Below the pieces are notes generated by a model. The model saw only the letters and a program-made list of their open reading frames with translations, searched no databases and was not told the origin of the DNA. The position numbers were made by a program, and so were the translations under genes. From a virus, in the IMG/VR virus record IMGVR_UViG_3300017963_000217, positions 1 to 64,000 of that record: a DNA stretch of 64,000 bases, one strand, 5' to 3'. This document shows positions 1 to 64,000 of this stretch, one piece after another (position 1 is the first letter of the stretch; every line of letters begins with the position of its first letter).

Positions 1-26
1 AACAAAAGAATTACTGGAGGAACCAA

Positions 27-488
27 ATGAATTACAAGATTAAACCTTTAGAATGGGAGTATGAAGACATATCTGGAATATATGATGATTTGGAAGGGGA
101 GTGGAGTGCTTATAATGTATTTGGGTGCTTTTTCATAAAGAAGTACAAAGACAAGGATGAGTTGTTAGTTAGTTGTGTTTTTTATGGTTCTGATAGAACG
201 TACTATGATGCAAACTCATTAGAAGATGGCAAACGTATTTGCGAAAAAATATGGGAAGATAGACTTAAAAAGTGCTTAATTGAGGATAATATGAAGTGGC
301 ATGAATCGTTTAGAGATCAAATGATAGAGTGTCGAGATAGTGGGAACTCATTCATAATAAAGAACCCAGCAAAACCGAAAGATAGTATAATTGTATGCGC
401 ATATTTCAAAACTTATTGCCATTCCAAGGCTTGTTTAGATAAACGATGTGCAGAAGAATATAAAAGAATTAAGGATGATATCTATTAA
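27..488 (+). CDS. Hypothetical phage protein, 153 aa
   Basis: The ATG is preceded by GGAGG at a good distance. The N-terminal half (KPLEW near residue 7, then a short strand-rich stretch and an EDGK...CEKIWEDRL helix near residues 66-80) resembles a widespread small phage domain that begins with K-P-L-E-W and has no assigned function. The C-terminal half is Cys-rich (about 8 Cys) with no clear zinc motif. It heads a run of closely spaced small accessory genes. Function is not recognised. Confidence 0.8.
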   Translation: MNYKIKPLEWEYEDISGIYDDLEGEWSAYNVFGCFFIKKYKDKDELLVSCVFYGSDRTYYDANSLEDGKRICEKIWEDRLKKCLIEDNMKWHESFRDQMIECRDSGNSFIIKNPAKPKDSIIVCAYFKTYCHSKACLDKRCAEEYKRIKDDIY

Positions 489-509
489 AATTAAAGAGGG
501 AAATAAATA

Positions 510-1208
510 ATGAAAAAAGATTCTCTTGGGGATAGAATGAAATCTAATTATGAGAATAGATATAGAATAAAATTATCCCGCAGAACACCGGTTATTATAA
601 GATTAGATGGTAAATCATTTCATAGACTAACTAAAAAATATGATAGACCTTTTGATGCTAGATTTCAAGAAGTAATGCAAAATACAGCTTTGAATCTTTG
701 CTTAAAAATACAAGGAGCTAAATGTTCATATACACAATCAGATGAAATATCTATTCTATTGACAGACTTCGATAAACTTACAACCGATGCATGGTTTGAT
801 TACAATCTACAAAAAATAGTATCAATATCAGCTGCTGAAGCATCTGCTTATTTTAGCAAAAATCTAGAGGGAAGTAAAATAGCTGTGTTTGATAGCCGAG
901 CTTTTAATATACCTAAAGAAGAAGTTTGTAATTATTTCATATGGAGACAGCAAGATTGGATACGTAATTCAGTATCTATGTTAGCTCAATCCTATTATTC
1001 GCACAAAGAATTGCATAAAAAGAATTTGTCAGATATGCATGAAATGATATTCAAGAAACGAGATAACTGGGCTAACTTAGATGCAAAATGGAAGAATGGT
1101 GTATTATTATTAAAAAATGATCAAGGTGATTGGGAATCAAGATCCGATGTTATATTTACAAAGAACAGAGAAATAATATATCAATTAATGATACCTATTG
1201 AAGAATAA
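510..1208 (+). CDS. thg1: tRNA-His guanylyltransferase-like protein (Thg1 family)
   Basis: This is a Thg1/TLP-family nucleotidyltransferase. The family adds nucleotides in the 3'-to-5' direction, either G-1 to tRNA-His or to repair truncated tRNA 5' ends. The metal-binding signature is visible: RLDGKSFHRLT at residues 31-41 (D33) and SYTQSDEISILL at 73-84 (D78, E79), followed by FDSRAF near residue 130. At 232 aa it is close to the length of the compact bacterial TLP forms. An RBS (GAGGG) precedes the ATG. With the tRNA cluster at 7.2-10.1 kb it suggests tRNA maintenance during infection. Family assignment is confident; the actual substrate (tRNA-His or 5' repair) is inference. Confidence 0.92.
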   Translation: MKKDSLGDRMKSNYENRYRIKLSRRTPVIIRLDGKSFHRLTKKYDRPFDARFQEVMQNTALNLCLKIQGAKCSYTQSDEISILLTDFDKLTTDAWFDYNLQKIVSISAAEASAYFSKNLEGSKIAVFDSRAFNIPKEEVCNYFIWRQQDWIRNSVSMLAQSYYSHKELHKKNLSDMHEMIFKKRDNWANLDAKWKNGVLLLKNDQGDWESRSDVIFTKNREIIYQLMIPIEE

Positions 1209-1227
1209 ATTAATAAAGGAGAATTAA

Positions 1228-1638
1228 ATGCCATACGTAGTAAAGAAAAGAAGACCCGATCTTGATAAAGTTGTAGATCTTTTAGTAGCGTCTAATTTGG
1301 TATATGGAGAATTCGAAAGTTTTTTATATCACCTTGCATTTAATGTAAGATCATTGTGGTCGTTCCGTTTGTCAAAAGCATTAGAGATGGTAAGAAGTGT
1401 GGGAGTAAAACCTAATGGCGATATAAATTATATAATTTTTAAATACTGCAAATATCATATTGACCCATCCTATAATAATTACAAAAACTTTATGGGTGAA
1501 ATATATAGAGCCGCAACCAATTATACAGGTATTTCCGATGCTTACAAAGATGAGTATAGAGAATCGGAACAATGGATTAGAATAAAATTACTAACGCCTT
1601 ATGAGGAAAAAGCTATTAAAAGAAATGGAGATGTGTAA
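1228..1638 (+). CDS. Conserved phage protein (MPY...NGDV family)
   Basis: This 136-residue protein has an AGGAG ribosome binding site. It begins MPYV and ends with a PYE-x-K-x-I-x-x-NGDV tail, the two hallmarks of a common small phage family that I believe is catalogued as DUF6899. The middle carries Trp/Tyr-rich helices. No catalytic motif is visible and the family has no established function. It overlaps the next small gene by one base at the stop (TGTAATG). Confidence 0.75.
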   Translation: MPYVVKKRRPDLDKVVDLLVASNLVYGEFESFLYHLAFNVRSLWSFRLSKALEMVRSVGVKPNGDINYIIFKYCKYHIDPSYNNYKNFMGEIYRAATNYTGISDAYKDEYRESEQWIRIKLLTPYEEKAIKRNGDV

Positions 1639-1805
1639 TGACAATATATTTTGAATGTCCTTGGTGTGGTAGGGAGGACGATATTGAGTTTGAGTATGTA
1701 CCAATAGAAAATTATTGTAGTTATTGTAATGGTAAGATAGCAATATATATTTTAAAAGGATGGGGGTCAGAAAAAAAGAATGAAATTTGTAAAGAAGAAA
1801 CCTAA
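1638..1805 (+). CDS. Small zinc-ribbon protein, 55 aa
   Basis: The ATG overlaps the preceding stop. The protein has two CxxC knuckles (CPWC at residues 7-10 and CSYC near 28-31), the spacing expected for a rubredoxin-like zinc ribbon. The 3' end overlaps the start of the next gene by 26 bases. A bare zinc ribbon gives no specific function. Retention of both Cys pairs and translational coupling argue that it is real. Confidence 0.6.
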   Translation: MTIYFECPWCGREDDIEFEYVPIENYCSYCNGKIAIYILKGWGSEKKNEICKEET

Positions 1806-2220
1806 AAGCGAGATAATATATCTGGCTTTGCCATATATGCACGAGAATAAGTTTATTATGGAGTTCAGGGCTATGGTATCTGACGTTATATGCGCAGATC
1901 TGATGAACAAGGGTCATATAGTTTATGCTCCTATAAGTTCATGTCATTACATAGCTGTAAAATATGGGCTACCGAGGCAATGGGAGTTCTGGGCTAAAAT
2001 GGACGAAGAGTTTATAAAAGTAAGTGGTAAAGTATTAGTAATTACCCTTAAAGGATGGAAAGAATCTGTTGGTGTTAAGGCTGAAATGGAGATAGCTAAA
2101 AAATATGGAGTACCAATAGAGTTTATAGATCCAGAGCCTTATATTAGTTTACGTAAATTTTCTAACCCGCCGAAATCTGATAGTGGTATGGAGGAAATTG
2201 AGGAGAATAAACATGAGTAA
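1780..2220 (+). CDS. DUF1937-like nucleoside deoxyribosyltransferase-fold protein
   Basis: This 146 aa protein has the pattern I associate with DUF1937: a first strand YLALPY, then a helix, a second strand HIVYAPISSCH, WEFWAKMDEE and KVLVITLKGWKESVGVKAEMEIA, ending in IEFIDP. The fold is that of nucleoside 2-deoxyribosyltransferases, whose active site includes an Asp/Glu pair. Phage members may act on nucleotides, but this is not shown. A related-fold gene follows at 2416. The C-terminal 25 residues are acidic and probably disordered. Confidence 0.75.
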   Translation: MKFVKKKPKSEIIYLALPYMHENKFIMEFRAMVSDVICADLMNKGHIVYAPISSCHYIAVKYGLPRQWEFWAKMDEEFIKVSGKVLVITLKGWKESVGVKAEMEIAKKYGVPIEFIDPEPYISLRKFSNPPKSDSGMEEIEENKHE

Positions 2221-2404
2221 AAAAATAGCAAATGCAAGAAAAACAATGGCGGAAGCCTTCGAAAAAGATCCTGGTTTTAGAGATGTATACCAAGCTAATA
2301 TAACCATGTATATCTGGGATAGGAAAAGAGAAGGCAAAACATTTAATAAAGAACAATGTAATGAAGTAGCTGATGGATTGATAAAATTGATTTTTGAATC
2401 GTAA
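2213..2404 (+). CDS. Small hypothetical protein, 63 aa
   Basis: The start chosen is the ATG at 2213, because AGGAG lies 7 bases upstream. An in-frame start at 2183 would extend further into the preceding gene and lacks a ribosome site. The protein is mostly helical and charged (MSKKIANARKTMAEAF...). No domain is recognised. Confidence 0.7.
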   Translation: MSKKIANARKTMAEAFEKDPGFRDVYQANITMYIWDRKREGKTFNKEQCNEVADGLIKLIFES

Positions 2405-2415
2405 GGAGAATTAAT

Positions 2416-2994
2416 ATGAATGAGGAATTAAATGAACTTTATAAAAAAATAGAAGCTCTGTTTCCTAATGTAGAAGAATCGGAACTAATTACAGGAGAAT
2501 TATCAGAAATAAATCCAAAGAAACGGCACTATATTTATTTAGCCGGAGCAATTAGTGATGATATGAGGACGTATGAATGGAGAGATGAATTTACCGAATC
2601 ATTTAAGGATGAACCAAGAGTGGTTATTGTAAATCCTTGCGCTAATCAAGCGGAGTTGGCTCTAAAGAACAAAACCAAGGGCGGGCTAAACTATGTAAAA
2701 GCTATAACCAAAGTTTCGCAAAAGATATTACGTGCTAAAGACTATCAGTTGGTCAAGATTAGCAACATCATCGTTGTGCATCTTGGTTTCACTACGCACG
2801 ACAAGCCTCTTGTAGGAACCATACAAGAATTAGCATGGGCACACGACATCTTTTATACGCCCATTATTGCTATAACTTCTGGCATTGACAATATATACAC
2901 CAATCACCCATGGGTCGACGAATGTTGCAGTGCTAAAGTTGAGACTGTGGCGGAAGCCGTGAATATAGTAAATACATTCTTTATGGACTATTAA
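2416..2994 (+). CDS. Nucleoside 2-deoxyribosyltransferase-like protein
   Basis: This 192 aa protein has the motif series YLAGAIS (residues 36-42), YEWRDEF, VIVNPC, and a C-terminal strand/helix with VGTIQELAWAHD. These match the DUF4406/nucleoside 2-deoxyribosyltransferase-like superfamily. KISNIIVVHLGF corresponds to the strand that usually carries an active-site Asp, but no clear Asp is seen there, so activity is uncertain. It lies one gene downstream of a DUF1937-like protein, so two related-fold proteins sit together. The RBS is AAGGAG and the gene abuts the next. Confidence 0.75.
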   Translation: MNEELNELYKKIEALFPNVEESELITGELSEINPKKRHYIYLAGAISDDMRTYEWRDEFTESFKDEPRVVIVNPCANQAELALKNKTKGGLNYVKAITKVSQKILRAKDYQLVKISNIIVVHLGFTTHDKPLVGTIQELAWAHDIFYTPIIAITSGIDNIYTNHPWVDECCSAKVETVAEAVNIVNTFFMDY

Positions 2995-3234
2995 ATGAAA
3001 TTCTTATTACCAATACAAAAACAACAATATGGTCCAGCAAAAGATTTATTTTGCGCAAAATGTTTAACCCATGAAAGGCATTTCGAAGGGGGAGGGAGTT
3101 GGTCTCCAGATTTATGTCCATGTGGATGTGAGGACACTATTATATGGCACAAAATGAGTTTATCACAAAAATTTATAGCTCAAAAAGTTTATTGGGAAAA
3201 TGAAGAGAAAATAAAGGATATTCAAGATGGATAA
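2995..3234 (+). CDS. Small Cys-rich protein, probable zinc ribbon
   Basis: The ATG directly follows the preceding stop codon. Cysteines occur as CAKC (residues 20-23) and CPCGC (residues 42-46), separated by an H-containing loop, which suggests one zinc site. Length is 79 aa. No family is assigned; it overlaps the next gene by 8 bases, indicating translational coupling. Confidence 0.65.
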   Translation: MKFLLPIQKQQYGPAKDLFCAKCLTHERHFEGGGSWSPDLCPCGCEDTIIWHKMSLSQKFIAQKVYWENEEKIKDIQDG

Positions 3235-3520
3235 ACTGGAAAAAGTTAAAAAAATAGAATATCTAAAGGATCATTCCGCATGTACAGACCTACAGCGAAA
3301 TGCGCTTGGAAAGATGTTTCAGAGAACACTACGAGAAATGTTCGATGAGTTGTGCGAGGAATATAATATTTGTAACATATGTGGTAAAGATTTAAAGATG
3401 AATCAAAAGCTAATGATCGATCATTATCCAAGCACATTTGTTTATAGAAATATTTGCCCAGATTCAGAATGTAAATATAATAAAATCTTAATAAGAAGGC
3501 TACGAGAACAACCTTTTTAA
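3227..3520 (+). CDS. Treble-clef zinc protein, possible degenerate HNH-type fold
   Basis: This 97 aa protein has CNICGKDL (residues 48-55), a central LMIDHYP and a distal CPDSECKYNK. The order CxxC, then D-H, then CxxxxC is that of treble-clef/HNH-like domains. The usual third catalytic His/Asn is not evident, so nuclease activity is doubtful. The N terminus is a basic helix. Function is unknown. Confidence 0.6.
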   Translation: MDKLEKVKKIEYLKDHSACTDLQRNALGKMFQRTLREMFDELCEEYNICNICGKDLKMNQKLMIDHYPSTFVYRNICPDSECKYNKILIRRLREQPF

Positions 3521-3535
3521 ATGCAGGAGAATAAT

Positions 3536-3730
3536 ATGAACAGACCACGGTATATTAAAGTTAGATTACATGGTGGAAATAGTTATATTCAACCTGTCAG
3601 CGAGATATTTACAGCAATAGATGGCGAGTTAGACGGTCTGTGTATAGGAGATAAAATAACATTAGATTTTGAGGCTGTGGATATTACGGACGAAGAGTAT
3701 GAAAATTTACCAGAATTTGAGGGGCATTAA
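3536..3730 (+). CDS. Small hypothetical protein, 64 aa
   Basis: The start is placed at the ATG at 3536, which has CAGGAG 6 bases upstream; the upstream in-frame ATG at 3521 contains that ribosome site inside its own codons. The protein is acidic in its second half (DIGD..EEYENLPEFEGH-type composition). No family is recognised. Confidence 0.65.
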   Translation: MNRPRYIKVRLHGGNSYIQPVSEIFTAIDGELDGLCIGDKITLDFEAVDITDEEYENLPEFEGH

Positions 3731-3731
3731 A

Positions 3732-4426
3732 ATGAAATTAAGAATTAAGGATATTAAGTTTTATATTAAAAGAAAATATGCTGATATAAGAAATTTAGAT
3801 ATGGGGGGGGGTATCAAAAGCTATTTTGGAATAAAGATAATATTATAGAATTTTGGCTAGAGGGATTCAATAATGAAGGTCTTGACAAAGCCTTTGTTCA
3901 TCTACATGAGATATATAAAAATATTTTGCGAGAAGATCCACAATGGCATTATTTTTACGAAGATCACTATAGTTTAATTAGATGTTCTTACAAGTATTGT
4001 TATAGGGTTAAGAAATATCTTGATGATAATAATATAAGATATGAATGGCCTATAAAAACATGGAATGAAAACACATACATGACTTGTGAGTATAAGCATA
4101 TTTACACTGAATTATTTCATTTATTTTCCACCTTGGTTATGGAAATGTATGAAAAGGATGATGGTATCTATTTATATCACGCATCTGATAGGATTATACA
4201 TCCATTTCTAAATCATGCATTGTATCTAGCAGTTATATCTGGACAAACAGAGTGGTATGAAGAACGGGGGTTTGACGTACAGGAGTGGGAATCTATAAAA
4301 ATGATGGATTTAGCCAGAGGTAGGGCTCACCATATAGGTGTGATAGTCGGTGAAAAGAATGTAATAAAAAGAATCACTGAACGAGAGATGGAAAAAGAAA
4401 AGGAGGGTCTAGCAAATTCGGAATAA
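3732..4426 (+). CDS. Hypothetical protein with a reading-frame break at a poly-G tract
   Basis: The ATG at 3732 opens 23 codons, then a run of nine G (3803-3811). After it the original frame meets TAG at 3846. The -1 frame, however, is open from 3785 through the run to TAA at 4426. It encodes a sensible protein (YQKLFWNKDNIIEFWLEG... then REDPQWHYF). One extra G, or a -1 slip on the run, would give a continuous product of about 231 aa. Without it, only a TTG at 3926 would start the long part, and it has no good ribosome site. The protein is rich in Tyr, Trp and His. Family is not recognised. The break may be a sequencing error, a mutation or programmed slippage. Confidence 0.6.
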
Positions 4427-4437
4427 TATTCTATAAT
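4409..4437 (+). promoter_or_regulatory. Candidate sigma70-type phage promoter
   Basis: CTAGCA (4409-4414) and TATAAT (4432-4437) are separated by 17 bases, optimal for a sigma70-type promoter. The same arrangement, including the surrounding TCTAGCAAA and AATATTCTATAATAT, recurs upstream of clpP at 22232. The element overlaps the end of the preceding gene and would drive the peptidase-like gene at 4512. Confidence 0.6.
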
Positions 4438-4450
4438 ATTGATAGGGACA

Positions 4451-4518
4451 ATTCCATAATTGCAGCTTACGCTGACGCCGTGTAGGTAAAATTATATAGG
4501 AGCTGTCAGTTATGGAAT
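4451..4518 (+). promoter_or_regulatory. Long 5'-UTR inverted repeat covering a start codon
   Basis: Bases 4451-4467 (ATTCCATAATTGCAGCT) pair with 4501-4518 over 17 base pairs, with one G-U and one bulged T. The right arm contains the ATG at 4512 and the last bases of the ribosome site AGGAG (4498-4502). If formed in mRNA it would block initiation of the peptidase-like gene, so it is a plausible translational switch just downstream of the promoter at 4409. Confidence 0.5.
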
Positions 4519-5072
4519 CAATACTAAAACAGGGGAAAAATATGGAACTAAAAACAGGAGATATAATATTTACCTCCAAAGAATCCATAATAGTTAGATT
4601 TATGCGACTATTTCAAAAGGATCCTGTTTTTTGGGGGCATGTTTTAATCGCTAAAGATAATGAAACCGCATGGGAAGCGGGACCAGTATTGAGAGAAACC
4701 GATATAAAATGGAAGTTATTAAAAGAGTCCTCATGGAAAATAATCAGAAAAAAAGACCTCACTGAACATCAAAAAGAAATAATGAAAAAAGTGGCTCCTA
4801 AATTATTGGGGCAGCCTTATAGTATTTCTCGTATTATTCTACAATTACTGGACCACGTATTTGATACAAACGGATTCACCATGATATTTGGAAATAAATA
4901 TTCCCAGGTATGTTCTAGTTATGTAGCTTGGATATACTGGGTTGCTTGTAAACATAAATTCAACGGGGTAGAGTGGCAATCCTGTGACCCAGATGATATA
5001 GAAGATGATCAAATAAACAACCCTAATTTATGGGAGATAATAACTACATACGGAAAGCAGAGGGAAATGTAA
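4512..5072 (+). CDS. Permuted NlpC/P60 (YiiX/LRAT-like) cysteine hydrolase candidate
   Basis: This 186 aa protein opens with LKTGDIIFTS. WGHVLIA follows, with the candidate catalytic His at residue 43, then a late CSSYVAW with the candidate catalytic Cys at residue 134. The order His-before-Cys is that of circularly permuted NlpC/P60 papain-like enzymes such as YiiX and LRAT-like proteins, which act on cell-wall peptides or on lipids and amides. No signal peptide is seen. Three genes on lies an M15 peptidase, so a role in host envelope degradation is possible but not proven. An alternative start is the ATG at 4542. Confidence 0.7.
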   Translation: MESILKQGKNMELKTGDIIFTSKESIIVRFMRLFQKDPVFWGHVLIAKDNETAWEAGPVLRETDIKWKLLKESSWKIIRKKDLTEHQKEIMKKVAPKLLGQPYSISRIILQLLDHVFDTNGFTMIFGNKYSQVCSSYVAWIYWVACKHKFNGVEWQSCDPDDIEDDQINNPNLWEIITTYGKQREM

Positions 5073-5114
5073 TAAATAGGACTGGAAATAATAAATAACA
5101 CAAGGAATAATTAA

Positions 5115-5660
5115 ATGGAAATTTTAAGTAAAACAGAAAGACAAATATTAATTAATCAATACGAAATATTAAAAATACTGGATAGCAAGGAGTCTGCATA
5201 TTATAGTAGCTGCATAAATATATTACGTAATGGATATGAATGGCTATATCACCGCAATATTTCAGATTTACCAGATACTATGCCAAGTAATGAGAGCCAA
5301 TTTGTAGTAGAAGTACTTATGATGTACCAATTTATACATGATTTTATAAAGTCTAACCCCGAGTATGATGAAATTTCGAACCATAGTTACGCATATTTCT
5401 GTGGGTTTGATGGGAATAATGAGAGCCAATATATGGGATTTACCAGATTTTTTGTCGATGATATGAATCGATTTGAAAATTTAAAATTTCATAGTAATAA
5501 GGATAGATTTAATAGTCATTGCCCCATGGCAAATAAATATAGAGGTATGATCAATAAATGTAAGTCATTTGGTATTAAAACTAGTTCTTCGATTTCAAAA
5601 GAAGAGGTTTTGGAAATTTTAAATGCTGAACCCGAAACTAAATACAAGATTATATCATAA
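5115..5660 (+). CDS. YfbU-family protein
   Basis: The 181 aa protein aligns by eye with E. coli YfbU over its length: N-terminal KTERQILINQYEILKILD, a central EVLMMYQFIHDFI, FCGFDGNNESQYMGFTRFFVDD, FNSHCPMANKYRGMI and a C-terminal EEVLEILNA. YfbU is a small conserved bacterial protein whose biochemical role is not established. Its presence in a phage between two wall-hydrolase-like genes is unusual. An RBS (AAGGA) precedes the ATG. Confidence 0.8.
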   Translation: MEILSKTERQILINQYEILKILDSKESAYYSSCINILRNGYEWLYHRNISDLPDTMPSNESQFVVEVLMMYQFIHDFIKSNPEYDEISNHSYAYFCGFDGNNESQYMGFTRFFVDDMNRFENLKFHSNKDRFNSHCPMANKYRGMINKCKSFGIKTSSSISKEEVLEILNAEPETKYKIIS

Positions 5661-5675
5661 TGGGTGTATAAAAAA

Positions 5676-6038
5676 ATGGGCGATTTAGGAAAATATTTCA
5701 ACAAACATGAGTTTGAGTGTAAATGTGGTTGTGGTAAAATAGATATGGGTAAAAATTTTATATCCAAATTAGATTTAGCCAGAGAAATTTCAGATACCTC
5801 TTACGTTATAAACAGCGGATATAGATGCGAATCACATAATGATGCTGTAGGAGGAAAATCTGATTCCGCTCATTTAAAAGGATTGGCAGCAGACATTAAA
5901 GCTACTGACTCTAGAAAAAAATTCAATGTAATTAAAGGATTAATAGAAGCAGGCTTTAATAGAATAGGCATTGATAAAGAGTTTATACATGTAGATTTCG
6001 ATGATACTAAAGATAAAGATGTTATATGGTTGTATTAA
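5676..6038 (+). CDS. M15-family D,D-peptidase, candidate endolysin
   Basis: This 120 aa zinc peptidase has the M15A signature: YVINSGYRCESHN (residues 43-55), SAHLKGLAADI with zinc ligands H66 and D73, and FIHVD with H105. The short N-terminal FECKCGCG segment is typical of this family. Such enzymes cut peptidoglycan peptide cross-links; in phages they serve as endolysins or virion wall hydrolases. There is no signal peptide, so release would need a holin. The ATG at 5676 is chosen; a GTG at 5664 would add four residues. Confidence 0.85.
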   Translation: MGDLGKYFNKHEFECKCGCGKIDMGKNFISKLDLAREISDTSYVINSGYRCESHNDAVGGKSDSAHLKGLAADIKATDSRKKFNVIKGLIEAGFNRIGIDKEFIHVDFDDTKDKDVIWLY

Positions 6039-6058
6039 ATAATTAAGGAGTATTTATT

Positions 6059-6277
6059 ATGGGATGGTGTTCAGGAACACGGATATTTGACGCCTTTTGT
6101 AGCATAATGTTTGATCCAGAAAATACAGATTTCAACGAAATTTTAAAGCAGTTTATAGAAGAACTTGAATATATGGATTGGGATTGTCATCGGGATAGCG
6201 CTTATTGGGACACTCCCGTTGTCCAAAAAGCTATGAGGGAATTACATCCAGATTGGTTTGAGGACAAAGAAATTTAA
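6059..6277 (+). CDS. Conserved small phage protein (MGWCSGT family)
   Basis: This 72 aa protein begins MGWCSGT and contains WDCHRDSAYWDTP and a C-terminal LHPDWF. This is the pattern of a frequent small phage protein family of unknown function. It has an AAGGAG ribosome site. No catalytic residues are apparent. Confidence 0.75.
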   Translation: MGWCSGTRIFDAFCSIMFDPENTDFNEILKQFIEELEYMDWDCHRDSAYWDTPVVQKAMRELHPDWFEDKEI

Positions 6278-6357
6278 TCAGTGGTTTAATTTGGATTAAT
6301 AACTGTTAACTTATATGTTGTGCGCCATAGCCAAATAGATAGACACTGAGGGGGGAG

Positions 6358-6435
6358 ATGGGACACGATGTATTTATGAATAGGTTAAGAACAGATATTA
6401 ATAAGAAACATGAAGTAATGCATCAACACCGATAA
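6358..6435 (+). CDS. Possible 25-residue peptide gene
   Basis: A very strong purine-rich ribosome site (GAGGGGGGAG) abuts an ATG at 6358 that opens 25 codons (MGHDVFMNRLRTDINKK...). The interval 6278-6547 otherwise holds no longer gene. The strength of the ribosome site is the only support; the peptide resembles nothing I recognise. Confidence 0.3.
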   Translation: MGHDVFMNRLRTDINKKHEVMHQHR

Positions 6436-6448
6436 TAAACTATCCATT

Positions 6449-6520
6449 TATAATAGAGGATTTATATTTTATTAAGGAGGGCACATGAAATTTTTTGTGC
6501 ATAATAGCGATGCCTTTTAG
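6449..6520 (+). promoter_or_regulatory. Possible -10 box and 11-codon leader before the 6548 gene
   Basis: TATAAT at 6449-6454 lacks a good -35 partner. Downstream, AAGGAGG precedes an ATG at 6485 that opens only 11 codons and ends at TAG 6520, with a second AGGAGG before the gene at 6548. It could be a leader peptide or a remnant; evidence is weak. Confidence 0.25.
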
Positions 6521-6547
6521 TTAAATTTATAACTAGGAGGTATCATT

Positions 6548-7120
6548 ATGTATATCATAGAACCATATAAGGCAAAAATTCGTCTTATAAGTAATTTGAA
6601 TGGTCTTGTAGAGGTGTATCCTAACTACGAGTCCTTTCTTAATAATTTAACCTACGATTTCATAGATAAACGCATTGTAACCACTTTCAAAGATTGGCCG
6701 AATGTTAACTGGTGGTTATGGGGATTAAGGGAATCAAGATACGAACTTTTCGTTGTCCGTGACGAGTTCGGCAGTGTTTTTAGTCGCACAGAAATTTATA
6801 ACGACTTTAAAGAAATACGCGCTAAAAAACATACCTCTAAATGGATCGAATTTTGGAATCGCAGATATGATTTTGTATATAGATATACACCGGTTCCTCG
6901 TACAGGTAAAATAAGAAGTCATTTCGGTAATTATTATAAACGACCTAAAACTACGCAAGAGCGTAGATGGTCTTTTGCTCATGTGAAATACGTAAGAGGT
7001 AAAAGACGTTCTCATGTGCTACCCAATGTTTGGGATGACAAACAGAGAGGTGACATAGATAACAGAAAATGTTGGAAAAACAAAAAAATAAAAAAGCAGT
7101 GGATGAAAAATCTTGGTTAA
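6548..7120 (+). CDS. Hypothetical basic protein, 190 aa
   Basis: This gene has a strong AGGAGG ribosome site. The N-terminal 110 residues mix aromatic strands and helices (WWLWGLRESRYELFVVRDEFG), while the C-terminal 80 residues are strongly basic (KRPKTTQERRW..., RGKRRSH, KNKKIKKQW), suggesting nucleic-acid binding. No family is recognised. Confidence 0.75.
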   Translation: MYIIEPYKAKIRLISNLNGLVEVYPNYESFLNNLTYDFIDKRIVTTFKDWPNVNWWLWGLRESRYELFVVRDEFGSVFSRTEIYNDFKEIRAKKHTSKWIEFWNRRYDFVYRYTPVPRTGKIRSHFGNYYKRPKTTQERRWSFAHVKYVRGKRRSHVLPNVWDDKQRGDIDNRKCWKNKKIKKQWMKNLG

Positions 7121-7248
7121 TTAAAGTTGAAATGAATTCTGAAGAATGCCCTGAAAGATTTAAGAAATGGAATCCTCCAAAAAATGGGTATTTCTGTAAA
7201 ATCAGTAATAAAAGATGTAGTAAAACAAATTGCAAAAAGCGGGCATAG
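7069..7248 (+). CDS. Small Cys/Lys-rich protein, 59 aa
   Basis: An ATG at 7069, overlapping the previous gene out of frame, opens 59 codons and ends at 7248, inside the first bases of the tRNA-Gly. The protein is Lys-rich with four Cys spaced as Cx21-CxxxxxxCxxxxC (ECPERF...YFCKISNKRCSKTNC). There is no good ribosome site near the ATG, so a downstream start or non-expression is possible. Confidence 0.45.
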   Translation: MLEKQKNKKAVDEKSWLIKVEMNSEECPERFKKWNPPKNGYFCKISNKRCSKTNCKKRA

Positions 7249-7312
7249 CTCAGTGGTAGAGCATCTGGTTGCCATCCAGAATACGGGAGTTCGATTCTCC
7301 TTGTCCGCTCCA
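7239..7312 (+). tRNA. tRNA-Gly (GCC)
   Basis: A full cloverleaf is visible. The acceptor is GCGGGCA/TGTCCGC with one G-U, the D-arm GCTC/GAGC, the anticodon stem TCTGG/CCAGA with loop TTGCCAT (anticodon GCC), and the T-arm GGGAG TTCGATT CTCCT. The discriminator is U, as in bacterial tRNA-Gly, and CCA is encoded at 7310-7312. It decodes GGC/GGU. Confidence 0.95.
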
Positions 7313-7332
7313 AATAAATAAGGGGAGATACG

Positions 7333-7503
7333 ATGGATAGAAAAAAATTGTTAAGACGTAAAAAAGTATTAACAAATCAGATTCGTATTTTCAAGAAAAA
7401 GATTGTAGATTCAACATCGGAAAGCACAGAACAGATGCTACTTGAAAAGTTGGAGGATATAAGAGCAAGTTTATCTAAAATAGAAAAAAGACTGAGATCG
7501 TAA
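7333..7503 (+). CDS. Small helical protein, 56 aa
   Basis: The ATG follows GGGGAGA. The product is a short, highly basic coiled-coil-like helix (MDRKKLLRRKKVL... KLEDIRASLSKIEKRLRS). The stop overlaps the next start (TAATG). It sits between the tRNA-Gly and a zinc-ribbon gene. Function is unknown. Confidence 0.6.
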   Translation: MDRKKLLRRKKVLTNQIRIFKKKIVDSTSESTEQMLLEKLEDIRASLSKIEKRLRS

Positions 7504-7658
7504 TGTTTGAGGACTTAATAAAAGAAAAGAAAAAACAAATAGAAGAACAAATGGATAGTAATGTATATTTATATTGCACAATGTGTGGATATACGATGAA
7601 AGCAATGGTAAATATTTGTCCAATTTGTGGCGCCGCCATGATAGGCGCACCTGAGTAA
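7503..7658 (+). CDS. Small zinc-ribbon protein, 51 aa
   Basis: This is translationally coupled to the preceding gene by TAATG. A charged helix (LIKEKKKQIEEQMDS) is followed by CTMCGY at residues 25-30 and CPICGA at 39-44, a classic two-knuckle zinc ribbon. Likely a small nucleic-acid or protein adaptor; the specific role is unknown. The 111 bases after it (7659-7769) show no gene. Confidence 0.6.
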   Translation: MFEDLIKEKKKQIEEQMDSNVYLYCTMCGYTMKAMVNICPICGAAMIGAPE

Positions 7659-7769
7659 AAGGAGTAGACATGACATAGATTCATAAAATGGAATATGGGT
7701 AGGTTGCCAGAGGGCCTCCTTGAATATTGTCTTAAAAATAAAAATAAAAATTAACAAGGAGACAATATC

Positions 7770-8072
7770 ATGAGACCAAAAATGAAAGAACTTAAATACT
7801 GGCTTATTACCCATGCAACGGAAATCAGAGAAACAAGAAAATTACTAAAAGATGCTCAGAGGAATAGTAAAGCTACTTGGAGATTTCGAGGAGATATAAT
7901 TAGAATGGTTCCAGAGTATAGGCACCATCATATTGCATATTCTGAAATGAAAGGTAGATCTAGAGAACAAATAGAACGTCCCAGAGAAGACAACCTCCCC
8001 AATGAAAATTGGATTGAGGAAATCAAAAAGGAATACTGGGATGAACCAAAGACTTTATGTGTTAGTACGTAA
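7770..8072 (+). CDS. Hypothetical protein, 100 aa
   Basis: This gene has an AAGGAG ribosome site. The product is Arg/Glu-rich and helical, with RFRGDIIRMVPEYRHHHIAY in the middle. It overlaps the start of the peptidyl-tRNA hydrolase-like gene by 32 bases. No family is recognised. Confidence 0.7.
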   Translation: MRPKMKELKYWLITHATEIRETRKLLKDAQRNSKATWRFRGDIIRMVPEYRHHHIAYSEMKGRSREQIERPREDNLPNENWIEEIKKEYWDEPKTLCVST

Positions 8073-8331
8073 AGATTTGCCCAAGTCCTATCAAGCTGTT
8101 CAGGCTGGTCATGCAGTAGCTGAATGGTTATTGTATGATCAGTCCTGGCAAAATGAAACACTTGTCTATCTGGGAGTGAATAACGAAAACGAATTATTGG
8201 ATTGGAAAGAGAGATTGGATTTTAATAATATAAAGCACGCGTCATTTAGAGAGCCTGATATAGGAGATCAACTGACTGCAATAGCTACTTTGTCCGACGG
8301 GAAAATTTTTAAAAAGTTGAAATTAATATAA
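8041..8331 (+). CDS. PTH2-like peptidyl-tRNA hydrolase
   Basis: This 96 aa protein matches the start of the PTH2 fold: RLYVLVRKDLPKSYQAVQAGHAVAEWLL, with the conserved K11-D12-L, Q21 and H24 positions. PTH2 enzymes release peptides from peptidyl-tRNA and so recycle stalled tRNAs. The ATG at 8041 is chosen since it begins the first conserved strand; an upstream start at 8002 lies within the previous gene. It ends directly against the amber-suppressor tRNA. Recycling of tRNA during infection is a sensible role, but catalytic activity is inferred. Confidence 0.8.
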   Translation: MNQRLYVLVRKDLPKSYQAVQAGHAVAEWLLYDQSWQNETLVYLGVNNENELLDWKERLDFNNIKHASFREPDIGDQLTAIATLSDGKIFKKLKLI

Positions 8332-8406
8332 GCGCCTGTAGCATAGTGGCTAATGCAGCGGATTCTAAACCCGCTTACAAGGGTTCAATTCCCTTCGGGC
8401 GCTCCA
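8332..8406 (+). tRNA. Amber suppressor tRNA (anticodon CTA)
   Basis: The cloverleaf is complete: acceptor GCGCCTG/CGGGCGC (one U-G), D-arm GCAT/ATGC, A26, anticodon arm GCGGA-TTCTAAA-CCCGC, variable loop TTAC, T-arm AAGGG TTCAATT CCCTT, U73 and encoded CCA. Counting positions puts CTA (8365-8367) at 34-36, so it would read UAG. The 31-39 pair is an A-C mismatch. Alternative registers (for example TCT for Arg) destroy the stem. Phage suppressor tRNAs of this kind are known to recode amber in some large phages. Which amino acid is loaded cannot be read from the sequence. Confidence 0.85.
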
Positions 8407-8439
8407 AGATTTGTAACAAAGTTTGAAAAAGTAAAATAA

Positions 8440-8516
8440 GCCGCTATAGCTCAGTAGGCCAGAGCGCGTCATTGGTAATGACGAGGTCTCCGGTTCAATT
8501 CCGGATAGCGGCTCCA
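8440..8516 (+). tRNA. tRNA-Thr (GGT)
   Basis: Acceptor GCCGCTA/TAGCGGC, D-arm GCTC/GAGC, anticodon stem CGTCA/TGACG with loop TTGGTAA (anticodon GGT), and T-arm TCCGG TTCAATT CCGGA all pair perfectly. CCA is encoded at 8514-8516. It decodes ACC/ACU. Confidence 0.95.
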
Positions 8517-8547
8517 AATAAATATTTAAAAATAAAGGAGATTTAAA

Positions 8548-8796
8548 ATGGAAGATCAAGTAATGGAAAGCACAGTAGAAACCGAAGAGGTAGTAGAGGA
8601 AGTTAATGCTGAGGAAGAGGAAGCGAAACTAAGACAAGAGAGAATCTCAGCTTGTAATAGAGAAATTACATCTGTTTTAGAAAAGTATGGATGTACGCTA
8701 GATGCAGTTATTACTCTTAGAGCTGGACAGGTAATTCCTGGAATCAAGATTGTACCAATAGAGTTGATGCGGCAATCGCAACCACAACCTGTATAA
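8548..8796 (+). CDS. Small acidic protein, 82 aa
   Basis: This has an AAGGAG ribosome site. The N-terminal third is a Glu/Val-rich run, followed by a compact domain (SACNREITSVLEKYGCTLDAVITLRAGQVIPGIKIVPIEL) that could form a small alpha/beta fold. It lies between two tRNA genes. Function is unknown. Confidence 0.7.
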   Translation: MEDQVMESTVETEEVVEEVNAEEEEAKLRQERISACNREITSVLEKYGCTLDAVITLRAGQVIPGIKIVPIELMRQSQPQPV

Positions 8797-8814
8797 TATC
8801 TTACTTACATTAAA

Positions 8815-8885
8815 GCGGGCATAGCATAGTGGTAATGCGGGAGGATTCCAACCTCTTGACCGGGGTTCGATTCCCCGTGTCCGCT
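8815..8885 (+). tRNA. tRNA-Gly (TCC)
   Basis: Acceptor GCGGGCA/TGTCCGC (identical to the GCC isoacceptor), D-arm GCAT/ATGC, anticodon stem GGAGG/CCTCT with loop ATTCCAA (anticodon TCC), T-arm CGGGG TTCGATT CCCCG, discriminator U. CCA is not encoded (TCAA follows), so the host must add it. It decodes GGA/GGG. Confidence 0.93.
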
Positions 8886-8909
8886 CAATAACCATAGGGG
8901 AGAGAGAAA

Positions 8910-10001
8910 ATGCCAGTAGTAACTTATAATCCGTTTACCAGGAATTATGATTTTATTGGTAGTACAAGTACATCAAGTGGGGTATCAGACCATGGATTAT
9001 TAAATGGTCTATTAGATGATGATCATCCGCAATATTTATTAACAGATGGATCTCGACAGCTATCAGCTGATTGGGATTTTGGTGCTTTTACTATATCTGG
9101 AACCGGAGATGTTCATTGTAATGATTTATATACGTCTGGAAGTGGTATCTATATAGGTGGATTGCATCTTACATATGATGGAAATGAATTTATTATACCA
9201 GATGATGTTTTTGTTGACAATAGTAATTTAATGGTCAACGGTGTGATTGGTACTGACACCAGTTTCTTTTTCCTTTCTTCATCAGGTATAATCGGTGTTT
9301 CGGGTATGCCAGATTTGTTAGAACTTAATCAAAACGAGATTATAATTAACGGTGATTTTATTTTCGACAGTAACACCATTTCTGGAACAGGCGACATACA
9401 CTGCAATGACTTATACACAGCTGGAAGTGGTATATATCTTGGTGGGCTACATTTAACTTATGATGGAAACGAACTTAATATTCCCGAAAATGTTTTCATA
9501 GACAAGGATGCATATTGTGAAAATTTATTTACTAACAACAATCTATTTGTTAGTGGTTCTATTGATACAAATAATATAGAATTTAATGGAACAATATCTG
9601 GTACTGGGGATATTTATTGTAACAACCTGTATACCAGCAGTGGTAGTCTGTATATAGGAGATTTACATCTATCATACAATGGATCACATCTAGTTATCCC
9701 CGAACAATTACAAGTTATGGGTGATATAGGTACTGGTAATAACCTGTATGTGGTTGGTGATGTTGTTTTTGGAACTTCATTTGGAACTATAGGTGTTCAG
9801 GGGATGGAAGATCTAATAGAAATTGACCAAGATAAGATGACGCTTAACGGCGATGTTGAAATAGGTGACATGAATGCATATTATCTTGGAGAGGCAACAG
9901 CAAGTGGAACTTGGCGAATAATAAGGGATGGAGAAGATCTAAAGTTCCAATGGTATGATGGTGGAAGTTGGAACGATGGTAATGTGACTGTCAATAGATA
10001 A
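8910..10001 (+). CDS. Fibre-like virion protein, 363 aa
   Basis: The protein has modules found in the other fibre-like proteins of this window: HGLLNGLLDDDHPQYLL near residue 28, then SRQLSADWDFG. Three copies follow of a unit built on TISGTGDVHCNDLYTSGSGIYIGGLHLTYDGN. The units are Gly/Ser/Asp-rich beta strands, as in trimeric phage fibres and head or tail appendages. No enzymatic domain is seen. Its position, set between tRNA genes and away from the late cluster, is odd for a structural gene, but the shared modules make the assignment reasonable. Confidence 0.7.
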   Translation: MPVVTYNPFTRNYDFIGSTSTSSGVSDHGLLNGLLDDDHPQYLLTDGSRQLSADWDFGAFTISGTGDVHCNDLYTSGSGIYIGGLHLTYDGNEFIIPDDVFVDNSNLMVNGVIGTDTSFFFLSSSGIIGVSGMPDLLELNQNEIIINGDFIFDSNTISGTGDIHCNDLYTAGSGIYLGGLHLTYDGNELNIPENVFIDKDAYCENLFTNNNLFVSGSIDTNNIEFNGTISGTGDIYCNNLYTSSGSLYIGDLHLSYNGSHLVIPEQLQVMGDIGTGNNLYVVGDVVFGTSFGTIGVQGMEDLIEIDQDKMTLNGDVEIGDMNAYYLGEATASGTWRIIRDGEDLKFQWYDGGSWNDGNVTVNR

Positions 10002-10007
10002 AATTGA

Positions 10008-10083
10008 TGGGGGATAGTTCAGCGGAAGAACGTCCGGCTCTGACCCGGAAGACTCGAAGGTTCGAATCCTTCTCCCCCAGCCA
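10008..10083 (+). tRNA. tRNA-Gln (CTG)
   Basis: Acceptor TGGGGGA/TCCCCCA with U1-A72 and discriminator G73, both typical of tRNA-Gln; D-arm GTTC/GAAC; anticodon stem TCCGG/CCGGA with loop CTCTGAC (anticodon CTG); T-arm GAAGG TTCGAAT CCTTC; encoded CCA at 10081-10083. It decodes CAG. Confidence 0.93.
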
Positions 10084-10101
10084 AAAATTTAGAGGTATAA
10101 A

Positions 10102-10449
10102 ATGTCTAAATGGATAACTATAATATTAACTGCTTTAGGTATGATAGTGGGCGGAATATTTTTTATAGAGGATAGATTCGAGAATGAATCTGATGCAGCG
10201 GAAACAAAATTAAAAGTAGCTGGTGTTGAAAGAGTTTCCCAAGAGCAAGTAGAAACATTACAATCTGTACAAAGATCTTTAGAATCTATGGAAAGAACTT
10301 TTGATCTGAGAGCATTAGAAAGTCTGCGTAACGAAAAATATCTAATGAGTAAACAACTACAGGAAGACCCTAATAACGAGTTATTAAAAGAAAGGATAGA
10401 GCGGTTAGAAGATAGGATCGAAAAGCTAGAGAACAAATTATATGATTAA
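10102..10449 (+). CDS. Membrane-anchored coiled-coil protein, 115 aa
   Basis: One N-terminal hydrophobic segment (WITIILTALGMIVGGIFFI, residues 4-22) is followed by a long charged helix with heptad-like Leu spacing to the C terminus. This topology is compatible with an inner-membrane spanin, a holin accessory or a virion-associated membrane protein. The sequence does not decide between these. It follows tRNA-Gln directly. Confidence 0.65.
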   Translation: MSKWITIILTALGMIVGGIFFIEDRFENESDAAETKLKVAGVERVSQEQVETLQSVQRSLESMERTFDLRALESLRNEKYLMSKQLQEDPNNELLKERIERLEDRIEKLENKLYD

Positions 10450-10477
10450 GTTATGAATATTTATAAAGGAGAGTTTT

Positions 10478-11479
10478 ATGGGTACTGAATCGAAGGATTT
10501 GTCAGTAATAAATGAAGTAAGTGATATAACTTTAAAAGCTGATAAATTAATAGATAAATCAAATATATTTATGCAAATTACTACTCGTGGGGCTGATGCT
10601 AGTAGTAAGTCATTAGTGGATTTTAAAGTATTTGATAATAATAAGCTCGCTAAACTGGCTGAAAATATGCCAGAAATAAATAGAGCTACTAATGTTTTCG
10701 GTAAGCAGAATTCTCAAACGACTAGCAAAATGATGTCATTAAACATGATATCACAATCACCTTATAGAAGATTAAAACAATGCTTGGCACAGATAGAACG
10801 TAAAAGATCAGCTTTGAAAGAAAACGTATTTAGACTCAGAAGAGATAAATTAGAGATGGATAAATTACTATATCTCAAAAATAAATTAGAGAATAAATTG
10901 AAAAATTGCGAGTTTGAAGAAGATCAAGATCCTCAAGATATACAATTCAAAATAGACTCAATAGAAATTGATATTCAGGAAAAAGCTTCTGGAATAGCGG
11001 ATTCAAATTTATATATCGAAGGCGCTCTAAAAGAAATAGGAATGTATCAAGAAGCTTATAATGAAATAAAAGAATCTCACAATATCCCGGATGCTTGGGA
11101 TGAAGAAGATTATGAAAAAGCAGAAATAGAAGAACACGTAAAAACTGCTTTTCTACATGCTATAAGAGATTTAGAAATGAATGGTAGACTAAATGTAGGT
11201 ACCCATGAATATTTAGAACAATATGGGGTTAACCCACAAAGTGCTTTAGTTTTTGTACGGGCATATTTAACTAATCACGCAAATCTCGTATCCAAAGGAA
11301 AAATACCTAATGTTAATGCTCTATATGAGTTTTTAGATGAAATGCATGGTATGTTTAAAGATGAATATAAACATGCTATGAAAAGAACTGGATTAAAGAA
11401 TATAATATCAAGAGATTTTTTATATATAGATTCGTCTAACCAATTAACCGAGGGTGAAGGAGATCAATCTGAAAATTAA
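10478..11479 (+). CDS. Hypothetical coiled-coil protein, 333 aa
   Basis: The RBS is AAAGGAG. Residues about 95-190 form a Lys/Glu-rich coiled coil (KRSALKENVFRLRRDKLEMDKLLYLKNKLENKL). The C-terminal half is globular with EHVKTAFLHAIRDLEMNGRLNVGTHEYLEQYGVNP. No motif of a known enzyme is seen. It is 12 bases from the following glycosyltransferase-like gene. Confidence 0.7.
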   Translation: MGTESKDLSVINEVSDITLKADKLIDKSNIFMQITTRGADASSKSLVDFKVFDNNKLAKLAENMPEINRATNVFGKQNSQTTSKMMSLNMISQSPYRRLKQCLAQIERKRSALKENVFRLRRDKLEMDKLLYLKNKLENKLKNCEFEEDQDPQDIQFKIDSIEIDIQEKASGIADSNLYIEGALKEIGMYQEAYNEIKESHNIPDAWDEEDYEKAEIEEHVKTAFLHAIRDLEMNGRLNVGTHEYLEQYGVNPQSALVFVRAYLTNHANLVSKGKIPNVNALYEFLDEMHGMFKDEYKHAMKRTGLKNIISRDFLYIDSSNQLTEGEGDQSEN

Positions 11480-11491
11480 TAGGAGAATTAC

Positions 11492-12193
11492 ATGTCAAAT
11501 AATTATATGAATGTAAATAGTAAGTATATTACTAAAGAAAAGGAACGTATATCTTTATTTATTGGTACACCAGCTTATGGATCCATGGTTCACACAGATT
11601 ACTTACACTCTTTAATGTCTTACCACGAAAGAAAGATACCTTTTACCACCATGACAATAGGCAATGAAAGTTTAATTACTCGTGGTAGAAATACCATACT
11701 TTCTTATTTCCATATAATGGCAGAATTTACACATTTATTCTTCCTCGACGCAGATATATATCTACATGCTGATGGGCTAATACAATTACTATCCAGAAAA
11801 AAAGATGTAATAGCAGCTCCAGTAGCGCTAAAAGGATTTGATGCTGATGGTAATCCCGTTTATAATATAGGAAAAATATTAGAGGAGTGTAATGATGGGT
11901 TAATAAAAGTAGATCGTGTAGGTACGGCTGTGTTTATATTATCTAGAAAAGCTTGTAATACATTAGTTGAAAAAGCTATATCAGACAACGATGTTTATTA
12001 CTCCAATAAACACACACGAGGAGATGCTCAACAAATAAACATGTATGACGTATTTAAAACCGGCGTGTTTGATAATGAATATTATTCCGAGGACTTTTAT
12101 GTAGCCAAAGTGTTGAGAGAGTTAGGATTTGATGTATTTGTTGACACCACAGTGCCGACCAAACATAATGGAATGTATGTGTTTGGGACCTAA
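11492..12193 (+). CDS. GT-A-fold glycosyltransferase-like protein
   Basis: The 234 aa protein starts with a Rossmann-like strand ISLFIGTPAYGSMV (residues 20-33) and has HLFFLDADIYLHADG, with the DxD motif at residues 86-88. It then has IAAPVALKG and a C-terminal YSEDFYVAKVLRELGFDVFVD. These are features of family 2-like GT-A glycosyltransferases, which move a sugar from a nucleotide-sugar onto an acceptor through a metal held by DxD. Possible targets are phage DNA, virion proteins or host surface; none can be chosen from context. Confidence 0.78.
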   Translation: MSNNYMNVNSKYITKEKERISLFIGTPAYGSMVHTDYLHSLMSYHERKIPFTTMTIGNESLITRGRNTILSYFHIMAEFTHLFFLDADIYLHADGLIQLLSRKKDVIAAPVALKGFDADGNPVYNIGKILEECNDGLIKVDRVGTAVFILSRKACNTLVEKAISDNDVYYSNKHTRGDAQQINMYDVFKTGVFDNEYYSEDFYVAKVLRELGFDVFVDTTVPTKHNGMYVFGT

Positions 12194-12245
12194 ACTTTTA
12201 TCTAACCATAGATTAGTAGAGGGACATATACAAAGGAGACGGACA

Positions 12246-12509
12246 ATGAGAAGACGTGGATGGCACTTGAAAGAGGAAGAGTTCTTGATCGACAATTACG
12301 AAACAATGACTATCAAAGAACTGCAAAAGGGATTGCTCGATCTATCAGATGGCAGATCTAAACGTGAACGATCGACCGATTCTATTAATGCCAAAATAAA
12401 ACGTCTCAAAGCCGAAGGAAGGATCAGGGGACAGAAAGATCAAGAAGCTGTAACTAGATCACTTATTCAAAGAGGGCGGAGAGACTATGACAGAGAACAT
12501 AAATCTTAA
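12246..12509 (+). CDS. Myb/SANT-like DNA-binding protein, 87 aa
   Basis: The ATG at 12246 is chosen for its AAAGGAG site. The protein begins GWHLKEEEFLIDNYETMTIKELQKGLL, a Trp-containing three-helix pattern close to SANT/Myb-type DNA-binding domains, then RSTDSINAKIKRLKAEGRI as the recognition-like helix. The C terminus is very basic. Probably a DNA-binding regulator; the target is unknown. It overlaps the next gene by 23 bases. Confidence 0.65.
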   Translation: MRRRGWHLKEEEFLIDNYETMTIKELQKGLLDLSDGRSKRERSTDSINAKIKRLKAEGRIRGQKDQEAVTRSLIQRGRRDYDREHKS

Positions 12510-12753
12510 TAATAATCTATGTAAAACATGTAAATATAGATTTAGAAGAGTTTTTATGCCGCTTAGGCCAGAGGAGTATCTGGATGAAGACGGCAATCGT
12601 GTATTAGAAAACGATGAAAATATTATAATAACTAACCAATGTTTATTAACTGGGATGGATCTAGATGGGGATATTACTATCGAATGTGATAGTTATAGAA
12701 GTCGTGACGAAAAGGAACATGAATCTATCACGTTTTTCAAGTATTTAAATTAA
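12487..12753 (+). CDS. Small Cys-containing protein, 88 aa
   Basis: Residues 12-15 are CKTC and later Cys occur in NQCLLTG and IECDSY, a Cx2C...C...C pattern that could bind one metal. Overlap with the preceding gene suggests coupled translation. No known domain. Confidence 0.6.
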   Translation: MTENINLNNNLCKTCKYRFRRVFMPLRPEEYLDEDGNRVLENDENIIITNQCLLTGMDLDGDITIECDSYRSRDEKEHESITFFKYLN

Positions 12754-12770
12754 GGAAAGGGAATTGAATT

Positions 12771-13421
12771 ATGGAATTGAATGATATTTTTAATAATGGG
12801 TATAATAAATTACCGCATAAATTAACCAGGAGTTATTATTGGAAATATGTGTTATCTACTAATGACAAAGTGTTGCTACCAGCTCTTTGGGACAGTGTAC
12901 TAATTGATGATTATTTTTATGCTAGCGGTTTGTTAGTGGCTAATATTAGGCATGATACTATAATGATTAATAAGATAGGTAGTATGTCACATGCCACTAT
13001 TAGAAGATCATTAAATCATCTAAATAATATAGGAGCTATAGTTAAAATAAACGGTGCAAAATTCAGAAATAATAAGTATTTTCTGGGGTTTAGAAGAAAA
13101 AATGGACAAGATAGGATATATTTAATGTACCATCTGTTAATGAGGTTTGAAGAGATGGTAAAAGAAAATATAGACAATCAACTGTCTAGTATTCTGAGTA
13201 AAGAATACACTAACATATGGACTGCTCCAAAAATAACGAATTATAACCCATATTGTTTAAGAGTTGATTATAGAAAATTTATACTCAATAATATAGATAA
13301 TCACAATGTTTTACTATACGGCAGGGTATCAGACAAGGGATCTTTGTTTTGTACCTTGTTTAATTGTAAGGACATGTACCAAAAACCTCTACCACACCGG
13401 AATTATAGTGAAGCGAAATAA
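12771..13421 (+). CDS. Winged-helix DNA-binding protein, candidate replication or regulatory protein
   Basis: The 216 aa protein has a clear helix-turn-helix around residues 62-95 (MINKIGSMSHATIRRSLNHLNNIGAIVKING), the pattern of a winged helix in which the second helix contacts DNA. The N-terminal region (LPHKLTRSYYWKYVLSTNDKVLLPALW) resembles phage replication-initiator or RepA-like N domains only loosely. About 100 bases downstream lies an array of TTGATCAA-containing repeats at 22-23 bp spacing, a natural binding target. It may be an origin-binding protein or a repressor. Confidence 0.65.
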   Translation: MELNDIFNNGYNKLPHKLTRSYYWKYVLSTNDKVLLPALWDSVLIDDYFYASGLLVANIRHDTIMINKIGSMSHATIRRSLNHLNNIGAIVKINGAKFRNNKYFLGFRRKNGQDRIYLMYHLLMRFEEMVKENIDNQLSSILSKEYTNIWTAPKITNYNPYCLRVDYRKFILNNIDNHNVLLYGRVSDKGSLFCTLFNCKDMYQKPLPHRNYSEAK

Positions 13422-13518
13422 CAAAGGTATAGGAGATATAAGTAAATTAAAGTTTATACCAAAAAGGTGGGACATGCTGGTTTATTTGCCATGCGGTGGC
13501 GATGATCAATCAACACAC

Positions 13519-13579
13519 ATTGATCAATATGATCTACGACATTGATCAATATGATCAATACATATAGATCAATATGAGC
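13519..13579 (+). repeat. Iteron-like tandem repeats
   Basis: ATTGATCAATATGATC occurs perfectly at 13519-13534 and 13541-13556. A third copy with two mismatches lies at 13564-13579, and a weaker core GATGATCAAT at 13501. Spacing is 22-23 bp, two helical turns. Each perfect copy contains the palindrome ATTGATCAAT. The rest of 13422-13678 is AT-rich, with a small hairpin GGTTAC-TAC-GTAACC at 13619-13633, and no convincing gene. Origin iterons or operators are the likely roles. Confidence 0.7.
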
Positions 13580-13678
13580 ATCTTATATTTACTATTAATA
13601 TAAGTACTATTATTATAAGGTTACTACGTAACCGGACGACTTTCTGAATCAAAAGATTTTTTCTTGTAGGAGGAAAAG

Positions 13679-14128
13679 ATGCCAGTAATTTTTACTAGGC
13701 CGATTGGCGGCGGGGGTGACATTGCCAGTGAAATTATAAATGATTCGTCTGTTGCCGGCGCTTCCGTTAAAGACGCCCTAGAATGGTTAGATCAAAATAA
13801 GGTAGATTATGATTTTGACGGAAATACCATTTCTGGAACTGGAGATGTTTATGCTGGCAGTTTTTACGGAGACGGCTCGAATTTAACGGGTATAATTACT
13901 GGTTCGGGTATAGCACGGGTATTTAAATTCAACCAGTATCTCATAACCGTCAGTGGGATGCAGGTTTATTCTCTGCCAGATTTACCAGTGGAAGACACGG
14001 AGCAGATATATCTGAACGGATTATTACAAGAACCAGGGCAGGACTATGTGATTTCAGGACAGGTGGTTAGTTTTATAGTTTCAATTGATTTAGGAGATAT
14101 TTTACTCGCGAGTTACATAGTTCAATAA
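13679..14128 (+). CDS. Fibre-like virion protein, 149 aa
   Basis: This has a TAGGAGG ribosome site. It carries NTISGTGDVYAGSFYGDGSNLTGI, a Gly-rich fibre repeat. It ends in a small domain, QIYLNGLLQEPGQDYVISGQ...GDILLASYIVQ, which recurs at the C terminus of the giant fibre (14148-19118) and inside the 20197 protein. This domain probably caps a beta-rich fibre. Likely a virion appendage component. Confidence 0.75.
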   Translation: MPVIFTRPIGGGGDIASEIINDSSVAGASVKDALEWLDQNKVDYDFDGNTISGTGDVYAGSFYGDGSNLTGIITGSGIARVFKFNQYLITVSGMQVYSLPDLPVEDTEQIYLNGLLQEPGQDYVISGQVVSFIVSIDLGDILLASYIVQ

Positions 14129-14147
14129 AATAAGAAGGAGGAAAAGT

Positions 14148-17100
14148 ATGGGCCAATTAAATACTTCGATTAGAGGCGCGCAGATTAGAGACCTATTTGC
14201 TGGTGACGGACTTTCTTGGTCTACGGCTAGTGGAGCAGGTCGTAATTATTTGGCTGTCAGCGTTGACAATCAGTCCATAGAGATTGATGGCGACGCCTTA
14301 CGTGTAAAGGCCGATGGTATCACTAATGATATGCTGCTTAATGATTTCCTCACTGTTACTGCTGGTTCTGGATTGGTGAACGGTGGGTTAGTAGCGCTTA
14401 GTGGTACGGTTACACTAGACGTTGGTGATGGTGTAGGAATTACAGTAAATGCTGACAGTATAGATGTTAATTATGATAATTCTACAATTGGCATAAATGG
14501 TAGCGATCAACTCTACGTTATAGCCAGTGGAGTAGATCATGACGCGCTACTGAATTTTGAGGCGAATGAGCACATTGACTGGACTGTTTCCGGATCAGAG
14601 CAGATTGACGAATCAAGAATTGTTGATTTTGATGTTAATCATGAAGAATTAGATGGTCTATTAGGTGCTTATGCTAATACTCATTATCACATAAGTGATG
14701 AGCAGTACGAAGTTTTGTCAAATGGATTTGTAAACAGGACTGATAGTTCAATTTCACTAGACGTAGGTACTAGAACGGTGACGGTGACTGGTACAGGTGG
14801 TGATTTTGTATACTATATTCAGGGAGACAGATTTACCAGCGCGGGAGACTCGGTTCAGTTTGCTGATACTGATGGAATTCATTTCGTATATTATGATGGT
14901 AATGGAGCTATAGCTACAGCTACTAGTACATGGGATTTAACACTACATGCTCCTATAGCTTATGTTCTTTGGAATAGCACACTTTCAAGTGGTATTCTTG
15001 CGGAAGAGCGTCATGGTATTGAAATGTCCGACGAAACCCATGAATATCTACATTATACAAGGGGTACTGCATGGCAGTCTGGTTTTGGTATAAGTGGATA
15101 TACACTCAATACTGATAGTAATGCAGCTGTAACTATAGGTATAGGAGAGGGTTATATTAGAGATGAAGACATCACCATTCATGTTAGTGATGGTACTGGA
15201 TCAGCGGACTTTGAACAGGATCTTACAGATGCTGCTCAGATTCCAGTATTTTATAGAGATGGAGATGGTGGCGCGTGGACATGGGATGCCGCTACCGATT
15301 ATTTTGTGAAAAATACCCCCGCTGGTCTTGTAAATTATAATAGTGTTTCTGGAACGGTGTGGTCACAAGCTGCAACTACTTCTGGTAACTATGTTGCATA
15401 TTTTATTGTAGCTACTAATAACATAGACAATCCTATTATATCTATTCAGGGACAGAGGGAAGATACTAGTGCACAAGATGCTTCTGACAATGCTAATTTC
15501 GGAGATTTGGTATTGGGAAATCTACCATTTCAAGAAATGAAGCTTTTGTACAGAGTAATACTTAACACTAGTGACTCGTATACGGATGCTATAAAAGCTG
15601 TTATAACGGATGTGGATGATTATAGAGCTGCTATATCAGCTCCCGCAGGAGCTTTTGTTGCTAGTGACCATGGTTCTTTGACTGGTCTTGGTGATAATGA
15701 TCATACTCAGTATCTTATGAGTACAACTGCTCCATTATCAGATAGTAGCCAGGTAGTTTCACTGGAGTACGATTCTAATGATCTGGGAGTAAATGGTAGC
15801 GATCAGCTTTACGTTATAGATAGTGGAATAGATCATGGTGGATTGTCTGGATTAGGTGATCAAGCAGATCATATATGGGCCGTAGTTAGAGATGGAAGTA
15901 GAGAACTGACAGCTAATTGGAATGCTGGCGATTTCGTAATCTCAGCTTCTGGAGTGGATCTGTCTTGTATCTACGGCGTGTATCTTGGAGGTAATCAGTT
16001 TGCATGGACTCCTGGTGGATGCGCCACAGATAATACTTCTGTTGGTATAGGCGCTGGTGATCCTTCCGCTGGTGCACGTAACACATTTATCGGAGCTGAT
16101 GCTGGTTTGAATGTATCATCTACTGGTGACGATAATACTGTTATGGGAGCTCAAGCTGGTTATCAGATGGGTTTGGGTTCTGATGATAACACTTTTATAG
16201 GAGCTCAATCTGGTTATAGTGTAACTATTAATAGCGATAGAAATACAGCGGTAGGTTATCAGTCTGGATATGGTATTACAAGTGGTGATGATAATACACT
16301 TATAGGATATAAGACATCAACCGGTGGAGATTCTAGTAGCAATACTGTAGTAGGAAGTTATGCTGGACAAGATATAAATGGCGCTGTCCAAAGTGTTCTA
16401 TTAGGAAGTTATGCTGGTGCCAATATTATAAGCGGTGGTTATAATGTAATTATAGGTCATCAAGCTGGACAGACCCTTACAACCGGTGCTTCTAATGTCT
16501 TCTTAGGTTATAATGCTGGAAAACTTGCAGATGCAGGTACTTCCAATACACTTTATATTGAAAACTCTGATTCATCTACACCACTTATTTATGGTGAATT
16601 CGACAATGATTTCGTCAGAATTCATGGCGATCTCGAGATTTATACTGCAAATGAATTAAGATTCTATAATGCTGGAAATAGCGCTTATGTTGGATTTGAA
16701 GCTGGTGCGGTTGCATCTGGTGCCAATCAGATTTGGGTACTTCCGCTCGCTGACGGTAACGCTAATGAGGTTCTTTATACCGATGGTGGTGGTAATCTAG
16801 GATGGTTGGATGTTGTTACAGAAACCGAGATGACCACAATCAGTGGTGACATTCTTCAGTACGTTTCAGATAACTATATTGATAATACTGAGATGACCAC
16901 AATTTCTGGCGACATTCTAAGTTATGTTTCTGATAATTATATCGATAACACCGAGATGACTACTATCTCTGGTGATATTATTAGTTATGTTGATGCTCAG
17001 GATACTGCTATTTCTGGAAGCTTGCAGTCTGATATAATTTGGGAAATTGTTGATACTCCAACAACCCAGATTAGACCTAAAGTTGAGCATTTACAGAAAG

Positions 17101-19118
17101 CTATATATACTGAAGGTAACGTAACTATTGGTGGAGACCTTACTGTTACTGGTACTCTGTTCTATACGGATACCGAAACTGTACAGGTTTCTGACAATAT
17201 TATGCATATTAATTATGGTGAAGTCGGCGCTGGTGTAACAGCTGGTGAAGCTGGTATTCAGGTTGACAGAGGTAGTGAGACTGATTATTACTTTGTATTC
17301 GATGAAGGAACTGATACTTTCCGTATTGGTGTATCTGGAAGTCAGGACAGTTTTAATCTTACTACATTACAGCCCGTTGCCACCCGCGAAGATCAGCCAA
17401 TTGATACAAGAGTAGCTTGGTGGGATGATTCAAGTAAAACACTGAGAACTCAGGGTGACACTTACATGACCATTAACAGTGGTACTGATACCATTGTTTT
17501 GGCTGCTAGTAATACAACTGAAGTAACTATTGATACTGGTGGATTGGCTCTTAAAACTGGTGCGGACGTAAATGAAATCAGCACTAGTATAAGCGCATCT
17601 TCCACTGACGATCAATTAGCTACTGCTTTAGCTATTTACAATTACATTGACACCGTATCAGGTGCTATGGTTCATAATGAGTTAGAAGGTCTACAGGGTG
17701 GAACTGCTGGTGAGTACTACCATCTGACAGCTAATGAAGAAGGTGCGTTTAGTTCTGATGGATCTACATTCACATTTACTCAAGCTCTTGCTGGTACTTC
17801 TTTGAATCTTAGCTCTACCCTTGATGTAACTGGCGCAGCTACACTGGGTAGCACACTGGATGTCACTGGAAATGCTGATTTTGGCGCCAACGTTAATGTT
17901 TCTGGTACGTTTAGTTTTGACGGTGTTGATGCGGTTAATGAGATTCTTGTTTCTACTGATTCTATTAGCGCTGCTTCAACTGATAGTCAGTTAGCTACGG
18001 CTAAGTTGATTTATGACTACGTTGATACGGTATCTGGTGCTATGGTCCATAATGAACTTGAAGGTCTACAGGGTGGTAACGGAGTAGATGAGTTCTATCA
18101 TCTTACTGCCAATGAAGATGCTGCATTTAGTTCTGATGGATCTATTTTTACATTTACTCAAAATATAGATGCTACTGGTAACGTTAATGTTTCTGGTACG
18201 TTTAGTTTTGACGGTGTTGATGCGGTTAATGAGATTCTGACTTCTGCTGACGATATTAGTGCGGCTTCTACTGATAGTCAGATAGCAACTGCTAAGTTGA
18301 TTTATGACGAGATACAGGCAGCAGTCACAGGATCTGGTATTATTACTCATAATACTTTGGACGGATTACAAGGTGGTACTGATAATCAGTACTATCATCT
18401 TACAAGTGCTCAGTACACCGCATTGACTGACTCTGGTGGAATTAATGATGCAGATGGACAGCATAGTCATAGTCAGTACTTGACCAGCTTTACTGAGTCT
18501 GATCCGATATTTGGTGCGTCAGCTGCCGCAGGTATTAGTGCAACTGATATAACTAATTGGGATTCGGCTTATAGTCATAGTACTACTACTACTGGTAATC
18601 CGCATAATCTGGATCTTGATGATGTACCAGATGGTACCACTTATGGTAGAGTTCTTAATACTCAGTTGAGTGCTGGAGTATATATAGACGCTACTGATAG
18701 TACTAAGGGTATAGCATCATTTGATAGTGGTGACTTTACGGTAACCAACGGTGATGTTGTCATTGCTACTTCTGGTGTTAATGAGCCTCAGTTGGCAATA
18801 GTTAATGCCCCAATAGCTAGTGGCGTTCTAAGTTGGAATGGTACTGGTATGGAGTGGGTAAGTATAGATACACAACTTGATGCTGTAACTGAAGGTGATA
18901 TCAAGGTGGAGAATGAATCATCTGATTGTAATGGCGTTACTACAGCATTTACTTTGGATAATACACCAGTCGACAATAGTGTACAGGTATTTCTCAACGG
19001 TCTGTTACAGGAGAAGGGTGGAGGACTTGATTATACTCAGGTCGGAACTACCATAACCTTTACTGTTGCACCACTTACTGGTGATATATTGATTATACAT
19101 TATATTGCTCAGGATTAA
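14148..19118 (+). CDS. Giant fibre-like virion protein, 1656 aa
   Basis: The longest single reading frame here that contains no intein. The N terminus begins MGQLNTSIRGAQIRDLFAGDGL, a motif shared with the 20197 protein. Residues about 640-800 hold some nine imperfect copies of an N-x-x-I/V-G-x-x-A/S-G repeat that should wind into a beta-helix. Several DHG-L-x-GLGDNDHTQY modules, TEMTTISGDI triplicates and two near-identical 97-residue units (see the 59-bp repeat) follow. The C terminus is the VFLNGLLQE...GDILIIHYIAQD domain. Such architecture is that of receptor-binding or side fibres; the receptor is unknown. A rho-independent terminator follows. Confidence 0.8.
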   Translation: MGQLNTSIRGAQIRDLFAGDGLSWSTASGAGRNYLAVSVDNQSIEIDGDALRVKADGITNDMLLNDFLTVTAGSGLVNGGLVALSGTVTLDVGDGVGITVNADSIDVNYDNSTIGINGSDQLYVIASGVDHDALLNFEANEHIDWTVSGSEQIDESRIVDFDVNHEELDGLLGAYANTHYHISDEQYEVLSNGFVNRTDSSISLDVGTRTVTVTGTGGDFVYYIQGDRFTSAGDSVQFADTDGIHFVYYDGNGAIATATSTWDLTLHAPIAYVLWNSTLSSGILAEERHGIEMSDETHEYLHYTRGTAWQSGFGISGYTLNTDSNAAVTIGIGEGYIRDEDITIHVSDGTGSADFEQDLTDAAQIPVFYRDGDGGAWTWDAATDYFVKNTPAGLVNYNSVSGTVWSQAATTSGNYVAYFIVATNNIDNPIISIQGQREDTSAQDASDNANFGDLVLGNLPFQEMKLLYRVILNTSDSYTDAIKAVITDVDDYRAAISAPAGAFVASDHGSLTGLGDNDHTQYLMSTTAPLSDSSQVVSLEYDSNDLGVNGSDQLYVIDSGIDHGGLSGLGDQADHIWAVVRDGSRELTANWNAGDFVISASGVDLSCIYGVYLGGNQFAWTPGGCATDNTSVGIGAGDPSAGARNTFIGADAGLNVSSTGDDNTVMGAQAGYQMGLGSDDNTFIGAQSGYSVTINSDRNTAVGYQSGYGITSGDDNTLIGYKTSTGGDSSSNTVVGSYAGQDINGAVQSVLLGSYAGANIISGGYNVIIGHQAGQTLTTGASNVFLGYNAGKLADAGTSNTLYIENSDSSTPLIYGEFDNDFVRIHGDLEIYTANELRFYNAGNSAYVGFEAGAVASGANQIWVLPLADGNANEVLYTDGGGNLGWLDVVTETEMTTISGDILQYVSDNYIDNTEMTTISGDILSYVSDNYIDNTEMTTISGDIISYVDAQDTAISGSLQSDIIWEIVDTPTTQIRPKVEHLQKAIYTEGNVTIGGDLTVTGTLFYTDTETVQVSDNIMHINYGEVGAGVTAGEAGIQVDRGSETDYYFVFDEGTDTFRIGVSGSQDSFNLTTLQPVATREDQPIDTRVAWWDDSSKTLRTQGDTYMTINSGTDTIVLAASNTTEVTIDTGGLALKTGADVNEISTSISASSTDDQLATALAIYNYIDTVSGAMVHNELEGLQGGTAGEYYHLTANEEGAFSSDGSTFTFTQALAGTSLNLSSTLDVTGAATLGSTLDVTGNADFGANVNVSGTFSFDGVDAVNEILVSTDSISAASTDSQLATAKLIYDYVDTVSGAMVHNELEGLQGGNGVDEFYHLTANEDAAFSSDGSIFTFTQNIDATGNVNVSGTFSFDGVDAVNEILTSADDISAASTDSQIATAKLIYDEIQAAVTGSGIITHNTLDGLQGGTDNQYYHLTSAQYTALTDSGGINDADGQHSHSQYLTSFTESDPIFGASAAAGISATDITNWDSAYSHSTTTTGNPHNLDLDDVPDGTTYGRVLNTQLSAGVYIDATDSTKGIASFDSGDFTVTNGDVVIATSGVNEPQLAIVNAPIASGVLSWNGTGMEWVSIDTQLDAVTEGDIKVENESSDCNGVTTAFTLDNTPVDNSVQVFLNGLLQEKGGGLDYTQVGTTITFTVAPLTGDILIIHYIAQD
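17889..18238 (+). repeat. 59-bp perfect direct repeat within the giant fibre gene
   Basis: The copies at 17889-17947 and 18180-18238 are identical over 59 bases and lie 291 bp apart, exactly 97 codons. The flanking protein segments (GAMVHNELEGLQGG, ..FTFTQ) are also repeated with differences. Recombination would remove or add 97 codons in frame. Confidence 0.9.
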
Positions 19119-19134
19119 TAAATAGTTTAATAAT

Positions 19135-19175
19135 GGTTGGGGGTAAATAAATTACCCCCGACCTTAATTTTATTT
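19135..19175 (+). terminator. Rho-independent terminator
   Basis: The stem GGTTGGGGGTA (19135-19145) pairs with TACCCCCGACC (19153-19163) over 11 bp with one G-U, and has a 7-base loop. It is followed by TTAATTTTATTT. It closes the giant fibre transcription unit. Confidence 0.85.
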
Positions 19176-19189
19176 AAGGAGTTACGAGA

Positions 19190-19546
19190 ATGTTGGAACT
19201 AAAAGGAAAAGCACTGGAGAGACTTTCCAATGAAAAAAGAGAAAAAATGGAAAGAACTTTAGAAAGAATGAGAGAAGTAAGGAGGAGACACGACGTGAGA
19301 CTAGCAAAATTAATTAGAGGCAAGAAACAGTGGGCTGAAAAGGAAAGGCAGAAGGGATTGGATATAATTAAGAATATAGATAATCAAATTCAGATGATGA
19401 AAGAACAACAAGAAGCCATAAAAGAACAGTTGAAAACTATAGACGGATGCTTGTTGGTATTGAATGAATTAGATGAAGAAGCAGAAAATATAATTAAAGA
19501 AAGTCAAGAAAATTCGGAACCTGAGTCTTCAGAAAAAGAAAAGTAA
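19190..19546 (+). CDS. Coiled-coil protein, 118 aa
   Basis: This has an AAGGAG ribosome site. Almost the whole protein is a charged helix (RERMREVRRRHDVRLAKLIRGKKQWAEKERQ and later QMMKEQQEAIKEQLKTI), ending in an acidic Glu/Ser tail. It may be a structural or chaperone protein for the neighbouring fibres. No known family. Confidence 0.7.
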   Translation: MLELKGKALERLSNEKREKMERTLERMREVRRRHDVRLAKLIRGKKQWAEKERQKGLDIIKNIDNQIQMMKEQQEAIKEQLKTIDGCLLVLNELDEEAENIIKESQENSEPESSEKEK

Positions 19547-19563
19547 TAAATTCGGAGATACGG

Positions 19564-20178
19564 ATGGCTAATGATAGACGTACATCAATACGAGCATCGC
19601 AACTTAGAAATTTTACTTTAACTGGCTATGATATAAAGAATGGAACAATATCTGGTTCTCAGAAGCTTATAGACGGCTCGGTAACGGAGTCTAAACTTAA
19701 TATACGCAATGATCCAGTAGACGGTTATTATTTGAAATATACTACTGCTAGTGGTATGGAATGGGCTGAGACTGGATCTATATCTGACCACGGCAACATT
19801 TTGACTTCGAATAATACTTACTCGGGCGACATAATGACGGTAACAATAGACGATGCAAGTTCTGCTTTTGGAAAACCCTTATATTGTGCATCTGATTTTC
19901 ATTATGAAAGAGCTGATGCTACTTCATCTGGTACCATGCCTTGCCGCATGTTGTCTTTGGAATCTGGATCTGGTAGTAAAAAAGTTCTATTAAAAGGACA
20001 AATATGTAATACTTCATGGAATTGGTCCGCAGGAGATATTTATGTGTCTACAACTACAGGGGAATTGACGCAGACACAACCAAGTAGTAGCGGGGAGATA
20101 GTACAAGTAATAGGATATGCTTTAAGCGCGGATACTATATTTTTTAATCCGTCAACAGAAATAATAGAATTATTATAA
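19564..20178 (+). CDS. Fibre/decoration-like virion protein, 204 aa
   Basis: The N terminus (RTSIRASQLRNFTLTGYDIKNGTISGSQKL) is the fibre-type attachment motif also seen at 14148 and 20197. The C-terminal 100 residues (KPLYCASDFHYERADATSSGTMPCRMLSLESG...GDIYVSTTTGELTQTQPS...VQVIGYALSADTIFFNP) form a compact beta domain. The domain recurs at the ends of the 20197 and 44992 proteins. The fold resembles small capsid-decoration domains such as DUF2190, but the assignment is tentative. Confidence 0.7.
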   Translation: MANDRRTSIRASQLRNFTLTGYDIKNGTISGSQKLIDGSVTESKLNIRNDPVDGYYLKYTTASGMEWAETGSISDHGNILTSNNTYSGDIMTVTIDDASSAFGKPLYCASDFHYERADATSSGTMPCRMLSLESGSGSKKVLLKGQICNTSWNWSAGDIYVSTTTGELTQTQPSSSGEIVQVIGYALSADTIFFNPSTEIIELL

Positions 20179-20196
20179 AAATAAGGAGGAATCGAC

Positions 20197-21099
20197 ATGA
20201 CGCTAAATACTGCGATTCGTGGAGCACAGATAGAGGACTTAAGTATATCTGGTGCGCATTTAGTATCAACCAACTCACCTTCTGACGGCCAAGTTTTGAC
20301 TTGGAATTCCACACAATCTCAGTTTGAGTGGGATGATTTGGGATCTCTGATAACAGGTGAAGCACCTACTGGTGATATAAATGGTGCTAATACTACTTTT
20401 ACAACGGCTAATACACCTGTGTCTAGTACTGAGATGGTGTATCTAAATGGTCTATTACAAGAACCTGGGGCTTTAAATGACTATACAATAAGTGGATCTA
20501 CCATTTCGTTTTTGACTGCTCCTGAAACTGGCGACATTGTATTAGTTAGTTATTTAACTAGCCAGGGGCTAGGTGGTGGTGGAGCGGACCATGGTTCATT
20601 GACTGGATTGGCTGATGATGACCACCCACAATATCTAAAGAACGTGTCTGAAGATACCACACCTCAACTTGGCGGGGATTTAGATCTTAATCAGTATTAT
20701 CTTCAGTTAGATCCTACTCCGACTAGTGACGATACCGGTAACGGTTTTATGTCTTCTGTTACTGTTGATACTAATAGCGTGGGCGTAGGAGCTGGTTTAT
20801 ATATGGCATCAGATGGTCATTATGATATGGCTGACGCAAGCGCATCGGGTACTATGCCTTGCGAGGCGGTTGCACTAGAGACTGGTACTGGTACTAAGAA
20901 AGTCTTGAAGTATGGATATATAAGAAATGATGGTTGGGACTGGACACCAGGCGGATTGGTATATGTATCTACCACAGCGGGACAATTAACTCAGTCTGCA
21001 CCAAGTGGTTCTGGAGAGCAAGTGCAGATAGTAGGATATGCAACAAGTGCGGACGTGTTATTTTTCAATCCAAATTATACGATGGTCGAGATATCTTAA
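20197..21099 (+). CDS. Fibre/decoration-like virion protein, 300 aa
   Basis: Modular: N-terminal LNTAIRGAQIEDLSISG; a VYLNGLLQEPGALNDYTISG...GDIVLVSYLTSQ domain at about residues 84-126; a DHGSLTGLADDDHPQYL module; and the same C-terminal beta domain as the 19564 protein (GLYMASDGHYDMADASASGTMPCEAVALETGTGTKKVL...). It has an AAGGAGG ribosome site. Together with the two flanking genes this shows block exchange among virion proteins. Confidence 0.72.
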   Translation: MTLNTAIRGAQIEDLSISGAHLVSTNSPSDGQVLTWNSTQSQFEWDDLGSLITGEAPTGDINGANTTFTTANTPVSSTEMVYLNGLLQEPGALNDYTISGSTISFLTAPETGDIVLVSYLTSQGLGGGGADHGSLTGLADDDHPQYLKNVSEDTTPQLGGDLDLNQYYLQLDPTPTSDDTGNGFMSSVTVDTNSVGVGAGLYMASDGHYDMADASASGTMPCEAVALETGTGTKKVLKYGYIRNDGWDWTPGGLVYVSTTAGQLTQSAPSGSGEQVQIVGYATSADVLFFNPNYTMVEIS

Positions 21100-21114
21100 T
21101 AAATTTATTAGGTA

Positions 21115-21170
21115 GCCGGCCTATGGGCCTGCATCGTATGTGATCACCGCGTATAAGGCCGGCATGTTTT
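21115..21170 (+). terminator. Possible terminator hairpin
   Basis: GCCGGCCT (21115-21122) pairs perfectly with AGGCCGGC (21156-21163), followed by ATGTTTTTA. The loop is long (33 bases) and may itself fold. It separates the 20197 gene from the repeat protein at 21207. Confidence 0.5.
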
Positions 21171-21206
21171 TATGCAGTACACAACGCCTAAAAAGGAGAA
21201 CTCTAA

Positions 21207-22220
21207 ATGTCTGAAATATCTAAATTTATGAAAGTGGATTGGTCTAGTATAGCTAGAATTATTGGGATTGAATCATCAAGCGTAGCTAAAATTACTGGAT
21301 CCGATGCTCCTGCTGGAACTCCTTCTCCTGGTGATAGAGGAGTTTTTGGCGGGGGAGTACCTAATGCAGGAAATTATAATCTTATACAATATATTACTAT
21401 TTCAAATACAGGTGATGCTACATCTTTCGGTGATTTGCTTTCTATACCATTCCCTGAGCGTGGTGCAGCATGTTCTAATGGCGCGACTGATAGAGGAGTG
21501 TTTGCAAGCAGTGCCCCTTCTAGAGCCGAGATAGATTATATAACCATATCTACGACGGGTGACGCTACATCATTTGGAAATTTAACACAAGGCAGGCGTA
21601 ATGCGACAGGAACCTCAAATAACACTAATGACAGAGGGGTTTTTGGCGGCGGTGATGTAAGTGGTACTGGGCTTAATTCTATCGAATACATAACTATTTC
21701 TACGACTGGTGATACTCAGGACTTCGGAGATCTTGTCGGTGGGGCTTATGTTAATGTAAGGGCTACTTCTAATGGCACTAATAATAGAGGCGTGTTCGGC
21801 GGAGGATCCTCTGGATATGTTAATATAATACGGTATATTACTATTTCTAGCACGGGAAGTTCTCAAGATTTTGGAGATTTAACATTGGCTAGAGATAATG
21901 CTAATGCATCATCGAATTTGACTAATAATAGAGGCGTATTTGGGGGAGGAACTAATGGATCTGCATTAAACAGGATTGATTATATAACAATTTCAAGTAC
22001 GGGACACGCTTCGGATTTTGGTGACTTATTAGAGGTTAATAACTTTGGGTCTGCTACTTCTAATGGTGTAAGTGATAGAGGCGTGTTCGGCGGCGGCCAT
22101 AATGATGCCGTAGCTCTTAATAGAATACAATATATCACTATTTCCAGTACTGGAAATTCCCAAGACTTTGGAGATTTGATATCACCGAGATATTCTACGG
22201 CAGCAACATCTAATAGTTAA
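21207..22220 (+). CDS. Six-repeat beta-propeller-like protein, 337 aa
   Basis: After a 40-residue N-terminal segment the protein is six tandem repeats of about 48 residues, with consensus D/N-RGVFGGG...I-x-YITIS-x-TG-x-x-x-DFGDL...ATSN. Six regularly spaced units, each with about four strands, suggest a six-bladed beta-propeller, though a solenoid is possible. Similar repeats occur in phage and marine bacterial proteins of unknown function. It follows the fibre cluster and precedes the promoter for clpP, so a virion-surface binding role is a guess. Confidence 0.7.
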   Translation: MSEISKFMKVDWSSIARIIGIESSSVAKITGSDAPAGTPSPGDRGVFGGGVPNAGNYNLIQYITISNTGDATSFGDLLSIPFPERGAACSNGATDRGVFASSAPSRAEIDYITISTTGDATSFGNLTQGRRNATGTSNNTNDRGVFGGGDVSGTGLNSIEYITISTTGDTQDFGDLVGGAYVNVRATSNGTNNRGVFGGGSSGYVNIIRYITISSTGSSQDFGDLTLARDNANASSNLTNNRGVFGGGTNGSALNRIDYITISSTGHASDFGDLLEVNNFGSATSNGVSDRGVFGGGHNDAVALNRIQYITISSTGNSQDFGDLISPRYSTAATSNS

Positions 22221-22231
22221 AAATAAACTGT

Positions 22232-22260
22232 CTAGCAAAATTAAAAAAATATTCTATAAT
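22232..22260 (+). promoter_or_regulatory. Candidate sigma70-type phage promoter upstream of clpP
   Basis: CTAGCA (22232-22237), a 17-base spacer and TATAAT (22255-22260) repeat the layout of the 4409 element, including the flanking GTCTAGCAAA and AATATTCTATAATAT. It lies in the 80-base gap before clpP and would start the run of genes to about 26.9 kb. Confidence 0.65.
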
Positions 22261-22300
22261 ATAATCGTGTGTAATAATTAAGAATTAGGAGGAATTATTT

Positions 22301-22882
22301 ATGTCAGTGCCTTATGTGATAGAAGGATCTGGCCAAAAAGAAAGGTCTTACGATTTATATTCCAGATTACTAAAAGATCGTATAATTTTTTTGGGAAGAT
22401 CTTTCGAACCTGATTTAGCTAATTCGGTAGTGGCTCAATTGTTATTTTTGGAAGCAAATGATTCAGAAAGTGATATAATTATGTATATAAATAGCCCCGG
22501 TGGATACGTGTCTGCTGAGTTGGCTATTTTTGACACTATGAATTATATCAAACCCGATATTTCAACTGTTTGTGTGGGGCATGCCGCTAGTGCAGCGGCT
22601 TGTATTTTAGCTTCTGGAACCAAAGGTAAAAGATATGCTTTGAAAAATTCTCGTATAATGTTGCATCAGATATCATCTGGTATGAGTGGTCATATAGAGG
22701 ATATGAAAATAGCATACCGGGAAGCAGAATTTCTGAATGATTTAATGGTAGAGGAGCTATCTATAATAACTGGGCATTCTAAGAAAAAGGTAAAGAAGGA
22801 TTTGGATAGAGATAAATATATGAGTGCTGAGGAGGCGAAAGAATACGGAATTATAGACGAAGTCTTGACACATAGGGGATAA
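22301..22882 (+). CDS. clpP: ClpP-like ATP-dependent protease subunit
   Basis: The 193 aa protein is a full-length ClpP serine protease. Substrate-strand YINSPGG (residues 63-68) is followed by the nucleophile in GHAASAAA (S97), the catalytic His in MLHQ (H122) and the Asp in DRDKYMSAEEA (D171), so the triad is intact. It lacks a long propeptide. The host Clp ATPase or a phage partner would feed it; no Clp ATPase is in this window. Phage ClpP can act in procapsid maturation or in host-protein turnover. The first gene after the promoter at 22232, with AGGAGG ribosome site. Confidence 0.92.
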   Translation: MSVPYVIEGSGQKERSYDLYSRLLKDRIIFLGRSFEPDLANSVVAQLLFLEANDSESDIIMYINSPGGYVSAELAIFDTMNYIKPDISTVCVGHAASAAACILASGTKGKRYALKNSRIMLHQISSGMSGHIEDMKIAYREAEFLNDLMVEELSIITGHSKKKVKKDLDRDKYMSAEEAKEYGIIDEVLTHRG

Positions 22883-22883
22883 A

Positions 22884-23873
22884 ATGGGTAGAATCGTTTA
22901 TAATAAAGAGAATTCGGGAAAAAAGTTGAGTAGAGGCGGTCCAAGAGATATACAACTACGACAGCGCATAATGTACGAAGAAGCGATTCGTGAATCACAG
23001 ACCCCCGTTATTTTAACTAAAGATAAGTCATCTAAGGCTCCACCCACTGTAGATCTTTCCCAATATTTATCACTTGATAAAGTCAAAATTAAAATAGAAG
23101 AAGCGGTTGAACATACAAAGGAAATAGTTAAAGCTAAATATGAGAGTGGTATAAAAAGCCTCACCGATCAATTAAACGAGTCTAAATCTAATATAGATGA
23201 ACTTAAAAATGAGATATCAAAAAAGAATTTAGAACTAGTTAATTTAAGGGAAAAAATATCATCTACTCCCGAAATTTCTGATAAAGCCCTTAAACAATTA
23301 AATAAAAAAGATTTGAGAATAGTCGAGTTAGAATCAGAAACAAAATTATATGTGGATAAGATATCGAATTTAAATAGAGATATATCTGATATGAAGGGCA
23401 AAGTAGAAAATGCTATTAATTTAGTTCAGGAAAAAGATGCCGAAGTAAAAGAAGTTAGAGATGCGATGGCAAAGAGGGATGCCTATTTGCGAGAAAAAGA
23501 TATAGAGATACATAATAAAAACGCAGAGCTACGAGAAAAAGAAAAAGATTTGTCCAAAAAAGAAATAGAGATTACAAAATTGAAGTCCAAAACAGATTCT
23601 ATGGATGTATCTGGTGAATTGAGTAAGAAACTAGATAGGTTATATCAGAAAATATCTGATGGTTCTATTAGACATTTAGTTGGCAGTAATATGGATAGAC
23701 CGGCGCTCGAGAATAAGATATTCATAGATCCTTTGGAATCTACTGCTGGAGAAAACCTAGATCCACATATAAAAATAAAGGAAGAAAAATATAATAAAAA
23801 AGAAGATAGAAGTGTATCGGCTGACGCTGATAAATTGAGAAATTTACTTAAGTCAGGTAAAGGGAGAAGGTAA
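22884..23873 (+). CDS. Long coiled-coil protein, 329 aa
   Basis: The ATG lies one base after the clpP stop. Residues about 60-250 are a nearly unbroken coiled coil (LTDQLNESKSNIDELKNEISKKNLELVNLREKI...). A basic N terminus and a charged C-terminal tail ending KLRNLLKSGKGRR flank it. It is followed two bases later by an actin-like ATPase gene. Coiled-coil partners commonly accompany bacterial actins, so an adaptor or filament-binding role is plausible but inferred. Confidence 0.75.
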   Translation: MGRIVYNKENSGKKLSRGGPRDIQLRQRIMYEEAIRESQTPVILTKDKSSKAPPTVDLSQYLSLDKVKIKIEEAVEHTKEIVKAKYESGIKSLTDQLNESKSNIDELKNEISKKNLELVNLREKISSTPEISDKALKQLNKKDLRIVELESETKLYVDKISNLNRDISDMKGKVENAINLVQEKDAEVKEVRDAMAKRDAYLREKDIEIHNKNAELREKEKDLSKKEIEITKLKSKTDSMDVSGELSKKLDRLYQKISDGSIRHLVGSNMDRPALENKIFIDPLESTAGENLDPHIKIKEEKYNKKEDRSVSADADKLRNLLKSGKGRR

Positions 23874-23875
23874 TT

Positions 23876-24871
23876 ATGTCAAATAGTGGGATAGGACTAG
23901 ATGTTGGAACTAATATGTTGGTAGCGGCATCTATGGATTCAGAAGGTAATCCTGTATACAAGAAACAACGAGATGCATTTTTTAGGATTAGTCCAAAATC
24001 AGAAGTAAATAAAAAAAGCATACGTCTAGCATTGGAAGGACGGGGTGCTAATTTTATTATAGATGGGGAGGATTTTATTGTTGTTGGCGAGGACGCTTTG
24101 TATATGGCAAACGAGCGAAATGAGGAAGCTCGCAGACCTATGAGGAATGGAGTTCTGTCTCCTAAAGAAAAGTCTTCGTTACCCATGATAAAATTGATTA
24201 TAAAGAATTTAGTGGGAGAAGCTAGTAATGATGAAAAATTAGTATTTTCTGTTCCTGCTCCTCCCATTGATGGTAATTTTGACATTTTCTATCATCAAGA
24301 AATGATGAAATCCTATATTAGAGGCATGGGGTTTGAACCAGAGCCTTTGAATGAGGGGTTTGCTATCGCATTTGCAGAACTATTAGATGATAATCTAACG
24401 GGTATGTGTTTGTCTTTTGGAGCTGGTATGGTAAATTCCGTAGTAGTTTATGAAGGAGATCCTATCGTCAAGTTTTCGGTAACAAAAGGCGGTGACTGGA
24501 TAGACCAATCTGTTGCAACAGCATTGGATTATAATACCTCATTTGTTCAAATAGAAAAAGAAGAATCAGGATTTGATTTAATAAGCCCGCAAGGAAAAAT
24601 TCAAGAAGCTCTCGCCGTGTATTATAATCACTTAATAAATTATGCACTGGATAATATAATATATGAACTAAAAAGGTCCCGTTTGCCTTCTTTTAGAAAC
24701 CCTATACCAGTGATTTTATCCGGTGGTTTAACACTGGCTGATAGTTTTACTACGAAATTTAGAATGGAATCGGATAAAAAGACGTATCCATTTAAAATAA
24801 AAGAAATACGAAGAGCTGAAGACCCCATGACATGTGTTGCTCGTGGGTGTTTAATGGCTGCGATTTTATAA
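23876..24871 (+). CDS. Actin-like ATPase (ParM/MreB/Hsp70 superfamily)
   Basis: The 331 aa protein shows the actin-fold nucleotide motifs in order: phosphate-1 GIGLDVGTNMLVAA (residues 5-18), a connect-1-like NEGFAIAFAE (159-168), phosphate-2 LSFGAGMVNSVVV (179-191) and the adenosine motif PVILSGGLTLA (278-288). Length suits ParM/Alp-type proteins. Phage actins (for example the Alp families) form filaments that move DNA or position replication. The upstream coiled-coil gene and ClpP suggest one operon. Filament formation is not demonstrated by sequence; an Hsp70-like chaperone role is the alternative. Confidence 0.85.
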   Translation: MSNSGIGLDVGTNMLVAASMDSEGNPVYKKQRDAFFRISPKSEVNKKSIRLALEGRGANFIIDGEDFIVVGEDALYMANERNEEARRPMRNGVLSPKEKSSLPMIKLIIKNLVGEASNDEKLVFSVPAPPIDGNFDIFYHQEMMKSYIRGMGFEPEPLNEGFAIAFAELLDDNLTGMCLSFGAGMVNSVVVYEGDPIVKFSVTKGGDWIDQSVATALDYNTSFVQIEKEESGFDLISPQGKIQEALAVYYNHLINYALDNIIYELKRSRLPSFRNPIPVILSGGLTLADSFTTKFRMESDKKTYPFKIKEIRRAEDPMTCVARGCLMAAIL

Positions 24872-24891
24872 TTTTAAGGAGGATTGATTTA

Positions 24892-25116
24892 ATGTCTGAA
24901 GAAAGAGTTAGTGGAGAAGTGAAGTGGTTTAATGCTGAACGTGGATTCGGATTCATAACTATGGATGGTGACGAAACAAGTGAATATTTTGTACACTATA
25001 GTTACATCCAGATGGAAGGGTATAAAACTCTACGTGCCGGCCAGAAAGTCACATTCAAGTTAGTTCAGACTGATAAGGGTGTGCAAGCACAGGAAGTAAT
25101 TCCCGAAGAGGAGTAG
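24892..25116 (+). CDS. csp: Cold-shock domain protein
   Basis: The 74 aa protein is a canonical CspA-like OB fold with GEVKWFNAERGFGFITMDG (RNP1) and YFVHYS (RNP2) and a C-terminal VTFKLVQTDKGVQAQEV. These proteins bind single-stranded RNA/DNA and melt RNA structures. The ATG at 24892 is chosen for its AAGGAGG site. It ends in TAG, with the next ATG two codons later in the same frame. Confidence 0.95.
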   Translation: MSEERVSGEVKWFNAERGFGFITMDGDETSEYFVHYSYIQMEGYKTLRAGQKVTFKLVQTDKGVQAQEVIPEEE

Positions 25117-25119
25117 GAG

Positions 25120-25536
25120 ATGCTATTAGCGGAAGCGATTAGGGAAAAGGCTTACATAGAAGAATCTATTCGTGATTTACAGAAATATATGATAGCTTTA
25201 TCTATTGAGGGAGACCAAGATAGTATAAGCGGGTGTATGAGAGAGTTGGACGAATTATATAGCAGATATCAAAAGTTTTCAGTTTCTATAAATCGCACTA
25301 AAAATTCAACTACTATAAAAATAAATGATACTAAATTGAATTTGTCTGACGCCTATATAATACAGAGATCTATGGAGCATAGGCTCTCTGTATATCAGAA
25401 CATACTGGATACCTCTTTTGATCGTGAGGGGGTGTACCCTAAAATATTATTAGAAGAGTTAGAAAGGATACGATTAGACGTTAAGACTATAGGTGCAGAA
25501 ATAAATTATGCCATTTGGAATGTGGAGACTTCTTAG
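25120..25536 (+). CDS. Hypothetical helical protein, 138 aa
   Basis: The start codon is two codons after the csp TAG and in the same frame; GTAGGAG serves as ribosome site. The protein is helical and charged (YIEESIRDLQKYMIAL..., MRELDELYSRYQKF). It ends in TAG directly followed by TGA. No domain is recognised; together with the next gene it forms a compact, coupled set. Confidence 0.7.
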   Translation: MLLAEAIREKAYIEESIRDLQKYMIALSIEGDQDSISGCMRELDELYSRYQKFSVSINRTKNSTTIKINDTKLNLSDAYIIQRSMEHRLSVYQNILDTSFDREGVYPKILLEELERIRLDVKTIGAEINYAIWNVETS

Positions 25537-25778
25537 TGATATTTAAATATTTTGTCGAATTCGATAATAACGGAGAGATTAAAGCGCTACATAATCAAAA
25601 AGTTGACGGCGCAGAAGAATATATTGTCAAGTTAATACCAATAAATAGAGCGGAAAAGGAATTATCGGAGCTTGGCAAAAAAGTGTCAAAGTCTGCGGAA
25701 GAGGTGCTGGGTGGTACTAAAAAATTCCGCAGAGAAATAGAGAAATTAAATAGAGATTTAAGGAGAATTAAAATATGA
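25536..25778 (+). CDS. Small hypothetical protein, about 80 aa
   Basis: The GTG at 25536 overlaps the previous stop by one base and has TGGAG upstream; an in-frame ATG at 25515 lies inside the previous gene. A strand-rich N terminus (IFKYFVEFDNNGEIKALHNQKVDGAEEYIVKLIPI) is followed by a C-terminal coiled helix. Unknown function. It overlaps the kinase start by four bases. Confidence 0.65.
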   Translation: MIFKYFVEFDNNGEIKALHNQKVDGAEEYIVKLIPINRAEKELSELGKKVSKSAEEVLGGTKKFRREIEKLNRDLRRIKI

Positions 25779-26419
25779 TAGTCGTAGGATTACACGGAAA
25801 AGCTCGGAGTGGTAAAGATCAATTTGGAGAATATTTAGTTGAATCATTTGAAAAAAATTACGATAAGTTTTTTATGAAGGTAGCTTTTGCAGATATACTT
25901 AAACAAATGTGCAAGGATCATTTTGGTTTAGAAACAGACCAGTTATGGGAACGGGGAAAGAATATTAGAGAAATACCTGATTTAAGATTTCCCAAAGGTC
26001 ATATAGGTACTTCTAGTAATCCCAATGATTACTGGACTCCAAGAGAAATAATGCAGGAATTTGGCGGCTTTTATCGTAAAATTAGACACGACTATTGGGT
26101 ATACGCTTTGGACAAAGAGATTCAAAGACTTAAGGATAGAACAGATAATTTCATAATAACAGATGTGCGATATATAAATGAATGCGATTATGTCAAGAGA
26201 AATAAAGGGGTATTAATTAAGATAGTTCGGCCAGTTATACACGAGATTCATGGTATGGATCATGAGTCCGAAACAGCTTTAAATGATTATAACGATTTTG
26301 ATATAGTAATAAATAATGATGGTACGTTAGAAGATTTAAAAAAGGCGGCTGAAGATACATCAGGCGCTATACTAAAAATAAATAGATTAATTGAGAAGGG
26401 AGAAGTATACAATGGCTGA
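25775..26419 (+). CDS. Deoxynucleoside monophosphate kinase-like protein
   Basis: The 214 aa protein begins MIVVGLHGKARSGKDQFGEYL, a P-loop with GKARSGKD at residues 8-15. It continues with VAFADILKQMC, TPREIMQEFGG and FIITDVRYINECDYV, the layout of the T4 gp1-type dNMP kinase family. Such enzymes phosphorylate dNMPs for phage DNA synthesis. The catalytic P-loop Lys and Asp are present. It sits in the operon started at 22232. Confidence 0.85.
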   Translation: MIVVGLHGKARSGKDQFGEYLVESFEKNYDKFFMKVAFADILKQMCKDHFGLETDQLWERGKNIREIPDLRFPKGHIGTSSNPNDYWTPREIMQEFGGFYRKIRHDYWVYALDKEIQRLKDRTDNFIITDVRYINECDYVKRNKGVLIKIVRPVIHEIHGMDHESETALNDYNDFDIVINNDGTLEDLKKAAEDTSGAILKINRLIEKGEVYNG

Positions 26420-26666
26420 AAAACCAATGAAGCTAGAGATTATGCCCAGTGAAATTATGGGTACGGAGATTATTAAGAGCGGCGATTATAGGTATGCTCG
26501 TGTAGGCGTAAGAAGAGGTGATAATGAAAACTTGATGATTTCCTATGAATGGAAAGGAAGTGATATCCCCGAATTTGTTATGGGACTTATGGATTTTATG
26601 AAATCTAACAAGGAAGAAATTAAAACTAACGAGGAAGAGTTTGCTTCTCTTAAGGAGAGGATGTAA
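26412..26666 (+). CDS. Hypothetical protein, 84 aa
   Basis: The ATG at 26412 follows AAGGGAG; an upstream in-frame TTG at 26391 lies inside the kinase gene. The protein has an alternating strand pattern (MKLEIMPSEIMGTEIIKSGDYRYARVGVRRGDNENLMISYEWKG broken over beta strands) and an acidic C-terminal helix. Unknown function. Confidence 0.65.
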   Translation: MAEKPMKLEIMPSEIMGTEIIKSGDYRYARVGVRRGDNENLMISYEWKGSDIPEFVMGLMDFMKSNKEEIKTNEEEFASLKERM

Positions 26667-26896
26667 TGGTGCTTCCAGAGTCTGCATTTAGAAATCCTTA
26701 CTGGATTAGGTATAAAGAGGGAGCTACACTTGTGAGGGATGATAAGCGTAGATTCGATTATATGAATGTTGCGTATGCTGGATATGCACGGGAATGGCGT
26801 ATTAAACCTCAACCTGGGTATAATGCACAGAGCCCAAGTATAAAAACAGACAAAGTTAATTTAAGCACGGATACCCCAACTATTAGAGCTAGATAG
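26666..26896 (+). CDS. Hypothetical protein, 76 aa
   Basis: The start overlaps the preceding stop by one base (TAATGG). The protein is rich in Tyr, Arg and Trp (SAFRNPYWIRYKEGATLV, YAGYAREWRI) with an apparently disordered C-terminal tail. The stop codon lies within the stem of a terminator. No family is recognised. Confidence 0.65.
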   Translation: MVLPESAFRNPYWIRYKEGATLVRDDKRRFDYMNVAYAGYAREWRIKPQPGYNAQSPSIKTDKVNLSTDTPTIRAR

Positions 26897-26910
26897 TGGG
26901 GTTTTATTTT
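26874..26910 (+). terminator. Rho-independent terminator
   Basis: CCCC-A-ACTAT (26874-26883) pairs with ATAGT-GGGG (26893-26901) with one bulged A, followed directly by TTTTATTTT. It overlaps the 3' end of the 26666 gene and ends the clpP transcription unit. Confidence 0.8.
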
Positions 26911-26924
26911 GAAAGGAGTATTAA

Positions 26925-27503
26925 ATGGATTACAAGGACAGGTTGGAGTGTTTTAAGAATGAGTTGGAATTAATTAATAGGTCAGAAGTGAGGGAGTTTG
27001 TCAAGGAATGTATAAGACAAGTGCCTGATTATGTGTTTGAAGATTGCCCATCCAGTTCTAGTGGAAAATATCATCCCATAGAAGAACTTGGGCCTGATGG
27101 CACATTGATTCATACTAAAAAAGTATTTGCACTTGCATATGAATTGAGCAGAGGATTAGATTGTGAGTCTAGTAGAGATGAGATTTGTGCTGCTGCACTT
27201 TTACATGATTTGTTAAAACAAGGTAAAGAAAAATCTGGACATACTGTTAAAGAACATCCACAATTAATGGCTGATTTTATAGCAGAGATTTACAAAGATA
27301 AATTTAGAGATAAACTAGATAGAGAGTCTGCGCTAAAGATATATTATGGAATTTTCTATCATTACGGTCCTTGGACAAAACCAGATGTGCGTAAACCTAT
27401 GGGTGAATTTAAGCCTGAAGAATTGGCTGTGTATTTAGCTGATTATGTGAGTAGTAAGCGCTTCGTACATGTGGATGTGAGAAGAAAGTTGGAAGGTATT
27501 TAA
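26925..27503 (+). CDS. HD-domain phosphohydrolase
   Basis: The 192 aa protein has the HD superfamily ligands in order: H63 (LIHTKKVFAL), H94-D95 (AALLHDLLKQG), H106/H111, H146 (FYHYGPW) and D173 (VYLADYVSS). HD proteins cleave phosphoesters of nucleotides or nucleic acids using divalent metals; nucleotide 5'-phosphatase or dNTPase activity would suit a phage. The true substrate is unknown. The stop overlaps the start of the HNH gene (TTTAATGG). Confidence 0.85.
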   Translation: MDYKDRLECFKNELELINRSEVREFVKECIRQVPDYVFEDCPSSSSGKYHPIEELGPDGTLIHTKKVFALAYELSRGLDCESSRDEICAAALLHDLLKQGKEKSGHTVKEHPQLMADFIAEIYKDKFRDKLDRESALKIYYGIFYHYGPWTKPDVRKPMGEFKPEELAVYLADYVSSKRFVHVDVRRKLEGI

Positions 27504-28258
27504 TGGGCAAAAAATTAGATCTGACAGGGCAGCAGTTTGGGCGATTAACCGTTATGAGAGAGTACGGTAATGATGGTACAAAACATAAACGTGTTTTATG
27601 GATGTGCAAGTGTGTTTGCGGTAATGAGTCTGTAGTGCTGTCATCTAAATTAACTTTTGGACATACTAAGAGTCGTGGGTGTTATAGGTATGATAAAATG
27701 AGAGAGTCTTGCAAAATAAATATACTGGGAATGAGGTTTGGGAAGCTGTTGGTTATTAAAGAGTATCCTTCTTATGTATGTGGTCGAGTAGCATGGGTAT
27801 GTAAGTGTGATTGTGGTAATACAACCACAGTTATTGGCAAAAATTTAAGAAACGGTAATACTGCAAGTTGTGGATGTTACGGTAAACAGCGGCGTATAGA
27901 AGCTAATTCTGGCGAAAATAATTGGAATTGGCGTGGTGGAATTACAGACCTAAATCAGAAAATAAGGGACTTTGTGAAAAAGTCTGGGTGGGGTATAGAC
28001 ATATTTCGTAGAGACGGATTTTCCTGCCTGTTATGTAAACATACCAGTGGAGGCAGTCTAAATGCTCATCATATTATACCACTTAACGAAATAATAGATT
28101 ATTATAATATTACTACAATAGACGAATGTAAAAATTATCCCCTGTTTTTTGATTTAGATAATGGTTCGACTCTGTGTAAAGAATGTCATACATGGGTTCA
28201 TAGTTATAATAACACAGATAAAAATTTTATAAAATCTATGGAGGACTATCATGCCTGA
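27503..28258 (+). CDS. HNH homing endonuclease, intact
   Basis: The 251 aa protein has two N-terminal repeats (LTGQQFGRLTVMREY...CKCVCGN and GMRFGKLLVIKEY...CKCDCGN...SCGCY). These are zinc-ribbon DNA-binding modules common in phage HNH enzymes. A C-terminal HNH follows: FSCLLCKHTSGG, NAHHIIPLNE and GSTLCKECHTWVH. The catalytic His-His-type core and CxxC zinc site are complete. It is inserted between the HD gene and a small zinc gene, overlapping both by single codons, so its capture cost no neighbour visibly. A paralogue, split by an amber codon, is at 55128. Confidence 0.88.
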   Translation: MGKKLDLTGQQFGRLTVMREYGNDGTKHKRVLWMCKCVCGNESVVLSSKLTFGHTKSRGCYRYDKMRESCKINILGMRFGKLLVIKEYPSYVCGRVAWVCKCDCGNTTTVIGKNLRNGNTASCGCYGKQRRIEANSGENNWNWRGGITDLNQKIRDFVKKSGWGIDIFRRDGFSCLLCKHTSGGSLNAHHIIPLNEIIDYYNITTIDECKNYPLFFDLDNGSTLCKECHTWVHSYNNTDKNFIKSMEDYHA

Positions 28259-28514
28259 AATAGGTGCTGGATCTGTTAGTAGACGTTGGTTGCCGGAAGG
28301 GGGAGAAAAGGCTTATAGAGAAAAAATACACAAAGAAAGTAAATTTGCTGACGATCATAAGAAATTACCGTTTGAATTTTCTAAGCCTAAAAAGGGTGGA
28401 AGACGAGAGTGGTTTAGGTGCATTGAATGTGGTAGAGAATTGTTTGAATCTGTAAATACTATTATGTGCGCTTGTCCGGTTTGTAAAAAAGCCACTAAAG
28501 TGGAAAGGATTTAA
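28251..28514 (+). CDS. Zinc-finger protein, 87 aa
   Basis: A basic N terminus is followed by FRCIECGRELFE and CACPVCKKATKV (two CxxC pairs at about residues 58-61 and 75-80), a zinc-ribbon. The ATG overlaps the HNH stop region and has GGAGG upstream. It may bind nucleic acid; context with the NusG-like gene is suggestive only. Confidence 0.65.
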   Translation: MPEIGAGSVSRRWLPEGGEKAYREKIHKESKFADDHKKLPFEFSKPKKGGRREWFRCIECGRELFESVNTIMCACPVCKKATKVERI

Positions 28515-28518
28515 AATT

Positions 28519-29001
28519 ATGTCTTGGCATGTTTGGACTATAACTCCTCAGAGATATAAGAAGGTAGATGATTTTTTGTCATCATCAGTTGGAGTAGCAA
28601 ATTATTTATATCCTACAGTGGAGCAGGAGTACGAAACTAAGTCTGGTAAGAGGACTAAAGATATACCTATATATAATAACTATATTTTCATTGAATATGA
28701 GGATAACAGTAAAATACAGACAAGAATATCCAATTGTCCATGGATAAAAGAATATATAGGAATATGCTCCAGAGAAGAAATGGATAACGTTAAGCAAATG
28801 GCTTCTCGGAAATATGAAGATGTTATGCCTTGCAGCGACATAAAGATCGGAGGTCATTATAAATTAAAAGGTACTGTATTCCGAGATATGACATGTACTA
28901 TCGTGGACATAGAGGGAGACAAAGTAACAGTATCTATAGAAATATTTGGGTCGGATAGACTTATAAAATGTAGTAGAGACGATATAAAGGCGGAAAGGTA
29001 G
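28519..29001 (+). CDS. NusG/RfaH-like transcription factor
   Basis: The 160 aa protein has the NGN layout: it begins SWHVWTITPQRYKKVDDFL, then a basic central part, IYNNYIFIEYEDN and CPWIKEYIGICSREEMDNV. A C-terminal KOW domain follows: IGGHYKLKGTVFRDMTCTIVDIEGDKVTVSIEIFGSDRLIKCSRDDI. NusG-family factors bind RNA polymerase and control pausing or termination; RfaH-type paralogues act on specific operons. Just before the terminase and capsid genes, it could favour late transcription past terminators. This role is inference. It ends in TAG. Confidence 0.78.
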   Translation: MSWHVWTITPQRYKKVDDFLSSSVGVANYLYPTVEQEYETKSGKRTKDIPIYNNYIFIEYEDNSKIQTRISNCPWIKEYIGICSREEMDNVKQMASRKYEDVMPCSDIKIGGHYKLKGTVFRDMTCTIVDIEGDKVTVSIEIFGSDRLIKCSRDDIKAER

Positions 29002-29003
29002 AT

Positions 29004-29429
29004 ATGGTAAGCAAAAGAGGTCGTCCGATAGGACATAGGCTTAGTGAATCTACTAAAGAAAAAATTAGACAAAAAAGGTTGGGAACCAATCACACTAAAG
29101 AAACTAAAGATAAAATATCCAGATCACTAAGAGCCTATTTTAGGACCAAAGATCAGCTTGCAGAGAGTATTGAATATGAGTATAGTTATTTATCAGAGGA
29201 AGCGGCTGATTGGGTAGTCGAAAATAGAGACGCCATTAATGATACTGATAGTGTTATGACTGAGAAAAGATTATTCTATTTGAATCAGTTAGAGATATCT
29301 TTGGGTAGTGACATTGAAAATATGTTTGGGCATGGAGCTACTCCAGAATTTTTTATGATGTTAAAAGAACAAATGAAAGAACTTAAATGTGCTAAATCGG
29401 ACATGGACGAGTTATATTCATTGGTATAG
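29004..29429 (+). CDS. NUMOD3-containing DNA-binding protein, terminase-adjacent
   Basis: The 141 aa protein starts RGRPIGHRLSESTKEKIRQKRLGTNHTKETKDKISRSL, two copies of the NUMOD3-type motif used by homing endonucleases to grip DNA. The rest is an acidic helical domain. It has no nuclease domain. Just upstream of the next gene and TerL, it may be a small-terminase-like protein or part of the packaging complex, or a remnant of an endonuclease. It ends in TAG two codons before the in-frame start of the next gene. Confidence 0.65.
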   Translation: MVSKRGRPIGHRLSESTKEKIRQKRLGTNHTKETKDKISRSLRAYFRTKDQLAESIEYEYSYLSEEAADWVVENRDAINDTDSVMTEKRLFYLNQLEISLGSDIENMFGHGATPEFFMMLKEQMKELKCAKSDMDELYSLV

Positions 29430-29438
29430 AGGATGAAA

Positions 29439-29969
29439 ATGGTAAAGAAGGGGCAAAGAGGTAGACCTAAGAACCCACCTAAATTTAAAGATTTATTAAA
29501 TAAATATATACCAACAGCTGAAATATTTGAAGAGGATGAGTTGAAAATGTTTGAAGGTCTGGTGGGTATATATCTAAAAGACTTTGATGAATCACAGCTT
29601 ACGGCTAACGATATAGATGATATATTTTCTATAGCTATGAATAGAGTATTGGAAATAAGGTTATTAAAGAGTAGTAAAGGGCGTACTGATGAGTTGGTAG
29701 ATGTGTCAGCAGCTATAGAAAAGCTTAGGAAGCAAACGGAGAAATTAAAGGAGAGTTTAGCTGCGAGGAGAAGAGACCGTATAGATCCTAAGAAGTACAG
29801 TGGATTATCTATTGTAGATCTGGCAGTTTCATATGATTTAGATAAAAAAAGAGAGAATATGGAACGTGCTTTGGGGATGAAAAAAGAAGAAGAGGAAGTA
29901 AGTAAGTCCGAGTTGTTAATAGGTAATAGAGATGATGAGGACGCTGGTATTATAGAAACAAGCAGGTAG
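29439..29969 (+). CDS. Small terminase subunit candidate
   Basis: The 176 aa protein lies directly before the large terminase. A basic N terminus (KKGQRGRPKNPPKF) is followed by acidic helices and a coiled coil (AAIEKLRKQTEKLKESLAARRRD), then a charged tail. Position, size and helix-coil arrangement fit TerS, but no specific motif is decisive. The ATG at 29439 is preferred over 29433, which touches the AGAGG. The stop TAG overlaps the TerL ribosome site. Confidence 0.6.
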   Translation: MVKKGQRGRPKNPPKFKDLLNKYIPTAEIFEEDELKMFEGLVGIYLKDFDESQLTANDIDDIFSIAMNRVLEIRLLKSSKGRTDELVDVSAAIEKLRKQTEKLKESLAARRRDRIDPKKYSGLSIVDLAVSYDLDKKRENMERALGMKKEEEEVSKSELLIGNRDDEDAGIIETSR

Positions 29970-29977
29970 GAGATAAC

Positions 29978-32900
29978 TTGGGGATAATTGATATTTATGA
30001 TAACATAGATGTTGTCATGGAACAGGGTACTAATCTGATCGAATACTATAGAAGTGATCCTGTTATGGCAGCGTATGATCTTTTAAAGGTGGATTTAGCG
30101 CCTGTACAGCGTTTGATATTGCGTGATATGTGGTTTAAGAATTTCACCATTACTGTAGCTGGGAGAGGTTGTGGGAAATCGGCGGACATAAATAGTTTGT
30201 CTTTTGTTGATGGTAAAGGGGTGTGTTATTTACGTGAAGAGTTTGATACTATACCTACATTTTTGCGAGATGGAGAAACTTTAGAGATAAACTCCGGCAA
30301 TAGTATATATACTTCTGAGGGGTTTAAACCTATAAAGAGGGTGTCGTTAGAGAAAAGGATTGAGGGTATTAAACTTACTACCAAAATAGGGTTAGAAAAT
30401 AAAGGTAGTAAACATCATCCAGTACTTACTATAAATGAAGGCGGTGATTTTTATTATAAACAACTGCAAGATTTTGAAGTAGGTGATTATGTGTGTATTC
30501 AACGAGGACAAAACACTTTTGGTGAAAATGAAATGCCGATTGACGATGCATATTTAATAGGGTTGTTTATTGGCGACGGTATGATTGTAGACACATATAA
30601 TCATCAAGATATAACTACCTCAGATGATTATATCATAAGTTATTGTGCTGATTATTGTGATAAGTACAACATATCGTATAGAATAGATAAAGATAAAAGA
30701 ACTGATAGTACTGTTAAAATAATATTCAAACAATTCGATTGGTTTTTTGATAAATATAATATAAAGCGGTGCCTTTCATACGATAAAGAAGTACCTTACA
30801 ATATACGTACTTTAAGTGAGAGTACTCAAGTTGAATTTTTACGTGGACTTTTTGATACTGACGGTGGGTTTGAGAGTAATGGTGTAGTTACGCTTTGTTC
30901 TGCGTCGGAAACTCTTATTAAAGAAGTTCAAATGATGTTATTAAATTTTGGAATTATAGGCAGTATTAGAGAGAAGAAAACAAAATCAAAATTTGGCAAA
31001 TCCTTTATACTAAGTATATCTGGCGATGATATTAAACTGTTCAGTGAATTTATAGGGTTTAATTTATATCGCAAGCAGAATTTACTGGATAGATATATAA
31101 AGTCAAATAAATTTAACACTAATAAGAATATTATACCGTTTATTAAAAATACTATAGTAAAGGATTTAGCAAAGAAATATGGTAGTTTTAGTTCTTTTAG
31201 TAGATTGTTTTCAAACACAAGGTATAGGTTTGATGACGGGAATAGAAAGAATTTGTCCTATGACATTTTAAATAAAATAGTTAATGTTGTAGAACTATAC
31301 AGCACAGACCCAGTTATATACAATAAATTGTTGAAAATTAGGAACAGAAATTACTATTTTGATGTAGTAAAGTCCGTAGATAAATGGTCAGGTGATTGTT
31401 ACGACTTCGAAATGGATATGGGTATTGATGTCGAACCTAATTATTTTTGTAATGGATTTATAAACCACAATACATTTCTCCTTGGAGTTAATGCTGTATT
31501 ACATGCACTGTTATATCCTGGATATAGGGTAGGTTTGATGGGCCCTGGTTTTAGGCAGAGCCTTGTATTATCAGACTCTTACACTACATTTTGGACGGAT
31601 GACGGTCTCAAATCTTCGCCGATAGAATTCTATAATTCAATAAAAGAAGGCGAAACGCTAGTACAATCCGATGTATCACAAAATCGCATTATTAGTAAGT
31701 GGAAAAATCCTGACAGGGCTTGTAGATATATTAAAACTAATAAAGGGTTTGAGTTGGCTGGTACAGTAGATCATGCCATAAAGGTACTAGATGGTGATAA
31801 TAATATAATATTTAAGGATTTACAAGACATAACTGAAAATGATTACATAGTAATTAGACATGGTTTCAATTATTTTGGCAATAATAATTCTTTGCCTAAA
31901 TTTGATTTTGATCTGAATTGGCGTACAAAGAATTGTAGAATACCCACTGAACTAACACCTGATCTATCATATTGGATGGGATTGTTGGTGGGGGATGGAT
32001 GTATTTCTATAAGCGCCACTAAAAGAAAGCAGCGTGTGAATTTTACTAATGAAGATATGGAGTTGTTAAAAAGTTTTGAGAATCTTTTAGTGGAATATTT
32101 TGTTGATGATGTTGATAATATAGATGTTAGAGACAGAAAACATAATAAAGGTTTTGATATAACTTATTTTAGTAAAAAACTAGTTCAGTTCTTATTGACT
32201 TGTGGTTTTACTAATACTACTGCTTTAGATAAAAAAGTTCCATACGTAATAAAGCGGGCTAATAGAGATAATATATGTTCTTTTTTATCTGGGCTTTTTG
32301 ATACGGATGGTCATTGTTACATACAGGATTATGATCACTATAATTCTTGTGAAGTTTCTTTAAATACCAGCTCCAGACAACTTGCTAATGAAGTACAATC
32401 AATTTTGTTGAATATAGGTATAGTTTCTTATGTCGGTATTAGTAAAAAAGCTGGCAAAAGAAAGCTTAATGGTAGAACCATACACTCTACATGTGCAACT
32501 GCGTATAAAGTTAGGATTACCGGTGTCCATAATATAATAAAGTTCAGAGATAATGTTGATTTTAGATGCGAACATAAATCTAATAAACTAAATTATTTTA
32601 TATCAAATTTAAAGAATAGACGTAGGAGTACCAGTATCTGTGTTGAATTGGGAGTAACAAAAGATATAATAGACCGTGATCCTGATAAATTTTTGAGTTA
32701 CAGAAAGTCAGGGTTGTATTTTGTAAGAATGAAGGAGTCGGATTATTTCTTTGCTCCTACGATAGATGCCGAAGTGGAAAACGAACATTGTTATTTTGCC
32801 GGTGGGTTTATAAACCACAATTCAAAATTTATTTTTAATGAAGTAGAAAAGATATATCAGAGGTCACATATAGTAAGAGAAGCTTGTGTAAAAAGACCTA

Positions 32901-34276
32901 CTAGAGGTGCAGACACCTATTCTTTGGAATTCCGTGGTACTGATAGATCGAACGGAAGTTATATAGCTGCTTTACCGGTTGGTGTTGATGGTTCTAAAAT
33001 TAGGGGGTCTCGATTTTATTTAATAGAAATAGACGAGTTAGCTCAGATGCAACCAGAAATTATTGATATGGTAATTAGACCTATGGCGGCTGTTTCTTCA
33101 GAGCCCATGCAGAGAGTTAGAGAGCGTGAACGGCAAAAGGAACTAATAAAACGAGGATTAGCATCTGAAGAGGATTTTGAAGGCGAAGCTGCTAATAAAA
33201 TGATTATGGCTTCATCTGGATATTTTAAATTCAATCATATGTGGGACAGGATGAGGGCGTATTGGAAGGCCATGAAAGATCCTAAGATTGCGGATAGATA
33301 CGCCGTACACCAAGTACCATATCAACTTATGCCAGAAGCCTTTCTTGATATGGAAAATATTAATTCTTCTAAATTACAAATGTCCACTATAGAGTTTAGG
33401 ATGGAGTATGAAGCCGCTATGGTATCTGATAGTGATGGGTTCTTTAAGGCTTCCATGCTTGATGCTTGCACCATCGGTAGTGATTTTAGTTTACGAATAG
33501 TGGGCGAGCCTGGTAAAGAATATGTAATGGGGGTTGATCCCAATCAAGGTGGGTCTGCCGCTTGTGGTGTTGTGGTTATAGAAGTGGGCGATCCTCATAA
33601 GTTAGTCTATATAAATGAGATTAAGGGCAAAACTACTCAAAAAATGACTGCGGCAATACAAGAGTTATGTGAAAATTTTAATATCGTTAAGATATTTATG
33701 GATTCTCAGGGGGGAGGAAAGCCTATAAAAGATTTACTACAGGAGGGTTATGGTAATAAAACCCCCATACTTGACATAGACGATGATTTAACTAGAAGCC
33801 ATTCGGGAAAACGTATATTGAAGATGGTTAATCCAAGTGTACAATGGATAAATGATGCTAATTTTGATACACTAGCTCTTATAGAGCATAAAGAAATCCG
33901 TTTTCCTGTAATGCCTAAGTCAGAAAAAACTGATAAAGCAGAGGATAAGACTGACGCGATATCTGAAAAATTATATGAGAAAGTAAAAGTACTTAAATCT
34001 CAAATGTTGAATATAGTTGTTACTCAAACAGCTAGAGGATCTAGGCATTTTGATACGCCTACTAAAGGACAAAACAAAGACCTTTATTCAGCTCTAATAC
34101 TTGCATGTTGGGGTGTTCGCGAGATGGATAGACAATCTATGGAGCGCGTACAAAAACTACATGCACAAGGGTTAGTGAGACCTCACAGTAAAGGATCTCA
34201 ATTTGCGCAGGCTGTGAACGCTGGCCCAGGTGAATCGTGGATGGAAAATGCTATTCCAAAGAAAAGAATAAAGTAA
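29978..34276 (+). CDS. terL: Large terminase subunit precursor with two inteins
   Basis: The TTG start follows TAGGAG. The 1432 aa reading frame holds a 580 aa terminase and two inteins (residues 68-498 and 528-948). Exteins are 29978-30178, 31472-31558 and 32822-34276. Spliced, the Walker A becomes GRGCGKT-FLLG and the next block GPGFRQ-SKFIF. Walker B FYLIEIDELAQ and the nuclease motifs MGVDPNQGG, FMDSQGGGK and DKTDAISE are in the C-terminal extein. TerL cuts concatemeric DNA and pumps it into proheads. Both inteins must be excised for ATPase function, because one sits in the P-loop. Confidence 0.95.
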   Translation: MGIIDIYDNIDVVMEQGTNLIEYYRSDPVMAAYDLLKVDLAPVQRLILRDMWFKNFTITVAGRGCGKSADINSLSFVDGKGVCYLREEFDTIPTFLRDGETLEINSGNSIYTSEGFKPIKRVSLEKRIEGIKLTTKIGLENKGSKHHPVLTINEGGDFYYKQLQDFEVGDYVCIQRGQNTFGENEMPIDDAYLIGLFIGDGMIVDTYNHQDITTSDDYIISYCADYCDKYNISYRIDKDKRTDSTVKIIFKQFDWFFDKYNIKRCLSYDKEVPYNIRTLSESTQVEFLRGLFDTDGGFESNGVVTLCSASETLIKEVQMMLLNFGIIGSIREKKTKSKFGKSFILSISGDDIKLFSEFIGFNLYRKQNLLDRYIKSNKFNTNKNIIPFIKNTIVKDLAKKYGSFSSFSRLFSNTRYRFDDGNRKNLSYDILNKIVNVVELYSTDPVIYNKLLKIRNRNYYFDVVKSVDKWSGDCYDFEMDMGIDVEPNYFCNGFINHNTFLLGVNAVLHALLYPGYRVGLMGPGFRQSLVLSDSYTTFWTDDGLKSSPIEFYNSIKEGETLVQSDVSQNRIISKWKNPDRACRYIKTNKGFELAGTVDHAIKVLDGDNNIIFKDLQDITENDYIVIRHGFNYFGNNNSLPKFDFDLNWRTKNCRIPTELTPDLSYWMGLLVGDGCISISATKRKQRVNFTNEDMELLKSFENLLVEYFVDDVDNIDVRDRKHNKGFDITYFSKKLVQFLLTCGFTNTTALDKKVPYVIKRANRDNICSFLSGLFDTDGHCYIQDYDHYNSCEVSLNTSSRQLANEVQSILLNIGIVSYVGISKKAGKRKLNGRTIHSTCATAYKVRITGVHNIIKFRDNVDFRCEHKSNKLNYFISNLKNRRRSTSICVELGVTKDIIDRDPDKFLSYRKSGLYFVRMKESDYFFAPTIDAEVENEHCYFAGGFINHNSKFIFNEVEKIYQRSHIVREACVKRPTRGADTYSLEFRGTDRSNGSYIAALPVGVDGSKIRGSRFYLIEIDELAQMQPEIIDMVIRPMAAVSSEPMQRVRERERQKELIKRGLASEEDFEGEAANKMIMASSGYFKFNHMWDRMRAYWKAMKDPKIADRYAVHQVPYQLMPEAFLDMENINSSKLQMSTIEFRMEYEAAMVSDSDGFFKASMLDACTIGSDFSLRIVGEPGKEYVMGVDPNQGGSAACGVVVIEVGDPHKLVYINEIKGKTTQKMTAAIQELCENFNIVKIFMDSQGGGKPIKDLLQEGYGNKTPILDIDDDLTRSHSGKRILKMVNPSVQWINDANFDTLALIEHKEIRFPVMPKSEKTDKAEDKTDAISEKLYEKVKVLKSQMLNIVVTQTARGSRHFDTPTKGQNKDLYSALILACWGVREMDRQSMERVQKLHAQGLVRPHSKGSQFAQAVNAGPGESWMENAIPKKRIK
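30179..31471 (+). mobile_element. Intein 1 in TerL P-loop, LAGLIDADG type, 431 aa
   Basis: It begins with Ser (residue 68, directly after GRGCGK), ends His-Asn, and is followed by Thr as +1 residue. Block B is seen as GSKHHPVLT; homing motifs are YLIGLFIGDGM and EFLRGLFDTDGGF; the C-terminal block is NYFCNGFINHN. Removal rebuilds GRGCGKT. A Ser-1, Thr+1 class 1 intein with an intact endonuclease pattern. Confidence 0.9.
31559..32821 (+). mobile_element. Intein 2 in TerL, LAGLIDADG type, 421 aa
   Basis: It begins with Ser (residue 528, after GPGFRQ) and ends His-Asn with Ser as +1. Block B is FELAGTVDHAI (TxxH); homing motifs are YWMGLLVGDGCIS and SFLSGLFDTDGHC; the C-terminal block is CYFAGGFINHN, close to that of intein 1. 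Only 29 extein residues separate the two inteins. Confidence 0.9.
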
Positions 34277-34285
34277 GGAAATATA

Positions 34286-34690
34286 ATGGTAGAAGAAAAT
34301 AAAAATAAATTAGAGGAATACAAAAAAGACGATGTTACCGTTAAAGACATGGTTACTCGCATTCACGACAAGATAGACGAATTCAAAGATGATATAGACG
34401 AAGAATTTGAAAAAGAATTAGAAAGGCAATTAAAAGCCAAACGCAATGGTTATTTTATAGTTCCAAATAAATTTTGGGACGCTTGGTTCCAAAAGATATT
34501 TGCCCAGATAATTTCGATTAAGGTATGGGTATTGGCACTTATTACTGTACTATTAGTTAAAAGTTTTATAAGTAGTACTGAGTTTGCCGCACTATTTGGT
34601 ATTATTATGGGCCTGAAAGGAATTTTTCAAACAGCTGCCGTCTGGAAAAAGAATGGTAACGGTGATTTAAACGCGGTAGATAAGACATAA
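34286..34690 (+). CDS. Two-helix membrane protein, 134 aa
   Basis: The N-terminal 65 residues are charged and helical. Then VWVLALITVLLVKSFI and FAALFGIIMGLKGIF form one or two membrane segments near residues 76-115. A polar tail follows. The topology is like some phage holins, but its place between terminase and portal is unusual for one. It may instead be a virion membrane protein. The function is unknown. Confidence 0.65.
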   Translation: MVEENKNKLEEYKKDDVTVKDMVTRIHDKIDEFKDDIDEEFEKELERQLKAKRNGYFIVPNKFWDAWFQKIFAQIISIKVWVLALITVLLVKSFISSTEFAALFGIIMGLKGIFQTAAVWKKNGNGDLNAVDKT

Positions 34691-34703
34691 GGAGTATATT
34701 TAA

Positions 34704-36662
34704 ATGGAACAGCGACGATTAGAAAAGATTACAGCGGATCTCAAAGAAAAATATCCCGAGGCTGGGATAAGAAAGATAGAGGTGGATGAATCATCTGGAA
34801 AATCTACTTTCTTTTTGAGGCCCTCTCAAAAAGCGCTAGCAACTTTACCCCCAGAGTTAGCGATGAGACTGCGAATGTCAGAATCTGAAAAAGCATCCGT
34901 GCTTAGGAGAGACTGGCTTACTAGGTCGGATTTAGATCTGTCTATAGCTGAGTCACCTTCTACGCAAGACCCAAAAGAATCTTACAAGAGGTCTATGAGA
35001 TATTATTATGATTTTGATATGTATGGAACTCATATAGACATCCTTACTAATTTTGCTGCTAAGGGTTTTGAAAATGATATAGATGATAAAAAAATAAAAC
35101 AATTTTATGATGTGTGGAACTTTGATGTAAATTTTAAACAAGTACTTGATTGGATATTTTTTGATTTCTTTAGAGTTGGTATGGTGCGTACGTATAAGAT
35201 TATAGGCAAATATAATCCTGGGGTTAGTTACTTATCACCGATACCTGGAATGAAACAAGCTAGAGGGGATCTTAAAGAAATCGTAGAAAGAGCTGAAAGA
35301 ATACACCAAAAGAGATTAGAGAGATTAGATGAGAAATTAAAAGATCTAGATGGTCGTAGAAAGGATGAAAAAGATTTAAAAAGAGAGCTATCAGCTAGAA
35401 AGAAAATATGGTCAAAGGGGTTTATGCCTATAGCGTATACCGTGCTAAATCCAACACTAGTTGATATAGAAGGTAGTTTATTATTTAATAATACTAAAGT
35501 AACGCTTAAACCTTCAGAGGAATTGGTTAAATTAACAAAAAAGGCGCCTACTGAACTTACTGATGACGAAAAGACTTTAATTAAATTGTTACCCAGTGAT
35601 TTCAAAGAGAAAGTTAAATCTGGCAAAGGCATAGAACTCGACCCCATGTATGTAGGCGAGGTAGATTATAGAAAACAGCCTTATGAAAGATATGCTAGAC
35701 CTAGAGGCATAAAAGTTTTTGATGCTTTGGAATACAAAAAATCCTTGCGCCAGGCGGACCTTAGTACTTTGGACGGCATCACTAATTACATATTAAAAGT
35801 AACTATAGGTAATGATGAATATCCCGTTACTAGTCAGTCAGAATTGCAGACTATAGCGTCTTTATTTAATTCTACTACTTCTAAATCATTTGATGTAGTA
35901 TGGAATCATACACTACAAATAGAAAAAATAGTAGCGCCCGAAATTGAAGCCGTGCTTGGGCAAGATAAATATAAGCAGGTTAATGAAGATATAACCGGTG
36001 GTTTAGCCATGTCTAGAGGTTTTATAGATGGCGTGACCAACCTTAATACCGGAGAGGCAAATCTTGTAACCAAAACTGTTCTAGAAGAGATTAATTATGC
36101 TAGGCGGCAAGTAGAACGTTGGATATATAATGAATACAGACAGATAGCGGAGGCAATGGGTTTTGACAGGTTTCCTAGAGTTAGATGGGATAACACTATA
36201 TTAAGAGACATTATATTGTATATGAGTACTATTTCAGCCCTTGTAGACCGCAGAATGCTCTCATATGAGACTGCTCTTGAGCAGCTAGGCTTTGATTATG
36301 AAAATGAATTTGGTAATATGAAAAATGAATTACCGTCTGTTTTGGAGGGTATTTTGGGCATTGTTGGAAGCCCTTTTCAACAAAAAGGATCTGGGATTCA
36401 AAATGTTCAGAGAGCCCCTATTGGAACACCATCTAATGGCAGACCAAGGGGACAAGTACCAAAAACTAAACAACCAAGTACTAAGCCACAAACAAAAACT
36501 AAAGTACCTAATCAGGCGCCGAGTCAACAACCAGGTCCGAGCCCGGCAGCTGCATCTACCGATATTAGGTATGTTATGCAATATGCTGCCGAAGTAATGG
36601 ATAATGATCAGTTTTTGGAGTTTTTGCAAGGATTTATAGAATCATATAGAACCACTGAGTAA
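34704..36662 (+). CDS. Portal protein
   Basis: The 652 aa protein lies two genes after TerL and before the protease and capsid genes. N-terminal features include SYKRSMRYYYDFDMYGTHIDILTNFA, a long stem-like coiled region around residues 190-245 and VDYRKQPYERYARPRGIKVFDA. LEEINYARRQVERWIYNEYRQIAEAMGF is typical of the portal wing and stem. The C-terminal 100 residues are Pro/Gln-rich and disordered (RGQVPKTKQPSTKPQ). The dodecameric ring is the DNA gate. Assigned from order and pattern. Confidence 0.85.
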   Translation: MEQRRLEKITADLKEKYPEAGIRKIEVDESSGKSTFFLRPSQKALATLPPELAMRLRMSESEKASVLRRDWLTRSDLDLSIAESPSTQDPKESYKRSMRYYYDFDMYGTHIDILTNFAAKGFENDIDDKKIKQFYDVWNFDVNFKQVLDWIFFDFFRVGMVRTYKIIGKYNPGVSYLSPIPGMKQARGDLKEIVERAERIHQKRLERLDEKLKDLDGRRKDEKDLKRELSARKKIWSKGFMPIAYTVLNPTLVDIEGSLLFNNTKVTLKPSEELVKLTKKAPTELTDDEKTLIKLLPSDFKEKVKSGKGIELDPMYVGEVDYRKQPYERYARPRGIKVFDALEYKKSLRQADLSTLDGITNYILKVTIGNDEYPVTSQSELQTIASLFNSTTSKSFDVVWNHTLQIEKIVAPEIEAVLGQDKYKQVNEDITGGLAMSRGFIDGVTNLNTGEANLVTKTVLEEINYARRQVERWIYNEYRQIAEAMGFDRFPRVRWDNTILRDIILYMSTISALVDRRMLSYETALEQLGFDYENEFGNMKNELPSVLEGILGIVGSPFQQKGSGIQNVQRAPIGTPSNGRPRGQVPKTKQPSTKPQTKTKVPNQAPSQQPGPSPAAASTDIRYVMQYAAEVMDNDQFLEFLQGFIESYRTTE

Positions 36663-36666
36663 TACT

Positions 36667-37407
36667 ATGGAATGTTTTGGAATAATTTATAAATCTACTA
36701 ATAAAATAAATAATAAGTCTTATGTTGGCCAGACAATATGTGCATTTAATGTTAGAAAATTACAACATATTAATGATTCAGCGGCTAATAGGGATAACAT
36801 TTATTTTCATAATGCAATTAGAAAATATGGGCCTACTAATTTTGAATGGGAAATACTTAAACGTTGTTATTCTAGAGAAGAATTAGATGCTGAGGAAAAA
36901 AGATTTATAATAAAATATAAAACTTTAGAAAATGGATATAATCTAACCACTGGTGGTGCTGGAATGAGTAATTATTCAGTTACGGAAGAGCATAGACGTA
37001 ATTTGTCCGTATCACATAAAGGTTATAAACATACGGAAGAACAAAAGAAGAAAATTTCTAAAGCATTAAGAAATAGATATTGCTCAGAGGAAACAAGAAA
37101 AAAATTATCGATATCTAAGATGGGCAGTAATAATCCCATGTGTGGCAAATTTGGAAATACAAATCCCTTTTATAAAGGAAAGTTTTCGACAGAAGTTATA
37201 GAAAAAATAAGAGATTCTAATAGTTTGTATTGGGAAGTGACTTTTCCAAACGGTGATAAACAAATAATAAAAAATTTAAGTAGATTTTGTAGGGAACATA
37301 ATTTAAGTAAAGGAGTTATGGGTCTTGTTTCAAAAGGATGTAGGGCACACCATAAATTATATAGATGTAAAAAATTAGGTAAGAATTTACCGAATGTAAA
37401 TTTATAG
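36667..37407 (+). CDS. GIY-YIG homing endonuclease
   Basis: The 246 aa protein has the GIY-YIG core (GIIYKSTNKINNKSYVGQT at residues 5-23), a later Arg/Glu-containing helix (LQHINDS..., FHNAIRKYG, E near residue 80 in AEEKRFI), and YNLTTGG. Several NUMOD3-type motifs follow (TEEHRRNLSVSHKGYKHTEEQKKKISKAL, SEETRKKLSISKMG) and a C-terminal NUMOD-like helix. It is inserted between the portal and the protease candidate. There is little ribosome-site signal. It ends TAG followed directly by TGA. Confidence 0.9.
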   Translation: MECFGIIYKSTNKINNKSYVGQTICAFNVRKLQHINDSAANRDNIYFHNAIRKYGPTNFEWEILKRCYSREELDAEEKRFIIKYKTLENGYNLTTGGAGMSNYSVTEEHRRNLSVSHKGYKHTEEQKKKISKALRNRYCSEETRKKLSISKMGSNNPMCGKFGNTNPFYKGKFSTEVIEKIRDSNSLYWEVTFPNGDKQIIKNLSRFCREHNLSKGVMGLVSKGCRAHHKLYRCKKLGKNLPNVNL

Positions 37408-37490
37408 TGAGGGCAGATAGTTATAATAAACTAACCGCTCTTATTATAGAGGGCTTTATATTTTTGTTTGGGAAGGGGAGGTATATAGTA

Positions 37491-38609
37491 GTGGAACATG
37501 AATATAAATTTGATCCTGTAACTATAGAGGCGCAGATAGAACTTTTTGAAGGCACTGATGCTCTTAAAAAAGAGGTTGCCTCTATTGTAAATTTTCCTGA
37601 GAATAAGACACCAGATGTGTTGTTTTTTTCGGGTATTTTTGTGTCATCTGGGGCCAACCTAAATGATGCTTTTTTTATGCCCACCGAAATGGTTAAGGCA
37701 TATAATACAATAGATAACAAAGCATTGGATATAGAGCATGAAGAGACGGAGATAGTAGGGCATATATATTCCAGTGCTTTTATTGATAGATCTGGAAATA
37801 AGCTTAGTATAGAAAAATTAAAAGATATGAGTCCGGCAGAACTTGACAGAATGGATTTGGATGTGATGATTGCTGGTATTATATATAAGAGCAGGTTTCC
37901 AGAGCTGGCAGAAGAAGTAAAAAACAATAAATGGAAACTATCTATGGAAACATATTTTTCAAATTATGACGTAAAAGTGGGTAATCTGATATTATCACGA
38001 CAGGAAGCTGAAGCAATGGGATTGGCTTCAGATGATGTGTTAGGACGAGTAGCAAAGATTCTTAAAAAGGGAAAGGAAATAGCAAAGGGACAGGTAACTA
38101 GAGTATTAAGAAACCTGTTGTTTTCAGGATGTGGGCTTGTAAAAAATCCTGCCAACCCCAGATCCTTGATATTGGAAACAGCCAAAAAGAAGGGGGAAGA
38201 GGTTATGGTTGTAGAACTTGAACCTATAGAAACCGAATTAAAAGATAAGGACAAGGAAGATGCCGAAGCTATTGTGACGTCACCAGCAGCTACGGCCCCG
38301 AGCCCTGACGCATACGATGTTCGTACACAAACATCTCCTGGAATTTGTGTAAATTATAAAAGAAGAGTTATTGATGCTACGTTCGAAGGACCGGATGCAA
38401 AGGTTTTACATGAGGACTGGTGTACTCTTTACGATATGGCGTGCACGTCACCGTCAAGAGGAGCAGATCATCCCGAATGTATCAGGCAGGTAGTTGTATC
38501 CAAGACTGGATCGTACACTAAGTATAAACTATCAGATTTAGAGGCCATGGATAGACGAGGCAATCTATTGGCTACTCTGATAGAAGTTTTGAATAAATCG
38601 AGGAGGTAA
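37491..38609 (+). CDS. Prohead protease candidate (XkdF-like)
   Basis: The GTG at 37491 follows GGGGAGG by nine bases and is preferred to the GTG at 37407, which lacks a ribosome site. The 372 aa protein has LDIEHEETEIVGHIYSSAF, KWKLSMETYFSNYDV and a conserved FSGCGLVKNPANP. These resemble the His- and Ser-bearing regions of XkdF/S78-like head proteases. A Ser/Ala/Pro-rich linker leads to a Cys-containing C-terminal domain (CVNYKRRVIDATF, CTLYDMACTSP). Position between portal and scaffold fits. Catalytic residues are inferred. Confidence 0.65.
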   Translation: MEHEYKFDPVTIEAQIELFEGTDALKKEVASIVNFPENKTPDVLFFSGIFVSSGANLNDAFFMPTEMVKAYNTIDNKALDIEHEETEIVGHIYSSAFIDRSGNKLSIEKLKDMSPAELDRMDLDVMIAGIIYKSRFPELAEEVKNNKWKLSMETYFSNYDVKVGNLILSRQEAEAMGLASDDVLGRVAKILKKGKEIAKGQVTRVLRNLLFSGCGLVKNPANPRSLILETAKKKGEEVMVVELEPIETELKDKDKEDAEAIVTSPAATAPSPDAYDVRTQTSPGICVNYKRRVIDATFEGPDAKVLHEDWCTLYDMACTSPSRGADHPECIRQVVVSKTGSYTKYKLSDLEAMDRRGNLLATLIEVLNKSRR

Positions 38610-38615
38610 TCGCTC

Positions 38616-39032
38616 ATGCCACAAGCACAAACTGGAAAAACTAAGAGTGTACCCAAGGTAGTTAGGGTGAATGCTTCAGATGGTGAAGCTGTTCTGTTCA
38701 GAAATCTTGGGAATGGACGTAGACTCCCATTTATTTGGGCAGATACGTTTACATTGGCATCCGGTACCACAGAAACAGTGGTATCCAGCGGTGTTTCGTT
38801 TCATGACTATGATGTATCGGGTGGCATCATTACTTTTAGTCCTATGTCATCCGGTGGCGCTGCTCTGACCACTTACATTGATAAGAATACTACAACTAAT
38901 GTAGTAAAATTAGTGGCTACTAGCGCGCCCAGTGAAGATTGTGATTTTGACATTATGTTCATGTTGGGTGTTGGGTATAACTTTGACAGTACACACACCA
39001 ATCAAATTTGGCGTAGATATTATAGTAATTAA
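38616..39032 (+). CDS. Small virion protein, 138 aa
   Basis: A compact beta-rich protein (KVVRVNASDGEAVLFRNLGNGRRLPFIWADTFTLASGTTETVVSSGVSFHDYDVSGG in successive strands) ending YNFDSTHTNQIWRRYYSN. It lies between the protease and scaffold genes; a head decoration or appendage protein is the likely category. The 98-base gap after it shows no gene. Confidence 0.65.
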   Translation: MPQAQTGKTKSVPKVVRVNASDGEAVLFRNLGNGRRLPFIWADTFTLASGTTETVVSSGVSFHDYDVSGGIITFSPMSSGGAALTTYIDKNTTTNVVKLVATSAPSEDCDFDIMFMLGVGYNFDSTHTNQIWRRYYSN

Positions 39033-39130
39033 TTTTTACGTAGGAATTGGGACGAGGAAATGGTTGATTTAAAGTTTTAAACGAGGTTGGTTTGCTGATT
39101 AACTTAAACTAAGTTTAGGAGGGTTTTTTC

Positions 39131-39973
39131 ATGACCGACAAATTAACTCAAGATGTACATGCTATAGTCGATAGCATCTTTAAGCAGAAAGAAGAAGACG
39201 CTATGAGAAAAGAAACAGAAGAAGCTCTCAATAAGTCTGCTGAAATAATTAATAAGCTTGATGAGTCCTTAGAGGCAAAGGGCCAAGAGCTTTCTAATTT
39301 AGAGGCTAAGAATGGGGAGTTGGAATTTACTATTTCTGAGCTTTCTGCTAAAACCAAAGAGCTAGAAGAGAATCTTGAGAACGCAAAGTCTGACTTTGAG
39401 GCCAAGGAAAAAGAGCTTACTGAGCAATTAGAGGCGGCTCAGTCCGAGCTAGAAGAAATTAAAAAGCAGCAACTTGCGAAAGCAAGATTTGATGAACTTG
39501 CTAGTGATGGTGTGGCTGCTATTAATGAGCAGGCCATTGAGGATCAGATGAACAAGATTCGAGATATGAGTGATGAAGAATTTGAATTGTATAAAACTGA
39601 TAGGCTTGAACTTCGTAAGTCTATCATAGCTGAGCTAGAGTCGTCATCCAGTACTGATACAGAGGAGAACGAAAATAGCGAGTCAGAAGTTGCCACAGAG
39701 GAAGAAACTAATGAAGAAGAATCTGCTTCCGAAGAAGAAACTTCAGAGGAAGAGACCGCTGAAGAAGAAACTTCAGAAGAAGCTTCAGAAGAGGACACCG
39801 AAGTGGAGTTAGAAGATGAGGAGGAGGCTGCTGCCGAATCTGAAGATTCGATTGATCCGATGAAAGCTGTTTCAGCTATGCTAAATCTAGAAGCTGATAT
39901 TAGTTCTAATATTCTCAGTAAATACAAAGATTTAGGTAAAGCTTTGGCTGAGAATGTTAAGAATAGGAAGTAA
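39131..39973 (+). CDS. Capsid scaffold protein candidate
   Basis: The 280 aa protein has a long N-terminal coiled coil (residues about 20-120), then a very acidic Glu/Ser/Thr region containing six EE-T/S-like repeats (ETSEEETAEEETSEEASEED), and a conserved-looking C-terminal helix (DPMKAVSAMLNLEADISSNILSKYKDL). Coiled-coil plus acidic region just before the major capsid gene is the usual form of a scaffold. A strong AGGAGGG ribosome site suggests high expression. Confidence 0.75.
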   Translation: MTDKLTQDVHAIVDSIFKQKEEDAMRKETEEALNKSAEIINKLDESLEAKGQELSNLEAKNGELEFTISELSAKTKELEENLENAKSDFEAKEKELTEQLEAAQSELEEIKKQQLAKARFDELASDGVAAINEQAIEDQMNKIRDMSDEEFELYKTDRLELRKSIIAELESSSSTDTEENENSESEVATEEETNEEESASEEETSEEETAEEETSEEASEEDTEVELEDEEEAAAESEDSIDPMKAVSAMLNLEADISSNILSKYKDLGKALAENVKNRK

Positions 39974-40007
39974 GTAATCGTAAAATTTTGCAAGGAGGAA
40001 AGTTATT

Positions 40008-40577
40008 ATGTTTATTCCGAGACATCCCGTAGTAGAGAATCAATTCTGCCAGTTCTATGGCCAGACCACGGTTTCTGGTGGAGCAGGTGATGTTTTAGCA
40101 TACGCAGGTTCCGTTTGCTATTTGGATGATAGCCAGACAGATGCCACAGTTAAAATTTATGTTGCTGATGAGAATAAGTACCCATTTGGGTTTTTGATGC
40201 AGAAGGTTAAAACTGGATATCATTCAATTCATCCGGCTGGGTTTATGATGCCTGGTGATCTCGGATCTTCCGATGTTATCGCACAGCCTAGCTACAACTC
40301 AAATGGACAGATTAACGGAAGTAAACCTGCGCCTGTTGGCGTTGCTCATCTTGGTATATGGGATACTATCCATTACTATGATACTTCAGCTATTAACGCT
40401 GGTGCAAGAATGCAGGTCCGTAAGAACAGTATGTCAGAACTTACTGATCTGGGCGCTGCTACTTATACCAATGCAACTGTAGTAGCTGTTGTTCTCAAGG
40501 GCGCAAGCGCTGCACAGGTTACTGCTAATGTTAATAACACCACACTTTATCCTATTAGGGTAAAGCTTTTAGTATAA
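40008..40577 (+). CDS. Head decoration protein candidate, 189 aa
   Basis: The protein is beta-rich with PRHPVVENQFCQFYGQTTVSGGAGDVLAYAGSV at the start and a middle FGFLMQKVKTGYHSIHP. The layout is like small beta-barrel capsid decoration or head-associated proteins. It lies between scaffold and major capsid genes and has an AAGGAGG ribosome site. Minor capsid or head-stabilising role is inferred from context. Confidence 0.7.
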   Translation: MFIPRHPVVENQFCQFYGQTTVSGGAGDVLAYAGSVCYLDDSQTDATVKIYVADENKYPFGFLMQKVKTGYHSIHPAGFMMPGDLGSSDVIAQPSYNSNGQINGSKPAPVGVAHLGIWDTIHYYDTSAINAGARMQVRKNSMSELTDLGAATYTNATVVAVVLKGASAAQVTANVNNTTLYPIRVKLLV

Positions 40578-40593
40578 TATTTATATTTAATTA

Positions 40594-40623
40594 TTGGATC
40601 AAAAGCACGTTTAGTGCATCCAA
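40594..40623 (+). terminator. Stem-loop before the major capsid gene
   Basis: TTGGAT/ATCCAA (40594-40599 and 40618-40623) encloses GCAC-GTTTA-GTGC with a five-base bulge. There is no good T-tract. It may be a weak terminator or a processing or stability element in the 73-base gap. Confidence 0.35.
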
Positions 40624-40650
40624 AATTACTTGACGGAGGCGAGTTAAGTT

Positions 40651-40931
40651 ATGGACAAAAAAGAAATGAGAGAACTGTTTAGGGCAACCGCTGCTATAAA
40701 TACTCCTGAAGGCATCATGGCCTATAAGGCGTTTGCTGCTGCTCTGACAACTCCAATCCTTCAAGCAATAGAGAGAGATTCCATAATGAGACAGCTTTTT
40801 GCTGTTGAAGAACTAGGTCCTGGAGCACAAGCTTCATATCCGGTCGCTGAGGATTTCGAGATCCCAGTTTGGGTATTACCAGGACTTGGCTATGTTGCCC
40901 AGAATTTTATAGAAGGTATCGGTGAAGAGGT
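40651..40931 (+). CDS. Major capsid protein, exon 1
   Basis: Exon 1 supplies residues 1-93 and the first two bases of codon 94. Joined to 42075-42864 it makes a 356 aa protein with a continuous frame across the junction (EEV-YVPTFSIDASGDWKL). The N-terminal domain includes AYKAFAAALTTPILQAIERDSIMRQLF and YPVAEDFEIPVWVLPGLGYV, an HK97-type pattern with an E-loop/spine-like helix. Location after scaffold and before connectors fits. Without splicing the frame stops at 40950. Confidence 0.82.
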
Positions 40932-42074
40932 TAACTGTATAGCCTCTTAATTTTGCTATATGCTGGAAAGCCCTAAAGGCTCTTTTACTGCTATCGTAAT
41001 AATAAGGAGTATGTAACAATGGGTAATCATGCAGGAAACTTTGATATTGCACATCTTAAATGGTTAGGTGGGTTGATAGATGCTGACGGTTCTATAGGTA
41101 TTTCTATAAATACTAGAAAAAACAATAAAATAGTTTATACACCGTGTATAGTAATAACCAACAGCAATGCCATAATGATAGAACGTGCACATAATATTCT
41201 TGATCAATACAAGATAAATCACCATATAAAGCCAAATGGTTCATGTAAAAACCTAACCATCTCTAGGCCAAATATAATAGATTTGTTTTGTAGACTAATG
41301 AACGGTTTAATTTTAGTAAAAAATAACGAGCTTAGACTTATACATCAATTTTGTTTAAAGCGAATAATTAATATAAATGAATCTGGATGTAATTGGAAAG
41401 CTAATTATAACAAAGACGAAATAGATATAGTCTACGAGTTAAGATCATTGAATATGAGACATTATGGTAAATGCGAGGAATATGGGATAGTAGACAATGA
41501 AGTAAGTGTAGATTTGTTGAACTGTTTTAGCCTAGAGTGGTTGGCTGGTTTTATAGACGGTGACGGTTGTTTTAGTATAAGTAAGATAAAAAGACCTTCA
41601 GGAAAATATCAATATCAACCTTTGACTAGTATAGTAACTGGATCATTGATTGCTAAAAATATTATTTCTATTTATTTAGATAGATATAATATTAACTATT
41701 ATTTAAATAAATCAGTATCTGGACCCAATCATAAACCTAACTGCATTAAAAAGAAATTTGAATATGTCATTAGATCTCAGAAAGATTGTATAAAAATTTA
41801 CAATTTACTATCAAATAAGGTTGTTGGAAAGAAGCATAGATTGAAGTTATTATTTAACTTTTGTTCTAGTAGATTGAATCGTAAAAACAAACCCTATTCT
41901 GATTTTGAGATATTTTTATATAAACAACTTAATGATGATATCAGAGGATCCTCAACGACTATATGCAAAACGTCGTATGACGAAGAGATAGTCTGAACTA
42001 TATGGAGACATATAGAGGAGGCGCCGAAGAGCCCTCCCGCCCGAAAAAAGTCGGGTCATAAAAGTAACAGATTG
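40932..42074 (+). mobile_element. Group I intron in the major capsid gene, 1143 nt
   Basis: P1 is visible: exon AAGAGGT pairs with intron GCCTCTT with the U-G pair at the 5' splice site. The core shows GCTATATGCTGGAAA (P4 side), TCAACGACTATATGC (R) and AGATAGTCTGAAC (S), followed by a TATATGGAGACATATA hairpin and GCCGAAGAGC. The end is AAGTAACAGATTG (omega G at 42074). Removal restores the capsid frame exactly. Its terminal region is closely like that of the 59983 intron. Confidence 0.9.
41019..41996 (+). CDS. LAGLIDADG homing endonuclease within the capsid intron
   Basis: The 325 aa protein has two motifs, KWLGGLIDADGSIGI (about residues 13-27) and EWLAGFIDGDGCFSI (about 174-188), so it folds as a single-chain two-domain enzyme. 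A strong AAGGAG lies upstream. Its last codons run into the R and S core of the intron, and the stop TGA is part of S, so coding and ribozyme sequence overlap. Confidence 0.92.
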   Translation: MGNHAGNFDIAHLKWLGGLIDADGSIGISINTRKNNKIVYTPCIVITNSNAIMIERAHNILDQYKINHHIKPNGSCKNLTISRPNIIDLFCRLMNGLILVKNNELRLIHQFCLKRIININESGCNWKANYNKDEIDIVYELRSLNMRHYGKCEEYGIVDNEVSVDLLNCFSLEWLAGFIDGDGCFSISKIKRPSGKYQYQPLTSIVTGSLIAKNIISIYLDRYNINYYLNKSVSGPNHKPNCIKKKFEYVIRSQKDCIKIYNLLSNKVVGKKHRLKLLFNFCSSRLNRKNKPYSDFEIFLYKQLNDDIRGSSTTICKTSYDEEIV

Positions 42075-42864
42075 ATACGTACCTACATTTTCCATCGATG
42101 CATCGGGCGACTGGAAACTCACTTATGCTAGGGATTCGAGAGTGGATATTGCGGCAAGAGCTGCAGAGAAAGCTGCTAAAGCGATTGCTGATTACGAAGA
42201 GGAAAGTGGATGGAGAGTAATTCTACCCGCCGCTACTTCAAGATTCTTTGGAAAGGGACTGCTTGGCTCACGCCCAGCTCCTATTTATGAGATTAACCCC
42301 GCATCTACTGGTGCTGGTTATCTTTCTAAAGAACTTCTCAACAAAATGATTGTTGGGTTCAAGAGAATTGGAAGAACTTTGACGGATCTGTATGTTTCAC
42401 CTGAAGATGCAGCTGACATCAGAGAATGGACCGACACAGATGTTGACCCAATGACGAGGCGTGAAATTTTCCAGGCTGCTGGAATGGGCAGTATTTGGAA
42501 TGTCACCCTTCATGAGGTACAGCATCTTGGTGCCACGGGTCTGTATAATATTAATGGTAGTACTTCAGCTTATGGTAAGTTTATTGCTGACGGTAGTGAG
42601 CAGTATAATGCATACCAGCTGGATAACCCAAATGTTACATCAGCTGATGGTACAGTTTCTACTTTGGGGGAAACTCAGGTGCTTGGTTTTGACCTTGGCG
42701 TCAATGACTCACTTGTTATGCCTATCCGTAAGACCTACGAAGCTCATGATGATCCAACCCTACTTAGGGTCCAGAAAGCTGGATTCTTTGGCTGGGAGGA
42801 AATAGGATTTGCATGTCTTGATCCTCGTATGCTGGGTATGGGTATAATCGACAGGTCGTTATAA
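42075..42864 (+). CDS. Major capsid protein, exon 2
   Basis: Exon 2 starts with the third base of codon 94 and encodes residues 95-356 (YVPTFSIDASGDWKLTYARDSRVDIAARAAEKAAKAI...). The segment with WRVILPAATSRFFGKGLLGSRPAP and MIVGFKRIGRTLTDLYVSPEDAADI is a typical P-domain/A-domain layout for HK97-fold capsids. An unspliced start from the GTG at 42142 would lack a ribosome site and 22 conserved-looking residues, so splicing is required. A long stem-loop follows the stop. Confidence 0.82.
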
Positions 42865-42870
42865 TATTGA

Positions 42871-42918
42871 TATATAACTAGTGCGCTTGTTAAACATGCG
42901 AGCGCACTGGTCTATATA
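42871..42918 (+). terminator. Long stem-loop after the major capsid gene
   Basis: ACTAGTGCGCT (42878-42888) pairs with AGCGCACTGGT (42901-42911) with one wobble. Outer TATATA arms (42871-42876, 42913-42918) extend the stem after one mismatch. A T-tract is lacking, so it may be a processing or stability element rather than a simple terminator. Confidence 0.6.
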
Positions 42919-42932
42919 CCTTGGAGATTAAA

Positions 42933-43277
42933 ATGACCTTTATGTTGGGAATAATAGCTACAATAATTTTAATAGAAGCTATAACTGGTATTATAAGTAA
43001 GTCAGAATTGTTTAGACCTTTAAGAGAATTTTTATTTGATAGAAGGGAAAACAAATTATTTGGATTTATGCACAGAATAATAGATTGCCCTTATTGCTTA
43101 TCAGTATGGGTAGGCATGTTCTGTGGTGGTGTATTATATTTATACATAAATAATTTGCTCCCTTTTATTATTATGTGGATATTTATATCTTTAATTTTTC
43201 ATAGATTGTCAAATGTATTACATTATATTATTGATAGAATTGATTCAAACCATGAAAGTTTGGACAAGGACACTTAA
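42933..43277 (+). CDS. DUF1360-like membrane protein
   Basis: The 114 aa protein has three hydrophobic segments (residues 1-20, about 56-72 and 76-94) and the signature DCPYCLSVWVG of the DUF1360 family, small membrane proteins of unknown function. The ATG at 42933 has TTGGAG upstream; a TTG at 42921 is in frame but less likely. Confidence 0.78.
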   Translation: MTFMLGIIATIILIEAITGIISKSELFRPLREFLFDRRENKLFGFMHRIIDCPYCLSVWVGMFCGGVLYLYINNLLPFIIMWIFISLIFHRLSNVLHYIIDRIDSNHESLDKDT

Positions 43278-43293
43278 ACGGAGGACAAGGTAG

Positions 43294-43782
43294 ATGAAAG
43301 GATATGTAAGAAATAAAACAGCAGGGTGGCGACATGCCATGAAAAGGTCCGTTGGACCAGGACATAAAATACCTATGAACGAGTTGTTCGAACAGTATGG
43401 CGAAAAGCATGGACTTGAGCCAGGCAATGAGTTTGTGGAATGGCTTAAGAATGTTAAACTGAGAGACCGAGGTACTTGGGAGATTGTGACTGAGGATGAT
43501 AATATCCAAGTTTCAGGGGGTAGTAAATCTGAGGAGAAGACAGTTGAACACAAGCCAGATAATAGAGGGTCTTCTTTAACAAGTCCATTTGTTAAAAAAG
43601 CCATAGAAATAGATGAAATAGTTAATATGACGGTAAGAAATGCTAGAGTAGAATTGAAGAAAATAACTGACTTAAGATTATTGAGACAAGCCTATGAACA
43701 AGCTAGACAACTAGCGCATAAAGATACGTTGTGCCAATATTTGAGAAGGCGTATACAAGAGTTAGAGCTTACTAGGAGGTAA
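43294..43782 (+). CDS. Hypothetical late protein, 162 aa
   Basis: A basic N-terminal half (RNKTAGWRHAMKRSVGPGHKIPMNELFEQYGEKHGLEPGNEFVEWLKN split over helices), a Ser/Asp linker and a helical C-terminal half (ELKKITDLRLLRQAYEQARQLAHKDTLCQYLRRR). Position after the capsid gene suggests a head-to-tail or internal virion protein. No family is recognised. Confidence 0.68.
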   Translation: MKGYVRNKTAGWRHAMKRSVGPGHKIPMNELFEQYGEKHGLEPGNEFVEWLKNVKLRDRGTWEIVTEDDNIQVSGGSKSEEKTVEHKPDNRGSSLTSPFVKKAIEIDEIVNMTVRNARVELKKITDLRLLRQAYEQARQLAHKDTLCQYLRRRIQELELTRR

Positions 43783-43787
43783 ATCGT

Positions 43788-44042
43788 ATGCCTTTTGTAC
43801 CTAAATCATATGATAGAAATCTACGAATTCCTAAATACTACAGCACCGCAGTTGGGGCTGAAGGGTACAATCCAGACGTAACCATTTATTATGGTTCTGA
43901 TGATAACATTGTGCATGTAAGAGAAATTTGGAGAGGAAAGCAATACGATCAAACTGTATCTGGTACTAATTATGCTGAGTATTGGCCAAGTTTTAGCTAC
44001 AGTGTTACTTATTTTGCTTGGGAAGAAACTACAGTATCATAA
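43788..44042 (+). CDS. Small late protein, 84 aa
   Basis: This has an AGGAGG ribosome site. The product is an Tyr-rich beta protein (IPKYYSTAVGAEGYNPDVTIYYGSDDNIVHVREIW) likely of virion type given neighbours. No known domain. Confidence 0.65.
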   Translation: MPFVPKSYDRNLRIPKYYSTAVGAEGYNPDVTIYYGSDDNIVHVREIWRGKQYDQTVSGTNYAEYWPSFSYSVTYFAWEETTVS

Positions 44043-44064
44043 AAATAAATAAGTAGAGCCTATC

Positions 44065-44967
44065 ATGATAAAACTAACTATACAAGTAGCTGATATAACT
44101 AGCGTTATGTTAGCATATAATCAGATACGCATATACACATCTGACGCCGAAAATGGTACGTATACATATTTGACATCTCTATCGTTGTTAGCTGGTGTGT
44201 CAACCTATACCTATACCCATGCTCAGGGTACATCAGATACATGGTATAGATCTTCTTACTACAATTCTTCTACTAGTGCTGAAAGTTCATTGTCAAATGC
44301 AGCTCATGGAGAATCAGCTTCTTTATATCATGTAGTAACCTATCCAGAAGAGTGTGAATTTGATAGTAATTCTGATATAATTATACGTAAGATAAGAAGA
44401 TTGATAGGGGATTTAAAGGGCTTAAAAAGAATATATGAATGTGACGGGGAGTTTTGCACATCTATACAGCCCGACGATCATACTTTTGATCTAGGCGAAA
44501 AAGGATGGCCGGTATCAGTATCTGTTGATGGTGTGGAATACACTTCTTTGGAAGATCCTGTAGTTCAGGGCTATCAATATCTTACTTTCAGTGGTAGTTT
44601 AGTCAGTGGTACTCAGAGCGCGTGTATTGATATATGGTTTCATACATTTATTTTTTCTGACAGGGAAATATATGAGGCATATAGTGATGCTATAGTGCCA
44701 CCAGGAGTACCTATTGATTGTGTAAGTGAGGACCATCTAATATTTCAAGCAGCTATTGATCTATTAGAAAGTATAGCGTTGGATAATTTAATTAATGATG
44801 GTGCTGTGGTTAGAGATGATCAAACGGTTTATGATCCGTCACCAGGTCTAAGAGGTTTAAGTTCTGCGGATGGACCTATAGATAGACTAAAAAAACAACT
44901 AGATGGTTTGATAAAAGAATGTATAAGAAGTAGTTTATTAGGAACATCAGGCTATTTAATAGATTAA
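44065..44967 (+). CDS. Virion connector-like protein, 300 aa
   Basis: The N-terminal 90 residues form a fibronectin-III-like beta domain (DITSVMLAYNQIRIYTSDAENGTYTYLT...TYTHAQGTSDTWYRSSYYNSST). Then comes IIIRKIRRLIGDLKGLKRIYECDGEFCTSI, a common element in head-completion/connector proteins, and a beta-rich middle. The C-terminal helices (HLIFQAAIDLLESIALDNLI) look like those of head-tail connectors. Role is inferred from order and pattern. Confidence 0.68.
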   Translation: MIKLTIQVADITSVMLAYNQIRIYTSDAENGTYTYLTSLSLLAGVSTYTYTHAQGTSDTWYRSSYYNSSTSAESSLSNAAHGESASLYHVVTYPEECEFDSNSDIIIRKIRRLIGDLKGLKRIYECDGEFCTSIQPDDHTFDLGEKGWPVSVSVDGVEYTSLEDPVVQGYQYLTFSGSLVSGTQSACIDIWFHTFIFSDREIYEAYSDAIVPPGVPIDCVSEDHLIFQAAIDLLESIALDNLINDGAVVRDDQTVYDPSPGLRGLSSADGPIDRLKKQLDGLIKECIRSSLLGTSGYLID

Positions 44968-44991
44968 AATTCATAATACGGAGCAGTGTAT

Positions 44992-47900
44992 ATGTGGGTA
45001 CTGGCATACTTCACAGAAGAGGGTCAGCCAGTTACTGGACTGTCACCGACGGTTCTTATAAAGGATGTTGATACTGGTGCAGATGTTATAGCTGGCGCCT
45101 CTATGGATGATATAGGTGACGGGTTTTATAGATATGATTTCAGTGCCTATAATCCTACTAGGAATTATGCTGTAACCTGTGATAGTATAACACTATCTGG
45201 CGTGGATAGGTATACCTATGCGGCTAGCGGTGAATATGGAGAAGTATTAGATTCTATTGAATCCACCGTTGGTTTGGTTGATATACGGACAACTCTACTT
45301 AGAAAAATACAAACTAATAGATTAGAACTATTTGATGGAAATACAAATAACTGGATTTTATATGATGACGATGCGGTAACTCCGCTACTTACTTTTAGTG
45401 TAAGTGATAAAAATGATGATATAATTGTTCAGTGTCCTAATTCTCCCTCAAAAAGATCTGGTGCAGCCGGAGTTAGTGGTACACTATCTCCGGATATTTA
45501 TATGCGCAAATCCGTGTATGATCCTGATGATGATGGATGCGTATCTTGTGCAGAAAATGTAAGTGATGGAATATATACTTCCACGGCTTCTGGAATAAAA
45601 TACGCAGTAGATAATGCCCACGATCCTTGTATGATTTGTACTACGTTAGTGAATGAGTCCACTCAAGGAGATCAATTAGTACTAAAATACGATGCTGCAA
45701 CGGACAGGATAATTTATGGTCTTCCAGGCGTGTCTGGTTCAGTTTCTGGTACAATTAGTCATAAATATTTACTAGATCTTGATAGTGATGATCACTTACA
45801 ATATGTGCCTAGAGACGGTAGTAGAGGATTTACCAATACTGTTTCTGGTGTATGGCCTACAGAAAGTTATCACTTAACCACCAAACAATATGTTGATTTT
45901 GCGATAGGCGGTTTGGATTGGCAAGAAAGCGTTCTAAGTATGACAACAGAATATGGAGACGCTGTTGCCTCGGGTACTAATAGATATATAGCCCCTTCGA
46001 CATCTGGGGTATGGACTGAAAATAATGTTTATCAGTGGGATGAAGACAGCATGTCGTGGACAGAATTTGTGTCCAATGAAGGATTCGCTGCTTGGATAGA
46101 AGACACTGATTATGTTTATATCTATAATGGTACAGAGTGGATAAAGTTTAGTTCTATTACACCACATAATAATTTAGCTGGTATACAAGGTGGATCATCT
46201 AACAATTATTATCATTTAACTCAGTCCGAATATAACACCCTAACATTTGCAGACGCTTCACTTGATGATGCTAGTTTATTACATATTCATGATAGCAGAT
46301 ATTATACAGAAACAGAAATAGATGTTATAAGTGGATCTTTACAGTATAATATAGATAATCATACACATGATCATACCGCAATAACCGACTGGGATGAGGC
46401 AGTGTTAGATACTGTAGGTCCAAACATTGTTGGAGCTGGTATCGTCACTGTGACATACGACGATGGTTCTGATTTAATTACTGTTAGCGGATCGGACACA
46501 TCTATTACTGATCATGGATTATTATCTGGGCTTGGTGATAATGATCATACTCAATATGTAAATGCGGTAGGTGGACCTCCACTGACACTGGCAGCTCAAA
46601 CAATAACATTTAATTATGATACTAATGATTTTCAATTAAGTGGTAATAATCTCCAGATTAAGGATAGTGGAATTGATCATGGTAGTCTGTCAGGGTTGTC
46701 CGATAATGATCACCCACAATATATATTACATTTACATCCAGTTGGTACAAATAATTTAGTAGGTGGCCCTAATGCCGGTGCTAGTATAGCTGCTGGAGCA
46801 TCAAATAATATTGTATTAGGTAAAGATGCTGCTAGTAATTTGGCCACGGCTGACAATAATGTTATGATAGGCGTAGAGTCTGGTAAATCTGCCACGACTG
46901 CCGATTCAAATGTTATGGTGGGATACCAGTCTGGTGAATTTCATACTTCTGGAGATGATAATGTATATATTGGTAATAGCGCGGGAGCTTCGGCTGGATC
47001 TGCTACCGGGCAAGGTATAGGCAATGTTTTTATAGGATCCCAAGTTGCTACAGCAATAACTACTGCAGATCAAAATGTGTCGATTGGTTATATTGCTGGT
47101 CAGAGTTTAACTACGGGAGATGGTAACGTTATTGTTGGAGGATCTGCTGGAAATTCTATTACAACAGGTCAAGGTAATACTATTATTGGAAAAGCAGCTG
47201 GACTTTCCACAACTGGGTCAAAAAATGTATTTATAGGTTATGAGTCTGGACTAAACGAAACTGGCAGTAATAAGTTATATATAGACAATTCAAGCACGAC
47301 AACACCATTAATATATGGTGATTTTTCTTCCGATTTACTGAGATTTAATGCTGATGTAGAAATCAGAAACGGTAAAGAACTTAGATTTTATGATGTTGAT
47401 AATAGTAATTATGTTGGTTTTGAAGCTCCACCATTAACGAGTAATCAAATATGGGTGTTGCCACCTACTGATGGATTATCTGGTCAGCAGTTGACTACGG
47501 ATGGATTGGGTAATTTAACCTGGAGTGCAGCTAGTGTATCAGATCATGAGTTACTAACTAATCTTTATGGTGGATCAGCTAACAACCACTATCACTTAAC
47601 ATCTAATCAACATATGTATTTAACTAATGTTAGTGGTATATTAGATGCTAGCAACCAACATATACATGATGATAGATATTACACTGAATTAGAAATACAA
47701 CAATTAATAGGTATAAATAAATCTGGATCTGAATCAGTGATTAATGGATCTACAGGAACTTCGGTATCATTTTCTACTGCATTTCCTAATGATGATTATG
47801 CTCTATTTGTTAGTCTTGAGAATATTACAGATTCACCAGCGTCAGAATATGCTATAAATATTGATGGTAAAACAGCATCTGGTTTTTCAGTGCATTATTC

Positions 47901-48471
47901 TGGAGATATAGATTCAGATAATTATATTTTGAATTGGTATGCCACTACGTCTGGTATACATGGGGGAAATTATATTTCCGAACTGGCGGATGATAGTTCG
48001 CCTGAATTAAGTAATGATTTAGATTTAAATAGTTATGGAATAAATTTAGATACAACTCCTAGTGGGCAAGTAGTTTCAACACAGATAATTGGTTATAGTG
48101 GTGAAATATCCACTATGCAAATTGATTTAAATGATACAGGGTTAAACGGAATAGGGGTTCCATTACATATGAAATCTAATGGACATTGGGAAAGGTGTAC
48201 TGCTGCAAGTGGTACTACTAGAATGCCGTGTGCAGCATTATCTATAGAGCAGGGAACAGGATCAAAAAAAATATTATGGAAAGGCATAATGAGAAAAGGA
48301 TCATGGTCTTGGACGCCAGGGAATATTATTTATGTTTCCACAGTTGATGGAGCATTGACTAGTACAGCACCGATTAATGCGGGTGCGTGGGTACAGCCTA
48401 TAGGAGTAGCGATAGCCTCGGATACAATAAGATTTGATACAGGATTTAATCCAGGGGTAATAAATTCTTAG
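44992..48471 (+). CDS. Large fibre-like virion protein, 1159 aa
   Basis: The start is the ATG at 44992, eight bases from CGGAG. The N-terminal 150 residues (YFTEEGQPVTGLSPTVLIKDVD ... LELFDGNTNNWILYDDD) are homologous to the 54648 protein. Then there are DDHLQYVPRDGSRGF and YHLTTKQYVD cassettes, and a beta-helix stretch at about residues 583-756 with some eight N-x-x-I-G-x-x-A/S-G repeats. The C-terminal 110 residues are the beta domain shared with the 19564 and 20197 proteins. A modular receptor-binding or side fibre. It ends in TAG with TAA four codons later. Confidence 0.78.
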   Translation: MWVLAYFTEEGQPVTGLSPTVLIKDVDTGADVIAGASMDDIGDGFYRYDFSAYNPTRNYAVTCDSITLSGVDRYTYAASGEYGEVLDSIESTVGLVDIRTTLLRKIQTNRLELFDGNTNNWILYDDDAVTPLLTFSVSDKNDDIIVQCPNSPSKRSGAAGVSGTLSPDIYMRKSVYDPDDDGCVSCAENVSDGIYTSTASGIKYAVDNAHDPCMICTTLVNESTQGDQLVLKYDAATDRIIYGLPGVSGSVSGTISHKYLLDLDSDDHLQYVPRDGSRGFTNTVSGVWPTESYHLTTKQYVDFAIGGLDWQESVLSMTTEYGDAVASGTNRYIAPSTSGVWTENNVYQWDEDSMSWTEFVSNEGFAAWIEDTDYVYIYNGTEWIKFSSITPHNNLAGIQGGSSNNYYHLTQSEYNTLTFADASLDDASLLHIHDSRYYTETEIDVISGSLQYNIDNHTHDHTAITDWDEAVLDTVGPNIVGAGIVTVTYDDGSDLITVSGSDTSITDHGLLSGLGDNDHTQYVNAVGGPPLTLAAQTITFNYDTNDFQLSGNNLQIKDSGIDHGSLSGLSDNDHPQYILHLHPVGTNNLVGGPNAGASIAAGASNNIVLGKDAASNLATADNNVMIGVESGKSATTADSNVMVGYQSGEFHTSGDDNVYIGNSAGASAGSATGQGIGNVFIGSQVATAITTADQNVSIGYIAGQSLTTGDGNVIVGGSAGNSITTGQGNTIIGKAAGLSTTGSKNVFIGYESGLNETGSNKLYIDNSSTTTPLIYGDFSSDLLRFNADVEIRNGKELRFYDVDNSNYVGFEAPPLTSNQIWVLPPTDGLSGQQLTTDGLGNLTWSAASVSDHELLTNLYGGSANNHYHLTSNQHMYLTNVSGILDASNQHIHDDRYYTELEIQQLIGINKSGSESVINGSTGTSVSFSTAFPNDDYALFVSLENITDSPASEYAINIDGKTASGFSVHYSGDIDSDNYILNWYATTSGIHGGNYISELADDSSPELSNDLDLNSYGINLDTTPSGQVVSTQIIGYSGEISTMQIDLNDTGLNGIGVPLHMKSNGHWERCTAASGTTRMPCAALSIEQGTGSKKILWKGIMRKGSWSWTPGNIIYVSTVDGALTSTAPINAGAWVQPIGVAIASDTIRFDTGFNPGVINS

Positions 48472-48486
48472 GGAGGAGTATAAACC

Positions 48487-50076
48487 ATGGCTAAATTTGT
48501 AAGCGGTGATTTGAGGCTGAAGGACGACCAAAAGGCTACGTTTGGTACTGACTTAGACTGTTCTATGTTCTGGGACGGATCAGATGATCAGTTGAGAGTA
48601 ACTTGTACTGTTAGTGGCGTTGATCCTATAGAGCCCTATCACTTAACAACAAAATGGTATGTTGACACCGTATTTTCTGGAGTCGACGAGCATAATGAAT
48701 TATTAAATATTCAAGGTGGTACTACAGATCAGTACTACCACATGACTCAGGCACAACACGGTTTATTAACCGACGTTAGCGGCGTGTTGGATGCAAGTAG
48801 TCAACATATTCATGACGATAGATATTTTACTGAAAGTGAAATTACTACAATTAGTGGCGACATAGTGAGCCAGATCATTACAGATCATGGAGCTTTGACC
48901 GGATTAAATGATGATGACCATCTACAATATGTGCCTAGGACGGGTGTTAGAGGATTCACCGGTACCGTATCTGGTGTTGATCCTACGCAGTCCTATCATC
49001 TTACTACTAAATGGTATGTAGACCAAGCCGTACAGCAATCTCTGTATGGATTGGATTGGCAGAACAGTGTTATAAGTCAGAATGTTGCTTTTGGTGACGC
49101 CGTGGCTTCTGGTACTAATAGATATATCGCACCAACCACTTCGGGTGACTGGATTGCTGAATATATCTATGAGTGGACTGGTACTTCATGGTCTGGTATA
49201 GAACCTAACGAAGGGTTTGCTACATGGGTAGAAGATGAAGACATTGTATATTTTTATGATGATGCTTATCCAACTGGTGATTGGATAAAAATTAGTAGTA
49301 TGACCCCGCATAATGATTTGAGTGGTTTACAAGGCGGGACGACTAATGAATACTATCATTTGACATCAGACCAATATACTAGCGTTACCAATAATGGTGG
49401 TGTTGAAGATGCAAGTGATCAGCATACGCATGATGATAGATATTATACAGAGACCGAAGTTGATACTATTAGTGGATCTTTGCAGATTCAAATAGACAAC
49501 AAAGACAACTATCAATATTGGACATTTTCAATAGATGGCACATCTTACGATAATATTACTTCCACCGATACTTTGGATTTTGTAGCTGGTGCTGGAATGT
49601 CAATCACAAGGACAGGTGATGATGAAATTACTTTTGTTGCAACTTCATCTGGTATAGATCATGGTGGTTTGAGTGGTTTAGGGGATGATGATCATTTACA
49701 GTATGTTCGAGCTGATGGTGGTGTAGGAGATTCACGTGGATTTACTTCTACTGTAAGTGGTGTGTACCCTACACAGTCATACCATCTAACTACTAAGCAA
49801 TACGTGGACGATGTTACTGCATCTGGTGGAGTAGATAGGCATGGGAGACTTGCTATAAGTAATGGCAGTAGTCAATTAACTGTAACTTTTGCTGATCTTG
49901 GGCATGTTAATTATACTGTAAATGCTACTATGGAAAATGACAATGATTCTCCAGCTTCTATTTATGCATTTATTATAACAGGAAGAACTTCGAACAGCTT
50001 CACTGTAGACTTTTCAGGTGAAATGGATTCTGCTAATTACTATCTGAATTGGATGGTTATAGAGGACGCTGTTTAA
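48487..50076 (+). CDS. Fibre-like virion protein, 529 aa
   Basis: This has a GGGAGGAG ribosome site. Residues carry repeated cassettes: DDDHLQYVPRTGVRGFTGTVSGVDPTQSYHLTTKWYVDQ, HNDLSGLQGGTTNEYYHLT, and a near-C-terminal RLAISNGSSQLTVTFADLGHVNYTVNATMENDNDSPASIYAF. That last domain is related to SVSFSTAFPNDDYALFVSLENITDSPASEYAI in the 44992 protein, a beta domain also seen in other phage tail proteins. Likely a fibre. Confidence 0.75.
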   Translation: MAKFVSGDLRLKDDQKATFGTDLDCSMFWDGSDDQLRVTCTVSGVDPIEPYHLTTKWYVDTVFSGVDEHNELLNIQGGTTDQYYHMTQAQHGLLTDVSGVLDASSQHIHDDRYFTESEITTISGDIVSQIITDHGALTGLNDDDHLQYVPRTGVRGFTGTVSGVDPTQSYHLTTKWYVDQAVQQSLYGLDWQNSVISQNVAFGDAVASGTNRYIAPTTSGDWIAEYIYEWTGTSWSGIEPNEGFATWVEDEDIVYFYDDAYPTGDWIKISSMTPHNDLSGLQGGTTNEYYHLTSDQYTSVTNNGGVEDASDQHTHDDRYYTETEVDTISGSLQIQIDNKDNYQYWTFSIDGTSYDNITSTDTLDFVAGAGMSITRTGDDEITFVATSSGIDHGGLSGLGDDDHLQYVRADGGVGDSRGFTSTVSGVYPTQSYHLTTKQYVDDVTASGGVDRHGRLAISNGSSQLTVTFADLGHVNYTVNATMENDNDSPASIYAFIITGRTSNSFTVDFSGEMDSANYYLNWMVIEDAV

Positions 50077-50096
50077 AAAATAATATTCAAACCTTG

Positions 50097-50124
50097 GCTG
50101 CTCGGGTTTAAAAGCTCGAGCAGC
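50097..50124 (+). terminator. Stem-loop after the 48487 gene
   Basis: GCTGCTCG (50097-50104) and CGAGCAGC (50117-50124) form a perfect 8-bp stem with a 12-base loop; TTGG/CCAA can extend it with a bulge. It lacks a T-tract, so termination is uncertain. Confidence 0.5.
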
Positions 50125-50153
50125 GTTCCAAATTGGATGGAGGTACAGGTTTA

Positions 50154-51017
50154 ATGGTTAAGATTAGGACATACGATATTTTTATAACTGATAATGATAA
50201 ACTTATATTCGGCGACGACTTTGACAGCGAGTTGTTTTGGGACAACCCTGATCAAGAACTTCGTTTGACCACTACTATTAGCGGAGTGGATCCTACACAA
50301 TCCTACCATTTAACTACCAAATATTATGTAGATCAGGGAGATATAGATAATTTTCTTGAGTTAACAGATACACCTGTTACTTATAGTGGATACGCGGATT
50401 ATATAGTGACTGTAAATCCTACAGAAACTGGTTTGATATTTGATGATATAAGTAATGCGCTGAGTGGTACTATATCTCATAGTAGTTTATTGGATTTAGA
50501 TGCTGATGATCATTTGCAGTACGTACCAAGGGATGGATCTAGAGGATTTACATCAACTGTAAGTGGTGTATATCCAACAGAAGACTACCATTTGACTACT
50601 AAAGAGTATGTTGACTTTTCAGTAGCTACATTGTCTGGTCTTTTTGGGGGGTATAATAAATATGCACAGTCCGTAGCAGAGTCCTCAACAAACAGCACTG
50701 CATACATAGAAAAAGTTAATTTAACGACGGTTGATGTGCCTGAAGGGGTATATAGAATAGGATGGACTTGGGAATGGAGACATAGTAAATCTAATACTAA
50801 TTTTTTAGCTAGAGTTCAAATAGATGACACTACAAATGTCTATGTATTTTCAAGTAGTCCTATTGTAGATGTTAACACTTGGCGTTTAGTTACGGGATTT
50901 AGTCATCAGACCCTTACTTCAGGTGTTCATACTATAGATATAGATTATGCTTCATCTAGCGCGGGTTCCACATCTTATATTAGAAATGTCGAAATAGAAT
51001 TTTGGAGGGCTGAATAA
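50154..51017 (+). CDS. Fibre-like virion protein, 287 aa
   Basis: The ATG at 50154 follows GGAGG. A fibre cassette (DDHLQYVPRDGSRGFTSTVSGVYPTEDYHLTTKEYVD) leads to a C-terminal 110-residue jelly-roll-like domain (AESSTNSTAYIEKVNLTTVDVPEGVYRIGWTWEW...YIRNVEIEFWRAE). That domain is the family resemblance shared by the next two genes. The stop overlaps the following ATG (TAATG). Confidence 0.75.
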   Translation: MVKIRTYDIFITDNDKLIFGDDFDSELFWDNPDQELRLTTTISGVDPTQSYHLTTKYYVDQGDIDNFLELTDTPVTYSGYADYIVTVNPTETGLIFDDISNALSGTISHSSLLDLDADDHLQYVPRDGSRGFTSTVSGVYPTEDYHLTTKEYVDFSVATLSGLFGGYNKYAQSVAESSTNSTAYIEKVNLTTVDVPEGVYRIGWTWEWRHSKSNTNFLARVQIDDTTNVYVFSSSPIVDVNTWRLVTGFSHQTLTSGVHTIDIDYASSSAGSTSYIRNVEIEFWRAE

Positions 51018-51946
51018 TGTCAGTAGATTATCAATATACTAAAAGTCCTGTGGATCCAGATTCTCTCAGACTGGAAATATTAGACGAGAGCAATATAACT
51101 ACAGAATTTGAGTACTCTATGTTTACTGCGCCGGATGATTTGACTTTACGGTTTGTTAGCACACTATCTCCTACAGAGGAATTATATTTGGATGCCGTTG
51201 TTTCTGGCCATGCTGGTATAACAGAATATGTGCCTTCTACATGGGTGATGGTTTCTACTGGTGACGGTACTGGTTACTTTTATCCCATAGATGTTTCTCT
51301 GTCTGGAGTAAGCCTTAGTCAGTATATACAGGATTCATTATATTTTACTAATTTATACGACGTGCCAAACACTTATAGTGGATCACAGTATTTATATCCA
51401 AGAGTAAATTCTACTGTATCTGGGTTAGAATTTGCGCCTGCTGACGCTCTCTATTTAAATGGGATTGTGGTAGATAATTCAAGTTTGGCTGATGGATATA
51501 TATTAAGATATAACGAGGATGCTGATGATTTACAGTATGAAAGCATAAGAAATATTATACGAGAAGAATATGGTGTATTCGGTGAAAATGCTACTCATAC
51601 AGAATCAGAAGAAGAATCTTCTACAACTAGTGATCTATGGCAAGAAAAACTTAGTTGTACTATTTCAGGATTAGAATACGGATCATATAGAATAGGTTGG
51701 AGATACCAATGGCAGATAGACAACAGTAATTTCAAATTTAGAGCGCGATTACAATTAAATGATGATTTTGAAGCTATGTATCACGAAGAAAGACCGGCTA
51801 ATGCAGGATCTTGGTCTGGAGAATCAGGTTTTTACTATGTGACTACTTCAGGTACTTTAAAAATGGATTTAGACTTTGCTTCGGAAACCACTGGTAAAAC
51901 AGCCTCTATCAGGAGGGCGCGTTTAGAATTTTGGGGGGTAAGTTAA
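51017..51946 (+). CDS. Fibre-like virion protein, 309 aa
   Basis: It begins MSVDYQYTKSPVDPDSLRLEILDESNITTEFEY, similar in plan to the next two proteins. The C-terminal domain EESSTTSDLWQEKLSCTISGLEYGSYRIGWRYQWQ...SIRRARLEFWGVS repeats that of the 50154 and 51946 proteins. Paralogy from tandem duplication is clear. It couples with both neighbours by overlapping codons. Confidence 0.75.
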   Translation: MSVDYQYTKSPVDPDSLRLEILDESNITTEFEYSMFTAPDDLTLRFVSTLSPTEELYLDAVVSGHAGITEYVPSTWVMVSTGDGTGYFYPIDVSLSGVSLSQYIQDSLYFTNLYDVPNTYSGSQYLYPRVNSTVSGLEFAPADALYLNGIVVDNSSLADGYILRYNEDADDLQYESIRNIIREEYGVFGENATHTESEEESSTTSDLWQEKLSCTISGLEYGSYRIGWRYQWQIDNSNFKFRARLQLNDDFEAMYHEERPANAGSWSGESGFYYVTTSGTLKMDLDFASETTGKTASIRRARLEFWGVS

Positions 51947-52890
51947 TGAATGTGAAATATGATTTTAATTTAAGCAAGTTTCCAAATAGTACAGTAAATG
52001 GCGGCATTCTTCATAAAGAGGTTGAAAATACTTCTATATCTGGATTTTTGTATATAAATGTTGATCCAAACGGCGCCGAAGTATGGTTTGATAATACTCT
52101 ATCTGCTGAAGATGAAATTACTCTTAGTGGAGTTATATCTTCTCACGGTGGAGAGGCGCTTCTTTCTTTAGCAGAAGTAATAGCGGATGAGCCTATCGGC
52201 AAGTCGAAGGCTGTTTATATATATACTGCAAATAGAGTAAGATTAGCAAAAGCGGATTCAGAAGATACTTTACCTCCTATGGGGTTTACTATAGATACAG
52301 TTTCTAGTGGAGAAACAATATTTATACAGACTAATGATATTTTAGGTGGTTTTTCGGGATTAATTCCTGGTGCAGAGTATTATTTAAGTCAAACCGTTGC
52401 CGGCGAAATAACAACTCAAAAACCACAAACTGGAGCAGTAGTTAGAGTTGGCACAGCTAAAAACAGCACAGAAATGGATATACATCTGATGAGATTGGAA
52501 GAAGAAATTCAAAGTGATTATGCCGTCTCTGATGGAGAATCATCAACTACATCAACATCATGGCAAGAAAAAACTAATTTGCAGACCTCTAATATTCCAG
52601 CTGGAACTTATGAAATTAGTTGGTTTTTTGAGTGGTCTTTTTCAAGGACAACGCCTCCCGGTGCTAAGTTCGGTGTGCATGTAAATTGGGGTGCTATCAC
52701 AGTATCTGAAATAGATATCACACCTACTCAATCATACGGAGACGGAGGTTTTTATGCTTCAAGTGGTTTTGGTTATGTAGATTTAGATAGTGGAAGTCAT
52801 AAGATTGCTATAAATTATAGAGCTGGTGGAGATTCATCTACTGCATATATTAGAAGAGCGAGAATAAAAATATTAAGGATACCTGATTAA
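51946..52890 (+). CDS. Fibre-like virion protein, 314 aa
   Basis: The ATG overlaps the previous stop; the upstream in-frame TTG at 51931 is not favoured. The N-terminal half (MNVKYDFNLSKFPNSTVNGGILHKEVENTSISGFLYI) matches the next gene closely, and GFSGLIPGAEYYLSQTVAGEITTQKP is shared with it almost word for word. The C-terminal domain (GESSTTSTSWQEKTNL...YIRRARIKI) is the one shared with 50154 and 51017. Confidence 0.75.
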   Translation: MNVKYDFNLSKFPNSTVNGGILHKEVENTSISGFLYINVDPNGAEVWFDNTLSAEDEITLSGVISSHGGEALLSLAEVIADEPIGKSKAVYIYTANRVRLAKADSEDTLPPMGFTIDTVSSGETIFIQTNDILGGFSGLIPGAEYYLSQTVAGEITTQKPQTGAVVRVGTAKNSTEMDIHLMRLEEEIQSDYAVSDGESSTTSTSWQEKTNLQTSNIPAGTYEISWFFEWSFSRTTPPGAKFGVHVNWGAITVSEIDITPTQSYGDGGFYASSGFGYVDLDSGSHKIAINYRAGGDSSTAYIRRARIKILRIPD

Positions 52891-52891
52891 A

Positions 52892-53809
52892 ATGTCTGTA
52901 AAATACACCTATTCAATTCAAAATGATTTTACTAATTCTCAAATTAATCCTACTAGGTTAACAAGAGAAATTGAAGGTAGTAGTATATCTGGAACTCTGG
53001 AATATATTAATACAAATTCCGACGTTTGTGATCTCTATTTTGAATCCAGCTTGAGTGGCGCGGACGAATCAACTCTTAGTGGTTGTATAACCACACACTC
53101 TGGTATTTTCAGTGAAATAGTGGCTGGAGAAAATATTGGATCCTTAAAGGCTGTTTATATGAGTGGCACGGGAGAGGTAAAACTAGCAAAAGCTGATACA
53201 GAAGACACAGCATCTTGTATAGGCCTGACACCTGAATCGGCCTCAATCGGTGAAGGGATTTCAGTGTATTATTCAGGGCTTATAAGGGGATTTTCTGGAC
53301 TAACTCCGGGAGCGAAATATTATCTAAGTCAAACTAATGCTGGTGAGATAACAACCCAAAAACCGGATGACGGAATTATAGTTAGGGTTGGAATAGCTAT
53401 GAATTCTAAAGAACTAAATATTCATATTCTAAGATTAACATTGTTAGAGTGGAAACAGTCTGTACGGGATATTAGCTTTGCTTTTGGTGATGTTATAACG
53501 AAAGGTACAACATGGAGAAGTATAAGGCGCTTTACATTTAAAGGGTCTGATGATCTTGGAATTCCGACTGGTTGTAAATCTGTTGCTTATATGGGTGTGT
53601 CGGGTCAAACAGGGTCTTTACAAGTATATGATACCACAAATAATAATGTGATAGCTAGTATAAATAATATTACTAGCACTGATCCGTATGACTATGAAGC
53701 ACCGTGCTATAATATTCCAACAGATAAAGCTATTTTTGAGATTAGAGCGCAGACAGACCCACCTAGTGCTAATATGTATATTGACTCATTTTTATTAGAG
53801 TTCGTATAA
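52892..53809 (+). CDS. Fibre-like virion protein, 305 aa
   Basis: The N-terminal 190 residues are paralogous to the preceding protein (MSVKYTYSIQNDF..., GFSGLTPGAKYYLSQTNAGEITTQKPDDG), but the C-terminal domain is replaced by a different beta domain (RDISFAFGDVITKGTTWRSIRRFTFKG...MYIDSFLLEFV). This shows domain swapping within the tandem set. Confidence 0.73.
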   Translation: MSVKYTYSIQNDFTNSQINPTRLTREIEGSSISGTLEYINTNSDVCDLYFESSLSGADESTLSGCITTHSGIFSEIVAGENIGSLKAVYMSGTGEVKLAKADTEDTASCIGLTPESASIGEGISVYYSGLIRGFSGLTPGAKYYLSQTNAGEITTQKPDDGIIVRVGIAMNSKELNIHILRLTLLEWKQSVRDISFAFGDVITKGTTWRSIRRFTFKGSDDLGIPTGCKSVAYMGVSGQTGSLQVYDTTNNNVIASINNITSTDPYDYEAPCYNIPTDKAIFEIRAQTDPPSANMYIDSFLLEFV

Positions 53810-53850
53810 TAAAGTAATATTCACTGTAATTTATAGTAAGGAGAAACGAG

Positions 53851-54630
53851 ATGGTCGATGTATATAAATATAGATTATATTGTATGACGGAGGACAAATA
53901 TGTGGATACGTGGGATGAATCCACTCCAACCGCATGTCCAAATAATAACACACATACTATTATTTCGGGATCAATTTCCATTATAGATGTTCAGATAGAT
54001 GATGGTCCTAGAATGGTAGACGATGGCCGGCCTATTGTTAGAGCTGATACCAGACCATTAGGTACTCAAACATATTTTACCATGAGAGGAGACGATCTTG
54101 ATAATGGTACTTTTGGAGATGGTCAAGACTTTAGATGGGATTTTTCTAATGATGATAATCCATATGACCCGAGTTTAGTTGAGAATGGACCAACTATAGC
54201 TAGTGGATTTAAGGCTAAGAGGATAGATTTATCTTTTACAGATCCTGTTTATTTGAAGGATGGTGATATGTACTTTTTTGATGCGCCTTGGGGAGCTTAT
54301 GGTAATATGTACATCACTGTTCCATCCGGTAATTATTATCCAAATCCTAATGGTACTATACCTGCTTATATACTAGGACTGTCTGGTGACGATATGTATT
54401 CTTATGCTACTAAAGATGTGTTCTATGCTTGTTATGTAAATAGCCATTTTATGTATGGTGATTGTCCTATGGGTAATGAACTGAATGCCGAGGGGTCACA
54501 AACCGACCCAGTTCCATCGGGATGGTATTTAACCGCATTATTATTTGCTCCAGAAGATAACACGACTTTTAAGGGATTTTCGTTGTTTGAGATGTATAGG
54601 CAGACATTAGGACCTTTGCCAGGGGAATAG
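53851..54630 (+). CDS. Virion protein, 259 aa
   Basis: This has an AAGGAG ribosome site. It begins VDVYKYRLYCMTEDKYVDTWDE with a CPNNNTHTI element, then a beta-rich body with several Tyr/Gly turns (YGNMYITVPSGNYYPNPNGTIP). Similar proteins occur in tail-fibre regions of other phages; function is not known. It ends TAG, with TAA four codons later. Confidence 0.7.
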   Translation: MVDVYKYRLYCMTEDKYVDTWDESTPTACPNNNTHTIISGSISIIDVQIDDGPRMVDDGRPIVRADTRPLGTQTYFTMRGDDLDNGTFGDGQDFRWDFSNDDNPYDPSLVENGPTIASGFKAKRIDLSFTDPVYLKDGDMYFFDAPWGAYGNMYITVPSGNYYPNPNGTIPAYILGLSGDDMYSYATKDVFYACYVNSHFMYGDCPMGNELNAEGSQTDPVPSGWYLTALLFAPEDNTTFKGFSLFEMYRQTLGPLPGE

Positions 54631-54647
54631 GGAGAAAGATAATACAG

Positions 54648-55127
54648 ATGTGGATAACTACATATTTTCATATAGCTGGTGCACCTGCTGAGGGACTATC
54701 TCCTATTGTTAGGATAAGAGATGTAGAGTCTGCGGGCACCGTTGTAGAAACTGGTACCATGGACGATCTTGGAGACGGCATTTATACATATGAGTTTACC
54801 GGATATGATATAACTACTGAATATGCTATATTGTGCGATGCAGTGACTCTTCCTAATAATTATAGGTATAAACATTTGTCTAGTGGAGAATACGGCGACG
54901 TTATAGGTACTGTAAATATTTTAAGCGATAATATTGATATACGGACTTTATTGATAAGAAAAATACTGACTAATAAATTGGAATTATTTGACGGGGGAAT
55001 TGATAATTGGATACTGTACGATGACGATTCTTCTACTGTTTTGACCACGTGGGATGTAACTGATAAAGATGATACTGATATAGAACAGGATGCTCTTACA
55101 GATGCTAAAAGATCTAAGGGGGTTTAA
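54648..55127 (+). CDS. N-terminal part of a virion gene split by an HNH insertion
   Basis: The 159 aa product is homologous to the N terminus of the 44992 protein (YFHIAGAPAEGLSPIVRIRDVE, LELFDGGIDNWILYDDD) and ends ...DAKRSKGV-TAA. Joining base 55123 to 55858 gives KRSKG-V-STWGWGSACGG, a continuous frame into the reading frame at 55850-56101. The stop at 55127 is followed one base after by the HNH start. So this is probably half of a gene broken by the inserted HNH. Confidence 0.7.
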   Translation: MWITTYFHIAGAPAEGLSPIVRIRDVESAGTVVETGTMDDLGDGIYTYEFTGYDITTEYAILCDAVTLPNNYRYKHLSSGEYGDVIGTVNILSDNIDIRTLLIRKILTNKLELFDGGIDNWILYDDDSSTVLTTWDVTDKDDTDIEQDALTDAKRSKGV

Positions 55128-55859
55128 ATGAGATTTATAGATATTAGCGGTAAAAAGTTTAATAGGTGGACTGTTCTTGAATATGCTGGATTTACCGATG
55201 GTCTGGATAAACGAAGATCTTGGAAATGTAGATGTGAGTGCGGCACAATTAGAGTAGTCGCTGGCACTAGTTTAAAACTAGGCAAAAGCAAAAGCTGTGG
55301 CTGTTTAGGCAGAGAAATATCTAGCAAAAACACTAATAATAGGATAGATATGTGTGGAAAAAGATTTGGTAGGTTGTTGGTTCTAAAATTTGCTGGCCAT
55401 GATAAATATAAGTCTGCTTTATGGGAAGTTAAATGCGATTGTGGTAATATAAAAATTTTAAATGGTAATTATTTGAGAAGAGGTCATACTACTAGTTGTG
55501 GATGTTATAATTTGGAACGATCTATAGAAGCTAATACAGGTAAGAATAATCACCAATGGAAAGGTGGCATTTCTTTGTCAGATCGCAAATCCGTTAAATA
55601 TACTAAATGGCGTAGAAAAGTTATTAAAAGAGATAAATATAAATGCCAAATGTGTAATAGAACCTTATATAAATCTTTACATGCTCATCATATTTTTCCC
55701 TTCGGAGATTATGAAAAACTTAGATTCAAAGTTTAGAATGGTATATCTCTTTGTAAAAAATGCCATGAAAGTATAAAAAATAGAGAACACTGCTTTATAG
55801 ATAAATTTATAGCTATAACAAATGGTTATAAATATCGGGAGGGAATAACATTGGGGTAA
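55128..55859 (+). CDS. HNH endonuclease with in-frame amber codon
   Basis: Residues 1-202 (55128-55733) carry two zinc-ribbon repeats like the 27503 enzyme (GKKFNRWTVLEYAG...CECGT and GKRFGRLLVLKFAG...CDCGN) and the first HNH half (YKCQMCNRTLYKSLHAHHIFPFGDYEKLRFKV). TAG follows at 55734. The same frame then continues for 40 codons as NGISLCKKCHESIKNREHCF...YKYREGITLG to TAA 55859, supplying the second CxxC and the last His of the HNH. The amber sits mid-domain. Readthrough by the suppressor tRNA at 8332 would give a full 243 aa enzyme; otherwise it is a nonsense mutant. Confidence 0.75.
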
Positions 55860-56101
55860 GTACATGGGGTTGGGGAAGTGCGTGTGGTGGAATAATAACC
55901 TCGTGGGGCTGGGGCCAGTGCCCATGTGAAGACTTTATACCTTCGGCTTCTGTACAGGATATTTGCGGTACTCCTGTGAGAACGTGCGTAGAAGTTAGGA
56001 ATAGGCCATCTGATCTCGCATCTAGAGCCAGACCCTCTGAATTTGCGTCTAGAGCTAGACCGGCTGTTATACCTTCGCGCAGTAATATATGTGATGACTA
56101 A
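55850..56101 (+). CDS. C-terminal part of the split virion gene
   Basis: The frame reads (I)GVSTWGWGSACGGIITSWGWGQCPCEDFIPSASV and on to ...CDD-TAA, with Arg-Pro-Ser repeats (RPSDLASRARPSEFASRARP). No ATG is present near the beginning; ATT at 55850, with GGGAGGG six bases upstream, is the only plausible start. It completes the 54648 frame if 734 bases (55124-55857) are ignored. Either a separate short protein, or the second half of a split gene. Confidence 0.55.
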   Translation: MGVSTWGWGSACGGIITSWGWGQCPCEDFIPSASVQDICGTPVRTCVEVRNRPSDLASRARPSEFASRARPAVIPSRSNICDD

Positions 56102-56111
56102 GAGGTAATGT

Positions 56112-56651
56112 ATGCCACGTAGAAAAAAAGTATGGAGTAAAACTAAGACGAACTTTAAGCGTACATGGGATCGTGTTGTTGATGGACTAGGGCGTCGAGT
56201 AACTATATATATGCCGTATAGAAAAAGCGAGTGCCCGGCGTGTTATTATGATAAAGTTAACAGATCTAGCTCGGGAGTAAGTAAGTTAAGTCCCGGTGAT
56301 CCTAATTATTTTACTGTTGGTAAATGCCCCGTGTGTCATGGTAGAGGTTTTTTAATAACGGAAAGAAAGAGATGTATAGATGCCATTGTTATATGGGATC
56401 CAGTTGGTAGTGGTCGAATGAATTATATTACGCATGGTGAACCAGGATGGGAAGGTGCTACTAAGGTAGAATTAAAGACAGATCCATGCCATTTAGATTT
56501 AATAAAACAATGTGAATATGCTTTAATAGATGGAATTAGATGTAAATTATCTAATCCACCTATATTGCGTGGTATAGGAGAAAAACATTTATTAGTCGCT
56601 CGGTTTTTTACTACTGACAAGCCCAAGAGAAATAGCGGTGAATATTTATAA
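56112..56651 (+). CDS. Zinc-knuckle virion-type protein, 179 aa
   Basis: It has SECPACYYD and KCPVCHGRGFL (CxxC pairs near residues 40-43 and 75-78), suggesting one bound zinc. The N terminus is basic (RRKKVWSKTKTNFKRTWDRV). The C-terminal half is beta-rich. Similar proteins occur beside head-completion genes in other phages; I infer a neck or tail-completion role only from context. Confidence 0.65.
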   Translation: MPRRKKVWSKTKTNFKRTWDRVVDGLGRRVTIYMPYRKSECPACYYDKVNRSSSGVSKLSPGDPNYFTVGKCPVCHGRGFLITERKRCIDAIVIWDPVGSGRMNYITHGEPGWEGATKVELKTDPCHLDLIKQCEYALIDGIRCKLSNPPILRGIGEKHLLVARFFTTDKPKRNSGEYL

Positions 56652-56684
56652 TTATCTAACTACTTTATATTAGAGGGGATATTA

Positions 56685-56867
56685 GTGAGTCCTTATAGAC
56701 TTCATAGAAATAGTTTGGTACGTTTTCTTAGAGAAATTATAAAGGAAGAAGTAGATAATGTAGCAGATACATTAATGGATAGATTCGATAAGGAGATAGT
56801 ACCGTTTGAGGACGAAGAAGATCCGGCCAGACCCTCAGTATTAGAGAAGGGTTTGAGCGGGTTTTGA
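56685..56867 (+). CDS. Small acidic protein, 60 aa
   Basis: It has a GTG start with GAGGGGA upstream. The protein is an amphipathic helix (LVRFLREIIKEEVDNVADTLMDRFD) plus an acidic tail. Its stop overlaps the TTG start of the next gene. Function unknown. Confidence 0.55.
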   Translation: MSPYRLHRNSLVRFLREIIKEEVDNVADTLMDRFDKEIVPFEDEEDPARPSVLEKGLSGF

Positions 56868-57283
56868 AGGATACAATTAGAGATAATATATCAATAACTT
56901 CTACTTCAGCTGGGAACAGAGGATTATCTGTTTCGGTTGATATAGGGGTAGGTGATGAATCTAAGTTGGGATTCGGTGAAAGATTAGATGAAGAAACAAC
57001 TGATGGATTAAGAATTATAGGAACCATACTTCAGGGCATTGTAGGTAGATATGTATTAGTTACAAGTGAGATGACTGGTGGACATGAAGGCAGATTTGGT
57101 AAGGCATTTTTACTATCCGAAGATCTATATAGAAAAGAAGCTATATATAAAGGATGGGATCCAAATAGACCTATTTGGTCGTTTTCTAATTTTCCAGGGG
57201 TACAGGATTTTTTCAGCGACATAAATTTCAAAGATATAGCGGCTAGAATAGCAAAAAAACTGGCGGAGGCAGTTAAAAAATAA
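56864..57283 (+). CDS. Hypothetical late protein, 139 aa
   Basis: A TTG start overlaps the preceding stop. Contains ISITSTSAGNRGLSVSVDIGVGDESKLGFGERLDEETTDGLR in short strands and a C-terminal helix (FKDIAARIAKKLAEAVKK). Likely part of the late structural or assembly operon; family not recognised. It overlaps the next ATG by one base. Confidence 0.62.
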   Translation: MKDTIRDNISITSTSAGNRGLSVSVDIGVGDESKLGFGERLDEETTDGLRIIGTILQGIVGRYVLVTSEMTGGHEGRFGKAFLLSEDLYRKEAIYKGWDPNRPIWSFSNFPGVQDFFSDINFKDIAARIAKKLAEAVKK

Positions 57284-58089
57284 TGAAAAAATTTCGTAAG
57301 GAGGATTTAAGTTTACATCATTATCTCCGCTATAATGTTCTTGATGAATATATAGAGACTGATACTAATGTATCTCTTACATATTTGCCCGATATTTCTA
57401 GTGCTGGATCCCAAGTTTATGAAGCAGAATCAAATAGACTTCCACCACCTATTAGTCTAGGACGTGGTTGGGTTTATATAGATGCATATGGAGATGTTAC
57501 GGAACAACAGAATGCAGTTACTGTTTATAACTCAGTGGGTTCAGTTATAAGTGGTACTGAATATATGATAGATTATATAGATGGTCGGGTTATTACGGAT
57601 GGTTCGGTTACTCCATCGGTGGTAACTTATAAATATTTTTGTGTATCTTTAGTAAATGAATGGCAAGATGTAGAAGCAGCAGATGTACCTGTTGTTGTAG
57701 TAGATTTAAACACATTTGAAAAAGAGGGATTTCAACTCGGCGGGGGAAAAAGAGTCCCTAGAAAAGGTTATTTACATATATTTGCCACTAATCAGGCTGA
57801 ACGAGATGATTTAATGGAATTATTGTACGATGGGATAAATGAAAAATGCGTCCCTAACCAAAACTGGACTAAGGGATCTATGATAGATTGGAATGGAACT
57901 TGGAATGATGATTATATTTATGAATTAGTTCAATATGAGAGCGGTCTGCATATTGAGAACGTAAGAGCAAGACACATAACACCACCATTTACTAGTGGAA
58001 TACCTAGAACTGATAGTACAATGTTTAGTGATTTACATAGATATAGAGCTAGAATTGATTTTGAAATGTTTTATTGGAAAAATAATTAA
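57283..58089 (+). CDS. Tail-completion-like virion protein, 268 aa
   Basis: A beta-rich protein beginning KKFRKEDLSLHHYLRYNVLDEYI, with VTVYNSVGSVISGTEYMIDYIDGRVI, a strand pattern common in neck and tail-completion proteins, and a C-terminal YRARIDFEMFYWKNN. Between connector-like genes and the tail protein, it probably joins head and tail. Not confirmed. Confidence 0.65.
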   Translation: MKKFRKEDLSLHHYLRYNVLDEYIETDTNVSLTYLPDISSAGSQVYEAESNRLPPPISLGRGWVYIDAYGDVTEQQNAVTVYNSVGSVISGTEYMIDYIDGRVITDGSVTPSVVTYKYFCVSLVNEWQDVEAADVPVVVVDLNTFEKEGFQLGGGKRVPRKGYLHIFATNQAERDDLMELLYDGINEKCVPNQNWTKGSMIDWNGTWNDDYIYELVQYESGLHIENVRARHITPPFTSGIPRTDSTMFSDLHRYRARIDFEMFYWKNN

Positions 58090-58105
58090 AGGATTGTGAA
58101 TTAAT

Positions 58106-59713
58106 ATGGGAAAAAAATATACTATAGGATATATAGAGGAAAATTTTAATAAAGAAGGTTATAAATTATTAACTAGTGAATACAATGGGTGCAAACAAAA
58201 GCTAGATTTTATATGTCCTAATGGCCATAGACATAATATAAGTTTTGATAAATGGTTAAAAGGCCAAAGATGTTATTACTGTAATGGTAATGTGAGATTG
58301 AGTAACACAGAAGTAAAAAGAGAATTTGAAGAAAATGGATATATATTATTATCTCAATATAAAAACAGCGGCACTAAATTGAAATATAAATGCCCTCAAG
58401 GCCATATAGGTGAGATGAAGTGGGATCATTTTAGGGACGGTCATAGATGTCCAGAATGTTCGGGGAATAAACCTATTAGTAGAGAAAAGATATCCGCTAG
58501 ATTTAGCTCAATGGGTTATAAATTTTTAGATAAGATAAATAACAACGGTATTAGACGATTGTCTTATGTTTGCGATAAAGGTCATTATGGAGAAACCACA
58601 TGGTATAACTTTAACAAAGGTATAAGATGTAATGAATGCGCGGGCAAAGCAAAAAAGACGGTGGATTTTTTACGAAATGAATTTAACACAGAGGGATACG
58701 CACTTGTAACAGAAAATTATGAAAACTGTCACCAAAAATTACATTTAGTATGCCCTAATGGTCATAATTATTATGTATCATGGGATAATTGGAATAATAA
58801 AAACTCTCGTTGTACGAAATGTAGTGAATGGGGCAGATCTAATCAAGAAACTGAGTTATTCGAGTTTTTGAATGGTATATGTGACAAAATAATTAGAAAT
58901 GATAGATCATTAATAAGCCCTTATGAGATTGATTTTGTAATACCTGAAAAGAATGTTGCTATAGAATATTGCGGCTTATACTGGCATTCTGAATTAGCTG
59001 GTAGAAATAGGAATTATCATATAGATAAATTAGATAAATGTCAATCCAAGGGTTATAGACTTATAACTATTTTTGAGGATGAATTTGTAAATCGTAAAGA
59101 AATTGTTTTTTCAAGGCTCAAAACTATTCTTGGTTTAAATAGTAATAAGATATTTGCTAGAGATTGTTTAGTAAAAGAGATATCTACTAATGAGGCATCC
59201 GAGTTTTGTAATAAACATCATTTACAAGGATATCACGGTTCATCAATTAAAATAGGTGCTTTTTATAAAAATAAATTAGTATCAGTAATGACTTTTTCTA
59301 AACCATCTATAGCTAAAGGTAGTAAATATAAAGAAGATTTTATTTGGGAACTGTCTAGGTTTTGTTCCATCCAAGACTATATTATAATTGGTATAGCTTC
59401 AAAGTTATTAAAATTTTTTGAAAGAAATTACAAATGGAATGAGATATTTTCATATGCAGATAGAAGATGGTCTGATGGTAATTTATATATAAAAATGGGA
59501 TTTGAATATTCTAGTATTACTACTCCTAACTATTGGTATTTGAGTAAACAATCAAGAATTCATAGATTTGCTTTGCGTAAAACAAAAGAGGATCCTAAGG
59601 ATCAAACAGAATGGCAAATAAGAAAATATGATGGTTGGAATAGAATATGGGATTGTGGGAATTTGAAATATAAAAAAATTAATGCCTCATATTTAAGCAA
59701 CTATGTTGCTTAG
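58106..59713 (+). CDS. Large homing endonuclease with zinc repeats and Vsr/EDxHD-type nuclease
   Basis: The 535 aa protein has four N-terminal repeats of about 60 residues. Each has F-x-x-x-GY...L-x-F/Y-x-C-P/D-x-GH...W...RC-x-x-C, a treble-clef/zinc-ribbon array. A nuclease domain then follows at about residues 265-320: PYEIDFVIPEKNVAIEYCGLYWHSE. This E-D-E-HS pattern fits the Vsr-like EDxHD homing enzymes (I-Bth0305I-type). A C-terminal GNAT-like fold region (FCNKHHLQGYHG...FSYADRRWSDGNLYIKMGF) follows. It stands free just before an intron-bearing gene, which it might mobilise. It ends TAG with TAA a few codons on. Confidence 0.82.
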   Translation: MGKKYTIGYIEENFNKEGYKLLTSEYNGCKQKLDFICPNGHRHNISFDKWLKGQRCYYCNGNVRLSNTEVKREFEENGYILLSQYKNSGTKLKYKCPQGHIGEMKWDHFRDGHRCPECSGNKPISREKISARFSSMGYKFLDKINNNGIRRLSYVCDKGHYGETTWYNFNKGIRCNECAGKAKKTVDFLRNEFNTEGYALVTENYENCHQKLHLVCPNGHNYYVSWDNWNNKNSRCTKCSEWGRSNQETELFEFLNGICDKIIRNDRSLISPYEIDFVIPEKNVAIEYCGLYWHSELAGRNRNYHIDKLDKCQSKGYRLITIFEDEFVNRKEIVFSRLKTILGLNSNKIFARDCLVKEISTNEASEFCNKHHLQGYHGSSIKIGAFYKNKLVSVMTFSKPSIAKGSKYKEDFIWELSRFCSIQDYIIIGIASKLLKFFERNYKWNEIFSYADRRWSDGNLYIKMGFEYSSITTPNYWYLSKQSRIHRFALRKTKEDPKDQTEWQIRKYDGWNRIWDCGNLKYKKINASYLSNYVA

Positions 59714-59827
59714 GAGAAGGACAGGAGAGTTCGTTAATAGTCAATGCCTCGATCTATTAGAACTCTAGGGTATAGCTTAAATCCAACCTCGAGCTGTAAC
59801 AAATATTTATAGGAGGAATAACATACT

Positions 59828-59982
59828 ATGGCAAGAAACAGGATCATTTATGGTTCTCAATCAGTATGGTGTAATGGTGAAATCCTATATAGAGTGCAGA
59901 CACTGGGCAGTACCACAACTTTTACGTCTGAGGACATATTTGAACTAGGTCATTTAGATATAGTAGACGTTGTGGACGACGT
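59828..59982 (+). CDS. Major tail protein candidate, exon 1
   Basis: Exon 1 encodes residues 1-51 plus two bases (MARNRIIYGSQSVWCNGEILYRVQTLGSTTTFTSEDIFELGHLDIVDVVDDV). Joined to 61066-62518 it gives 535 aa in one frame (DDV-PAVAVTLNTNDWGDV). AGGAGGA precedes the ATG. The frame would otherwise hit TAG at 59988. Its start, high-expression signal and place before two chaperone-like genes fit a tail-tube/major tail protein. Confidence 0.78.
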
Positions 59983-61065
59983 AAGATAGTTGCGTCCTTG
60001 TTGGGTAACCAACATGTAAAACTTCATGATATGCTGGAAACTCCCACTAAGTTTTTACTACTAACCGATATCGGAGTAATAATGTAAAAAATAGGGACAA
60101 TCAGCAGGGGAGATTTTATAATGAGAAAAAAAATGCCTTATAGTAAGGATGAATTACAAAAGTTGTATATGGAAGAGGGATCTATAGGTAAAGTAGCATC
60201 AAAATTATCTAAACCTTATAGTACTGTTAGATATTGGTATGAAAAAAATGATATCAAAGTACAACCTTCATGCATGACTATCTACCAAGAATTAAGAGAA
60301 ACCCCCATGTCACAATTTCAAAAATCTATAGTTTTGGGTTCGGTTCTTGGTGATGGGAATTTGAAATTAGCCCCCCATAGTAAAAATGCTAGACTAAGAA
60401 TTGGTCATTGTAAAAAGCAAATAGGTTATTTAAAATGGAAATACGATATGCTACAACCCTTTTCTAGAAAATTTGGTTTAGATCAGCCTGCCAAAGAAAA
60501 AATTTATAAAGGGAAAAAGTTTAAGTCGACTGATTTTTACAGATTTCATACGGTAGTTCATCCAGATATTACTTATTATTATAGAAAATATTATAATAAG
60601 GGTAACAAAATAGTTCACAGAGACGTTATAGATGAACTTGATTTAATATCACTTGCTATATGGTTTGGTGATGATGGATCTTCATACAGAGATAAAAGAA
60701 CTGATGCTGTTATGTGCTCATTTGCTACTAATTCATTTAGTTATAAGGAACAAGTAGTGCTAGTAAAGGCTTTAAGAAGGTTCTTTGGTGGTACCATAAA
60801 AATAGATGAGCAAGGTAATAAAGGCAGATCAGATTTACTTTTAAGAATGTATAAGACCGTTTATGTAAAAGACTTTTTGTACAATATTAAATCAATTTTA
60901 CCAAAATGTATTCATTATAAAATCGCCCTCAGAGACTAGGTATGAAGCTCCTATTTTATTATAGGATGAAGGTATAGTCCGAACTTACAGGAAACTGTAA
61001 GAGGGAATGCCGAAGAGCTTCCCCGCCTAACAGGTAAAGCTGAGGTCATTATAAGTAACAGATTG
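59983..61065 (+). mobile_element. Group I intron in the tail gene, 1083 nt
   Basis: P1: exon GACGT pairs with intron GCGTC, with U-G at the 5' splice site (after 59982). The core shows GATATGCTGGAAA, TCAGAGACTAGGTATGAAGC (R) and AAGGTATAGTCCGAAC (S), then a TTACAGGAAACTGTAA hairpin and GCCGAAGAGC. It ends AAGTAACAGATTG (omega G at 61065). Joining the exons restores the frame. It is close to the capsid intron in core and 3' end but carries an unrelated endonuclease gene. Confidence 0.9.
60121..60939 (+). CDS. LAGLIDADG homing endonuclease (WHG type) within the tail-gene intron
   Basis: The 272 aa protein has an N-terminal helix-turn-helix-like region (YSKDELQKLYMEEGSIGKVASKL), then LAGLIDADG_WHG-type motifs IVLGSVLGDGNLKLAP (about residues 69-84) and SLAIWFGDDGSSYRD (about 178-192). 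The stop TAG is inside the R element of the ribozyme. The ORF starts 139 nt into the intron with GGGGAGA upstream. The two acidic catalytic positions are present. Confidence 0.88.
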   Translation: MRKKMPYSKDELQKLYMEEGSIGKVASKLSKPYSTVRYWYEKNDIKVQPSCMTIYQELRETPMSQFQKSIVLGSVLGDGNLKLAPHSKNARLRIGHCKKQIGYLKWKYDMLQPFSRKFGLDQPAKEKIYKGKKFKSTDFYRFHTVVHPDITYYYRKYYNKGNKIVHRDVIDELDLISLAIWFGDDGSSYRDKRTDAVMCSFATNSFSYKEQVVLVKALRRFFGGTIKIDEQGNKGRSDLLLRMYKTVYVKDFLYNIKSILPKCIHYKIALRD

Positions 61066-62518
61066 ACCTGCTGTCGCAGTTACACTTAACACTAACGATT
61101 GGGGCGATGTAAAAACCATGGCCGTATTAGCACAAGTTCCAGCAGCTAAACTTGCAATGGACGCTAACGCTACTAATAGTAATGCTAACTTAGCTACTGT
61201 TGACTCAAGTCTTACAGAGTTGGGTTATTACCATCATGGTGCATGTTTAGCTGACTTTGCGGTTACTTGTGGTAACTTAACTGGTGTTACTTTATGGGCT
61301 CCAGTTCAGTCAGAATGTGATCTTGGTACACTAGCTAATAATATAGACCAGACTATGGTAATGGACGAAGTCTACGTAAATAGTCTTGAATTTGGCTATA
61401 CTACTGGTGCAAATGCTACTGAGAACTACGGTGCTGAGACTGACCAAAAGCTATGGTTGCTGAATGATGGTAGATTTGTTAACTACGAAGAACTAGATTA
61501 TGATAGTGGTGATTTTACCACTTCTGGTACTTTAGCTTCTGGTGTTACTATAGCCACATTTAGTGATGGAAGTTTGGGATTCTTAAGAACCGATGTTGAT
61601 GGCGCTAGGGCAGTTACCTATTTTGATGCAAGTGCGAACAATGGGCTTGGTGAACAAGTTAATTGGGCAGTTGTTTCTGGTACTGCTGCTGCTACTAGTA
61701 CATTTGTGTATGATGAATCTACTGATACCTTGTATCTACCTACTGTTGGTATAGCTCCAGCGGCCGGCGACAAGATATTTGCTGTATACTCAGCAGACGG
61801 TTATGTAACTGCTATGGGTAATAAATATTTTGAAATTCTAGATGTTACTGAGCGCCCAGATACTATTGGCGCTTTGAGACAGGGTCAGGTAGAGATTTAT
61901 ATTGTATCTGATACTGACGCATCATATGAGAATGCATGGAGATTGACTGCGGTTACTATTACTTCTGACCTTACGCGTGAAGCTTTGGCTGAACTTGGTC
62001 ATTTGGGTCCATATGATAGGCCGTTGACAGTTCCAATACCAATTACAGTTACCATAGACACCACTGCTGGTGACTTGGAACATTGGTCAAGATTTGCTGA
62101 TAGGTATTCCGAGTTTGCTAATGATACTATGATAGATATAGATCTAGCAGATTTATTCTCATCGGAAGATCTTAAGTTAGTGGTTAAGGTATTTGCTCAG
62201 ACCGACGAAGAAGCTGGTGGAACAGGTTCTAATAGAACTATTGCTGTCGGTTCAGATCTTATTGGTCAGGATTATTTTTGGTCAGATTCTGCGGCAAGTT
62301 CTGTAAAGGGAACCATTGCTGCTGGTCAAACTGAAAGAGCACTTAAGACTATCGTTGTTGAACATCTTAAGATTACGGATGAGGCTTACACATTGGATCT
62401 TGGAACAAACGCTACTCAGACATTTGGGTTTCGTTCAACCAATGATCTCTATGTTGTTAAGGGAGACCTTGATATAGATCATATTACTGGTGGTAATAAG
62501 ATTAGGCGTAATGCTTAA
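61066..62518 (+). CDS. Major tail protein candidate, exon 2
   Basis: Exon 2 supplies residues 52-535 (first base completes the GTA Val codon). It is rich in Asp, Ala, Thr, Gly and strands (LVVKVFAQTDEEAGG..., FDASANNGLGEQ), with a central insertion-type domain (residues about 150-260) of Ser/Thr-rich strands. LTREALAELGHLGPYDRPLTVPIPITVTI is the part most like tail-tube cores. A strong stem-loop follows. Assigned mainly by context; a virion tube protein is likely. Confidence 0.75.
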
Positions 62519-62531
62519 TTAGATTGAAGGC

Positions 62532-62563
62532 GTATGGGTGAGGGAACTATCCCTCACCTATAC
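62532..62563 (+). terminator. Strong stem-loop after the major tail protein gene
   Basis: GTATGGGTGAGGGA (62532-62545) pairs with TCCCTCACCTATAC (62550-62563) over 14 bp with one G-U, and a loop of ACTA. The following CTTAATTA is only weakly T-rich, so it could terminate, pause or protect the upstream mRNA. Confidence 0.65.
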
Positions 62564-62588
62564 CTTAATTATGGGAAGGAGAAATAAG

Positions 62589-62858
62589 ATGGTTGAAAAG
62601 GTTGATAAACATAAGGAAAAGTTAATGCGAGATGTTAACGAGGAAGTTACTATATTGTTTGAAAAAACATTAGATTATGCCGAAGTGGCTGTACCTAATG
62701 TAGAACAATACAAAAGGCTTAGATCAAAAATACTAAGAGTTGGTAATAATTGTATACGCAATATTAATAAAATTATAGCTGCTCGTTATTTAGTAAAATT
62801 TGATCCGCCAACTGAAACTATTATTGAAACCAAATTAGGTAATACGGCAAAGGACTAA
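62589..62858 (+). CDS. Small helical protein after the tail gene, 89 aa
   Basis: The ATG at 62589 has AAGGAG six bases upstream; a start further 5' (62538) would overlap the stem-loop. Mostly helical with basic patches (KLMRDVNEEVTILFEKTLDYAEVAVPNVEQYKRLRSKILRVGNNCIRNINKI split over helices). A tail-assembly protein by position; not recognised. Confidence 0.65.
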   Translation: MVEKVDKHKEKLMRDVNEEVTILFEKTLDYAEVAVPNVEQYKRLRSKILRVGNNCIRNINKIIAARYLVKFDPPTETIIETKLGNTAKD

Positions 62859-62874
62859 TATAGGAGGATGTAAA

Positions 62875-63639
62875 ATGGAAGAAAAAGAAAAGGCTATTGT
62901 AGAGAACAGAAGGAAATTTGAGGACCCCACTACATCAAAGACTTATTATATTGCTACACCAACAGCTGAAGATGTAAGGGGTGCAGATTGGCAATATAGC
63001 AAGATGTATACAAAATCTCTTAAAGAAGGTATTGTAACATCTGCTGAAATGGTGGACGTACTTAAATTACGCGGAGTTATAGGACCTGAATTTGAAAGAC
63101 GTCAGAAGGAATTAACCGATGAGCTAGCTAAGAAAGTTGAAGAATTGAGATCATCAATAGACATGGATGATAAGCAGAGGCTGGCATTAGAAGTTAGTTC
63201 TTTAAGGCAGGAGTTATATGAGTGGAATTATAGGCTTAATGGTCCAATGTCTAATACATGTGAGCAGATAGCCGATGATTCTAGGTTGGAATATTTAACA
63301 TCAAGAATGGTTCAACGAGATGATGGTGAAAGACTGTGGGAAGAGTACTCTGATTTTTTGAAGGAAAGTAACCAAGCTTTATCTATGAGAGCTAGGTTTG
63401 AAGTTATGCTCTATTTACAGGGACTAGATTCTGATTTTCTTGAGAAAACTCCTGAGGCTACAGCTATTAGAGAGATAGAACAGGATATACAAAATAAAGC
63501 TAGTGAAGCATTGGCTAAATTAGAAGCATCTGTGGCCGAGGACTCAGAGGAAGAGGAATCTGATACTACCGAAGAAAAAAAATCCAGATCTAAAAGAAAA
63601 AGTAGAACAAGAAAAACTACAAGTAAAAAATCGGAGTAA
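62875..63639 (+). CDS. Tail-assembly chaperone-like protein, 254 aa
   Basis: It has a TAGGAGG ribosome site. It begins with a strand-helix unit (TYYIATPTAEDVRGADWQYSKMYTKSLKEGIVTSAEMVDVLKLRG). This is paralleled in the next gene (FVLMKARRLYDMEYKRSIDEG-LLPIDEMKTILEERN), so the two are distant paralogues. A helical body and an acidic then basic C-terminal tail (EEEESDTTEEKKSRSKRKSRTRK) follow. Two consecutive such genes after a tail-tube gene fit tail-assembly chaperones; this is inferred. Confidence 0.65.
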   Translation: MEEKEKAIVENRRKFEDPTTSKTYYIATPTAEDVRGADWQYSKMYTKSLKEGIVTSAEMVDVLKLRGVIGPEFERRQKELTDELAKKVEELRSSIDMDDKQRLALEVSSLRQELYEWNYRLNGPMSNTCEQIADDSRLEYLTSRMVQRDDGERLWEEYSDFLKESNQALSMRARFEVMLYLQGLDSDFLEKTPEATAIREIEQDIQNKASEALAKLEASVAEDSEEEESDTTEEKKSRSKRKSRTRKTTSKKSE

Positions 63640-63641
63640 TT

Positions 63642-64000
63642 ATGACATTACCGATTGGAGAACTAGAAAAATACATAGAGCAAATTTGTACTGGAATTAA
63701 AATAGTTGATATTGATAATTATACCATATTATTCAAGCCGGCTACAAATTTTGTTCTTATGAAAGCTAGACGCCTTTATGATATGGAGTATAAAAGATCT
63801 ATAGATGAAGGATTGTTACCTATAGACGAAATGAAAACTATACTTGAAGAGCGTAATTTTATAAGGGCTGAGGATAGAAATAAATTATCTAAACTTCAAT
63901 CACAATTAGAAGCTCAAAAAATATTGCTGGCAAAAACACTAAAAGTTAAAGCTAATCAAGACCGTATAAAAGATGTAATACATAAACTGGAAGAAGAGAT
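63642..64000 (+). CDS. Partial chaperone-like gene, runs off the window
   Basis: It starts two bases after the previous stop and stays open for 119 codons to the window end. The early part (FVLMKARRLYDMEYKRSIDEGLLPIDEMKTILEERN broken by one turn) mirrors the start of the 62875 protein; a coiled coil then follows (KLSKLQSQLEAQKILLAKTLKVKANQDRIKDVIHKLEEE). The complete length is unknown. Confidence 0.7.
   Translation, partial: MTLPIGELEKYIEQICTGIKIVDIDNYTILFKPATNFVLMKARRLYDMEYKRSIDEGLLPIDEMKTILEERNFIRAEDRNKLSKLQSQLEAQKILLAKTLKVKANQDRIKDVIHKLEEE

Follow-up and report, generated by a model that had tools for sequence, protein, structure and literature searches.

The gene at 8332-8406 belongs to a tailed phage with the standard genetic code and encodes, with a probability of about 0.6, a functional tRNA that reads amber codons; this tRNA would be charged by the host, likely by GlyRS, and would permit partial readthrough of UAG, from which one HNH endonuclease gene of the same genome could gain. 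The window, i.e. the whole 64,000-nucleotide stretch of DNA analyzed, is part of a 99,386-base IMG/VR phage record, the remainder of which was examined too (Table 1). Amber tRNAs are already known from phages whose code is unchanged, such as Stenotrophomonas phage Summit (PMC9022506); new here are the conservation of such a tRNA in a clade, its stem signature and the occurrence of UAG inside an HNH active site. Amber tRNAs of standard-code phages are a puzzle, being retained yet lacking obvious targets, and two handles on it emerge: a stem signature that marks phage amber tRNAs (open 31-39 and, to a lesser degree, 27-43) and an HNH gene predicted to be suppression-dependent.

Table 1. Coordinates of the features discussed, in window positions.
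Feature	Position	Strand	Basis or remark
tRNA-Gly(GCC), same cluster as the amber tRNA	7239..7312	+	ARAGORN; in 4/4 phages
ORF of unknown function, synteny marker upstream of the CTA tRNA	7770..8072	+	tblastn and neighbourhood; 4/4 phages
PTH2-like (peptidyl-tRNA hydrolase family) small ORF	8002..8331	+	Pfam PTH2, PHROG 3668
tRNA gene, anticodon CTA (amber), A31.C39, U73, encoded CCA	8332..8406	+	ARAGORN, RF00005; kept in three relatives
tRNA-Thr(GGT), same cluster	8440..8516	+	ARAGORN; G009 also has one
tRNA-Gly(TCC), closest in-genome relative of the CTA tRNA (74% identity)	8815..8886	+	ARAGORN
tRNA-Gln(CTG), same cluster	10008..10083	+	ARAGORN
Two adjacent ORFs in frame across UAG, the second TerS-like by position	29004..29969	+	Rejected as readthrough fusion
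HNH homing-type endonuclease gene, UAG at 55734-55736 within the HNH motif	55128..55859	+	Pfam HNH of the read-through ORF, homologues

ARAGORN assigned the anticodon CTA to the gene, which scored 63.2 bits against Rfam RF00005 (E 2.4e-11; gathering 29), similar to the 64-70 bits obtained for the window's other four tRNAs. In the sequence, CTA occupies positions 34-36, and both U73 and CCA are encoded. The Infernal alignment accommodates the entire cloverleaf with a single non-standard pair, A opposite C at 31-39, leaving an anticodon stem of four pairs with one end open. The first-pass annotation had described a phage-encoded gene with a full cloverleaf, CTA at 34-36 and an encoded CCA, and had proposed running a tRNA finder; ARAGORN, the covariance model and the structural alignment all agree with this description, and the gene sits in a phage record. 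Its first base directly abuts the stop codon of the PTH2-like ORF, which matches PHROG 3668 'hydrolase' at 1.8e-8 and Pfam PTH2 at E 2.8e-4 (21.5 bits, slightly under the cut-off of 23). The remainder of the 99,386-base record contains no further tRNA. An exact-match search of IMG/VR with the anticodon arm gave 0 matches, and the sole match of the tRNA in BLAST against cultured phages, a Vibrio phage tRNA-His (77% over 62 bases), was uninformative. In IMG/VR, four different contigs (L068, L069, L071 and L073) carry an identical CTA tRNA followed by tRNA-Lys(CTT), with a GCGGA/CCCGC arm as in the window tRNA and an unrelated body.

The label 'tRNA-Pyl' given to the gene by ARAGORN signifies CTA and nothing more. 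In a tRNA-Pyl a single base links the acceptor and D stems, the anticodon stem has six pairs and the variable loop three bases. The window tRNA has two bases, four pairs and four bases at these places, on which grounds tRNA-Pyl was discarded, and PF01409 (PylRS) had no match in the whole record.

Relatives were gathered through two proteins, the TerS-like one and one encoded in the neighbourhood, by fetching the loci related to either. Three of these records (G006, G009 and G019) contain tRNA clusters, and every one includes a CTA tRNA, located in all four phages behind a homologue of the ORF at 7770-8072. Gly-GCC, Gly-TCC, a Gln tRNA and the CTA tRNA are common to the four clusters; the PTH2-like orthologue adjoins the CTA tRNA in G019 too and was not found in G006 or G009. 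The four CTA tRNAs share 69-81% pairwise identity, and in a structure-based alignment nine stem pairs have both sides changed and are still paired. The anticodon, U32, U33, A37, G3-C70 and U73 are invariant, and 31-39 is paired in none of the four (A.C, A.C, A.C and A.A). Since the fold persists in four diverged copies, nine of its pairs having changed in compensating fashion, the cloverleaf is not due to chance; these changes, together with the synteny, argue that the amber tRNA is kept up by selection. This conservation had been missed in the first-pass annotation.

The recurrence of an open 31-39 pair was evaluated in a survey in which IMG/VR was scanned with patterns leaving 31 and 39 free, ARAGORN was applied to all fetched loci and sequences were clustered at 88% identity, giving 95 CTA clusters and 564 other tRNAs among the matches listed. 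Within this survey, which uses one pattern family and clusters without phylogenetic independence, 31-39 was unpaired in 38/95 CTA clusters (40.0%) versus 16/564 others (2.8%; Fisher p=3e-23, among the matches listed). The mismatch rate was 5.3% in a stem-matched control of other listed tRNAs with the same G29G30/C40C41. At 27-43, where the first pattern imposes G-C, mismatches occurred in 33/95 CTA clusters (34.7%) versus 69/564 others (12.2%; p=3e-7) among the matches listed. When every stem pair was compared in the same matches, the acceptor stem, the T stem and 28-42 were equally paired in CTA and other tRNAs. CTA tRNAs from cellular genomes, a small set with several near copies, had 31-39 paired in 12/12 and 27-43 open in 8/12. 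By phage code, 31-39 was mismatched in 13/28 standard and 3/10 recoded phages among the matches listed, as judged from noisy local coding-density calls on short loci; a link between the mismatch and UAG recoding was dropped because these calls are too noisy. A weak anticodon stem is a common trait of phage amber tRNAs and near-absent in ordinary phage tRNAs. The A-C pair had been called unusual in the first-pass annotation, which is right for tRNAs overall (2.8% mismatched) but not among phage amber tRNAs, 40% of which share the open pair, so that it is to be seen as a trait of the class rather than a defect.

The open pair invites two other readings of the gene. If the anticodon frame were misread, the gene would be a tRNA-Arg(UCU) with a nine-base loop and would decode AGA, which is frequent (28.2 per 1000) and the principal Arg codon of this genome; no Arg tRNA is present. 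TCT does follow a T in the loop ATTCTAAAC, and where U32 is present, TTCTAA might be the loop of an Arg UCU tRNA displaced by one position. However, the Arg frame pairs 2/5 stem positions against 4/5 for the CTA frame, and the listed Arg(TCT) tRNAs have A20 in 23/26 and a Watson-Crick 31-39 in 26/26. Among the listed U32 CTA tRNAs with the mismatch, A20 occurs in 1/27 and the shifted frame pairs no better, mostly worse. In the C32 subset, where a frame shift is impossible, 31-39 is still mismatched in 11/59 of the matches listed (p=9e-6; p=0.013 versus the stem-matched control). The window tRNA has C20 and U73 where Arg wants A20 and A/G73, and its 31-39 is unpaired in the Arg frame as well; tRNA-Arg(UCU) was excluded on these grounds and is very improbable. 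Alternatively, A31.C39 could reflect decay of a relic, inert gene, as the unpaired position itself and the failure to find a target might suggest. This is improbable given the nine compensated pairs and the invariant anticodon in four phages, and because, among the matches listed, phage CTA tRNAs have their mismatches at 31-39 and 27-43 only, their acceptor and T stems being paired as well as those of other tRNAs.

Two described systems bear on what the loosened stem of a functional amber tRNA might do. The yeast UAG suppressor sup70-65 is a tRNA-Gln(CUG) that owes this activity to an A-C mismatch at 31-39, which relaxes wobble (PMC3664417); it shares both the mismatch and UAG suppression with the window tRNA, but is a eukaryotic laboratory mutant whose CUG anticodon reads UAG by first-base wobble. 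With 27-43 opened, leaving a 4-bp anticodon stem, stop readthrough is promoted for tRNA-Trp and for amber variants in E. coli (PMC13092985). Here too a shortened stem is tied to stop reading, but tRNA-Trp CCA is open at the top pair and near-cognate for UGA, whereas the window tRNA is open at the bottom pair and fully cognate for UAG. These cases make an open end of the anticodon stem a plausible means of raising or relaxing stop reading. Recurrent use of an open stem by phage amber tRNAs was not found in the open-licence papers searched, and the word 'phage' is absent from PMC13092985. As a class, phage amber tRNAs may have repeatedly evolved the 31-39-opened stem as a way of adjusting decoding, so as either to outcompete release factor 1 or to recognize near-cognates such as UAA/CAG in addition to UAG; the window tRNA would then suppress weakly and in a relaxed manner, inserting Gly, and catalytic HNH endonuclease would arise only upon expression of this tRNA. 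Taken as a whole, this proposal is tentative and on balance doubtful.

The code of the phage is unchanged and UAG is not reassigned. Stops of the 92 + strand ORFs of the whole 99.4-kb record are TAA in 73, TAG in 14 and TGA in 5, and tblastn of all ORFs of the record versus five relatives placed UAG only at gene edges and never inside alignable gene bodies. TAG makes up 15% of stops in this record, 17, 8 and 21% in the relatives with a CTA tRNA and 12 and 10% in two relatives without a detected one, the second of which is a partial contig that may stop short of the tRNA region; across these six genomes, detection of a CTA tRNA therefore makes little difference to the share. As UAG is a stop here, the amber tRNA can act by readthrough only, in line with the initial claims that UAG ends several real genes and that its use would be readthrough rather than a clean code change. 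The association of CTA tRNAs with code 15 in gut phages, crAss-like ones among them (PMC9523058, PMC10879173), prompts the idea that UAG is read as sense (e.g. as Gln under code 15) during some stage of the phage cycle. In those phages UAG lies within many genes, which are broken if it is taken as a stop, and is read as Gln, a pattern that was not found in this record. Here UAG is a normal stop that ends genes across much of the record, ORFs of 1161, 1432, 1656 and 7006 aa stay open in the standard code, and the acceptor bases are Gly-like, with U73 and G1-C72 speaking against Gln, all of which leaves a code change with hardly any probability.

Stop usage varies along the record: in the first part of the window (1-24871) the 30-odd + strand ORFs, the tRNA region included, all end in TAA, and TAG and TGA stops first appear with the gene at 24832. 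The next stop after UAG lies at a median of 5 versus 11 codons (p=0.07), a hint of stop-codon backup. Also, AGGA/GAGG-like sites hold UAG stops (22/67) more often than TAA stops (53/368).

The acceptor end offers clues to the amino acid. The bacterial glycine identity set comprises U73, G1-C72, C2-G71, G3-C70, C35 and C36 (PMC9976931, Table 1); elements expected of other amino acids were U1-A72 and G73 for Gln, G2-C71 for Cys and A20 for Arg. All four acceptor elements of Gly are present in the window tRNA and in that of G009, and the other two relatives deviate by one pair each (U2-A71 in G019, U1-A72 in G006). The window tRNA thus fits bacterial tRNA-Gly rather than Gln, bearing out the earlier remark that U73 is not the discriminator expected for Gln, and the tRNA nearest to it is the phage's own Gly-TCC. 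C35 and C36 are replaced by U35 and A36, inevitably with CTA, for which reason the gene is not filed as a tRNA-Gly and charging with Gly is a prediction only, which we hold at somewhat less than even odds. Two class II synthetase families were profile-searched in the record and gave no match, suggesting that the charging enzyme, and hence the charging of the amber tRNA, probably comes from the host; release factor 1/2 likewise had no match in the record.

Judged from its sequence, the gene is best read as encoding an amber suppressor of weak and relaxed action, to which a host synthetase would attach an amino acid, probably Gly. It would be co-transcribed with the surrounding + strand genes and then processed, and the tRNA would be charged most likely by GlyRS, given its G1-C72, C2-G71, G3-C70 and U73. 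It would compete with release factor 1 at UAG, causing partial readthrough, and the loosening at 31-39 seen in many phage amber tRNAs probably raises or relaxes stop reading, if the yeast and E. coli tRNAs are a guide. Ordinary UAG-ended genes might tolerate the suppression, because most have another stop a few codons on. The gene of this genome that could gain is the HNH endonuclease, whose catalytic motif is cut by UAG.

For every TAG-ended gene of the record the read-through extension was computed. The HNH ORF as terminated spans 55128-55736; reading the UAG adds 40 codons, up to a TAA at 55857-55859. The UAG, which the first-pass annotation had overlooked, separates the motif's histidine from its asparagine-glycine (LHAHHIFPFGDYEKLRFKV-TAG-NGISLCKKCHESIKNRE) and occupies a position that is Ser in homologues and Asp in an intact paralogue of the same genome (27503-28258). 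The truncated ORF has no Pfam HNH match, but a match of 6.4e-7 over residues 173-218 appears once the UAG is read, and matches to several PHROG HNH families become better by many orders of magnitude. We infer that the endonuclease is complete only when UAG is read and that its activity would depend on suppression. With a single genome as the basis, the amber may be tolerated through suppression or may be ordinary decay of a homing endonuclease, the gene simply dying. No copy of the HNH gene was seen in the three relatives with a CTA tRNA, two of which are partial, so the amber tRNA is older than the presence of the HNH gene here; at best the gene benefits from suppression already in place, and it does not explain why the clade keeps the tRNA.

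Other candidates were rejected as readthrough fusions. The ORF at 29004-29429 and the TerS-like ORF (from 29433) have the UAG in 14/18 sequences, a set that includes G000 and its near-identical or duplicate contigs, but the frame is kept in some only, and this UAG frequently lies across the ribosome-binding site of the ORF that follows. The cold-shock ORF at 24832-25116 with 25120-25536 was also dismissed. When stops were compared across six genomes, no orthologue group had both a conserved UAG and a conserved extension, and interrupted genes suggested by a coding-potential scan across stops in the six genomes were mostly tandem gene pairs.

Such a pattern, a conserved tRNA with no conserved target in the shared phage genes, could also mean that the tRNA acts outside the phage genome, on UAG in messages of the host or of competing mobile elements, or that it replaces or evades a host-attacked tRNA, the phage UAGs being merely tolerated. 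Phage Summit, with a published suppressor tRNA, the standard code and no target found (PMC9022506), is a precedent. However, the record gives no indication of any particular host target, and the contigs of the relatives are incomplete, so that a phage target may go unseen; an outside target is accordingly an unlikely explanation, if one to be taken seriously. Summit resembles the present phage in size (about 96 kb) and in having five tRNAs, including one that reads amber, and a dozen UAG-ended genes. It differs in its GC content (58.5%), in that an anticodon-stem mismatch is undiscussed for it, and by the HNH gene with internal UAG found here (PMC9022506). No kinship with Summit was shown in this analysis.

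As for the host, the terminase has only distant matches among cultured phages, and a 400-aa conserved protein has no relative in GTDB contigs. The terminase large subunit ORF (29978-34276, 1432 aa) has two matches to intein splicing domains, along with LAGLIDADG endonuclease domains; its interpretation as a tape measure protein, with the preceding pair as tail chaperones, was ruled out by this assignment. Ahead of the gene at 61118-62518 are a LAGLIDADG endonuclease ORF and a group I intron-like RNA (60857-61001, within 60121-61118; 38.1 bits, under the Rfam cut-off). Homologues of that gene in G004 and G005 begin roughly 50-70 codons earlier, so that a 5' exon is possibly located upstream of it. 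Past the end of the window, record positions 64770-85790 (L008/L009) are taken up by one ORF of 7006 aa, which has an orthologue in G005. Finally, the 535-aa protein encoded at 58106-59713 has CapR-homology and Mom-like (DNA modification) domain matches.
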